Shown: positions 1-41,927 of the stretch, piece after piece
How the letters are laid out: every line of letters starts with the position of its first letter
How positions within the stretch are numbered: position 1 is the stretch's first letter
NCBI GenBank assembly: GCA_021647785.1
Contig: JAKIUC010000040.1
Span: 1-41,927, forward strand
From: Melioribacteraceae bacterium
GTDB taxonomy: Bacteria; Bacteroidota; Ignavibacteria; Ignavibacteriales; Melioribacteraceae
DNA length: 41,927 nucleotides
Reading direction: 5' to 3'
Translations under genes and position numbers: made by a program
Notes under the pieces: generated by a model
Told to the model about the DNA's origin: nothing
Databases searched by the model: none
What the model saw: the letters and a program-made list of their open reading frames with translations, nothing else

Positions 1-350
1 TTAAGAACATTTATGATGCGGCTAAATGCAATAACACACAAAGAGCAGTTAAAAAATATGTAGTGTACCACTAATTTTTTAACATGTTGTTTTTGCTTGT
101 CTTAACATCCCAAAGTGGCAAGTTGGGGTAAGGATGCCCTCGGCATAAGAGTCTCACAGACAATTCATTGTCGGTATACTTCAGCCCACAGCAGCAGATT
201 TCTACAGCATAACTTTCTCTACCAAAAAAATTACCGAATAAAATTTTTAATTTTTCTAATATGTTTTTTTTGAACCTTAAAGCATTAGTTACTTTTAACC
301 ATATTAGTTAAATTATATAATTAGAATTAATTATAATAAGTGGAACTAAA
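1..350. other. Intergenic region upstream of lgt
   Basis: No gene with a usable start is visible in these 350 bases. The minus strand is open from about base 310 to a TAG at 71-73. It has no ATG, and I recognise no family in its translation, which is rich in Cys around CCCGLKY. A TATAAT hexamer at about 332-337 lies just before the lgt start and could be a -10 element. The segment around 135-170 shares a short word (GACTCTT followed by a CAGAGG- or CCGAGG-like word) with 10373-10410, read in opposite orientations. Confidence 0.4.
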
Positions 351-1142
351 TTGTTAGCTACAATAACTTGGAGTATATCTCCTGAAATATTTGCACTTGG
401 ACCAATATCTATACGGTGGTACGGACTTCTTTTTGCATCCTCCTTCATTCTTGGTTTTAAAATAATGGAATGGGTTTATAAAAAAGAGAATAGACCGATG
501 GATGATTTAAACGATTTAATTTGGTTTATGATTCTCGGAACAGTGATTGGTGCACGGCTTGGGCATTGCCTTTTCTACAATCCCGACTTTTATTTATCTA
601 ATCCTATCGAGATTCTCAAAGTGTGGAAAGGTGGTTTAGCAAGTCATGGTGCGGCAGTCGGAATTTTTACAGCAATCTATTTCTATAGCAAAAAGAAAAA
701 AAAACAATCATTTCTTTGGGTTGCAGATAGAGTTGCAATAGGGGTTGCTCTTGCAGGCTTTTTAATTAGAATGGGTAATTTGTTTAACTCTGAAATTATT
801 GGGCATCCAACAGATTTACCTTGGGGATTTATTTTTACTTCTGTTGATAACATACCACGCCATCCGGCACAACTTTATGAAGCCTTATTTTATTTATTAT
901 CATTTGTTATAATTTTTCATCAATATAAAAAGTATGATGGAAAATTTAAGGATGGATATCTTTTCGGAATTTTCTTGCTCCTTATTTTTGGATTTAGATT
1001 TTTTGTTGAATTTTTTAAAGAGAACCAAACTTATTTTGAAGAGGGAATGATTTTGAATATGGGGCAACTACTAAGTATTCCCCTTGTTATTGCTGGAATT
1101 TATTTTATTTATAATGCAAAGAAGAAAGAAGCTAACAGTTAA
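351..1142 (+). CDS. lgt: Prolipoprotein diacylglyceryl transferase
   Basis: Inner-membrane enzyme that moves diacylglycerol from phosphatidylglycerol to the lipobox cysteine of prelipoproteins, the first step of lipoprotein maturation. The family landmarks appear in order: GARLGHCLFYNP (about residue 67), GGLASHGAAVG (about 94, holding the conserved His), GNLFNSEIIG (about 142, Arg/Asn region), PRHPAQLYEALF (about 169) and FGFRFFVEFFKENQ (about 215). Its 263 residues are normal for the family and it has several hydrophobic membrane segments. The start is TTG at 351; no better ATG precedes the first conserved block. The stop overlaps the next gene's ATG by one base (TAATG), so the two are probably co-transcribed. 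Lipoproteins elsewhere in the window (9790, 38466, 40326) would be its substrates. Confidence 0.95.
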   Translation: MLATITWSISPEIFALGPISIRWYGLLFASSFILGFKIMEWVYKKENRPMDDLNDLIWFMILGTVIGARLGHCLFYNPDFYLSNPIEILKVWKGGLASHGAAVGIFTAIYFYSKKKKKQSFLWVADRVAIGVALAGFLIRMGNLFNSEIIGHPTDLPWGFIFTSVDNIPRHPAQLYEALFYLLSFVIIFHQYKKYDGKFKDGYLFGIFLLLIFGFRFFVEFFKENQTYFEEGMILNMGQLLSIPLVIAGIYFIYNAKKKEANS

Positions 1143-1753
1143 TGGAAGACTATCAAAAAACCTGGAATGATAGATATGGCGGTAGTGATTTCTTATTCGG
1201 GAAAATTCCTAACGAGTATTTCAAAAGCAAATTAGATACTTTAACTCAAGGAAAACTTTTTTTGCCTGGTGATGGTGAAGGTAGAAATGGTGTTTATGCA
1301 TCTCAGAATGGCTGGTCTGTAACCTCGGCAGACTTTAGTGAAATTGCAATTAAACGTGCTAAAGAATTTGCATCTTCATGCAATGTTGAAATAAACTTTA
1401 TCTTTTCTAATTTAATTACAGAGGAACTTCAAGAAAATAAATTTGATGTTCTCGGTATTTCCTTTCTCCATTTTAACGGTAAGAATAAAGGGATTGTTCA
1501 CAGAAAATTAGGCAGAACACTGAAAATTGGGGGTTATGTAATATTGGAGTGTTTTAGCGAAAGTCAGATTAAACTCAATTCTGGCGGACCAAGAAAAAAA
1601 GATTCACTTTACAACATACAAGAGTTGAAAGAATATTACTCCAATTTTGAATTTATAGAATTGGAAGATAATAAAGTTACATTGAAGGAGGGTGATGCCC
1701 ACATTGGGGATGCTTATGTTGTTAGAATGTTTGCCCGCAAGGAAACAGCATAG
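1142..1753 (+). CDS. Class I SAM-dependent methyltransferase, TehB/thiopurine-type
   Basis: Small soluble methyltransferase of 203 residues. The N-terminus WNDRYGGSDFLFGKIPNEY and the following glycine-rich loop FLPGDGEGRNGVYASQNGW (about residues 40-58) are the motif I region of the TehB/thiopurine methyltransferase-like group. SADFSEIAIKRAKEFA supplies the acidic ribose-binding residue of motif II. The fold is clear, but the substrate cannot be read from the sequence: tellurite, thiopurine and small-metabolite roles all occur in this group. Translational coupling to lgt through the TAATG overlap suggests one transcript, not a shared function. The paired hairpins at 1771-1785 and 1843-1879 follow the gene. 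Confidence 0.75.
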   Translation: MEDYQKTWNDRYGGSDFLFGKIPNEYFKSKLDTLTQGKLFLPGDGEGRNGVYASQNGWSVTSADFSEIAIKRAKEFASSCNVEINFIFSNLITEELQENKFDVLGISFLHFNGKNKGIVHRKLGRTLKIGGYVILECFSESQIKLNSGGPRKKDSLYNIQELKEYYSNFEFIELEDNKVTLKEGDAHIGDAYVVRMFARKETA

Positions 1754-1770
1754 TGCTTTTAGTACAAAAT

Positions 1771-1788
1771 AAACCTTCGAGGTTTTTT
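1771..1788 (+). terminator. Hairpin with T-run after the methyltransferase gene
   Basis: AAACCT / TCG loop / AGGTTT followed directly by further T residues, 17 bases after the stop codon at 1753. The stem is short (6 bp) but has the rho-independent layout. Confidence 0.5.
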
Positions 1789-1842
1789 AGAATAATGAAT
1801 TTTTTGTTACATGCTGAGTCGATTTTAATTCTTAGTTTATTT

Positions 1843-1879
1843 AATAGTTTGAAAAACCTCAAAGGTTTTTCAAACTATT
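1843..1879. repeat. Perfect 17-bp inverted repeat with 3-base loop
   Basis: The arms AATAGTTTGAAAAACCT (1843-1859) and its exact complement (1863-1879) are separated by CAA. The core (AAACCT/AGGTTT) is the same as in the smaller hairpin at 1771-1785. It could be a bidirectional terminator or a dispersed palindromic repeat. It lies 34 bases before the next start codon, so it could also affect expression of the 140-residue gene. Confidence 0.7.
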
Positions 1880-1913
1880 TGTTTTACTCCACCTCTAAAC
1901 TGGAAGAAGTTAA

Positions 1914-2336
1914 ATGAGTGAAAAAGATTTTATAAATAAGTGGATTGAAAAAATTGAATCAAATTTCAGAATATTTCCGAATGATTTCACTAATAGTATT
2001 GAAACAGAAAACTATGAAATGCCTGGAAAGCCCATTGCACTTGGCTCTGAGCTATTTGGTCAATTCGAAATAGTTGATTTGGATGGCAACCAAGTTTTGC
2101 AAACAGATAATTATAATTTCATAAAGTACATTCTATATTCCAACAGATTAAAACCACTATCCATTCCAAAGCCAAAAGATGAAACAGAAATTAAAGGTGT
2201 AGTAAAGGAATATGAGGCTCAGCTTGATTCAATTATGAAAGAGATAAGGAGTGAACTAACGAAACTAATTCCAACAAGTGATTTTCTGAGGATATCAAAT
2301 CAAATATTTAGTGCGTTAAATTTGCAGCGGTATTAG
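1914..2336 (+). CDS. Hypothetical protein, 140 residues
   Basis: I do not recognise a family. The protein is acidic and soluble-looking, with no signal peptide or membrane segment. The middle (about residues 40-75, around GSELFGQFEIVDLDGNQVLQ) looks beta-rich. The C-terminal half is helical and charged, with EYEAQLDSIMKEIRSELTKL compatible with a short coiled coil. The stop TAG overlaps a GTG and is followed by ATG of the rRNA methylase gene (TAGTGATG), so the two are almost certainly translated from one message. A role linked to RNA methylation is possible from that coupling alone. Confidence 0.6.
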   Translation: MSEKDFINKWIEKIESNFRIFPNDFTNSIETENYEMPGKPIALGSELFGQFEIVDLDGNQVLQTDNYNFIKYILYSNRLKPLSIPKPKDETEIKGVVKEYEAQLDSIMKEIRSELTKLIPTSDFLRISNQIFSALNLQRY

Positions 2337-2338
2337 TG

Positions 2339-3772
2339 ATGATTGAGTTAAGTGAAAACATTTCAAATTATATTCAATCTGTTTTTGGAGATGAATTTCT
2401 CTCGAAATATAAAGAATATGTTGAGAGCGATTATATTCAGTATGTGAGAATTCACGGCAGCAGTGATGAACAAAGGGAATTAGTAAAAAGACTTCTCTAT
2501 TACGGTATTGAGTTATCGGGTGTTGCGAATGTTCCAAACGCATATTCTGTTATAAAGGGAAATGACAAAATTGGAAAAACATTAGAGCATGCACTTGGTA
2601 AGTATTATATTCAATCTCTCTCATCAATGATTCCGCCGTTAGTGTTAAACCCTACAGCAGAGGATAGAGCAATTGATATGTGTGCTGCTCCCGGTTCTAA
2701 AGCTACACAGCTTGCAGAGATGATGGGCAACAGCGGTACACTTTACGTAAACGAGCCAAGCATTGGACGAACAAAAGCTCTTGCTCATAATATGGATAAG
2801 TTAAATGTACTTAATGCAGGAATGCTAACAAGCAAGGGGGAGTTGATTAGCAAGTACTTTGATAATTATTTTGATAAAATATTAATAGATGCTCCATGCA
2901 CAGGTCTTGGAATTGTTCAGAAAAAACAAGAGGTGAGCAATTGGTGGAGTGAAAACCACGCTGCTGCACTGAGTGATACACAATTTAAACTATTGGTTAG
3001 CGGAATTAAATCGGCAAAAGTTGGTGCTGAAATATTATATTCAACTTGCACACTTACACTTGAAGAAAACGAATTAGTTGTTGAAAGGATATTAGATAAA
3101 TATCCGGTTGAGCTTATGGATATTGAGCTTCCTGTAAAATCGCATCCTGGTTTAACTAAGTATGGTGAGAGAAAGTTAAATACAGAACTTACAAAAACAA
3201 GACGAATAATTCCTTGGGAAATAAACTCGGAAGGATTTTTTATAGCCAAGTTTAGAAAAATTGATGAGACTGTTCCATCAAAAAAAATGGATGTAAAAAA
3301 AGCAAAATTATATTTTATGAATTGGGCAAACAAGAATGTAAAAGAGTACGTTGAAAATATTTCTGATTGGTACGGAATTGATATTGAAATATTAAAAGGT
3401 TACAACTATTTATTCAAAAAGAATGAAATGCAATTCATAAAATCTGAGTGGCATACTGATAATCTTTCCATCTTTGCACGTGCTGGATTAAAACTTGGTA
3501 AACTTGATAAGCATGGCAATATTGTTCTTCACACACTTGCGGCACAAGCATTACAAAAGCATATCACGAAAAACATTGTTGAGTTGACCACTAAAGAACA
3601 TCTAAAAAATTACCTTAGTGGAGGTACAATCCGCTCTATGACTGAGGTTGAACCAAAAGGTCGTAAAGTTGTTAGTTATAGTGGCAATATGATTGGGGGT
3701 GCAATTGCCACAAAAGATGGATTGAAAAGCCAGTTCCCAAGAGCCTTAAGAACTGCTGAAATATTGTTTTAA
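2339..3772 (+). CDS. rRNA cytosine-C5 methyltransferase, NOL1/NOP2/Sun family, RsmF-type
   Basis: SAM-dependent m5C RNA methylase of about 477 residues, cytoplasmic, expected to act on 16S rRNA. Motif I AIDMCAAPGSKATQLAEMMG lies at about residues 112-131. The two catalytic cysteines of this family are present in DAPCTGLG (about 187) and YSTCTLTLEENE (about 237). The long C-terminal part (about 300-477) matches the extra RNA-binding, PUA-like region of RsmF/YebU rather than the shorter RsmB. I prefer ATG at 2339 over GTG at 2336; both overlap or touch the upstream stop. The gene ends two bases before the convergent PorV-like gene, leaving no room for a terminator. Confidence 0.88.
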   Translation: MIELSENISNYIQSVFGDEFLSKYKEYVESDYIQYVRIHGSSDEQRELVKRLLYYGIELSGVANVPNAYSVIKGNDKIGKTLEHALGKYYIQSLSSMIPPLVLNPTAEDRAIDMCAAPGSKATQLAEMMGNSGTLYVNEPSIGRTKALAHNMDKLNVLNAGMLTSKGELISKYFDNYFDKILIDAPCTGLGIVQKKQEVSNWWSENHAAALSDTQFKLLVSGIKSAKVGAEILYSTCTLTLEENELVVERILDKYPVELMDIELPVKSHPGLTKYGERKLNTELTKTRRIIPWEINSEGFFIAKFRKIDETVPSKKMDVKKAKLYFMNWANKNVKEYVENISDWYGIDIEILKGYNYLFKKNEMQFIKSEWHTDNLSIFARAGLKLGKLDKHGNIVLHTLAAQALQKHITKNIVELTTKEHLKNYLSGGTIRSMTEVEPKGRKVVSYSGNMIGGAIATKDGLKSQFPRALRTAEILF

Positions 3773-3774
3773 AA

Positions 3775-5046
3775 TTAGAACTTAATATTATTCATGTGAA
3801 GTGAAATGCCTTGCATCTCTGTATCCAATCGATTATATCCCTCAAATAATGTTACATCGTAATATTCTACCACAAAGTGTTTGGCAAAGTACGTAAAGAA
3901 TGAATTGTTCATAGTAGCGCTAATTATTTTTAATACCCCCTCTGACGATAAACCATAACCAGAAGTACCAATAGTTGAACGGTATCCTCTCCCAACAAAA
4001 CTACCGGTAGTTAGTGTAAGAGTTTCAAACAAACTTAAAGTATGTCCTTTACGTAAAATAACTTTATCACTTGGATTAAGCAATACTAGGTTGTCCCAAA
4101 CATCAATATCACCCAGAAAGGATTGGTAGCCATCAAATATTCCACCAAACACTCCAGGTTCAGGTTCTATGGTTTTAATCAATATATCCTCCACCTCTGC
4201 TGTGAAAGAATAAGTAAAAAGATTTATTTCAGTATTATTTATATGGGCATCAAATCCAAAATCAAAAGTGTAACCCAAACGTCCAGTTCGTGAAAGAGGG
4301 TCTGCTTGAGCTTCATCAAAATATACTACTTCATCTCCAACATTGGAAATTGCATAACCTAAAGTGAAATTTACATTAGGTTTTATATATGCAGTTTCAC
4401 AAAATTCATACTTCGCATCATTAAAAAGAAGTTTTGATATTGGAGTGATTATCATTGTTCCATAATCAAAGGCAGTCCCTTCGGCTTTTGCTTCAACTTT
4501 TTCATTTTCAGTTACTGAAGGGCCAAGATTTGAGTCATATGGTTTTATTGACATTCCCAAATTGAATTGCAGATAGTAATCAATTCCAATACCAAAACTG
4601 TATGCATCAAATATATCGTATGAATCAAATTGCCCAATTATATCAGGACCGTCTGAACCTGTTCGATAAAATGTTCCGTAATCAAACTTGTCATGTATAT
4701 ATCCAAATCCAATTGAAATTGGGATATCGAGTTCAGAAAAATTATAGCCTAAATTAAAACCATAAGTATTCTTAGTCACATCAATACTTATGGACGGGAA
4801 CCAATCAACTTTATTTGGCATAAAGAAAAGCGAAGCATGATTGTTTTGAGAAGTATAACCTAAAATAGCAGGGTTAAGATAATAACCAATTGGATCGTTG
4901 TTTGCTTTTGCAACACCAATTCCACCAGCACCAATTAAAGGTAGAGAGGTTTGCAAAGTCATAACAGGAATTGCCCCTTCTCCCTGAGCAAAACTTGACA
5001 CATTAAATAAACTAAGTACTACCAAAGCTAAAATTAATCGTTTCAT
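3775..5046 (-). CDS. PorV/PorQ-type outer-membrane beta-barrel protein
   Basis: 423-residue exported protein with an N-terminal signal peptide (MKRLILALVVLSLFNVSSFA). The mature start, with GAGGIGVAKANNDPIGYYLNPAILG (about residues 39-64), is the typical opening of the PorV/PorQ/UPF0164 barrel family, which is related to FadL. Alternating aromatic beta strands follow to a terminal Phe. Family members include the type IX secretion component PorV, but many paralogues have unknown roles. There is no other T9SS core gene next to it, so I do not call it PorV itself. Type IX cargo in this window (20021, 40576, 41753) shows the system exists in the organism. Confidence 0.7.
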   Translation of the reverse strand: MKRLILALVVLSLFNVSSFAQGEGAIPVMTLQTSLPLIGAGGIGVAKANNDPIGYYLNPAILGYTSQNNHASLFFMPNKVDWFPSISIDVTKNTYGFNLGYNFSELDIPISIGFGYIHDKFDYGTFYRTGSDGPDIIGQFDSYDIFDAYSFGIGIDYYLQFNLGMSIKPYDSNLGPSVTENEKVEAKAEGTAFDYGTMIITPISKLLFNDAKYEFCETAYIKPNVNFTLGYAISNVGDEVVYFDEAQADPLSRTGRLGYTFDFGFDAHINNTEINLFTYSFTAEVEDILIKTIEPEPGVFGGIFDGYQSFLGDIDVWDNLVLLNPSDKVILRKGHTLSLFETLTLTTGSFVGRGYRSTIGTSGYGLSSEGVLKIISATMNNSFFTYFAKHFVVEYYDVTLFEGYNRLDTEMQGISLHMNNIKF

Positions 5047-5191
5047 TTCTTATCCCATTTTTATGTTAAACAATTATTACCCTTAGATTAAACAGATAAA
5101 TTAATATGATTAAATTTAGTAATATTAAAAGTAAGTGGTTAGTCAAAATTTCATCACAGAAAAAAGTGCAACTGTTACCTATCCCTCTACC

Positions 5192-5803
5192 TCAATAAAA
5201 CAAAGATAAATCTCCAGCACCTTCGCGTAATATTTCGGGAGTATCGCCACTAAAATCAATAATGGACGAATGTTGATTATTCTGTTCGCCGAATGAAAGC
5301 ATTAGGTCAACACTAAAATCGAAGATAGCTCTAATCTCTTCAGGATTACTAAGCTGCTGCCCAAGCCGGGTTGTAGCACTTGTACTAATTATCGGATTTC
5401 CAAGACCCTCTGCAAGCATTGTGGGTATTGGGTTATCTGGTATTCTGATTCCAACTGTTTTTCTTTTTGTCCAAAGTTTTTTAGGAATATCTTTAGATGC
5501 GGGAAGCACAAAAGTGTAAGGACCAGGGGCAAGACGTTTAATTATTTTATATGCAGAGTCCGAAACTTTAGCATACTTTGAAATATTTTTCAAATTAGGA
5601 GTAATAAAACTAAAAAGCTTAGTCTCGGTTTCATTCTTAATATCATAAATTCTTTTTACAGCTTTGTGGTTAAATATATCGCAACCTAAACCATAAACAG
5701 TATCTGTAGGGTATATTATCACTCCGCCATTTTTTAAAACTTCAATGGCTTTATTTATATATCTCTCTTGAGGATTGTCGGGGTGTAATTCAAAATATTC
5801 CAT
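5192..5803 (-). CDS. YciO-type member of the Sua5/YrdC threonylcarbamoyl-AMP synthase family
   Basis: 203-residue single-domain protein. The start EYFELHPDNPQERYINKA closely resembles E. coli YciO. GGVIIYPTDTVYGLGCD (about residues 26-42) is the conserved ATP/threonine site of the family, and STSATTR (about 140) is the second conserved block. Family members make the threonylcarbamoyl-adenylate used for t6A37 in tRNA; the YciO branch has been regarded as functionally less certain than TsaC. Only two bases separate it from the upstream thioredoxin-like gene, so the two form an operon. Confidence 0.87.
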   Translation of the reverse strand: MEYFELHPDNPQERYINKAIEVLKNGGVIIYPTDTVYGLGCDIFNHKAVKRIYDIKNETETKLFSFITPNLKNISKYAKVSDSAYKIIKRLAPGPYTFVLPASKDIPKKLWTKRKTVGIRIPDNPIPTMLAEGLGNPIISTSATTRLGQQLSNPEEIRAIFDFSVDLMLSFGEQNNQHSSIIDFSGDTPEILREGAGDLSLFY

Positions 5804-5805
5804 AG

Positions 5806-6201
5806 TTATAAAGTCTCGAATTTTGTTTTTAAAAAGTTATATTTTTTGAATCCAACAAATATTTCAATCACTTTGTTGCCTTGCATAATTGCTGTTGTAG
5901 GAGTTCCTAATATACCAAACTCTTTTTGTGTATTGCTGTTCGCGGATAAATCAATCTTTCCCACAAAAATTAAATCCTCTTTTAACTTATCAATTATTGG
6001 AGACTGAGTTTTGCAAACACCGCATGTTGGAGTATAGAAATATAAAATTGACTTGCTTCCAGTAAGTAGGGCTTTAACCTCCTCGCTAACAATAGAAACA
6101 TCAATAAGTTTTCCTTGCGATTTTTGTGCTCTCCTCTCCATAATAAATTTTAGAATTAGCATTAAAATAATAATTGTAAATGCTGTAATGGCTATATCCA
6201 T
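5806..6201 (-). CDS. Membrane-anchored thioredoxin-like protein
   Basis: 131 residues. An N-terminal hydrophobic segment (about residues 3-20) is followed by a thioredoxin fold with the redox motif YTPTCGVCKTQSP (CGVC, about 56-68) and the cis-Pro region GILGTPTTAIMQG (about 97-109). It is short for a thioredoxin plus anchor but complete. The Cys-Gly-Val-Cys pair supports a dithiol-disulphide role; whether the domain faces the cytoplasm or the periplasm is not clear from the short positively charged stretch after the anchor (MERRAQKSQGK), which suggests the cytoplasm. It is the first gene of a two-gene unit with the YciO-like gene. Confidence 0.8.
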   Translation of the reverse strand: MDIAITAFTIIILMLILKFIMERRAQKSQGKLIDVSIVSEEVKALLTGSKSILYFYTPTCGVCKTQSPIIDKLKEDLIFVGKIDLSANSNTQKEFGILGTPTTAIMQGNKVIEIFVGFKKYNFLKTKFETL

Positions 6202-6564
6202 TAGTTACCTTCTCTACTATTCAAATATTTAGTACTCTACAAAGTAATTATTGGAAGATTAACTTTTCAATTTCAGCAATTTATTGTAGAAGCAACTATA
6301 TAAGAATATGACAGAAATTAATTGAATTACAATATAATTTCTAATATTGAGATCTCCCACAAAAATCATAAAAAATTATTAGCTGATATTTAGAAGGGAT
6401 TCAAGATTTAATCTTTGCAATTATCTTGTTATCTTTATGAAGATTAGATTCCAGTTTAAAATAAAAAAATATTAAATATGAACCGAGCATGTAAAATTTT
6501 TTACACACAAGCTAATGATTATAAATGCGAGTACCATCTGACCAAAATGTTCAATAATAAACAT
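6202..6564. other. Divergent intergenic region
   Basis: AT-rich region separating the minus-strand thioredoxin-like gene from the M23 peptidase operon. It should hold both promoters. A TATCTTTA at about 6430-6437 resembles the Bacteroidota -7 box TAnnTTTG, but no convincing upstream element is seen. An in-frame ATG at 6478 lies inside this stretch (see the next entry). No hairpin or RNA gene is apparent. Confidence 0.35.
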
Positions 6565-7386
6565 ATGAAACTACAATATATATTCATAGCTATCCTCCTT
6601 TTTACCTATTCAATATTTTCGCAAGAATTAAAATTCTATGGTAGTTTTGAACAAGGCAATTTAATTATTGCAGAAGGGAATGAGATTAAATGGGCTTGGA
6701 TTGATGATGTTGAATTAAAAGTTGATAACGAAAAAGTATTCACCTTTGGGTTTGATGCTAAAGAGAGTGGAAACAGAATACTGAAAGTAAAACATGAATA
6801 TGGTAAAGTATCACTAAAGAAAATTGAATTACCTACTCGCAAATATAAAGTTCAAAGAATTAATAATAAGAAGCAGCAGTTTAGTGCAACGCCAGATTCT
6901 CTAAAAGTGCGGATAAAAAAAGAACGTGAAATATCTAACAAAGCAAAAAGTGAGATAGGCAAAATTGATACAGCATTTTATAAGTCAGGGTTTATACGAC
7001 CAATTAAGGGTGGAAGAATAAGTAGTGTTTTCGGCAGTCAGCGTATATTAAATGGAGTTCCCAAAAATATGCATAACGGACTTGACATAGCAGTACCAAG
7101 GGGAACACCAGTTTATGCAACAGCTGATGGAATTGTAAGACTTGCAGCAGATGATTTTTATTATGCAGGGAACTATATACTTTTAGACCATGGACAGGGT
7201 TTAAGTAGTTTCTATCTACATTTAAGTGAAAGTCTTGTTCACAAAGGAGAGCGTATAAAAAAAGGTGAAATAATTGGAAGGGTTGGTACCACTGGGCGTT
7301 CAACAGGTCCTCACCTACATTGGGGTATGCAATGGTACACTAAAAGAGTTGACCCTGCAAGAATATTAAAAATGAAGTTTAATTAA
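6565..7386 (+). CDS. M23-family (LytM-type) peptidoglycan endopeptidase
   Basis: Exported zinc peptidase of about 273 residues that would cut peptidoglycan cross-bridges. I place the start at ATG 6565 because MKLQYIFIAILLFTYSIFSQ is a clean signal peptide; ATGs at 6478 and 6547 would add 29 or 6 residues in front of it. The catalytic domain is C-terminal: HNGLDIAVP (zinc ligands His and Asp, about residues 170 and 174), LLDHGQG, FYLHLS, and GPHLHWG (about 249-254, third ligand). The N-terminal part (about 20-90) looks like a beta-sandwich. Ten bases separate it from the patatin-barrel gene, and an LpoB-like lipoprotein follows, so the operon is devoted to the cell envelope. Confidence 0.88.
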   Translation: MKLQYIFIAILLFTYSIFSQELKFYGSFEQGNLIIAEGNEIKWAWIDDVELKVDNEKVFTFGFDAKESGNRILKVKHEYGKVSLKKIELPTRKYKVQRINNKKQQFSATPDSLKVRIKKEREISNKAKSEIGKIDTAFYKSGFIRPIKGGRISSVFGSQRILNGVPKNMHNGLDIAVPRGTPVYATADGIVRLAADDFYYAGNYILLDHGQGLSSFYLHLSESLVHKGERIKKGEIIGRVGTTGRSTGPHLHWGMQWYTKRVDPARILKMKFN

Positions 7387-7396
7387 TGGTGAATTT

Positions 7397-9778
7397 ATGA
7401 GAAGTAAAATATTACTGTTTAGCTTTTTATTCTCTCTCTTCGGTGTGGTTCATTCACAAGAAAATTTAGATTCTTTGATAGTTGAGCAAGAGTCTCTTTC
7501 TGATTCGACAGCATTATTGCTTGTTGCCGCAGAAGATTCCCTGAAAAAAATTAATGCTGAAACAATAAAACATATCAAAACTATTTTTGCAAATTCTCCA
7601 AACAAGAGACCTACTATTGGGTTAGCCCTTGCAGGTGGCGGTGCTAAAGGTTTTGCACATTCAGGAGTTTTACAGTTAATTGATTCGCTTAATATTCCAG
7701 TCGATTTTATTGCCGGCAATAGTATGGGCGGTCTTGTTGCTGCACTCTACTCTATTGGTTATAGCGGTAAAGATCTGGAAAAATACACGAAAAGTTTAGA
7801 CTGGAATTCGGTGCTTAATGATAGTCCATCTCGTGAAGAACTCCCTTTCATTGAAAAGAGAAAAACAGGGATGTATCAATTAAGTGTAGGGTTAAAAGGA
7901 TACCAGCCAACAGTTCCAAGCGGAATGATATATGGACAAAACATTCAGATGGAATTTTTAGCTATGACAGCCCCTTACGAAGATGTTACAAATTTTGATG
8001 ACTTACCAATTCCCTTTAGATGTGTAGCTGTTGACTTAGTAACTGGTAAAGAAGAAGTATTGAAAAGTGGTTCTCTCTCTAAAGCAATGAGATCAACAAT
8101 GTCAATCCCTTCTGCTTTTTCACCTGTCGATTGGAATCAATACTTGTTGGTTGATGGAATGGTTCTTAATAATTTCCCTGTTGATGTAGTTAAAGAGATG
8201 GGAGCAGATATTGTAATTGGTCTTAATTTAACAACTGGTAGAATGGAAAAGGAAGATTTGCGAGATATCTTTTCTATTTTGAATAGAACAGTTGATATCC
8301 CAATGGGTGGTAGATTAGCAGAGAATATTGAACTTTCTGATATTTACATATCGCAGAATCTTAACGGATTTTCAACATCAGATTTTTCTTCAGATAGAGT
8401 TACCCAAATAATTGAAAGGGGTAAAGAAGCAGGTGTTAGAAATATGGATGTACTACTTGCCCTAAAAAAGGAACTTGAAAAGTATGATGATTATCATAAA
8501 TGGAAAAATGTAGAGCGAGAAAAAAAGCAAACTGAAATTCTTGAGAGAAGAGAAAATTTTCTGTTAGAACCACCTATAATTAACAATATAAGTGTTTTGG
8601 GAAATAAAAAATTTGATAATGATTTTATATTAAATTATTTGAGAATAAGTAGTGGCGATACATTTAATACTGAAGTTATTCAAAAGAAGGTAGAGGCTCT
8701 TTATGCGTTAAATTATTTTGAAACTGTTACTTACGAAATAATAAAAATAGATGACACTAAAATTAATTTGCAGATAATTGTTAAAGAGAAGCCTGTTAAC
8801 AGAGTGGTTTCTGGGTTTAGATATGATGACTATTTCAAGATAATTGGATTGTTAGGACTTGAAACCAATTCAGCCTTAATACCAGGTGCCCAAATGGAGG
8901 CATATATTAGGTTTGGTGGTTTAACACAATTTGATGTTACTGTGCTTTATCCTTCTCGCTCTATGGATATACCAGTCTATCCTTTTCTAAGAATAAGCTA
9001 TAAAGAAGTTCCTTTAAACTTCTATTTTGATGGGAGAAAAGTATTTAGTTTTAGAGATAGATCTTGGGATTTTTCAGGTGGGCTAAACTTTAGTCTTAGT
9101 AAATTCTGGAATCTCGAAGCTTCTATGAATTATGAACTTATGAATGTTGTTACAGATATAGCTTCAAATGAAATTGATGATATTGTTAAAAGCACACAAC
9201 CTGATGCTAAAATTATTGATGGCAAACTACAATTATTGTTCGATTCTCTTGATGATATAATTGTCTCAAATTCAGGATTATACTTTAAATCTTATTTTGA
9301 AATTTCAATGAAGGATTTAGGATCTGAAATCCAGTTTCACAGATTTTATAGTTTTGCTGAATATTATATCCCGATAGGGGAAAAACATAATTTTAAATTA
9401 GCTGCCTTATATACATTTGCAGGAAAAAAAACTCCTTTCTATAAATGGTTTTATATTGGAGGACCACGCACGTTTGTAGGAATTGATTATTTTCAAGCTA
9501 ATGGAACAGAGTTTGCCATTGGACAAATGGACTACAGGTTTGAGTTCCTTAAAGACCTATATTTAAAAGGAGTTTTTAATGTTATGTTTGCATATAATAT
9601 GTCAAATTTTGAAGACCCAATACGTGGAAAGCCAATTTTTGGCGGGGGTATTTCACTTACTATGAGAACAATGTTTGGTAAAGCCGAATTGATGTGGTCG
9701 CAAGGAGATACTAATATGTATAACCCTGGTGAAAAAACTAACAGAGTTTATTTCACATTTGGATATAATTTAAAATAG
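7397..9778 (+). CDS. Patatin-like phospholipase fused to POTRA and Omp85 barrel (type Vd/PlpD-like)
   Basis: 793-residue outer-membrane protein with a signal peptide (about residues 1-20). The patatin domain (about 70-380) has the oxyanion motif GGGAKG (80-85), the nucleophile elbow GNSMG (Ser about 109) and the catalytic Asp in DGMVLNNFP (about 253), so the Ser-Asp dyad is intact. One POTRA-like domain follows (about 390-465, starting INNISVLGNKKF). The rest is a 16-strand-style BamA/TamA barrel, with the late motif GGPRTFVGIDYF resembling the Omp85 RGF region. This is the PlpD (type Vd) arrangement, predicted to expose or release a lipase. It is translated 10 bases after the M23 peptidase and 11 bases before the LpoB-like gene. 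Confidence 0.9.
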   Translation: MRSKILLFSFLFSLFGVVHSQENLDSLIVEQESLSDSTALLLVAAEDSLKKINAETIKHIKTIFANSPNKRPTIGLALAGGGAKGFAHSGVLQLIDSLNIPVDFIAGNSMGGLVAALYSIGYSGKDLEKYTKSLDWNSVLNDSPSREELPFIEKRKTGMYQLSVGLKGYQPTVPSGMIYGQNIQMEFLAMTAPYEDVTNFDDLPIPFRCVAVDLVTGKEEVLKSGSLSKAMRSTMSIPSAFSPVDWNQYLLVDGMVLNNFPVDVVKEMGADIVIGLNLTTGRMEKEDLRDIFSILNRTVDIPMGGRLAENIELSDIYISQNLNGFSTSDFSSDRVTQIIERGKEAGVRNMDVLLALKKELEKYDDYHKWKNVEREKKQTEILERRENFLLEPPIINNISVLGNKKFDNDFILNYLRISSGDTFNTEVIQKKVEALYALNYFETVTYEIIKIDDTKINLQIIVKEKPVNRVVSGFRYDDYFKIIGLLGLETNSALIPGAQMEAYIRFGGLTQFDVTVLYPSRSMDIPVYPFLRISYKEVPLNFYFDGRKVFSFRDRSWDFSGGLNFSLSKFWNLEASMNYELMNVVTDIASNEIDDIVKSTQPDAKIIDGKLQLLFDSLDDIIVSNSGLYFKSYFEISMKDLGSEIQFHRFYSFAEYYIPIGEKHNFKLAALYTFAGKKTPFYKWFYIGGPRTFVGIDYFQANGTEFAIGQMDYRFEFLKDLYLKGVFNVMFAYNMSNFEDPIRGKPIFGGGISLTMRTMFGKAELMWSQGDTNMYNPGEKTNRVYFTFGYNLK

Positions 9779-9789
9779 GATTATAATAA

Positions 9790-10356
9790 ATGTTAAAGAG
9801 AATAATTATACTTTTAGTTTCACTTTTATTGCTTCAAATATTTTTTAGTTGCAGCAGTGTGGGTACTACCGAAACCAACATTGCTGATATAAATAAATTT
9901 TGGAGTGAAAGTGATTCGGAAGTAATAGCAGATTCAATAGTAAATAAATTACTACTTTCAGAATGGAAAACAAAATTTACAAATAAAAGAAAACCCAAAC
10001 TTGTTATTGGCTCAATAGAAAATTTAACAAATGAAAAAATTGATACAGATTTATTATCAAAAAATATTGAAAGAAGTTTTATAAATAGTGGTGATGTAAC
10101 ATTTATATCTTCAAAAGATAAACGAGAAATAGTTAGAAGTAATAGAAGAAATAAAAATGATTTTAATGGTGATAAAGAATTGAAGAAGTATTTAAAACCA
10201 TTAAACTCCGATTTTTTTATTAGTGGAAATTTAAAGTTAATGGTTGATTCGGTTTCAGTTCAAAAATTGAAAGAATATAAATTGACCTTAGAAATAATTA
10301 AAAGCAAAAATCTTGAATCAGTTATAACTATGTCTGAAATTATAATTAAGGATTAA
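9790..10356 (+). CDS. LpoB-like lipoprotein (penicillin-binding-protein activator type)
   Basis: 188-residue lipoprotein with signal peptide and lipobox LQIFFSC (Cys about residue 21). The mature part has the order of features of the LpoB family: DSIVNKLLLSEW, then KPKLVIGSIENLTNEKIDT (about 59-77), a long helix with RSFINSGDVTFIS, and KPLNSDFFISGNL (about 137-149). In Proteobacteria LpoB activates PBP1b from the outer membrane. Here function is inferred from resemblance and from operon context with a peptidoglycan peptidase. It is shorter than E. coli LpoB and lacks the long proline-rich linker. Confidence 0.75.
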   Translation: MLKRIIILLVSLLLLQIFFSCSSVGTTETNIADINKFWSESDSEVIADSIVNKLLLSEWKTKFTNKRKPKLVIGSIENLTNEKIDTDLLSKNIERSFINSGDVTFISSKDKREIVRSNRRNKNDFNGDKELKKYLKPLNSDFFISGNLKLMVDSVSVQKLKEYKLTLEIIKSKNLESVITMSEIIIKD

Positions 10357-10691
10357 GTTCTCTTCCTTAGGTCTGCCTGAGATATAAGACTCTTGCAGAG
10401 GATGTAACAATTAAAAGTCTCTAAAAACCCAACTTTTATTTTTTTAGAGTAAATATTTTTAACTTAATATTTTTGTAATTAAAAAACATTAGTGACTCCA
10501 AAAAGTTGGTTTTTTTCACAACAATATTGTAGTATTAGATGGATATTACTATTATATGTAAAAATTACTTGTTGAGAAGAAATTAAATCACTATTATCAC
10601 TAATATACATTATTTTTTATGGCTCAATTTTTGTTTAAGAAGTAGAATTAAAAAAATATAAATATTTACTATTAGATAGGTAAAAAGAAAA
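10357..10691. other. Intergenic region before the pilus cluster
   Basis: 335 bases, very AT-rich, without a gene. The arms AAAACCCAACTTTT (about 10425-10438) and AAAAAGTTGGTTTTTT (about 10499-10514) are complementary with one bulge and about 60 bases between them; they could form a weak terminator. The first 50 bases carry a GACTCTTGCAGAGGATG stretch that resembles part of 135-170 in the opposite orientation. A promoter for pilC must lie here, but I cannot place it. Confidence 0.35.
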
Positions 10692-12035
10692 ATGATTGAA
10701 TTAAAGTTTACCGCACAAAAAGCAAATGGACAAATAGTTAGCGGAAATTTAGCAGCCCCCACTTTTTCTGAAGGGAAGCAGCAAGTTAAAGCATTGATGG
10801 AGAAACATCGGCTTAAGTTAAAATCAATTCAGAAAAAAGTAACATTTATTTATAAGATAAAAAAAGGAAACGAGGCTGTTGTAAAAGGAGAGCAAAGAGC
10901 TTTTTCAAAAGAAGAAGTTGTTCAAGCCCTTACAAAGATGGGCTATCAGGTAGTTTCGGTAAACAAATTTCTTTTTGAATGGAACCCGAGACCGCCGCAA
11001 CAGGAAATATTATCGTTTGTTAAAATTAGTGCAGAACTTTTAGAGCAGAAATTACCATACAGCGAAATAATGACATTACTGATTAATGATTTGGAGAATA
11101 AAACACTTCGTGAATCTTTAAAACAAATTAATAACGATCTAAAACGTGGGGCAGATAGTCAAACAACATTTCTTCGTCACGAAAGAGTTTTTGGAAAATT
11201 TACAGCTTATATGCTTGGGCTTGCTGCAAAAAGTGGTAATATGACTGAGATTTACAAAGCTACAGCAAAGTTTCTGGAACGCAAAATGCAGTTTAGTAAA
11301 GATTTACGGAGTGCTTTAATTACACCGGCAATTACAATGTTTGTCCTTTTACTTGCCGTTCTTTTTTATGTAGGCTACATTTTTCCGGAAACAGCAAAAC
11401 TGTTTACCAAATTTGATATTAAACTTCCACCATTAACAGCAGCTACTTTAACTATAAGTGACTTCTTAATGAACCAATGGTTTTTAGTTCTGGTCGCAAT
11501 ATTTGTACCACCTATTATTTTAGTGTGGTGGGGCAGAACTAAAAAAGGAACCCTCTTCTTCGCAAAATATTTGATGAAAGTTCCAATAATGGGTAGTTTA
11601 ATACATAAAACAAATATCGAAGTTTTTTGTCGTGTATTCTATACTCTTTATAGTGGTTCTGCAGAATCAATTGAACCAATTAGAATTGCTTCTGAAGCAA
11701 CAGATAACGCATACTTTGAACAACAGATAAAAAAAGTTGCAATTCCTATGATGATTAGTAAAGGTGCTGGTGTTTCGGAATCGTTTGCAGCTGCAAAAGT
11801 ATTTACAGATACTGCAATTTCGCGTTTCCATTCTGGAGAAGAGAGTGGAACAATTAAGAATACTGCTCTTCAATTAGCAAATTATTATGAAAGTGAAACT
11901 GTATTTAGGCTAAAGAATGTAATAGAAATGATTCAAGTTTTTATTGCAATGGTTATTATGGTTGTAATGATTGGATTAACATTGGTTTCTGCAGAAACTG
12001 CAACAATTAATCCATCGAACCCTGGAACTAGATAA
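10692..12035 (+). CDS. pilC: PilC/GspF inner-membrane platform protein
   Basis: 447-residue polytopic protein of the type IV pilus/type II secretion platform, which connects the cytoplasmic ATPases to the growing pilus. Two GspF domains are visible: residues about 105-220 (from EILSFVKISAELLEQKLPYS) and about 305-425. Membrane segments lie at about 212-232, 260-280 and 412-432. The N-terminus is unusual: two copies of the small domain around KANGQIVSGNL...KALMEKHRLKLKSIQK (1-48) and KKGNEAVVKGEQ...ALTKMGYQVVSVNKF (56-96), where PilC normally has one. It heads a seven-gene cluster. Confidence 0.9.
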   Translation: MIELKFTAQKANGQIVSGNLAAPTFSEGKQQVKALMEKHRLKLKSIQKKVTFIYKIKKGNEAVVKGEQRAFSKEEVVQALTKMGYQVVSVNKFLFEWNPRPPQQEILSFVKISAELLEQKLPYSEIMTLLINDLENKTLRESLKQINNDLKRGADSQTTFLRHERVFGKFTAYMLGLAAKSGNMTEIYKATAKFLERKMQFSKDLRSALITPAITMFVLLLAVLFYVGYIFPETAKLFTKFDIKLPPLTAATLTISDFLMNQWFLVLVAIFVPPIILVWWGRTKKGTLFFAKYLMKVPIMGSLIHKTNIEVFCRVFYTLYSGSAESIEPIRIASEATDNAYFEQQIKKVAIPMMISKGAGVSESFAAAKVFTDTAISRFHSGEESGTIKNTALQLANYYESETVFRLKNVIEMIQVFIAMVIMVVMIGLTLVSAETATINPSNPGTR

Positions 12036-12145
12036 CTGATAATAATGGAAAATTTGAGAATGGTTTTTCCTCTAATTTAGTAAAAAAACTGAATTTCATA
12101 TTCAAAATCCTTACTTTAAAAGGTAAAATTCTACAAGGATAATAA

Positions 12146-13933
12146 ATGTTAGACTCACAACTTGAGATGACTGATAAAATTGGTTATTTACTTTTAAAAA
12201 AAGGTATAATTGATGATGAGATATTAGAGAAAGCCTTATCTGCTAAAAAAGCTGATGAGTTAAAAGGGCGGAGAAACCTTGCCCAAATTTTAGTTGGCGA
12301 ATTAAATTTTGACCACGATACCATTTTTAGAGAAGTTTCTGTTCTCTACGCATTTAAAGAGTTAAATATTTCGGTAGCTGATTTATCTGAAGTAAGAATT
12401 GAAGAGATTAAACGACTCCTAAACTCCAAAGGGGATGAGGTTCGGGACCAGTTTTTGCTTCATAAAGTTCTACCTTATAGTTACGATAAACTTAGAGATA
12501 GATTAGTACTTGCTGCTGTTGACCCAACTGATAAAGCATTAACCAAAATAGCTTATTCAATAAATATGAAAAAGTTTGAGGTTAACTTTCTTCGTAAAAA
12601 TGATTACGATAAGTTAGTTGAAATAATTGCTCCAGTCGAGAACGAATTCTTAAAAGCAATTCAAAGTTCTAGCGAAGAGCTAAGCGTTGAAATTGAAGAA
12701 TCAAGTCTTGACGAAGAAGAATTAGATGCTGAAATTAATAAGAGTGCACTTGTTAATTTAATTGAAGCATCCTTAGTAGAAGGTGTTCGTAAAGGGGCAA
12801 GTGATATTCATGTAGTTCCTAAAAGTGGAAACATAACCGAAATTCATTTTAGAATAGATGGTAAGTTACAACTATGGCATGCTCAAGATAATACACAGCC
12901 CGAAGCATTAATGGCTGTTGTTAAAGATAGAGCAAAAGGTTTAGATAGGTTTGAAAGGGAGAGGGCACAAGATGGATTTATTCAGCGTGCAATTGATAAC
13001 CATATTATTAGGTATCGAGTTTCGGTTCTACCTATGGTTGGTACAGAACTTAAAAATAAATTTGAATCGGTTGTTATAAGAATTTTAGATGATAGAAAGG
13101 TTATTAAAGATCTAAGTAAGTTGGGCTTAGTTGGCTATTCTAATAGAGCATTTACAAAAGCAATTAAACAACCGCAGGGGATGATTATTTTAACAGGTCC
13201 TACAGGAAGTGGTAAAAGTACAACTCTTGTTGCCGCCCTTTATCAAGTTATAGACCCTACAAAAAATATTTTAACAGTTGAGGATCCTGTTGAATATGTT
13301 ATTGAGGGTGCACGCCAGCTAAAAATTGGTTTCAGAATGAATTTTGAGCAAGCAATTAGATCTATATTACGACACGACCCTGATATAGTAATGGTAGGTG
13401 AAATGCGAGATAAGGAGACTGCGGAAACAGCAATAAAGCTTGCAAACACTGGTCACTTAACATTCTCTACACTTCACACAAACGATGCACCAAGTGCTGT
13501 TGCACGTCTTTATAAAATGGGAGTAGAACCATTTTTAATTGCTTATGCAATTAATATAATTGTTGCTCAGCGTTTAATAAGAAAGCTATGCAATAATTGT
13601 AAAAGAACAGTTGAAAAAATTGATGAAGCTGTTGCAGAAAGAGCAAAAATAAATCTTGATGATTGGAACAAGATAGAAATATTTGAAGCTGTTGGATGTG
13701 AAAAATGTAGTGGTTCTGGCTATAAAGGAAGAATGGCAATACACGAAGCTCTATATTTTACAAAAGAAATAAGAGAATTAGTTGTACGAGCAGGTGAAGA
13801 GATTGATGAAGATGCTGTAAGAAAGCAATCGAGAAAAGATGGAACATTAACTTTAAGAGAGTCTGGTTTGGAGAAAGTTAAGTTAGGACAAACGTCACTT
13901 GAGGAAGTTTTATCAGGAACAATGGACGATTAA
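12146..13933 (+). CDS. pilB: PilB/GspE assembly ATPase
   Basis: 595-residue hexameric ATPase that powers pilus or pseudopilus extension. An N-terminal MshEN/GspE-N type region (1-165) precedes an acidic linker (about 176-196). Then come the N2E domain (200-320), Walker A GPTGSGKS (351-358), Asp box VEDPVEYV (379-386), Walker B IVMVGEMRD (414-422) and His box LTFSTLHTND (438-447). A tetracysteine zinc site is formed by CNNC (482/485) and CEKC (518/521), as in PilB/GspE and unlike PilT. A purine-rich AAGGAT lies about 8 bases before the ATG. It sits between pilC and the pilT-like gene. Confidence 0.93.
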   Translation: MLDSQLEMTDKIGYLLLKKGIIDDEILEKALSAKKADELKGRRNLAQILVGELNFDHDTIFREVSVLYAFKELNISVADLSEVRIEEIKRLLNSKGDEVRDQFLLHKVLPYSYDKLRDRLVLAAVDPTDKALTKIAYSINMKKFEVNFLRKNDYDKLVEIIAPVENEFLKAIQSSSEELSVEIEESSLDEEELDAEINKSALVNLIEASLVEGVRKGASDIHVVPKSGNITEIHFRIDGKLQLWHAQDNTQPEALMAVVKDRAKGLDRFERERAQDGFIQRAIDNHIIRYRVSVLPMVGTELKNKFESVVIRILDDRKVIKDLSKLGLVGYSNRAFTKAIKQPQGMIILTGPTGSGKSTTLVAALYQVIDPTKNILTVEDPVEYVIEGARQLKIGFRMNFEQAIRSILRHDPDIVMVGEMRDKETAETAIKLANTGHLTFSTLHTNDAPSAVARLYKMGVEPFLIAYAINIIVAQRLIRKLCNNCKRTVEKIDEAVAERAKINLDDWNKIEIFEAVGCEKCSGSGYKGRMAIHEALYFTKEIRELVVRAGEEIDEDAVRKQSRKDGTLTLRESGLEKVKLGQTSLEEVLSGTMDD

Positions 13934-14000
13934 ACTTTATTTTGGTAAATTTTAAACGGTTTTTTTCGATAATCTATTTATGAGTTTTAAATTAATATTT

Positions 14001-14006
14001 GAGGAC
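14001..14006 (+). promoter_or_regulatory. Ribosome-binding site deciding the pilT-like start
   Basis: GAGGAC lies 7-9 bases before GTG at 14014. Using TTG at 13999 instead would place this Shine-Dalgarno-like sequence inside the coding region, so I prefer GTG 14014. Confidence 0.5.
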
Positions 14007-14013
14007 TAACCAA

Positions 14014-15237
14014 GTGATTGAAGCAAAAGGAATTTTAGCTAAATATGTTCAAAAAATACCGCAGAGTATATTAGGTGCTGAAAAGGTAAATTTCATTATT
14101 GAAATGGCACAGCAGATGCCAGGTGATGAAAAAGTTGAGCTTCATAAGATGATAAATTATGTTCTTACTCTAATGATTGAGAGAGAAGCCTCTGATGTGG
14201 AAGTTGGCGGGCACGGAACTGATGATTTTTTCTGGTTCCGTATTCATGGAGAAAAAGTTAGAGTTGAAGAATTACCTCGTTTTAATCATCTTGAAACATC
14301 AATATTAATTGTTTCTCTACTTACAAATAATCAATGCAAGCATTTGCTGGTAGGAAGAAATTTGGATTTCAGTTATTCCTTTCATTATGATGTTGTAAAT
14401 AAAAACGTTAGGTTTAGAGCCGATGCGTATTTTGATTTAGATACTCTTGCACTTAATATGCGTGCTATTTCTTCAATTGTACGCCCTTTAGAATCCCTTG
14501 GGTTTCATCAAAATGCTATTAGAATGATGAGCCATAATTACATTAAGTTTGGGTTATCATTAGTAACAGGAATTACAGGCTCGGGTAAATCTACCACACT
14601 CGATGCAATTATCGATTTTCATAATAAGTTTGACCCTGCACATATTGTTATTATTTCTGCACCTATTGAGTATGTGCATATATCTAACAAAGCTATTATT
14701 CGGCATAGAGAAGTTGGTAAGGATGTTCTCTCCTTTCAAGAGGGGGTTGTACAAGCATTACGTCAAGATCCTGATATTATTGTAATTGGAGAGATGAGAG
14801 ACCCCGAAACCATACTGGCAGCATTAGAAATAACAGATACTGGTCATAAAGTATTTTCAACTCTTCACACATCATCGGCTACAGAATCTATTGATAGAAT
14901 TATTGCCGAAGTTAACCCAGTTGAACAGGAAAGGGTTAGAAATAGATTGGCAGATGTTCTTACATCTGTTGTTTCTCAAAAACTTGTTCCATCTGTAGAT
15001 AAGAAACGAGTAATGGCAAAAGAGGTACTAATAGTAACTCCGAGTGTAAGAGCTGCAATAAAAAACGACAATACAAGTGAAATTTATATGATGGTTGTAC
15101 AAGGAGGTCCCCAAGGTATGATAACTATGGAACAAGATTTGCTACGTCTTGTGAAGCAAAGATTAATTACAAAGGAAATTGCTCTTGGTTATGCAAATAA
15201 TAAAAATAGAATGTTACAGTTACTTAAGGCTACATAA
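14014..15237 (+). CDS. pilT: PilT-like retraction-type ATPase
   Basis: 407-residue secretion ATPase without the zinc-binding insert of PilB. Walker A GITGSGKST (about 186-194), Asp-box equivalent ISAPIEYVH (Ala-Pro in place of the usual Asp-Pro), Walker B IIVIGEMRD and His box VFSTLHTSSA are present. The late region VRAAIKNDNTSEIYMMVVQG corresponds to the PilT AIRNLIRE block and ends in MITMEQDLLRLVKQRLIT, typical of PilT. The glutamate and arginine residues needed for hydrolysis appear to be present. Residues 1-60 are longer and more helical than in PilT. It is followed three bases later by the PilM-PilN fusion gene. Confidence 0.85.
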   Translation: MIEAKGILAKYVQKIPQSILGAEKVNFIIEMAQQMPGDEKVELHKMINYVLTLMIEREASDVEVGGHGTDDFFWFRIHGEKVRVEELPRFNHLETSILIVSLLTNNQCKHLLVGRNLDFSYSFHYDVVNKNVRFRADAYFDLDTLALNMRAISSIVRPLESLGFHQNAIRMMSHNYIKFGLSLVTGITGSGKSTTLDAIIDFHNKFDPAHIVIISAPIEYVHISNKAIIRHREVGKDVLSFQEGVVQALRQDPDIIVIGEMRDPETILAALEITDTGHKVFSTLHTSSATESIDRIIAEVNPVEQERVRNRLADVLTSVVSQKLVPSVDKKRVMAKEVLIVTPSVRAAIKNDNTSEIYMMVVQGGPQGMITMEQDLLRLVKQRLITKEIALGYANNKNRMLQLLKAT

Positions 15238-15240
15238 AGC

Positions 15241-16797
15241 ATGAAGAAGCCTCTAATATGTATATATAGTGAGGGAATGGAACTTAAAGTCTCTGTTCTT
15301 TCGAGAGAAAAGGATAAAATTTCTATTCATCAAAACTTTACGGTTGAAAAGAAGGATACTCGAAAGGTAGATCCTACCGAACAACTTGGAGATTTTACTG
15401 ATGATTCACTCTCTTCGGATGATATTTCTTTCGATTCTTTAGATAGTATGGATGAAACTTCCCCCTCGGCTTCTCAAAGTAATTCTAATGAAATATCTGA
15501 AATAGCTGCTGGTTTGGTGAATTACAATCTATCTAAAGCTCAATTCATACCTATAATTACTGACCCTAATGTTACTTTTCATATCTATGAAGGATTATTA
15601 GAGAAGGATAAAAAGAAAACAATTGATAAAATAATAGCAGAAATTCAAAATACTAAAGGATTAATTTTATTAAGGGATCAGATAGATTTTATCTCCTTAG
15701 ATGATAAAACACACTTGTGTGTTTTTACTGACCCCAATGTTGAGATGGCAAATTTTATCAATTCTGTTGCTAATTATAATGGTAAAAGATATTATAAAAT
15801 TCATTCAATAAAGAGTGCTGAAATTGCTCTTGCCAGTTTTGTTTCAAAAACCACTAAGTTTTTTCCGGAAGATTATTCTCTAATAATCTATATTGGAAAA
15901 GAGTTTAGTAAACTAATTTTCTTAGAAGGGCAAAACCTTAAACACATTGGTGCCACTTTAGATATTGGAACCCAAAATTTACACACTTACGATGTTTATT
16001 TCTCTAAGATTTTATTAGAGATGGAAAATGGTGGAATTCCAAGATTAGATAATGTTGTAATTTGCGGGGATGACCGTACTGAAAATTTAGTTCTCTCATT
16101 CTATGGAACATTTCCGGAAGCCAATGTTGCTGAATTAAAATTTGATATGTTTGATATTCTGAACATTCCTGAAGAAGAACAAAAGGATATTTCGTCATAC
16201 TCAATTCCTATTGCCGCCGCTTACGAGTATTATGCCGAACTTGATAAAGAATTGGTAGGTATCAATATTCTGCCTCGCTATATTCAGGAAAATCAAAAAT
16301 TCTTGCAGTTTGGATGGCATAGTTTTGCAATGCTTCCTATTATATTTGGAGTAACATTTTATTTTACATTTACAATTTTATCTAATGTTCAAGAAATTAA
16401 AGAATTAGATAATAAGATATATAACCTTGAGCAATTGGCTATAGAAAACCAAAGCCTTCTTGATCAAATGGATCCTTTATCCGATAGAATTGCAAATTTT
16501 GATAATACACAGGCAATTCTCGATTCTGCAATGAGCGGAACAGAAGTATGGGGTTACACATTAGAGAGAATCTCTAACTTTGTGGAACGAAGAAGAAACT
16601 TTTGGGTTTCTAACTTGGAAACAGGAAACAACTTTAATGTTTCAATGAAAGGTTTTTCATTATCTCGAAATGTTTTAACCGAGTTCTCAGAATATAGTAA
16701 TTCCTCGATACTGCAAAATGTTTTGTATGAACCATTACGTGAAAAAAACGCATTTGCATATGTGATAAGTTTCAAAACCGAAAAGAACAAAAAATAA
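15241..16797 (+). CDS. PilM-PilN fusion protein (GspL-like layout)
   Basis: 518 residues. The first 335 fit a divergent PilM/GspL actin-like domain (for example SLIIYIGKEFSKLIFLEGQ and the GATLDIGTQNL block), interrupted by an acidic Ser/Asp-rich insert (about 47-80). At 341-345 comes INILP, equivalent to the INLLP motif by which PilN docks into PilM. It is followed by one membrane segment (about 358-382), a coiled coil (about 383-415) and a ferredoxin-like tail, as in PilN. So the partner proteins appear to be joined in one chain. The ATP-binding residues of PilM are not obvious. The stop is directly followed by the next ATG (TAAATG). Confidence 0.75.
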   Translation: MKKPLICIYSEGMELKVSVLSREKDKISIHQNFTVEKKDTRKVDPTEQLGDFTDDSLSSDDISFDSLDSMDETSPSASQSNSNEISEIAAGLVNYNLSKAQFIPIITDPNVTFHIYEGLLEKDKKKTIDKIIAEIQNTKGLILLRDQIDFISLDDKTHLCVFTDPNVEMANFINSVANYNGKRYYKIHSIKSAEIALASFVSKTTKFFPEDYSLIIYIGKEFSKLIFLEGQNLKHIGATLDIGTQNLHTYDVYFSKILLEMENGGIPRLDNVVICGDDRTENLVLSFYGTFPEANVAELKFDMFDILNIPEEEQKDISSYSIPIAAAYEYYAELDKELVGINILPRYIQENQKFLQFGWHSFAMLPIIFGVTFYFTFTILSNVQEIKELDNKIYNLEQLAIENQSLLDQMDPLSDRIANFDNTQAILDSAMSGTEVWGYTLERISNFVERRRNFWVSNLETGNNFNVSMKGFSLSRNVLTEFSEYSNSSILQNVLYEPLREKNAFAYVISFKTEKNKK

Positions 16798-17688
16798 ATG
16801 AATCGTAAATTAAAAAACACGTTAATTCTAATTGCACTTCTACTTATTATTGTAGTTGCGGGAAGTCTATACACATTTCTTAATCAGAAAATGAGTATTG
16901 ATGATAGAAAAAAGAAGTTGAATGATTTGAATCTTAATGCTTATAATACTGAAGAATTAATAGAGCAGTTAAATACTTTAAAGTATAGAGCTATTGAGTT
17001 GGATTCAATTCTGGCTTTAAGAAAATTTAATATTCCTGTTAAGTTACATCAATCGGAGTTTTACAATTTTATTAATAAAGTGAGTTTTAATTTTGCTCCA
17101 GAATCATTTGTTAATATCGAGTATCAAGATATTACACTTGAAAAACACTACAAGTATTATACATATAAACTATCTGGCACTGCTTATTTTAATGATGTTT
17201 ATAAAATGATTTTTGCCATTGAACAAAGTAAGGAATTAAAAAAAATTACATCTATTGCATTTAATAATTTCGTTGAGGTTAATGAGGATGGAGTTCCTGG
17301 CTACTTTGTTACCTATACTATTAATTGTTCAATATATTTTTCCGATAATGACCAATTTGCATCATCTGTTTCTAAAGAGAATAGATTAACCCCAAACCCG
17401 CTTTACGATATATTTTATCCATTAATAAGAAATGAAATTCCACCAAATGTTGATGGCTTACTTGATGTACAATCGGCAGAGCTTTTGGCTTTAATTCCTG
17501 AAGGTGCGTTTCTTGCTGATTCCCGAGGCACCACATATTTATTATGGGAAGGGGATAAAGTTTATCTTGGTTATTTAACTGAAATAGATTATGATGAAAA
17601 TGTTGTTCACTTTGTACTCAACAAAGGTGGAATAATAGAGAAGATTACTTTGAGTCTTGAGAAAAAAAACGAAAAATTGAGTGAATAA
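16798..17688 (+). CDS. PilO-like protein with C-terminal PilP/GspC-like domain
   Basis: 296 residues. A single membrane anchor (about 7-28), a coiled coil (29-75) and a ferredoxin-like region (80-185) give the PilO layout. Residues about 195-290 (NPLYDIFYPL..., ELLALIPEGAFLADSRGTTYLLWEGDKVYLGYLTEI) resemble the beta domain of PilP/GspC that contacts the secretin N-domain: an NPF-like start, then an A-x-x-D-x-x-G-x-x-Y-x-x-x-x-G-D-x-V-x-x-G pattern. PilP is normally a separate lipoprotein. Start is immediate after the PilMN stop, and the secretin ATG follows one base after its stop, so the three are strongly coupled. Confidence 0.65.
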   Translation: MNRKLKNTLILIALLLIIVVAGSLYTFLNQKMSIDDRKKKLNDLNLNAYNTEELIEQLNTLKYRAIELDSILALRKFNIPVKLHQSEFYNFINKVSFNFAPESFVNIEYQDITLEKHYKYYTYKLSGTAYFNDVYKMIFAIEQSKELKKITSIAFNNFVEVNEDGVPGYFVTYTINCSIYFSDNDQFASSVSKENRLTPNPLYDIFYPLIRNEIPPNVDGLLDVQSAELLALIPEGAFLADSRGTTYLLWEGDKVYLGYLTEIDYDENVVHFVLNKGGIIEKITLSLEKKNEKLSE

Positions 17689-17689
17689 A

Positions 17690-18958
17690 ATGAAAAAGAT
17701 AATAATTTTACTGATGCTACTAATTACTGCACCATTACTGGGGCAAAGAGAATTAGAAAAAAGATTAAGTCAATTTGTTAATCCAAATGAAATAGTTTCA
17801 CTTGCCGAACATATTCCGTTTGATAAAGCAATTGATGTTTTAAGTAAAGTAAGTAGAAAAAATACTGGAAAAACGATTGTTTTAATTCCAAGCTATAGTG
17901 AACCAATTGGTATTGAAATTACTAGAATGCCTTTTATGCGTGCATTAAATATTATTGTTAACTATCACGATATGATTTATGTTGAAGATGCTGATGTTAT
18001 AATTGTGAAGCACGAATCTAAATCGACTGAAAATTTGAGTGAAGATGTTTATGCACCTGTAGATTCTCGTGAAATAAAAATATCTGCTCTCTTTTTCGAA
18101 GCAAATATTTCAGACATGAAAGAACGAGGAATAGATTGGGAATTTCTTATTCAAAAAACTGGTTTAAGTTTTGGTACTAAATTAATAACATTTACACAAG
18201 AAAAGAAACAAGCCGAAGGGGGCAACAATCAGCAGCAAGCAGTTGCTCATGAATTTATTCTTGGAAATAATACATCTTTTGAGATGGGTGATTTTACTGG
18301 TGATGTAATTGGGGCATTTAAATTTTTTGAAACTAACGGACTTGGAGAGTTAATAGCAAGACCCAATATTACAGTTCGCGATAAATCAACTGGTAGAATT
18401 CAGATTGGTTCAGATATATCAATTAAAGAGAGAGATTTTTCTGGTAATATAATTGATCGTTTCTATTCAACAGGAACAATAGTTGAAGTTACTCCATATT
18501 ATTATAATGAGGATGGAATTGATTATGTTCTACTTCAATTGCAGGCAGAACGAAGCTCAGCAAACCCCGGAGAGATATCAACAGAAATTAGAAAAACCGT
18601 TGCTACAACTGAAGTATTAATGCTTAATGGTGAGTCAACTATTATTGGAGGTCTTTTTACAAACGAAGAGGTTATTACAAGAAGTGGTATTCCTTTCTTA
18701 AAAGATTTGCCTTGGTGGGTTTTTGGAATTAGATATTTAACTGGTTCTGACAATACTCAAATAATTAAACGTGAAATAATAATTTTAATTGAAATTGAAA
18801 TTCTTCCTCCGCTGAAAGAGAGAATTGCAAAGAAGAAAGATGACTTAATAAGAAAAGCGATATTAGAGAATGAAAAGTATATGAAAGACCTTAAGAATCA
18901 GAAACAAAAAGCTGAATATGAAATAGAAGAAAGTAAATTAGATGAAGAAGAGGAATAG
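17690..18958 (+). CDS. pilQ: Secretin (PilQ/GspD family)
   Basis: 422-residue outer-membrane channel subunit. ATG 17690 gives a signal peptide (MKKIIILLMLLITAPLLGQ) and lies one base after the previous stop; GTG 17681 would overlap it. One N0/STN-like domain (about 43-107) is followed directly by the secretin core (about 125-375). The core contains GLGELIARPNITVRDKSTG and the signature GESTIIGGLFTNEEVITRSG plus IPFLKDLPWW. It is much shorter than typical PilQ because the AMIN and N1 repeats are missing. It ends in a highly charged helical tail (about 378-422). No pilotin gene is seen. Confidence 0.9.
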   Translation: MKKIIILLMLLITAPLLGQRELEKRLSQFVNPNEIVSLAEHIPFDKAIDVLSKVSRKNTGKTIVLIPSYSEPIGIEITRMPFMRALNIIVNYHDMIYVEDADVIIVKHESKSTENLSEDVYAPVDSREIKISALFFEANISDMKERGIDWEFLIQKTGLSFGTKLITFTQEKKQAEGGNNQQQAVAHEFILGNNTSFEMGDFTGDVIGAFKFFETNGLGELIARPNITVRDKSTGRIQIGSDISIKERDFSGNIIDRFYSTGTIVEVTPYYYNEDGIDYVLLQLQAERSSANPGEISTEIRKTVATTEVLMLNGESTIIGGLFTNEEVITRSGIPFLKDLPWWVFGIRYLTGSDNTQIIKREIIILIEIEILPPLKERIAKKKDDLIRKAILENEKYMKDLKNQKQKAEYEIEESKLDEEEE

Positions 18959-18960
18959 TT

Positions 18961-19329
18961 GTGGATTCGATATTAATAGTTGATGATGATATTAAGCTTT
19001 GTGCTACTCTTTCTGAGGACTTAAATGAAATAGGTTACTATACACATTTTGTTACTAATGTAGATGATGCACTTGAATATATTACTACTTCCAATGTAAA
19101 TTTAATTTTACTCGATTTAAAAATGCCGGAGAAGGATGGGTTTTATCTTCTTACTCATCTTAAAAAAATGAATTCAGATATTAAAATAATTGTGCTAACT
19201 GCCAACGCAGATGTTGAAAGTGCCCTAAAGGCTGCCCAGCTTGGAGTTCATGATTATATATTAAAACCTTTTAAGTTCGATAAACTTCTTTTAACAACCA
19301 GAAAAGTTTTACAGAAAGAGTTTGTTTAA
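18961..19329 (+). CDS. Single-domain response regulator (CheY-like receiver)
   Basis: 122-residue stand-alone receiver. It has the acidic pair in ILIVDDD (about 5-10), phosphoacceptor Asp in LILLDLKMPEKDG (about 53), Thr in IVLTA (about 80) and Lys in YILKPF (about 101). It has no output domain, so it must act by binding a partner. It starts with GTG two bases after the secretin stop, and its position at the end of the pilus cluster suggests control of assembly or retraction, as CheY-like proteins do in twitching systems. The cognate kinase is not in the cluster. Confidence 0.88.
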   Translation: MDSILIVDDDIKLCATLSEDLNEIGYYTHFVTNVDDALEYITTSNVNLILLDLKMPEKDGFYLLTHLKKMNSDIKIIVLTANADVESALKAAQLGVHDYILKPFKFDKLLLTTRKVLQKEFV

Positions 19330-19503
19330 TTACTATGGCTATGTACTAGTTATTCGTTCACATTGATAATTATTTAAAGATGAAATCACAAAAAGAAGGA
19401 GATAAATCTTAAACCTATTAAAAGTTACAACTATATTTCACAATTCTAAGAGGTCATTATGAAACAATTACAAATTATTTTCTAAATATTAAATAGGGAA
19501 AAA

Positions 19504-20004
19504 ATGAATAAACTACAATATGGTATCGTATTTTGTTTTTTACTTAATGTATTAATATACTCACAACAAGATACTACGCGGGGGAACTATTGGATAAACT
19601 TCACAATTCCTGTTTCGCAAGGTAACTTCTCATATCATCAGAGTTTTAATTTTGCAATAGAAGATATATCTTTTAGTGGCTTAGGACTTTATTCGCGTGG
19701 TTCACATGAAAAAAATGTTTTTTTTAAAAAAGGGTTTGCTTCATTTTTGGTTGGTTATAGAGTAACAAATAAATACTTTATGATTGCTTCTTTCTTGGGA
19801 CCAGGTATTACTGAGATTTATATTTCTAATTTTTTACCATCCAAATCTACTGTTATTAGTTTAGTGTCAAATATTCAGATTTATATTTATCCTTTAACCG
19901 AATTAGGGATTAGGGGTTTAGGGATAGGAGCAGAACTTATTTCAAATTACAACAAAAAACAAAATTTTAGCTTTATCCATTTATCAATTAATTATATGTT
20001 TTAA
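19504..20004 (+). CDS. Small exported beta-barrel-like protein
   Basis: 166 residues with a signal peptide (about 1-20, ending IYSQ). The mature part alternates aromatic and small residues in short strands and ends in YMF, the terminal aromatic typical of outer-membrane barrels. About eight strands would fit. I do not recognise a named family; it resembles the OmpW/porin-like group only in general style. Sixteen bases separate it from the large esterase gene downstream. Its loose relative in form is the protein at 23387. Confidence 0.6.
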   Translation: MNKLQYGIVFCFLLNVLIYSQQDTTRGNYWINFTIPVSQGNFSYHQSFNFAIEDISFSGLGLYSRGSHEKNVFFKKGFASFLVGYRVTNKYFMIASFLGPGITEIYISNFLPSKSTVISLVSNIQIYIYPLTELGIRGLGIGAELISNYNKKQNFSFIHLSINYMF

Positions 20005-20020
20005 CTAGGAGATTGTTATT

Positions 20021-23000
20021 ATGAAACGTTTTACAACTTTATTATTTTTAATTATTTTATCAATTTTTACAAATGGTCAAACTATTGTAAATATACAACA
20101 AGCGACTACTTTGTGGTACTATACAAACACTTCCCCTAATACTCCATCTGCTTATACATGGTATGAGGAAACAAATATAAAACAAGGAGTTCATATTAGT
20201 GTTGTACCACCTGAAAAAACAGATATTTATTTACAACAAAATAATTCATGGATTAATTTTCATACTTTGGATTATGGTTTTATGTTTGAACTAAAAGTAA
20301 GCTACGATGGTGGTAGTTTTATTACATATTTTTCAGATGAAACAAAAGAAACTTCAGGTTGGAAAAAAACACCTTTTGCAACTTTAGGTAAACATACAAT
20401 AACTCTTGAGTGGAAATCTCTTGCACTAACAACTTATTATCGTTCATATGATGTTTATGTTGTTCCACAAAGTCAGAAGTTTTATAAGGATAACTATGGT
20501 AATACTATTACTTGTTGGGAGGGGAACGGTGAGAAAAAACCAATTATAGTTTCTGAAGGATTTGATGCGTATGATGTTTCTCCCGCAGAATTTTTACGTC
20601 ATTCAGGGGGTGAGCTATTTAATACATTGTCGTCTAACGGGCATAGTATTTATATAGTAAATTATATTTTTAATTCACAAGATATTGAAAACAATGCCTC
20701 AGTCTATCATTCTGCTTCTGAGTATATTGGAAATATTACTAGCTTTAATGATATGATTGCAGTAGGTGTAAGCATGGGAGGGTTAATTGTAAGATATGCA
20801 TTAGCAAAAGCAGAAGGTAATTCAGATAATTTACCATTTGCAAAATTTATCTCGATTGATTCACCGCAGCAGGGTGCAGTTATGTCAGAACCATTACAAG
20901 ATTACATTAAGGAAAACGCAAATAGTTCATTTAAAAAACATGGGCTTAATAATACTGCTGCCAAACAGATGCTGAATTATAACACTTTTGGAAGTCTAAA
21001 AACTCAATTTTTTAATGAGTTGAATTCGTTAAATAATGGCAATGGTTATCCAAATGGCACTTATAATATAGGTGTTTCCTTTTCTAATGGCACACCTAAC
21101 TTATCTAATGGGAAATGGCTTGAAGTAATTGTTAGAGGAAATTTTGCTCCTATTCCTTTCGATATAACTTTAGAAAGAGAACCATTTTACCTTACAACAG
21201 AAGAAAAAGTGCCTGGCTCCTATTTACCAAGTTATCTGATAGCTTCGTCTCCAAGTCCAACAGGAATGTTTTTTGGTTGGTGGACCGCCTTAGGTATTTT
21301 CCCTTCAGGATTAGCCTGGATTAAGAGATTTGAAAACATTAATCCCACGTTTATACCTTATAGTAGCTCATTAGATATTGTAAATAATAATTCGAAATTT
21401 GATTTTATAATTCAAGCAAATGCGAATTATTTTCATAATCAATTTCCACAAGAAGTAGTTGACAAAATTCTTTGGGAATTAGGGATAGTTGCACGCGATT
21501 TTACTCTAGATGAATCAGTAACACTTGATGAATCATTATTAATTACTAATAATTCAACACTAACTATTAGTAGTGGTGTTAATATTAAGTTAAAAAATGG
21601 TGTTGATATTGTAGTAGAAGCAGGTTCAAAAATTGATGCTAATGGAACTGAATCAGCACCCATTGTTTTTGAACGCTACAATTCTACTGAAAGTTGGGGT
21701 GAAATAGAATTGCAAGGTGATAATAATTATTTTAACTATTGTACTTTTGATGGTGGAACTTATAACATTAATGTCCAAAGCTCTAATAACACAATAAAGA
21801 ATTCTACTTTTAAAAATGCTGATGTAGGTTTGTTTAGTCAGTCTTCAAATCCCGGAACTTTCTCTTATTCAAATTTCCTAAATAATAATATTGGAATTCA
21901 ATTAGCAAGTTCAAGTCCATTCTTATCACACAATAATATTACAAATAATGCTGATGATGGAATTCATATGGCTTCATCATCCCCTATTTTATCTCGTAAT
22001 TTAGTTTCTGATAATGGAGGACATGGATTGTATGTTACTTTAAATAGTTCGCCGCAGTTTGATGCAATTGATGGTCATAATATTATTAAAAATAATTCTG
22101 GTATTGGTATTTATGCAATGTCATCTATATTCAATGAAGAAACTAGCAGTGGGCAATGTATGGCTTGTCATTCATCTGGAAGTCAAAATAGTATTTATAA
22201 CAACAACGCATCATCATGTAATGAATGCCATAGTGGTACACCAGAATATCAGGTTTCAGCAAATTACAATAGTGATGTTATTGTAGAGAGCAATTGGTGG
22301 GGAACCCCAACTCCATTATCTTCCTCTTTTTATGAAGATAATAGCTCATTTATCGATTATCAACCTTATTTATCATCAGACCCAAACCAAGGTGGATTAA
22401 GTAAAATTCAACCAAATATAATCTATTCAACTAGTAATACAGAGAAATTTAATCATTCTCAATTATCGGACGTATCTTTGGCGAGATACTACCAGGCTAG
22501 TGGTCAATACGAAAATGCCATTGAAGAGTATAAAAAAATTATTTCATTAAAATCAGATTCAAAAATTATTCGGTACTCACTAAACGCTTTGGTTTCTTGT
22601 TCTAAAAAGTTAAAAAAGAAAGATATTAAAACTTATTTAGATGGAATTGTAGATGACAAATCAGAAAATGAATTAATTAATCAAACCTTACTATTAAAAT
22701 CAAGTTTGCTTGTTGAAACTGGCAAATATAAAGAAGCTGTAAGTCTTAACAAGAAAATTGTAAAACAATTTTCTCAAAATAAATCATTTAAAAGAGATGC
22801 ATTGTACAATATGTATATGATTTATTATAATAATCTTAACGACAAAAAAAATGCTTCTCGAATTTATTCTGAGATGGAAAAACTCTATTATGACGAAAAT
22901 CTTTGTCTTGGCGATGGTTATTTGAAACAAATGGCAAAAACACTTGGGAAACAAGCACCAAGTATGATTTCTTCAAAGTCCTTTCAAACGAGCAAAGAAG

Positions 23001-23272
23001 TTGATTCAAATAAAGAAGATGTACTAAATAATTATCCAAATCCATTCAATCCATCTACAAAAATAGAATTTTCAATTTCAAAGGCTGGTTTGTTCTCCTT
23101 AAAAGTCTATGATATTCTTGGACAAGAAATTTCTACACTTGTTGAAAAACATTTTGAGTCTGGCAAATATTCTATTGATTTCAATGCTAGTGAACTAACT
23201 TCCGGAATCTACTTCTATAAATTAGTTGGAGAAAATGTTAATTTAACAAAAAAGATGTTATTGATGAGATAG
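20021..23272 (+). CDS. Type IX-secreted esterase/beta-helix protein with two CxxCH motifs
   Basis: 1083 residues in clear segments: signal peptide (1-20); beta-sandwich (about 25-150); alpha/beta-hydrolase of PGAP1/triacylglycerol-lipase type with nucleophile elbow GVSMG (Ser about 251) and a late His in FHNQFP (about 472); right-handed parallel beta-helix (about 495-700) with NNxIGI-type rungs; an insert with CMACH (713-717) and CNECH (733-737); TPR-like helices (about 818-950); and a type IX sorting domain starting NYPNPFNPSTKIEF (about 1006) and ending KKMLLMR. It would be exported by the Sec system, then by T9SS, and kept on or released from the surface. CxxCH pairs are haem c attachment motifs, which is unexpected here. 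A rho-independent terminator follows. Confidence 0.85.
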   Translation: MKRFTTLLFLIILSIFTNGQTIVNIQQATTLWYYTNTSPNTPSAYTWYEETNIKQGVHISVVPPEKTDIYLQQNNSWINFHTLDYGFMFELKVSYDGGSFITYFSDETKETSGWKKTPFATLGKHTITLEWKSLALTTYYRSYDVYVVPQSQKFYKDNYGNTITCWEGNGEKKPIIVSEGFDAYDVSPAEFLRHSGGELFNTLSSNGHSIYIVNYIFNSQDIENNASVYHSASEYIGNITSFNDMIAVGVSMGGLIVRYALAKAEGNSDNLPFAKFISIDSPQQGAVMSEPLQDYIKENANSSFKKHGLNNTAAKQMLNYNTFGSLKTQFFNELNSLNNGNGYPNGTYNIGVSFSNGTPNLSNGKWLEVIVRGNFAPIPFDITLEREPFYLTTEEKVPGSYLPSYLIASSPSPTGMFFGWWTALGIFPSGLAWIKRFENINPTFIPYSSSLDIVNNNSKFDFIIQANANYFHNQFPQEVVDKILWELGIVARDFTLDESVTLDESLLITNNSTLTISSGVNIKLKNGVDIVVEAGSKIDANGTESAPIVFERYNSTESWGEIELQGDNNYFNYCTFDGGTYNINVQSSNNTIKNSTFKNADVGLFSQSSNPGTFSYSNFLNNNIGIQLASSSPFLSHNNITNNADDGIHMASSSPILSRNLVSDNGGHGLYVTLNSSPQFDAIDGHNIIKNNSGIGIYAMSSIFNEETSSGQCMACHSSGSQNSIYNNNASSCNECHSGTPEYQVSANYNSDVIVESNWWGTPTPLSSSFYEDNSSFIDYQPYLSSDPNQGGLSKIQPNIIYSTSNTEKFNHSQLSDVSLARYYQASGQYENAIEEYKKIISLKSDSKIIRYSLNALVSCSKKLKKKDIKTYLDGIVDDKSENELINQTLLLKSSLLVETGKYKEAVSLNKKIVKQFSQNKSFKRDALYNMYMIYYNNLNDKKNASRIYSEMEKLYYDENLCLGDGYLKQMAKTLGKQAPSMISSKSFQTSKEVDSNKEDVLNNYPNPFNPSTKIEFSISKAGLFSLKVYDILGQEISTLVEKHFESGKYSIDFNASELTSGIYFYKLVGENVNLTKKMLLMR

Positions 23273-23293
23273 TGACAAACTAAAATTATACAG

Positions 23294-23329
23294 ATTGGTT
23301 CTCATGCATTTGGGAGCCAATTTGTGTTT
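23294..23329 (+). terminator. Rho-independent terminator after the esterase gene
   Basis: ATTGGTTCTC and GGGAGCCAAT form a 10-bp stem with two G-U pairs around an 8-base loop, followed by TTGTGTTTTT. It begins 21 bases after the stop codon. Confidence 0.75.
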
Positions 23330-23386
23330 TTATAGTGTATGGTTTATCATATCAAAATTATTTTTAGAAAACAACGGATAATAATT

Positions 23387-24004
23387 ATGAAAAAGATAAT
23401 ATTAGTAATAATCCTATTCTCTTCTTTGCTTACTAATGGGCAAATAAAAGATTCTTCGAATTTCTTTATTAGTGCGGAGATAGAGTATTTTATTATAAGT
23501 AAAAAAAACACTCCAGATTTTGCAGAATATAGTTATGTAAATGGTGTTAGTTATGGAGTAGGTTTAGGATATGCTGTATCACATAATTTTTATGTAGTTA
23601 TAAGTTATGCTTATGTTCCACTAAAAGAAATGATTGAAAATCGTGAAAGTGGAGATAGTAGATACAATATTTTAATTAAACATTCTTTGTTCAAAATTGG
23701 TGTTCAAAAAAACATTATAAGTAATAATACTATAGTTATAGGATTATTAGGTGGTATCAATATAACAGCAGTTAAAGAAAAATATTATATTAAAGATAGT
23801 AACGATTTAGTAAGATCAAGCAAAGGGAATATTTGGGGTTTTTTCGTAGGATTTGCATTAGAGAAAAAAATAAAGAACTTTCCAATATCTATATTGAGTA
23901 AGGCTCAATATTTTGGAGGACATATATTTGATTTTCTTAATGCTCCAGATATTGGCACTCGTATTGGTTTTCAATTTGGTTTGGGAGTAAAATATAGTTT
24001 TTGA
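23387..24004 (+). CDS. Exported outer-membrane beta-barrel-like protein
   Basis: 205 residues. I choose ATG 23387, which gives the signal peptide MKKIILVIILFSSLLTNGQ; the ATG at 23339 would add 16 residues of basic sequence. The mature part has barrel-like amphipathic strands with turns rich in Gly and Asn and ends in KYSF, a terminal aromatic. No named family is recognised. An attC-like half-site (24043-24072) begins 38 bases after its stop in the same orientation, raising the possibility that this gene was once a cassette. Confidence 0.6.
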   Translation: MKKIILVIILFSSLLTNGQIKDSSNFFISAEIEYFIISKKNTPDFAEYSYVNGVSYGVGLGYAVSHNFYVVISYAYVPLKEMIENRESGDSRYNILIKHSLFKIGVQKNIISNNTIVIGLLGGINITAVKEKYYIKDSNDLVRSSKGNIWGFFVGFALEKKIKNFPISILSKAQYFGGHIFDFLNAPDIGTRIGFQFGLGVKYSF

Positions 24005-24042
24005 TTAAAAATAATTTAATAAATATGTTTAGTGTTAAACAC

Positions 24043-24072
24043 GTATAACCATTCGCTCTTAGACAGTAATTA
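24043..24072 (+). repeat. Lone attC-like half-site (R''-L'')
   Basis: GTATAACCATTCGCTCTTAG followed by ACAGTAATTAC closely matches the R''-L'' half of the attC-like site at 38498-38629 (minus strand ACATAACCATTCGCTCTAAT) and the consensus TAACnATTCG layout. It lies downstream of, and in the same orientation as, the preceding gene. I cannot find the complementary L'-R' half in the next 120 bases. Confidence 0.55.
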
Positions 24073-24192
24073 CACTTTGGCGATTTTTTTTATAATTTGT
24101 GTTATTAATTTGTAGTAATATTTGAGCAGGAGATATCCAATTGGGAGAACTTTGCTGCAATTTTTTTTCGATTTTAAAATATGTAGTTCACA

Positions 24193-27100
24193 ATGAAAAT
24201 TAATGTAAGATTATTGCTAATAACATTTGTAGTGGTTGTTATTATTTCATTATCATCTACATTTATCTATCATTCTGTTACAGACACATTATTAAAAAAC
24301 CAGCATTCACAAGCTCTATTAAACTCAACTTCAGATTTTAACTTTGCCTTTCAATCCGAAATTGCCTCTTATGATGAAGAGCTAATTAATCTTTTAAATT
24401 CACAAACTAAATCTATTGATGATTCAAAATTAGACTTTGTTTTTCAATTAACAGAATTGCGAACCATAATCTTAAAAAGTTTTATTCATAGCAACAAAAT
24501 TAGTAAGTCTGTTTTAACAGATTCGTTCGATGATTTTTTAAAACAATACCCAAATATTGTTCTTAAGTTTTATCAATTGGAAAATGGAAAATCATATTTT
24601 TATGGCAAAATAATTACTGAGGATTACTTAAATAAGTTAAGCGAAAAAATTAGAGCAGAAATAGTATTAGTAATTAATCAAATCCCTTATGTATCATCAC
24701 ACTCTTTACTGAACAACTCATATTTCCCATACTTTATAAAAGCTATAAATAATAGAATATCCAATCAGAGTTTTAACTTATACTATGAAGAACTTGAAAA
24801 TGGAGATTTCTTTTCAACAAACTATTCGCCTGATTATTTAATTAATACTGGCGAGGGAATAAAGTTTCTTCTTTTTACTATACCGTACGATTTAGCCGAG
24901 TTTAGAGATACAATGCAGACAATTGCAATTACTATTTCTCTTACAGGCATTTTACTCTCATTAGTATTTGTGCTTCTTTTTACTACCAAAATTAGAAAGC
25001 AAATTTCATTACTTAGTGATGCAGCAAAGATAACAGCCGCGGGAGATTTATCGCACAGAGTTCCAATTATCTCTAAGGATGAACTTGGAAATCTTGGTGT
25101 TGTTTTTAATAAAATGTTGGATCATATTCAATCAAACGAGTTGATAGAACGCCAGTATAGCGAGTTAATTACAATTATAAATGAAACGCCATTATTAAAA
25201 GAGCTTTGTGATGCAGTATTAGAGAAAATTATTTCAACAACAGATGTCTCTTTAGGAGTTTTTTATGTTGTTGATAATAAAAACGCTAAACCAATTTCAT
25301 CGTACGGTATAAATCAATCAATTTTAGAAGCACATGATAAAACTAATTTTCATCTTAATGTTATTGAAAAGAAAAAGAAGGTGGAGCTAATATTTGAGGA
25401 TAATCCACCACTTATTAAAACAGGGTTAGTTGAAATTAAAATTAGATACTTATTAGTGATGCCGCTTGTTTTCAATAAAAAGGTAATTGGTGTAATTGAG
25501 TTGGCGTGTGAGCATATTCCGGAAAATACTCCTGTTGATTTTTTAACAAAAATTATGGAGCAGTTAGCTGTTGGTTTAAATAGTGCTTTATCGTATGAGC
25601 AGTTAGAGAATTTGGTAAATGAATTAAGAATTTTAAATGAAGAATATCATAAACAAAATTTGCAAATCTCCGAACAGAACTCTGAGTTGATGGAACTGCA
25701 TAAAGAATTTAAAAAACAAGCTGAAGAGCTTGAAGCACAGCGGAAAAAAGCAGTAGAGTTAACTCATGTTAAATCACAATTTTTAGCCAACATGTCGCAC
25801 GAATTAAGAACCCCATTAAATTCAATTATTGGTTTAACAGAACTAATTTCTGATGATGCATCAACACTTTTAAAGACAAAGGACAGATTAAAAATAGTAT
25901 TGCGGAATGGGAAAAAACTGTTATCAATGATTAACAACATTCTCGAATTTTCAAAAATAGAGTCTGGTAAATTTGAAGTAAATAAATCTAATTTTATTCT
26001 TAGCGAATTTATTCTTGATATATATAATGCTATGGAGCCTCTTGTTGCAGATAGTGGATTAGAATTTGAAATAAATTTTAATAGTGAGTATGATCTATTA
26101 ATTAATTCCGACAAACACAAGTTAGAGCAGATACTATTAAACTTATTAAGCAACGCAATTAAGTTTACCGAAAGAGGTAAAATTGAAATTAGAATTAATA
26201 TTGTTAATAATATCTCACTCCAAATCAGTGTTGTCGATTCGGGCATTGGTATTACTGATGAAAACAAGGAAATTATTTTTAACGAATTTGAACAAGGTGA
26301 CTTAGCAAAAACAAAAAAATATCAGGGTGCAGGATTAGGGTTGGCGATTTGCAAAAAATATGTTGAATTGATTGATGGTATAATTGAGATTACCACTAAC
26401 GAATATAATGGTAGTACATTTAGCATTTTGTTAAATAGTGTTATTCTTGAGAAGTTTTCTATTGATAGAAGTTTTGCGTTTATTAATAAGAATATGAAGC
26501 GAGAAAATAAAACTAAAGAAGTTCTAATTTTAGGGGGAGATGAAGCGAGCACAAAAATAATTGCAGCATATTTTGAAAATAAAAATTATACTACAATAAA
26601 TAACGATAACCTATCTGACCTTTTGAAGATTGGATTACCAGAAAATATAGATGGAACAATAATAAATATTACAAATCAAACAGAAAAAATTTGGAAAGTA
26701 TTTTCTAAAGTAAGAACAAAAAATTTCTCGCCAATAAAATTATGTTCATTAAGTGATTATGAAAAAAGTTGTTTCATCTTAAATGTATTTGATATAATTA
26801 CAGATACTGAAAATGATAAAAGATTAAATCAGATAATTAATATTGCATCAATTGCAACCAATAACATTGAATCAATTCTCTACATTGGTGAAAGTGAAAA
26901 TGTATTTAAAAAGGAGATTGCTAATATTGATAGCAGCATAATCTTCAATAGCAGTAAGGATATTGGCTCAATTGAAAATTTTAATGAAAATAAAAAAATC
27001 GATTTAATAATAGTTGATGCGGTTATTGGTAATTCCTCAACTTTGGAAAAACTTAGTAGCGAAAAGTCAATTCCTGTACTCCTTTATTTAAGCAAATTGA

Positions 27101-27696
27101 TGGTTAAACATAAAGCATCAATAATTCACAACTCTTTTCTATTGTTAGCAAAACAAAATTCTGCTGTTACTGATGATGTGTTAAAAAATATTGAAGATCA
27201 ATTTTCCTTAATGAAAAAAGCAAAAAAAAGTGTAACTTCCTCAATCGAAAATGCTTTTTCTGAAAAAGTAGCATTAAGTTTGAAGGAAAACCTTACTGCA
27301 AAAACATTGGATGGCGAGTTTAATGTTTTAGTAGTGGATGATGATAAAGATACACTTTTTACGGTTGGTGAAATTCTTAAGAATGTTGGCTGCAAAGTTA
27401 CGAATGCCAATAATGGTGCGGAATGTCTATCAGCCCTTGAAAACAACAAGCCCGATTTAATTTTGCTTGATATAATGATGCCAATTATGGATGGATTTGA
27501 AACTATCAAAAAAATTAGAATAAATAGTGAAACAAAAAGTTTACTTGTATATGCCATTACTGCTCAAGCAATGTTAGACGATTTAAGTATTATCAGAAAT
27601 AATGGATTTGATGATTTAATTACTAAACCAGTAAATGCTTCAACTCTTTCATTTAAAATTCAACAAGCAATTCAAAAAAGAGCCAATAAATTATGA
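24193..27696 (+). CDS. Membrane hybrid histidine kinase (HAMP-GAF-HisKA-HATPase-REC)
   Basis: 1167 residues. Membrane segments at about 6-27 and 242-264 flank a 210-residue extracytoplasmic sensor. Then come HAMP (265-317, with DELGNLGVVFNKM), GAF (about 330-470), coiled coil (470-525), HisKA with NMSHELRTPLN (His about 536), HATPase_c (NLLSNAIKFTERG, VVDSGIGI, GAGLGLAI) and a C-terminal receiver with VVDDDKD and LILLDIMMP (about 1040-1160). Between ATPase and receiver, about 765-1010 holds two stretches that look like receivers lacking the phosphoacceptor (LILGGDEAS..., ILYIGESEN...LIIVDAVIG). The next gene overlaps by four bases (ATGA), so the pair is translationally coupled. Confidence 0.92.
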   Translation: MKINVRLLLITFVVVVIISLSSTFIYHSVTDTLLKNQHSQALLNSTSDFNFAFQSEIASYDEELINLLNSQTKSIDDSKLDFVFQLTELRTIILKSFIHSNKISKSVLTDSFDDFLKQYPNIVLKFYQLENGKSYFYGKIITEDYLNKLSEKIRAEIVLVINQIPYVSSHSLLNNSYFPYFIKAINNRISNQSFNLYYEELENGDFFSTNYSPDYLINTGEGIKFLLFTIPYDLAEFRDTMQTIAITISLTGILLSLVFVLLFTTKIRKQISLLSDAAKITAAGDLSHRVPIISKDELGNLGVVFNKMLDHIQSNELIERQYSELITIINETPLLKELCDAVLEKIISTTDVSLGVFYVVDNKNAKPISSYGINQSILEAHDKTNFHLNVIEKKKKVELIFEDNPPLIKTGLVEIKIRYLLVMPLVFNKKVIGVIELACEHIPENTPVDFLTKIMEQLAVGLNSALSYEQLENLVNELRILNEEYHKQNLQISEQNSELMELHKEFKKQAEELEAQRKKAVELTHVKSQFLANMSHELRTPLNSIIGLTELISDDASTLLKTKDRLKIVLRNGKKLLSMINNILEFSKIESGKFEVNKSNFILSEFILDIYNAMEPLVADSGLEFEINFNSEYDLLINSDKHKLEQILLNLLSNAIKFTERGKIEIRINIVNNISLQISVVDSGIGITDENKEIIFNEFEQGDLAKTKKYQGAGLGLAICKKYVELIDGIIEITTNEYNGSTFSILLNSVILEKFSIDRSFAFINKNMKRENKTKEVLILGGDEASTKIIAAYFENKNYTTINNDNLSDLLKIGLPENIDGTIINITNQTEKIWKVFSKVRTKNFSPIKLCSLSDYEKSCFILNVFDIITDTENDKRLNQIINIASIATNNIESILYIGESENVFKKEIANIDSSIIFNSSKDIGSIENFNENKKIDLIIVDAVIGNSSTLEKLSSEKSIPVLLYLSKLMVKHKASIIHNSFLLLAKQNSAVTDDVLKNIEDQFSLMKKAKKSVTSSIENAFSEKVALSLKENLTAKTLDGEFNVLVVDDDKDTLFTVGEILKNVGCKVTNANNGAECLSALENNKPDLILLDIMMPIMDGFETIKKIRINSETKSLLVYAITAQAMLDDLSIIRNNGFDDLITKPVNASTLSFKIQQAIQKRANKL

Positions 27697-28376
27697 AAAA
27701 AGTATTAGTAGTTGATGATCAAAAAGATAATGTTTTTGTATTAAAAGATAGACTTCAACGGGAAGGTTATGAAATTTTAGTAGCATACAATGGTGAAACA
27801 TGTATTGAAATTGCGAGGTCTGAAAACCCTGATATTATATTACTTGATGTTATGATGCCCGGTATGTCTGGCTTTGAAGTATGCAAGAAATTATCAAAAT
27901 CTAAAGTAACCGAACTAATTCCGGTTCTATTAGTTACCGCACTAACAGAAGCCGAAGACTTAAAAGAGGGGTTTCAAGCAGGTGCTTTCGATTATATAAA
28001 AAAACCATTTAACAGAATTGAATTAATTGCTCGTGTTAAAGCTGCTTTGCGTTATAGGGAATCGCAGCAGGTGATGCTCGACTTTGAAAAAATGCGAACT
28101 TTTTCCGCCACAGTTTCAACCGCTAATCATGAAATAAAACAACCACTTACTTTAATTAATCTTTCTACTGCTGCTGTAAATAGAGAGTTAGGAAAAGATG
28201 AAATTAGTAGAGAGGTAATTCAAAAAAGAATAGTATTTATTGAGGATGCAGCACGAGATATTATTGCAGTTTTAGATCAGCTTAGTTCAATAAAAACACC
28301 TGTTCTAACCGATTGGGTTAATGATGTAAAATTAATTGATTTGTCTGATGGAGCGAAGAAAAACTCAAGCCAATAG
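27693..28376 (+). CDS. Receiver plus histidine-containing DHp-like protein without ATPase domain
   Basis: 227 residues. A complete receiver (1-120) has VVDDQ, LLDVMMPGMSG (Asp about 52) and YIKKPF. It is followed by a helical region with STANHEIKQPLTLINLST (His about 147), which looks like a HisKA phosphoacceptor box with the usual HE[LI]xxPL pattern. The protein stops about 60 residues later, before any HATPase_c N box. It could be a phosphotransfer relay for the overlapping upstream hybrid kinase, or a kinase that lost its catalytic domain. Its last 12 bases overlap the convergent kinase gene on the other strand. Confidence 0.75.
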   Translation: MKKVLVVDDQKDNVFVLKDRLQREGYEILVAYNGETCIEIARSENPDIILLDVMMPGMSGFEVCKKLSKSKVTELIPVLLVTALTEAEDLKEGFQAGAFDYIKKPFNRIELIARVKAALRYRESQQVMLDFEKMRTFSATVSTANHEIKQPLTLINLSTAAVNRELGKDEISREVIQKRIVFIEDAARDIIAVLDQLSSIKTPVLTDWVNDVKLIDLSDGAKKNSSQ

Positions 28377-29414
28377 GTTTTGAATTTCATCCAGCATCTC
28401 TTCAAAATCATATGGTTTTTTTATCTTTTTATTTATCCCTAAATAAGTTAAATCCTGCTCTATGGTTTCATGAGAACCAGAAGTTAAAATTATTGGGGTT
28501 TCAGAATTACTTTCCCTAATTTTTTTTATCAAATCCAAACCATCCATATCCGGCATAAATTTGTCAATTATTATTAAATCAAAACTCGGAGTGTTTTTAA
28601 ATTTATTCAGTGCCTTCTTCCCACCATCAACTGAAATAACATTGTAATTATAGGAGAAAAGTAAATCGGAGAATAGTTCAAGAATAGTTTTATCATCATC
28701 AACTAACAAAATATTTTGGATTTTTTTTCCTAAAGGTTTTTTTTGCGGAGATGGGATGGTAGGTAAAGTAATAGTGAATGTTGTGCCACTTCCAATTAAA
28801 CTCTTAGCAGAAATACTTCCGTTATGTTCTTCAATAATCTCTTTAACAATTGTTAATCCTTGTCCTGATTCTCTTGCTTTAGTGCTAAATTCAATATCAA
28901 ATATGGATGGCAAATTCTCATCAGAGATTCCCGATCCAGAATCTGAAATATAGATATCAACAAAATTATTTTTGGAAGTATTATTGGCTCTAATTTCTAT
29001 AAGCCCTTTATCATCAATAGATTCAATAGCATTAATAGTAAGATTCAAAAAAGCCCTGTATAAATCAGTGTAATAACCTTCTGTTTTTGGAAGATTTTTT
29101 TCAATATTTATTTTGAGACTAATTCTATTCTCTAAAGATGATTTAACAGTAGAGTGAACATCAGTTAGAATATTTTCAATAGAGATTCGTCTTTTTAATT
29201 TTTTTGAGGTTGGGGAGAGGGAGTTAATAATCTCGATAGCTCTTGTAGAATTTATGCTAAGACCAGTTAGTAGATTTTGAGCGTTTTCGTTTTCAGCCAA
29301 CAGTTTCTGCAATTGTTCAATTGATGTTAGATTACTTGTAAAAATATTATTTAAATCGTGAACTGCTCTTTTAACATTAGTTAATATTTTTTGTTCAGCA
29401 TTGTTAGCGTTCAT
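28365..29414 (-). CDS. Soluble hybrid histidine kinase (HisKA-HATPase-REC)
   Basis: 349 residues with no membrane segment. The H box is atypical: VKRAVHDLNNIFTSNL (His about 19), of the HDLNN type. It is followed by an ATPase domain with LNLTINAIES (N box), ISDSGSGISDE (G1) and GQGLTIVKEIIEEH (G2), and then a receiver (about 232-349) with LLVDDDKT, LIIIDKFMPDMDG and KKPYDF. It lies 19 bases downstream of the NtrC-type regulator on the same strand, so the two are probably a pair. The lack of a sensor domain suggests an internal cue or that it is driven by partner proteins. Confidence 0.88.
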   Translation of the reverse strand: MNANNAEQKILTNVKRAVHDLNNIFTSNLTSIEQLQKLLAENENAQNLLTGLSINSTRAIEIINSLSPTSKKLKRRISIENILTDVHSTVKSSLENRISLKINIEKNLPKTEGYYTDLYRAFLNLTINAIESIDDKGLIEIRANNTSKNNFVDIYISDSGSGISDENLPSIFDIEFSTKARESGQGLTIVKEIIEEHNGSISAKSLIGSGTTFTITLPTIPSPQKKPLGKKIQNILLVDDDKTILELFSDLLFSYNYNVISVDGGKKALNKFKNTPSFDLIIIDKFMPDMDGLDLIKKIRESNSETPIILTSGSHETIEQDLTYLGINKKIKKPYDFEEMLDEIQNLLA

Positions 29415-29433
29415 CTAAATACCATATATAATA

Positions 29434-30789
29434 TTAGTTTATTCGTTTAATATTATACTTCCGAATTTTAGTGTAAAGTGTTTTCTGACTTATTCCTAAA
29501 ACACGAGCTGTATCTTCTCTATTCCAATCATTAGAACTTAGTATTTTCTTTATATGAATCTTTTCCAATTCATCTAAACTTAATGTAACTATGTTTTCTG
29601 CAGTAACAATTAATTCCTCATCATTCCTGTTAACCGGAATGCTTAAATCTTTTGGCTGAATCTCTTCATCTTCAGAAAAAATAAGTGAGCGTTCAATTAT
29701 ATGTTCCAATTCTCTTACATTACCAGGAAATGAATATCGTATCAAAATATGTTGAGATTCTTTCGATAATCTTTTTATTGAACGAACAGATGATTTTTTT
29801 CGAAGAAAATATTCTGCGAGTATTAATATATCATTTCCTCGCTTACTTAATGGAGGAATTGTGAGTGTAATTACATTTAATCTAAAAAGTAAATCTCGTC
29901 TAAAGTTCTTCTTGTCAGATTCTTCCATTAGGTTTTTATTTGTAGCTCCAATTACTCTAACATCAGAAGAAAGATTAGTAACTCCGCCAACTCGTCTAAA
30001 TTCACCATTTTCTAAAAACCTTAAAAGTTTTGGCTGTAGTGATAAACTTAACTCACCAATCTCATCCAAAAACAATGTGCCTCCATTAGCCATTTCAACC
30101 AACCCTTGCTTGGATGTTTTTGCATCGGTGAAGGCTCCTTTTTCATAACCAAAAAGTTCACTCTCAATTAGTGCATCAGGCAAAGAGGCACAGTTAACAG
30201 CAACAAAGGGTTTTTCATTTCTGTTTGATTGTTTGTGAACAAGTTCTGCAAATAATTCTTTACCAGTTCCTGTTTCTCCTTCAAGTAAAATGTTTGAATC
30301 TGATTTTGCAGCTCTTTCTGTAAGTGAAATAAGATCTTTAATTGCGGGGCTTTCACCAATTATAGACTTAGGTTTTTCGTTATAAATCTTTTTTTCAAGA
30401 ACTCTATTTTTAATAAGTAGATTTTTATGCTCCAAAGCTCTTTCAATAATTACTACTAACTGACCAAATTCATAAGGCTTAGTTATAAAATCGTATGCAC
30501 CATCTTTAATACATTGTATTGCTGTTCTAATTTCTGTTTTTGCTGTAAGAACTATTACTTGTAAATCGGGCTGATTCTCTTTTGTATATTGTAGTACTTC
30601 TTCCCCTTGAACATCAGTCATTTCAAGGTCTAACAAAAGTAAATCGTAAGTTTTTTTCTTAAGGTTCTCAATAGCATATTTACCATCAAATGTAATATCA
30701 ACTGCAAACCCTTCATTGATAAGCTCCTCCTTAAGCAGATAGCATAAGGTTTGGTCATCATCAGTTATTAATATTTGTCCGTTTTTCAT
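29434..30789 (-). CDS. NtrC-family sigma-54-dependent response regulator
   Basis: 451 residues. Receiver (1-120) with ITDDDQT and LLLLDLEM (Asp about 54); AAA+ domain (about 143-370) with Walker A GETGTGKE (171-178), GAFTDA (218-223) in place of the usual GAFTGA, Walker B GGTLFLDEIGEL and the sensor block FPGNVRELEHIIERSL; Fis-type HTH at the end (EDTARVLGISQKTLYTKIRK, about 425-444). It would open promoters with sigma-54 in response to phosphorylation. A TATATTTG, similar to the Bacteroidota -7 box, lies upstream at about 30820-30827 on the minus strand. No sigma-54 -24/-12 promoter was recognised in the window. Confidence 0.92.
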   Translation of the reverse strand: MKNGQILITDDDQTLCYLLKEELINEGFAVDITFDGKYAIENLKKKTYDLLLLDLEMTDVQGEEVLQYTKENQPDLQVIVLTAKTEIRTAIQCIKDGAYDFITKPYEFGQLVVIIERALEHKNLLIKNRVLEKKIYNEKPKSIIGESPAIKDLISLTERAAKSDSNILLEGETGTGKELFAELVHKQSNRNEKPFVAVNCASLPDALIESELFGYEKGAFTDAKTSKQGLVEMANGGTLFLDEIGELSLSLQPKLLRFLENGEFRRVGGVTNLSSDVRVIGATNKNLMEESDKKNFRRDLLFRLNVITLTIPPLSKRGNDILILAEYFLRKKSSVRSIKRLSKESQHILIRYSFPGNVRELEHIIERSLIFSEDEEIQPKDLSIPVNRNDEELIVTAENIVTLSLDELEKIHIKKILSSNDWNREDTARVLGISQKTLYTKIRKYNIKRIN

Positions 30790-30852
30790 AAAACTCTAAT
30801 AGTTTATTTTCCAATAACAAATATAAAGATAATTTATATAATCATTGGTTGC

Positions 30853-31800
30853 TTATTCCCCTTTTAATATTGGGCTAACATTTCCACCCGATAAAATTAG
30901 TGCAACTCTCTTGTTCAAAAATAATTCTGGGTTCTCCAATACAACTGCTAATACCGTTGCGGATGAAGGCTCAATCAGAATTTTCATTCTCTCCCAAATT
31001 AAATACATTGCTGCTTTTATTGAATCTTCAGAGACTGTAATAATCCTATCTATACCCTTTTTAATTATATTAAATGTTTTATCACTAAGGGATGTTAATA
31101 ATCCATCAGCAATAGTCTGTGGGTTCACAGATGGATAAATTTTATTGTCTCTAATTGAACGGTAGGCATCATCCGCTCCTTTGGGTTCAGCCCCTATTAC
31201 TTTTGTTGAATTAGAAAAATAATGTGTTGATAAAATTGAACCACTTAACAATCCACCACCACCAACCGGAGTAATTAGATAATCTAAATTATCAAGTTCT
31301 TCATAAATTTCTTTGGCACACGTAGCTTGTCCAGTAATAATACGGTAATCATCGTATGGATGAATAAACGCAGCAGAAGTTTCTTGCACAATTTTGTTTA
31401 AAGTCTTTTCTCTATCCTGCAAAGTTGGGTTACAGAAAGTAATGTTTCCTCCATAACTTTGCACGGCTCTTATTTTTATTTTTGGTGCAGTATTGGGCAT
31501 TGCAATATATGAAGGTACTCCTAATTTTTGTGCGGCTAATGCTAAAGCCCCAGCATGGTTACCCGATGAGTGAGTTGCCACACCATTTTTAAGTTTACTA
31601 TTCTTTAGAGAGAGTATTGCATTTGTTGCTCCACGCATTTTAAAGGCTCCTGCTTTCTGGAAATTTTCACATTTAAAGAAAAGTGAACTACTGAAAATAT
31701 TATTAATTGATGAAGAAGTTAAGATAGGTGTACGATGAATAAACTCTTTAATTTTATTGTGAGTTGTTTCAATATCATTATGAGTAGGTATTCTGTTCAT
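30853..31800 (-). CDS. Threonine dehydratase/serine racemase-type PLP enzyme
   Basis: 315-residue fold-type II PLP enzyme. Lysine for the cofactor sits in KAGAFKMRGA (about Lys 54), the substrate loop is SSGNHAGALALAA (about 78-90), the phosphate loop is TPVGGGGLLSGS (about 177-188) and the C-terminal block is LILSGGNVS (about 300-308). Length matches the catabolic TdcB or serine racemase group and excludes biosynthetic IlvA, which has an extra regulatory ACT-like domain. It would deaminate L-threonine or L-serine, or racemise serine. Nine bases separate it from the upstream TetR gene, so they share a transcript. Confidence 0.88.
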   Translation of the reverse strand: MNRIPTHNDIETTHNKIKEFIHRTPILTSSSINNIFSSSLFFKCENFQKAGAFKMRGATNAILSLKNSKLKNGVATHSSGNHAGALALAAQKLGVPSYIAMPNTAPKIKIRAVQSYGGNITFCNPTLQDREKTLNKIVQETSAAFIHPYDDYRIITGQATCAKEIYEELDNLDYLITPVGGGGLLSGSILSTHYFSNSTKVIGAEPKGADDAYRSIRDNKIYPSVNPQTIADGLLTSLSDKTFNIIKKGIDRIITVSEDSIKAAMYLIWERMKILIEPSSATVLAVVLENPELFLNKRVALILSGGNVSPILKGE

Positions 31801-31809
31801 AATAAAAAG

Positions 31810-32454
31810 TTATTTCTTAATTGAAGTCCAAAAATAATTGATATGTTCTTCACTCTTTTTATTTAACAATTTCCAATCAGTTTTCTCGGTTGTTAAATGT
31901 TGCAGTCGTAACATAAAGAGTGGATAAACAAATTCTCTTGCAAGAATGTTAGGGTCATGTTTTTTAATAAATCTATAATTTAGCATTTGAGTAAAAATCA
32001 TTTCCCAAATTTTAATAGTTTCATCTATCAATAAATTGATAGAAATCTTATTTTCATCCACGCTTTGTAGGTACTCACCTTGCAGGTGCTCACTTTGTAA
32101 GTGTTCACTTCTGAACTGTTCAATTAAAACCAATTTCAAATATTTTTTTTGTTTTTCACTATCCCACTCTTTTAAAAGTATCTTAACAAAATTTTCGATA
32201 AAAACTTTTGGCTTATTCAGCCTATCTAACAACTCATCTGTTAATAATTCAACACCAACTGAATACTTTTTTGCATCTTTAATTAGCTCGTTTAAAATCT
32301 CTTTTTTTGAGGGGAAATAATTATATAAGGCACTCTCTCTAACTCCAGCTTTCTTTCCAATATCCCTTACCGAACCACCGGCAAAACCATATTGTGAAAA
32401 CAGATTTAGAGCTTCATCTTTAATTCGTTCTTTTGTGTTTTTTCCTTTTGGCAT
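31810..32454 (-). CDS. TetR-family transcriptional regulator
   Basis: 214 residues. The N-terminal helix-turn-helix (about 8-55) is typical: KERIKDEALNLFSQYGFAGG, VRDIGKKAGVRESALYNYFPSKKEILNEL. The ligand-binding part is helical. At about 112-131 lies a run of four imperfect pentapeptides (EQFRS, EHLQS, EHLQG, EYLQS), encoded by four 15-base units at 32063-32122. The gene heads the unit with the dehydratase-like gene and is divergent from the ArsP_2-like permease (115 bases between starts), so it may repress either or both. Confidence 0.88.
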   Translation of the reverse strand: MPKGKNTKERIKDEALNLFSQYGFAGGSVRDIGKKAGVRESALYNYFPSKKEILNELIKDAKKYSVGVELLTDELLDRLNKPKVFIENFVKILLKEWDSEKQKKYLKLVLIEQFRSEHLQSEHLQGEYLQSVDENKISINLLIDETIKIWEMIFTQMLNYRFIKKHDPNILAREFVYPLFMLRLQHLTTEKTDWKLLNKKSEEHINYFWTSIKK

Positions 32455-32569
32455 TACATTACCATTAAAGTTAAAAGCTATTTAAGCAGATAATTACTCT
32501 AATAAAATAATTAATTTAGCTATTAAAATCTCGTATGTTTACAGTTTAAAAACCAATTGATAATACAGA

Positions 32570-33598
32570 ATGCACGAACACTCATCAAACATACTTCTTA
32601 ATGCCTTAACAATAACCAGTTTCGTTTTTACAATGATGCTTCTTATTGAATATATCAATGTTGTTACAAAGGGGAGTTGGCAGTATAAGATTTCAAAAAG
32701 CAAGTATGGGCAATACTTACTTGGCGTTTTTTTTGGTATAATTCCCGGATGCCTTGGTGCGTATGCTATTGTATCTCTATATTCCCACGGGGTTGTTGGG
32801 TTTGGTGCATTAGTTGCTACAATGATTGCTACCAGTGGTGATGAAGCCTATGTGATGTTATCACTGTTTCCTGCAAAGGCAATTTGGTTATTTTTAATTA
32901 TTGCAGTAATTGGGTTTGTTGTAGGAATTACAACTGATGTTGTAATGAAAAAATTTAATCTTAACTTCGATAGTGAACAACATAAACTTGAGGTTCATGA
33001 AAATGAAGCGAGTCCATGCTTTTCAATTAGGGATATTGCCGAACACTTAAAAAGGATTACATTCCAAAGAGCATTGCTTATAACTCTTCTAATTTTATTA
33101 ATCGGGCTTCAAGTCCCTAATTTTACTGGGCAACATGAGTTGAGTTGGATAAATATAACCCTAATACTTTCGGCAATATTCGGATTATTTGTTGTTATAA
33201 CTGTACCCGATCATTTTTTGGAGGAGCATCTTTGGGAACATGTTCTTAAAAAACATTTATTAAAAATATTTTTATGGACTTTAGGAGCGTTGGCTGCAAT
33301 TCATTTTCTTGAAATGTTTTTTGATTTATCTCAATGGATTGAATCGAACTTATGGATTGTTTTAATTGTTGCTGTAATTATTGGTGTTATTCCCGAGTCG
33401 GGTCCGCACTTGGTCTTTATTACACTTTTTGTGAGTGGTACAATTCCGTTTTCTATTCTTATTGCCAGCTCTATTGTTCAAGACGGGCATGGTACTATAC
33501 CTCTATTAGCACTATCAAAAAAAAGTTTTATGGCATTGAAAGCCATTAATCTTGTTGTAGGATTTGTTGTGGGAGCCGTTGGGTTAGTTTTTTATTAA
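32570..33598 (+). CDS. Putative ten-helix heavy-metal/manganese permease (ArsP_2-like)
   Basis: 342-residue integral membrane protein, two halves of about five helices each. It starts with a His-containing MHEHSSNILLNAL. GIIPGCLGAYAIVSLYSHG and ATSGDEAYVMLSLFP (about 63-107) and the second-half counterpart GVIPESGPHLVFITLFVSG and SSIVQDGHG (about 275-310) repeat the pattern G-x-I-P-G/E...G-D/G, as expected for internal duplication. This resembles the putative manganese transporter/ArsP_2 family. A central His/Glu-rich loop (EHLWEHVLKKH) may bind metal. It is divergent from a TetR gene. Substrate is not determined by the sequence. Confidence 0.75.
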   Translation: MHEHSSNILLNALTITSFVFTMMLLIEYINVVTKGSWQYKISKSKYGQYLLGVFFGIIPGCLGAYAIVSLYSHGVVGFGALVATMIATSGDEAYVMLSLFPAKAIWLFLIIAVIGFVVGITTDVVMKKFNLNFDSEQHKLEVHENEASPCFSIRDIAEHLKRITFQRALLITLLILLIGLQVPNFTGQHELSWINITLILSAIFGLFVVITVPDHFLEEHLWEHVLKKHLLKIFLWTLGALAAIHFLEMFFDLSQWIESNLWIVLIVAVIIGVIPESGPHLVFITLFVSGTIPFSILIASSIVQDGHGTIPLLALSKKSFMALKAINLVVGFVVGAVGLVFY

Positions 33599-33688
33599 TT
33601 TATTCGAAAAATTATATTCTAAATTTCATCATTCTTCTTTATTTTTGTAACTGTATAAATTAACTATCCTCAAATTATTAAAAATAAT

Positions 33689-35038
33689 ATGAACGAATTT
33701 TCATCACACGAAATAAAAATAGTCAAAAGTGAGTTTGCAAAGCATTTGGCAAATGATACCGATAGTGAACTATTAAATAAAACCGAGAAGTTTTTTGAAC
33801 GAATATTAAAAAACAATAATGCTATTAAATTATTGATTGATGTAGAATCGAGCAGAGTTGTTAATAGCAACAAGAGTGCACAACTGTTTTATGGTTATTC
33901 AGAAGATGAATTGCATCAAAAGGAGATTTACGATTTAAACGTTTTAAAAGAAGATGAAGTAAAAGCAGAGCATCAACGGTCTCAAAAGTTAGGAAGAGAT
34001 TATTTTGAAAGCCGCCAAAAAAACTCAAAAGGTGAAACTAAATCGGTTATGGTGCGTTCAACATCCCTAAAAATAAAGAGGAAAGATTATATATATCTCA
34101 TAATTCACGAGATGCCTGAAGATAAAAAGATTGAAGAGAAAGCAAAAAAAAAAGAACTGCCAGTCTATTCTTTAATATCAGAAAGCAATGATAATGTATT
34201 GGAAGAAGATTTAAGTTTTTTAGAGCAAAACGCAAAAGATTTAGTCTATTTGTCTAATAAGCTTGCAGAATCTGAAAAGAAATTACAGCAGCTTAATGCA
34301 AATAAGGATAGGTTTTTCTCAATTATTTCGCATGATTTAAAAAACAGCTTTTTCTCTGTAATGGGATTGAGCAAGATTCTGGCAGACCCAGAGAATAATG
34401 ACTCGGAAGATAAAAAAATTGAAACGGCACAAATGCTTCATAATAGTTCAAAAAACCTTTACGCCTTTTTAGAAAATTTGCTTAGCTGGGCAAGGGTACA
34501 ACGAGGGGAAATAGATTTTGAACCTGAAGAACACCAACTTTATGACATTGTTGCTGAAGTAACCTATCTCTTTAATCCTAAAGCTAAGCAGAGTGGAATT
34601 AAACTGATAAATAAAATTGGTAACGACAAAGTGGTTTATTGCGACCAAAATATGGTAAAAACGATACTCAGAAATTTTGTTTCAAATGCACTAAACTTTA
34701 CAAAAGAATTTGGGCAAGTTGTTATTGATGCAAAAGTCGATAATGAAAAAGTTACCCTCTCTGTTGCAGATACTGGTGTTGGAATTAGTAAAGAGAATGC
34801 TGAAAAACTTTTTAGGATTGATGAAAAGCATATTGAAACCAATGTTAATGGTGAAAGGGGTACAGGGCTTGGTCTAATTCTTTGTAAAGAATTTATTGAA
34901 AAGCACAAAGGTGATGTTTGGATTGAGAGTGAAATTGGGAAAGGGAGTAAGTTTTATTTTACACTTCCATTAAAAAAGAATTCTTCGACAAGCTCAGAAC
35001 ATCGCACTTCGGCAAACTCGGTGCATAGCAAGGATTAA
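33689..35038 (+). CDS. Soluble PAS-domain histidine kinase
   Basis: 449 residues, no membrane segment. A PAS domain (about 33-145) with SAQLFYGYSEDEL is followed by a linker coiled coil (about 175-205), HisKA with SIISHDLKNSFFSVMGLSKI (His about 215) and HATPase_c (NFVSNALNFT, VADTGVGIS, GTGLGLILCKEFIEKH). The last 20 residues (SSTSSEHRTSANSVHSKD region) are encoded by two 22-base repeat units (34983-35028) that look like a dispersed repeat. The kinase proper ends at about residue 430. Its final four bases overlap the convergent barrel gene. A TATTTTTG at 33640-33647 could be a -7 box. Confidence 0.88.
   Translation: MNEFSSHEIKIVKSEFAKHLANDTDSELLNKTEKFFERILKNNNAIKLLIDVESSRVVNSNKSAQLFYGYSEDELHQKEIYDLNVLKEDEVKAEHQRSQKLGRDYFESRQKNSKGETKSVMVRSTSLKIKRKDYIYLIIHEMPEDKKIEEKAKKKELPVYSLISESNDNVLEEDLSFLEQNAKDLVYLSNKLAESEKKLQQLNANKDRFFSIISHDLKNSFFSVMGLSKILADPENNDSEDKKIETAQMLHNSSKNLYAFLENLLSWARVQRGEIDFEPEEHQLYDIVAEVTYLFNPKAKQSGIKLINKIGNDKVVYCDQNMVKTILRNFVSNALNFTKEFGQVVIDAKVDNEKVTLSVADTGVGISKENAEKLFRIDEKHIETNVNGERGTGLGLILCKEFIEKHKGDVWIESEIGKGSKFYFTLPLKKNSSTSSEHRTSANSVHSKD
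34983..35028 (+). repeat. Tandem pair of 22-base REP-like units inside the kinase C-terminus
   Basis: Unit 1 (34983-35004) begins CTTCGACAAGCTCAG and unit 2 (35007-35028) begins CTTCGGCAAACTCGG; they are separated by CA. The word CTTCGACAAGCTCAG is familiar from dispersed palindromic repeats in many Bacteroidota/Chlorobiota genomes. It contributes the non-conserved tail of the kinase. Confidence 0.55.
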
Positions 35039-35496
35039 AAATTGAAATAGTATCTTCCTCCAATAGCTATATCTAAATCTAATCCTGTTGTTGGCAGTAA
35101 CCGGAAGGATGGAGCAAACTCAAGAAACACATCAATGGGTAGATTCTTAACAAGCATCAATACACCAGCTACACCTCTCACGCCAATGGCAGTGGAAGAA
35201 TTAGATGGCAATCTCATACGCAATCCAAAGCCATAGTAGAAGGTAGTTTTGTATTCCCATTTAATTAAATTGTTTATGTGGTAAAGATAATCAGCGTGGA
35301 AGGAGAGCCCGGAGTTACTTCCTAATAATCCGGCACCAATACCAAAGTTTACTGCGTTATTTTCGTTAAGCCAATATTTTCCAGCTAATCCGCTTGGTTC
35401 GCCAAGCATTAACCCAATGCCCAATCCCGATTTTTGCCCCAATACAAAACTGGAACTGATTACTAAAATTGTTAAAAGTAAAATGTATCTTTTCAT
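35035..35496 (-). CDS. Exported outer-membrane beta-barrel-like protein
   Basis: 153 residues from ATG 35496, which gives the signal peptide MKRYILLLTILVISSSFVLG; an upstream ATG at 35538 would add 14 basic residues. The mature start SGLGIGLMLGEPSGLAGKYW is a common opening of small barrel proteins in this lineage, followed by about eight strands and a terminal YYFNF. No specific function is known. It is divergent from the GlmU-like gene and overlaps the kinase stop by four bases on the other strand. Confidence 0.7.
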   Translation of the reverse strand: MKRYILLLTILVISSSFVLGQKSGLGIGLMLGEPSGLAGKYWLNENNAVNFGIGAGLLGSNSGLSFHADYLYHINNLIKWEYKTTFYYGFGLRMRLPSNSSTAIGVRGVAGVLMLVKNLPIDVFLEFAPSFRLLPTTGLDLDIAIGGRYYFNF

Positions 35497-35615
35497 TCTG
35501 TAAATTAATTGTTTTAAAATTATATTTCTCTTTTTCAATTATACAAAAATGTATCTTAATTATTAACAAGAATTGTTAACTTTGAAAACAAAAATTTGAA
35601 AAGTTTGAGAGAAGT

Positions 35616-37115
35616 ATGGAAAACAAAAATAAATTAGTTTACGAATTAATTAATAATCAAAAATGTGAATTTGATAACTCGATAAAAGAGACGGCAGTTA
35701 TTCTTGCAGCGGGGCATGGTAAAAGAATAAAATCGCACACTTCAAAAATGCTTCATAAAATATGGGAAAAGCCTACAGTGGAGCGGGTTGCAGATGCCTG
35801 CAGAAAAGGTCTGGCAAATGTGAATTCAATTATTGTTGTTGGAATAAAAGCACCCGATGTAATTAGTGCCATTAGTAATAATCCGAATACAACATTTGCC
35901 TATCAGGAGGAGCAGAAAGGAACGGGGCATGCTGTTCAGGTTGCAATTGAAAAAATTGAAAATAATTATGATGGAACAATATATATATTACCTGGTGATA
36001 TGGGGCTGATTGATAGTGAATCAATTTCAGACTTCAAAGATAGCTTCTTAAAATCGAGGGCAGATATGATGGTTTTAACTGGACTATATGAGGGCAACCC
36101 AAACAACAATGCTTATGGGCGTATTGTTAGAGTTAAGGAGTTTGATGAAAATGGAGAAGCATCCGGTGAGGATTCTGGTAAAGTGATAGAGATTATTGAA
36201 CATAAAGACATCTTGAATTTAAGAGATGATGAAAAATATTTGACTTCCTTCCATAATAAGAGTTACAGTTTTACTAAAAAGGAATTAATTGAAAACAACG
36301 AATTCAATTCGGGGGTTTATGCTGTTGATTATAAACACCTAAGGAAACTGTTAGATAAAATTGAAAGTGATAATGTACAGGGTGAAATTTATATAACCGA
36401 TTTAATTTCTATTTTTAATAATAATGGACTTACGGTTCGCGCTGTTCATCCCCACGAACAGCACGTTTTAATGGGGTTCAACAACAAATCTGTTTTGCTT
36501 GAAATGGAACATATAGCACGAAAGCAGACTTATGAATTGATAAAGAATATAATTGAAATAGAATCACCGGATGATTTCTTTATTCATGAAAATGTTGTAA
36601 ATGATATTTTGGATTTAGATAAAAAGGGAAAACCGATAGATATCAAAATAGGGAAAGGGGTTTATCTTGGAAAGGGAGTAAAGATAAATTATAATCTTTC
36701 TTTAATGAAAAATGTTTATGTGAAAGGAAATATTGTTTTTGGTGAAAATGTTTCAATCTGGCAGAATGTTCATCTCTCTACATTTGTTAATCAAACTATG
36801 ACTATTGGAAATAATTCTGAAGTACTTTGGGGTGATATTGTAAAAGGGAATATCAAAATTGGAAATAATACTCGAATAGAATCGAGTGTAAATATGACTG
36901 GGAATGATGAATACCCTACAATCATTGGGGATAACGTTACAATAAAAGGAACAAGTTATATTTTTGGAAGCCATATTGATAATGACTTATTTATTGAACA
37001 CTCAATTTTAATTAAGAAAAATATTGATAGAGTTGTTCAAAAAAATGGAAAAGTGAAAAACATCAGATTCTTCCTTCCGCCTCCTGAAGGAATAGATTCA
37101 ATAACAGATTTATAG
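35616..37115 (+). CDS. GlmU-like nucleotidyltransferase with left-handed beta-helix
   Basis: 499 residues. The nucleotidyltransferase domain (about 25-300) has TAVILAAGHGKRIKSHTSKM (dinucleotide and sugar-phosphate loop), YQEEQKGTGHAVQVA, YILPGDMGLID (metal-binding Asp) and EFNSGVYAVD. The C-terminal part (about 330-470) has hexapeptide repeats (IKIGKGVYLGKGVKI, VFGENVSIWQNVHL, TIGNNSEVLWGDI), so a left-handed beta-helix is present. This is GlmU order, and GlmU makes UDP-GlcNAc, but the protein is longer and diverges in the acetyltransferase end, where I cannot find the usual catalytic His context. A related sugar-nucleotide enzyme is possible. TAACTTTG at 35577-35584 may be its -7 box. Confidence 0.75.
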   Translation: MENKNKLVYELINNQKCEFDNSIKETAVILAAGHGKRIKSHTSKMLHKIWEKPTVERVADACRKGLANVNSIIVVGIKAPDVISAISNNPNTTFAYQEEQKGTGHAVQVAIEKIENNYDGTIYILPGDMGLIDSESISDFKDSFLKSRADMMVLTGLYEGNPNNNAYGRIVRVKEFDENGEASGEDSGKVIEIIEHKDILNLRDDEKYLTSFHNKSYSFTKKELIENNEFNSGVYAVDYKHLRKLLDKIESDNVQGEIYITDLISIFNNNGLTVRAVHPHEQHVLMGFNNKSVLLEMEHIARKQTYELIKNIIEIESPDDFFIHENVVNDILDLDKKGKPIDIKIGKGVYLGKGVKINYNLSLMKNVYVKGNIVFGENVSIWQNVHLSTFVNQTMTIGNNSEVLWGDIVKGNIKIGNNTRIESSVNMTGNDEYPTIIGDNVTIKGTSYIFGSHIDNDLFIEHSILIKKNIDRVVQKNGKVKNIRFFLPPPEGIDSITDL

Positions 37116-37132
37116 ATTCTGAGTTTGGAGTA

Positions 37133-37194
37133 GTGGACTGCTAAACCCTTTTGCTGGGCTTTGAGATGAATTCTTTGTTTCGTTAGACTTCCAC
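37133..37194. repeat. Possible degenerate attC at the distal end of the array
   Basis: GTGGACTGCTAAAC (37133-37146) and GTTAGACTTCCAC (37182-37194) are partly complementary. GTTAGAC fits the R box GTTRRRY exactly, but L boxes are not recognisable. The right arm overlaps the stop codon of the GNAT gene. Confidence 0.3.
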
Positions 37195-37788
37195 TTCAAA
37201 ATTTAACTCCATTGTTGTAGAGCCACTAAACCCAAGAAGCCACCGCAAATATGGGAAATACTCGGTCTTTACCGCCTTAAATCCTTTGTGTTCGTACAAT
37301 TTCTTTGCTTTTGGGTTTATATCAATAACATCTAACCGAATACGATTAAATTCATGCTCTTTTGCATAATTTGCAACTTCTTCAAGTAATCTGCTGCCAA
37401 CACCTTTTCCTCGGGAATCAGCTTTAACAGCTATACCATCCATTATCAATTCTCCAGGTTTTGGTTTTCTTTCATAAAGACTAAAAACAATTGCTGCCCA
37501 ATTACCTTTTATGAAACCCAACTGTGCGAGTAATTGGCTATACGTCATTCCTCCTGTTAACGACCCGCTTGGAGTATGAAAACCTGCAATACCTATTAGC
37601 TTGTTTTCTGATATTGCTACTATTGCATATTCAAGCATGAAACAACTTTGTAACAGAAGAGGACGATTTGTATCGGATTGTACCGCTACTGAGAATTTCT
37701 TCCCAAATGCCTCATCATATAATTTAGCTGCACTTTTTTTGAATTGCTCTGGCAATCCTATTTTATAAATTATCTCATTCGAGTTCAT
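37183..37788 (-). CDS. GNAT-family N-acetyltransferase
   Basis: 201 residues. The acetyl-CoA loop is VKADSRGKGVGSRLLEEV (R-x-x-G-x-G, about 121-138), after GELIMDGIA and before NRIRLDVIDINPKAKKLYEHKGFK, which is the canonical C-terminal GNAT helix-strand block. The N-terminal 80 residues hold the acceptor site and are not informative. Substrate is unknown. It starts 18 bases below the R' box of the attC-like site at 37807 and may be the terminal cassette of the array; GNAT enzymes are common cassette cargo. Confidence 0.85.
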   Translation of the reverse strand: MNSNEIIYKIGLPEQFKKSAAKLYDEAFGKKFSVAVQSDTNRPLLLQSCFMLEYAIVAISENKLIGIAGFHTPSGSLTGGMTYSQLLAQLGFIKGNWAAIVFSLYERKPKPGELIMDGIAVKADSRGKGVGSRLLEEVANYAKEHEFNRIRLDVIDINPKAKKLYEHKGFKAVKTEYFPYLRWLLGFSGSTTMELNFEVEV

Positions 37789-37806
37789 CTGTAATTCTCC
37801 TTAGTA

Positions 37807-37985
37807 GCCTAATGACGCTAGAGTTTAACAGCAGCAGTTTCACGCGCGCCACAAGCAAACTCAATGTTTTTCATAAAAAACACAATTTTAACCTTGAACA
37901 ACTTTTAGAAAATCAGGGAGCAAAACTCTCACCCACAAAATTAAAAACCAAAGCGTACATGCTCTCTGATAGAACGAGTTGCAAT
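37807..37985 (-). repeat. attC-like recombination site (site 1)
   Basis: Read on the minus strand, R''-L'' is TTGCAACTCGTTCTATCAGA (37966-37985), comparable to the classical TAACAATTCGTTCAAGCCGA. The L'-R' half contains CTGTTAAACTCTAGCG and ends in CATTAGGC (37807-37814), comparable to GGCTTAACTCAAGCGTTAGGC-type ends. The arms pair imperfectly around a spacer of about 110 bases. It begins 46 bases after the stop of the META lipoprotein gene and has the same orientation. Length is 179 bases. Confidence 0.65.
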
Positions 37986-38031
37986 GTTTGTCATAAACAT
38001 TTAACTGGATGAAAAATTAATATTTTAATCA

Positions 38032-38466
38032 TTATTCTTTGATAAATATCATTTTTGATTTTTCCTTATAATACAGATACAATTTATCATAGTTTATACG
38101 ATAAGAATAGATTTCAGATATTGCGGTGGAATATTCATCGTACTTTGACTTTTCACCACAATGAACTTTTGTAGTCCCAAACTCAATAACCTTTATTGAG
38201 TTATTAGAACCAAGTCTATATTTACCTCCTATTTGATTACAATCACTTCTTCCTTTCATTGTGCTATCAGTAAAGAATTGAATATTATAAGTTTGATTAC
38301 TTAATGGAATAATAGTTGTCCCATTTTCTTCAAAAGATTCTAAAATCCATAATTTTTCCAATAATTCTTTAGAGTCTGTTTCTGTGATAGTATCTTTGCA
38401 TGTAATAAATAGTAATGAAAAAATTAAGTAAATAATTACTCGTTTTCCTTTTATATTTTCCTCCAT
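38032..38466 (-). CDS. META-domain (HslJ-like) lipoprotein
   Basis: About 144 residues from ATG 38466 (an ATG at 38490 would add eight). A signal peptide with lipobox FSLLFITC marks a lipoprotein. The mature part has the META/HslJ pattern: LWILESFEENG, then IQFFTDSTMKGRSDCNQIGG (the conserved G-x-x-x-C-N-x-x-G) and FGTTKVHCGEKS. META-domain proteins are linked to stress or novobiocin resistance in E. coli (HslJ) but most are uncharacterised. It forms one unit with the attC-like site 1 and starts 32 bases after the R' box of site 2. Confidence 0.8.
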   Translation of the reverse strand: MEENIKGKRVIIYLIFSLLFITCKDTITETDSKELLEKLWILESFEENGTTIIPLSNQTYNIQFFTDSTMKGRSDCNQIGGKYRLGSNNSIKVIEFGTTKVHCGEKSKYDEYSTAISEIYSYRINYDKLYLYYKEKSKMIFIKE

Positions 38467-38497
38467 TTGTTGATTATTCTCTTGACACATTCAGTAA

Positions 38498-38629
38498 GAA
38501 TAACGGCAATACAACTAAGCAGATGCTGTAATAATATATATATATTTAGTTGAGCTTACATCCCTATATTACATAAAATTTTCAAAAGACCAAACGTAAC
38601 TGCTGTCTGATTAGAGCGAATGGTTATGT
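38498..38629 (-). repeat. attC-like recombination site (site 2)
   Basis: On the minus strand R''-L'' reads ACATAACCATTCGCTCTAAT then CAGACAG (38603-38629). The L'-R' half contains ATCTGCTTAGTTG and ends in GCCGTTATTC (38498-38507). L'' CTAATCAGA and L' TCTGCTTAG are complementary, and the outer TAAC/GTTA boxes pair, giving the attC cruciform with a central unpaired spacer. It is 132 bases long and begins 18 bases after the antitoxin stop. Confidence 0.75.
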
Positions 38630-38647
38630 GTGTATTACAAGAAAAAC

Positions 38648-38938
38648 TCACACTTTAATTGAAATTTGAACTTTTCCGCCTAATCCTTTTTCTACAATAT
38701 CGTATAGAGTTTTTAAAGTTAAATTGCTTCCATTATTCTCCACACGAGAAATATATGTTCTTTTCTTGTCAATAATTTGACTCAATTCTTCTTGTGTTAA
38801 GTTCTTTTTTTTTCGAGCTTCTCTTAAAAGCATTCCTACTCGAAAGGATTGAAAATCCCTATCTAATTCATCTCGTCTTTGCGTTCCGCTTTCACCATAA
38901 ACGCTATCTTTTATTTCTGTCCAACTTTTGGTTTTCAT
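38648..38938 (-). CDS. HigA-like antitoxin (XRE-family HTH)
   Basis: 96 residues. The XRE/HTH_3 domain covers about residues 32-88: FRVGMLLREARKKKNLTQEE, LSQIIDKKRTYISRVENNGS, LTLKTLYDIVEK. This is the usual antitoxin partner of Gp49/HigB-like toxins, binding both the toxin and its own operator. The start overlaps the toxin stop by four bases (ATGA), in toxin-first order typical of higBA. The pair occupies one unit of the attC-like array, in line with the known abundance of toxin-antitoxin cassettes in chromosomal integrons. Confidence 0.88.
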   Translation of the reverse strand: MKTKSWTEIKDSVYGESGTQRRDELDRDFQSFRVGMLLREARKKKNLTQEELSQIIDKKRTYISRVENNGSNLTLKTLYDIVEKGLGGKVQISIKV

Positions 38939-39165
38939 TGTTCTTTATCTCCATAATACTCTTGCATTAATCGCTTTGCCTTTTCAATTTCATTCTTTGG
39001 TGTTTTTTGAGTTTTCTTCGTAAATCCATTTAATAAAATTACCAATTTGCCTTCGTCAAAGAAACAAAACACACGCCAAATATTAGAACCCAACTTTATT
39101 CTTGCCTCATATAGTCCTTTTGCACCAACTATTGATTTCAAATATTTTGTTGGAACTCTTTCCAA
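38935..39165 (-). CDS. HigB/Gp49-like toxin, probably 5'-truncated
   Basis: 76 residues from a TTG at 39165. The conserved RelE-like core is present: GLYEARIKLGSNIWRVFCFF, then LVILLNGFTKKTQKTP and EIEKAKRLMQEYY, matching the C-terminal two-thirds of Gp49-like HigB toxins. The family normally has about 25-30 more N-terminal residues. The frame continues upstream as NKIYEVIEIIET before TAA (39202-39204), with no ATG. The lost part lies against the R' box of the next attC-like site at 39229. The toxin may be inactive, start at a rare codon, or have lost its 5' end by a small deletion in an A-rich run. Confidence 0.75.
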   Translation of the reverse strand: MERVPTKYLKSIVGAKGLYEARIKLGSNIWRVFCFFDEGKLVILLNGFTKKTQKTPKNEIEKAKRLMQEYYGDKEQ

Positions 39166-39228
39166 AGTTTCAATTATTTCAATAACCTCATAAATTTTAT
39201 TTTATCTCAAAAAACTGATGCAAATTTA

Positions 39229-39301
39229 GTTTAACATAGCAAGAAGGTTAGATTGTGGTTCGCTGGAAAACGCTCACACAATCTAACCTTATTCGTTATA
39301 C
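39229..39301 (-). repeat. attC-like recombination site (site 3), with perfect 14-bp stem
   Basis: Outer boxes on the minus strand are TATAAC (R'', 39296-39301) and GTTAAAC (R', 39229-39235, an exact GTTRRRY). Between them AAGGTTAGATTGTG (39244-39257) pairs perfectly with 39277-39290 around a 19-base loop. It starts two bases after the stop of the propeller lipoprotein gene. At 73 bases it is the classical attC size, but L boxes differ from the other sites and the spacers are unequal, so a plain terminator is the alternative. Confidence 0.5.
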
Positions 39302-39303
39302 TT

Positions 39304-40326
39304 TTAACTACTTGGTGAAAAAATTGGATATTTTAATTGCTTCTTAGAATTTAGAAGCTCAGTGTTTTCACCACTTGCTACATTAAAAATCATAATTGAA
39401 AAACTATCATCATTATTTATTCTATGGTAAACTATGTAGTTTGAATCATTCGACCACGAACCATTTTGTATTAGCATCTTATTATTATCAATAATAAATT
39501 GTTTTTCTAATAATAAATCGACATAATAGAGACCATGTGAATCCCCAGACGTGGTTCCACAAAAAGATATTTTAGTATTATCGTGAGACCATTTGGGTAG
39601 TCTAGCCGAAGATAACCCCTCGGAGATAATTTTGGAACATGTATCACCTACGTTTTGAATATAAATACCGCTCTCTCTTTCTCCCCTATAACCGTATGCA
39701 AACATTTTGCCTTCTCTAGACCAAGAAGGATCGTATATACTTGAGCCAATGGCTACTTGGGAATATGATGAATCGATAAAATTCATCAAATATAACCTTC
39801 GGAATCTATCTTTATAATTTACAAACAAGAAATTATAATTGAGGGGTGAACATGCAAAAGAATGAGGACCGCCCAAACCTCCCTCTTCAAAGGTGATATA
39901 ATTTTCAGCTATTGTGGAATTATTAAATATTGCAATTGCATTTTCTTGAACTTCATTTGTTGGAAAAACAATATATTGATTGTCGAAAGACCATTGAGGA
40001 TGGCCGAGATTTTCCATTTTATTTCCAATCATCTTAAAATCACTACCATCTTTATTTATTGTATATATTAAACCATCTGATGAAATCAATATCTTATTAC
40101 CATCATTTGACCAAATAGGGAAACTATTAATTTGCATGTTCTTTATTAATGTATCCTGTTTTGAATTTTCTAAGTTCATAATAATTAAATTTTGATTAGG
40201 ATAATCCCCATCAATAAATGCAAAAACATATGATTCTTCATTCTCAGGAATAATTGGATTTGAATTATCTGAACATGAGATATCAAGAATTAAAACAAAT
40301 AATAATATGAAATAATATTTTATCAT
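39304..40326 (-). CDS. TolB-like beta-propeller lipoprotein
   Basis: 340 residues. The signal peptide with lipobox LILDISC (Cys about 18) marks a lipoprotein. The mature part is a run of PD40/WD40-like blades with the recurring pattern FPIWSNDGNKILISS, PQWSFDNQYIVFPT, DPSWSREGKMFAYG, LPKWSHDNTKISFCG and NGSWSNDSNYIVYH: at least five clear blades and perhaps six. Such propellers bind partners at the envelope. It is not TolB itself, which has an additional N-terminal domain and sits in a tol operon. It lies between attC-like sites 3 and 4, filling one cassette-sized unit. Confidence 0.85.
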   Translation of the reverse strand: MIKYYFILLFVLILDISCSDNSNPIIPENEESYVFAFIDGDYPNQNLIIMNLENSKQDTLIKNMQINSFPIWSNDGNKILISSDGLIYTINKDGSDFKMIGNKMENLGHPQWSFDNQYIVFPTNEVQENAIAIFNNSTIAENYITFEEGGLGGPHSFACSPLNYNFLFVNYKDRFRRLYLMNFIDSSYSQVAIGSSIYDPSWSREGKMFAYGYRGERESGIYIQNVGDTCSKIISEGLSSARLPKWSHDNTKISFCGTTSGDSHGLYYVDLLLEKQFIIDNNKMLIQNGSWSNDSNYIVYHRINNDDSFSIMIFNVASGENTELLNSKKQLKYPIFSPSS

Positions 40327-40345
40327 TAGATAATCTCCACAAAAA

Positions 40346-40527
40346 GTATAATGGCGTTACCGCTTAACAGCCGCCGTATTTTATTTTAAAGGCGCATATT
40401 CTACGCACATGTTAAAAAAAAATTAATAATTCAAATCTAAATTTTATAAACTTAATACCAAAACTTAACCCAACTAAGCAAAAACACCCCATAATAACGG
40501 CGGTCTGATTAGAGCGGTTGGTTATAC
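40346..40527 (-). repeat. attC-like recombination site (site 4)
   Basis: On the plus strand the left arm GTATAATGGCGTTACCGCTT (continuing AACAGCCGCCG) and the right arm ACGGCGGTCTGATTAGAGCG (continuing GTTGGTTATAC) are an imperfect inverted repeat: ACCGCT/AGCGGT and CGCCGT/ACGGCG pair, with single unpaired bases between. Read on the minus strand this is R'' GTATAAC, L'' CTCTAATCAGAC, then L' GGCTGTTAAG and R' ATTATAC. It is 182 bases and begins 48 bases after the stop of the T9SS propeller gene. Confidence 0.7.
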
Positions 40528-40575
40528 TTACGTTTTAATTGGGGCAAGCATTTAACTTACCCCACTGTTTTAGAA

Positions 40576-41616
40576 TTATCTTAGCAGTAACATCTTATTT
40601 ACTTTAGTAAAACGACCACTCTCTATCTTATAAAAATAAACACCACTTGGTAAATTACTTGCATTAAATTGAACTGAATACTTACCACTAGTTTGATGTT
40701 CATTTACAAGTGTTGAAACTACTTGACCAAGAGTATTGTACACAACCAGACTTACAAATCCATCTTTTGGAATTTGATAACTTAGTTGTGTAGATGGATT
40801 AAACGGATTAGGATAATTTTGATAGAGCAAAAAGTATTTAACACTATTTGAAGAATTATGATAATTATTTATATCCGTAGTACTCATACTTATCATAAAT
40901 AATGAGTCTATTGAACTATCCACTAACCAAAAAGAGAAGTTGTGACTATGAGTAATTCCTGTTAAAGAATGGTAAGGTATTCTTAAAAATGCTATCTCTT
41001 TCCCAGAAGGAATAATCCAACTTGAGACAATGGATGTATAAGAAGTTTGATTATGTAAAGTCCATAAATTAATTCCGTCAAACGTTAAATCATTGGCAGT
41101 ACAAAAAAATGATGTATCTACAGAACCATTATTTGGATTAATGCTAAAAGCGGAACTACTCCAACCAGCAGAAAATGCACTCCAAAGATGTACCCCATCC
41201 CATGCTAGACCAGATACATCATTCTCAAGTAATGATACCCCATTAACCTCATTTGGTAACTTAAGAGTATCAAGAATTTCACCACTTTCTCGATTTAATT
41301 TAAATAATAATTTTTCAGTATCATCCAAATTCCATAAATATTCACCGTCATAAGTCAATCCCGTTGGATTATTTCCTGGTGAATTAAAAGAATCTAGAAC
41401 AGTACCTTTGGATGAGTTTAGTTTGTATATCATTTTTGTGCTATCATCCACAACCCATAGATTATTTCCATCCCATGTCAATCCAGAAGAACTTGGACCT
41501 GGAGCTGGGATGGAGGCTACAACGTTAAAGTCTAATTCCACCAATGGCTGTGCTTGTAAATAATTTGTAATAATAAGAATATAAAAAAACACATATGATA
41601 ATTTTACTTTATTCAA
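40576..41616 (-). CDS. Type IX-secreted beta-propeller protein
   Basis: 346 residues. Signal peptide (about 1-22), then a propeller of repeated blades with a GLTWDGNNLWVVDDSTKMIY / GLTYDGEYLWNLDDTEKLLF / GLAWDGVHLW / LTFDGINLWTLH pattern (about 30-240). A type IX sorting domain begins at NYPNPFNPSTQLSYQI (about 268) and ends KVNKMLLLR. The last 35 codons are nearly identical to those of the next gene (41753 onward). It is followed by attC-like site 4. No attC-like site is seen between it and the next gene, so the cassette may hold two genes or the array may end here. Confidence 0.85.
   Translation of the reverse strand: MNKVKLSYVFFYILIITNYLQAQPLVELDFNVVASIPAPGPSSSGLTWDGNNLWVVDDSTKMIYKLNSSKGTVLDSFNSPGNNPTGLTYDGEYLWNLDDTEKLLFKLNRESGEILDTLKLPNEVNGVSLLENDVSGLAWDGVHLWSAFSAGWSSSAFSINPNNGSVDTSFFCTANDLTFDGINLWTLHNQTSYTSIVSSWIIPSGKEIAFLRIPYHSLTGITHSHNFSFWLVDSSIDSLFMISMSTTDINNYHNSSNSVKYFLLYQNYPNPFNPSTQLSYQIPKDGFVSLVVYNTLGQVVSTLVNEHQTSGKYSVQFNASNLPSGVYFYKIESGRFTKVNKMLLLR
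40616..40716 (-). repeat. Near-identical 101-base sorting-domain repeat, copy 1
   Basis: The plus strand starts CCACTCTCTATCTTATAAAA and ends ACAAGTGTTGA. It matches 41793-41893 except for C/T at the 12th base and G/A in ACTGAA/ACTAAA. Direct orientation, 1177 bases apart. Confidence 0.9.
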
Positions 41617-41752
41617 CTTTATCTCCTTTTCATTATGTTAAAAATATTTCTAACAAATTTACATTCTTTATCATTTATTTTGTGCAGTATCGCCTCTAGT
41701 ATTATCTAAGCTAAAGTAATATCTATTTAGTATTCTGTATTGATAGTTTCTA

Positions 41753-41927
41753 CTATCTCACTAGCAACATTTTATTTGCTTTGGTAAAACTGCCACTCTC
41801 TATTTTATAAAAATAAACACCACTTGGTAAATTACTTGCATTAAATTGAACTAAATACTTACCACTAGTTTGATGTTCATTTACAAGTGTTGAGATCACT
41901 GGTCCAAGAGCATTATAAACAATAAGA
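41753..41927 (-). CDS. Partial gene: type IX sorting domain of a secreted protein
   Basis: Only the last 58 codons are in the window; the rest runs off the right end. The translation (LIVYNALGPVISTLVNEHQT, then SGKYLVQFNASNLPSGVYFY, ending NKMLLVR and TAG at 41753-41755) is the C-terminal half of a type IX secretion sorting domain. A stretch of 101 bases (41793-41893) differs at only two positions from 40616-40716 in the preceding gene, so the two arose by recent duplication or gene conversion. The catalytic or structural part of the protein is not visible. Confidence 0.85.
   Translation of the reverse strand, partial: LIVYNALGPVISTLVNEHQTSGKYLVQFNASNLPSGVYFYKIESGSFTKANKMLLVR
41793..41893 (-). 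repeat. Near-identical 101-base sorting-domain repeat, copy 2
   Basis: Second copy of the repeat at 40616-40716; two substitutions, no gaps. Confidence 0.9.

Follow-up and report, generated by a model that had tools for sequence, protein, structure and literature searches.

Two CxxCH motifs on loop insertions of a beta-helix in a predicted T9SS-exported hydrolase-like protein, a candidate di-haem surface protein

The window analysed here, that is, the whole 41,927-nucleotide stretch of a Melioribacteraceae bacterium contig, carries on its plus strand an open reading frame (20021..23272) encoding a protein of 1083 residues, to which we refer as the window protein. Its profile matches lay out a modular chain that reads, from N to C terminus, as a signal peptide-like start (judged by eye), an alpha/beta-hydrolase-like domain, a beta-helix, a weak TPR region and a T9SS sorting tail. 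The hydrolase (esterase)-like domain spans residues 1-485 (20021..21475, plus strand) and matches DUF676 under the cut-off (E 0.0023). The right-handed beta-helix that follows, approximately residues 486-763 (21476..22309, plus strand), is recognized over cut-off by both NosD (residues 568-763, 25.2 against a cut-off of 23.6) and para_beta_helix (TIGR03804, 24.3 against 19.45). Further along the same strand, a TPR-like region has its best stretch at residues 811-856 (22451..22588), under the cut-offs, and precedes a T9SS type A sorting tail (23033..23260) that is over cut-off for both PF18962 (E 1.4e-10) and TIGR04183 (E 1.1e-9). PDB sequence searches with residues 1-485 and 486-800 returned nothing at E up to 1. 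That the protein is exported by the T9SS, as the original prediction had it, is borne out by the tail together with the presence in the genome of SprA, the component of the system covered by our search (TIGR04189, 827 bits for the main stretch against a cut-off of 200).

Two CxxCH motifs lie towards the end of the beta-helix: CMACH at residues 713-717 (22157..22171) and CNECH at residues 733-737 (22217..22231), both on the plus strand and with 15 residues between them, an arrangement that had been proposed earlier and that reading the open frame confirms. The composition of the protein would lead us to expect 0.0009 such motifs and, in 20,000 shuffles of its sequence, at least one appeared in 11 and two in none. 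These shuffles, together with the composition count on T9SS cargo given below, lead us to reject a chance origin of the pair as unlikely; it is a real, non-random feature of the protein. We then built an alignment of the window protein and 13 distinct homologues, all of them ending in the NWWG block, from which three rows repeating the window or another homologue had been left out. The first of two insertions, which brings CMACH, falls within approximately residues 702-724 and extends 6 columns beyond the longest homologues and 15 beyond the shortest; it is offset by a nearby 2-residue gap, so that the net gain is of about 4 to 13 residues. After it, the usual strand is kept (NSIYNN, to be compared with NSIKNN, NSICNN, NRIENN and similar in the homologues), and the second insertion, the 12 residues ASSCNECHSGTP (residues 730-741, 22208..22243, plus strand), comes in the next turn, where 12 of the 13 homologues have no insertion and the remaining one has 1 residue. 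The alignment places the CxxCH pair on two loop insertions, in adjacent turns, within the final part of the beta-helix, and not after it as had been suggested, since the NosD match runs over both motifs and beta-helix sequence flanks and separates them. The idea that a fragment of a multihaem cytochrome was transplanted here fares no better and can be discarded: the insertions number two, and the strand separating the motifs aligns with the beta-helix of the homologues.

None of the 13 homologues has CxxC or CxxCH in the aligned stretch, and homologues keeping the cysteines of the motifs without their histidine, a pattern that would be at odds with haem, did not occur, though 6 of them have a single cysteine in the first loop. 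In 5 of these 6 (L042, L044, L047, L054 and L057, at the helix end) another cysteine lies 22-23 residues on, making a disulphide across turns possible. The cysteines of the window protein could likewise be paired within or between the loops, stiffening the end of a helix predicted to be extracellular, with the histidines being incidental. Such a reading is nonetheless unlikely in our opinion, given that the homologues show no CxxC at these loops, that their second cysteine is missing from the window protein, and that two exact CxxCH, rather than bare cysteines, are improbable by chance.

No Pfam cytochrome family matches the window protein over cut-off. PF14522 comes closest, at E 0.0029 and 17.8 bits for a cut-off of 24.8, and these sub-threshold matches rest on the CxxCH motifs themselves. 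Outside its own fold, the motif segment does resemble multihaem cytochromes, in a likeness that is motif-driven: a 66-residue segment matched 91 of 395 genomes of the phylum (an even draw from a larger group) at E up to 0.1, and 26 of the 29 loci returned other than the window hold an ORF with at least two CxxCH, in alignments driven by the motif. No source of the insert emerged from its comparison, as DNA and as protein, with a subset of loci of its own genome, the DNA matches being short and the protein ones mostly motif. Nor is there anything special in the 20-residue spacing of the motifs, which is ordinary among the cytochromes of this genome (42 of the 166 neighbouring pairs seen are at 16-24 residues, 2 at exactly 20). 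Structure prediction, called for by the original prediction, was run twice with AlphaFold2 from the single sequence and proved uninformative around the motifs, where pLDDT is below 40 (mean pLDDT 49.5 and 38.2 for the two runs). Beta strands were modelled with moderate confidence over residues 486-630 (the first 145 residues). A Foldseek search with the first model returned nothing at E up to 0.001, and many of the weaker matches are to beta-helix proteins.

Neither model contradicts a second alternative, in which the four cysteines, or cysteines and the two histidines, of the neighbouring loops would hold a single ion of zinc or another metal that staples the end of the beta-helix, and two CxxC set 20 residues apart on adjacent turns may well be a usable arrangement for it. 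Yet both motifs carry the histidine of CxxCH, the loci returned by the phylum search mostly encode proteins with two or more CxxCH, albeit in motif-driven alignments, and none of the 18 Pfam families that the window protein matches at E up to 1 is a zinc family, all of which makes a metal site improbable.

The genome appears able to attach haem. PF01578 is found at four places, and one cluster (L068) encodes a CcmC-like protein, CcmE (E 6.9e-17) and CcmF (CcmF_C, E 2.1e-25), all over the Pfam cut-offs; a second CcmF lies elsewhere (L067), and the fourth PF01578 gene (L069), which has haem-biosynthesis-like ORFs nearby (by eye), may have a function other than maturation. The evidence for System I consists of the CcmC-like protein, CcmE and CcmF, the components that our search covered, and it settles a check proposed along with the haem idea, ruling out a genome devoid of cytochrome c maturation. 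System I is reported to ask little of its substrates beyond CxxCH. In an engineering study, a three-residue substitution in non-haem bacterial shell proteins reportedly led to covalent haem through this system (PMC6962350). With so little required and the Ccm genes at hand, c-type haem is probably attached to both loops of the window protein ahead of its export by the T9SS. A natural parallel is offered by the haem Cache domains (DUF3365/Tll0287, sCache_heme), for which c-type haem is reported experimentally in a preprint (PMC12889525). As described there, they resemble the window protein in having CxxCH in a short added element of a non-cytochrome extracytoplasmic fold whose relatives lack the motif. 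They differ in being built on a Cache fold, with one motif, a wide distribution and a sensory or redox role, whereas in our case the fold is a beta-helix, the loops are two, the genome is one, the protein is T9SS cargo and the haem is putative. By analogy, the engineered shell proteins and the Cache domains make haem attachment to the window protein plausible. As for axial ligands, the 200 residues before NWWG contain 4 histidines beyond those of the motifs, of which His668 and His686, judged by eye to lie one or two coils off, are candidate distal ligands. These candidates carry little weight because the count is inside the range of the homologues (0 to 7), and no special axial-ligand signature was found when histidine counts were compared with theirs.

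We studied T9SS cargo in this genome, where at least 150 TIGR04183 tails are present (150 of 201 candidates scored). Of the 148 tailed proteins encoded outside the window (106,634 residues in total), the open frame was complete for 145, and the other 3 lacked 4, 6 and 11 residues. CxxCH was found in 2 of the 148 and missing from 146. Among the 150 tailed proteins listed, the motif is confined to three, namely the window protein and two cytochromes with 7 and 8 motifs. A second tail profile of our own making returned 151 tailed ORFs, the same three with CxxCH and 148 without (106,886 residues), in which composition alone predicts 0.014 motifs. The heptahaem cytochrome (659 residues, 7 CxxCH; G000:C91:33983-35959, which is L068:13984-15960, also L190) is encoded two ORFs from the CcmF gene of the CcmC-CcmE-CcmF cluster. 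The octahaem protein (572 residues, 8 CxxCH; G000:C87:7229-8944, which is L203:4230-5945) matches the cytochrome c552 profile, which is of the NrfA type. Both of them match several Pfam cytochrome families as well as the sorting tail, all over cut-off. They have in common with the window protein the CxxCH motifs, the T9SS type A tail and the cell in which they occur, but differ in that no beta-helix or hydrolase family is among the Pfam families they match at E up to 0.001. The window itself contains a second T9SS-tailed protein (40576-41616, minus strand), without CxxCH.

These two cytochromes are conserved. Relatives of the heptahaem protein were found at E up to 1e-40 in 19 of 164 genomes of the order, its own included; in the others, the match is nearly full-length in 12 (35-65% identity), interrupted by contig ends in 1 and confined to the last 200 residues or so in 5. 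A single ORF combines 6 or 7 CxxCH with the tail in 18 of the 19. Full-length homologues of the octahaem protein are present in 6 of 96 other genomes (49-80% identity, all with 8 or 9 CxxCH and the tail), the raw tally of 97 out of 97 being useless because the tail alone matches. The prediction of c-type haem on T9SS cargo is supported as far as the window protein does have the motifs and the tail. Such motifs on T9SS cargo are not peculiar to it, as two T9SS-tailed cytochromes co-exist with it. Judging from sequence, these conserved multihaem cytochromes are a firmer case than the window protein, and it is they that best support the existence of T9SS cargo with c-type haem.

The open-access literature that we searched yielded nothing that appeared to join T9SS or its sorting domain with multihaem proteins, CXXCH or extracellular electron transfer, a negative that is no proof that such cargo is unpublished. 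Among reports on possibly related bacteria, term searches gave no match for secretion, sorting or T9SS in PMC7399161; in PMC3534657 they gave one mention of the Por sorting tail, for carbohydrate-active enzymes, and no match for multiheme; and in PMC5492636 no match to the terms sought.

From what can be read in the DNA (the motifs, the two insertions, the T9SS tail, the CcmC-like, CcmE and CcmF genes, SprA and the co-existing T9SS-tailed cytochromes), we can sketch how a haem protein of this kind would be made. Two adjacent turn loops of the beta-helix would each have acquired one CxxCH. The chain would cross the inner membrane by Sec, using its putative signal, and in the periplasm System I would join one c-type haem to each motif, the beta-helix folding with two neighbouring haems on its surface. 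The T9SS would then move the folded holoprotein out through SprA, haem included, and the tail would anchor it. Once outside, the two haems could form a small surface redox relay through which electrons are donated to other exported cytochromes or accepted from them, although this role is a guess. Taken as a whole, we lean slightly towards the view that the window protein is a surface-exported hydrolase-like protein with a di-haem beta-helix whose haems would serve as a surface redox relay. The broader proposal, in which two insertions turned a beta-helix into a di-haem redox domain that is exported folded, and the T9SS of the order is a route for placing c-type haem on the surface, we put forward more tentatively, as something that could be true but that we would not bet on.

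If haem is bound, the window protein would represent a natural c-type haem graft on a repeat scaffold without cytochrome ancestry, and one protein would suffice to illustrate how little System I demands of its substrate. And if T9SS cargo with c-type haem is real, it would give this order a way of placing cytochromes beyond the outer membrane. A Cytochrome_C7 match is present in 145 of the 146 genomes of the order searched, comprising that of the window and its relatives.

With an E limit of 0.01, the 114-residue segment containing the motif pair matched 38 places in 25 of the 164 order genomes (that of the window among them) and, among the 32 places examined, CxxCH was present only at the window locus and at one other, in G131. 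The latter encodes a protein with a T9SS tail and 4 CxxCH, and the match extends over its motif region. This protein (L052, G131:C707, minus strand, 960 residues) belongs to a more distant relative. A CxxCH pair in a beta-helix was found in no second genome among the genomes and places of the order that were examined, and the full architecture with the motifs is likewise restricted to one genome among those searched, so that there is no conservation from which to argue for function. The beta-helix and T9SS-tail proteins of the order (for example L010, which is L037 in the alignment) have the NWWG helix end and the tail in common with the window protein, the longer matches covering about 480-600 residues at 25-34% identity, but they are devoid of CxxCH and both their loops are short. 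A search of plasmids matched 5 records, none of them over more than 19% of the window protein, and a scan of genome contigs gave one relative, matching residues 1-484.

Such rarity fits a scenario in which two CxxCH arose by loop drift and are loaded with haem by System I to no selected purpose, and the fact that the closest relatives have only the N-terminal domain in common with the window protein fits that possibility too. We deem it doubtful all the same. Drift would have had to deliver two motifs in two separate insertions, and otherwise only the two cytochromes have CxxCH among the T9SS-tailed proteins that were listed for this genome. Taken together, the two insertions and the lack of CxxCH in the remaining listed cargo suggest that the loops of the window protein were shaped by selection rather than drift.

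Upstream of the gene, at 10692-18958 of the window, there is a run of genes with the appearance of a type IV pilus or type II secretion system, including GspF/PilC-, PilB- and PilT-like proteins and a secretin-like protein (all by eye). As for the N-terminal domain, its four nearest relatives (G019, G001, G010 and G017; 45-90% identical over this domain) match from residues 1-7 to residues 484-556 only. The GVSMGG motif with Ser251, together with His472, is invariant across the window protein, G019, G001 and G017; Ser251 is retained in all four relatives and His472 in the three that cover its position, the G010 ORF, which has a stop, ending before it. G019 runs off its contig. G001 continues C-terminally with a T9SS tail and with what looks by eye like an FN3 stretch. 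The hydrolase-like domain (20021-21475 in the window, and L006, L007, L008 and L009) seems to be joined to different C-terminal parts across genomes.
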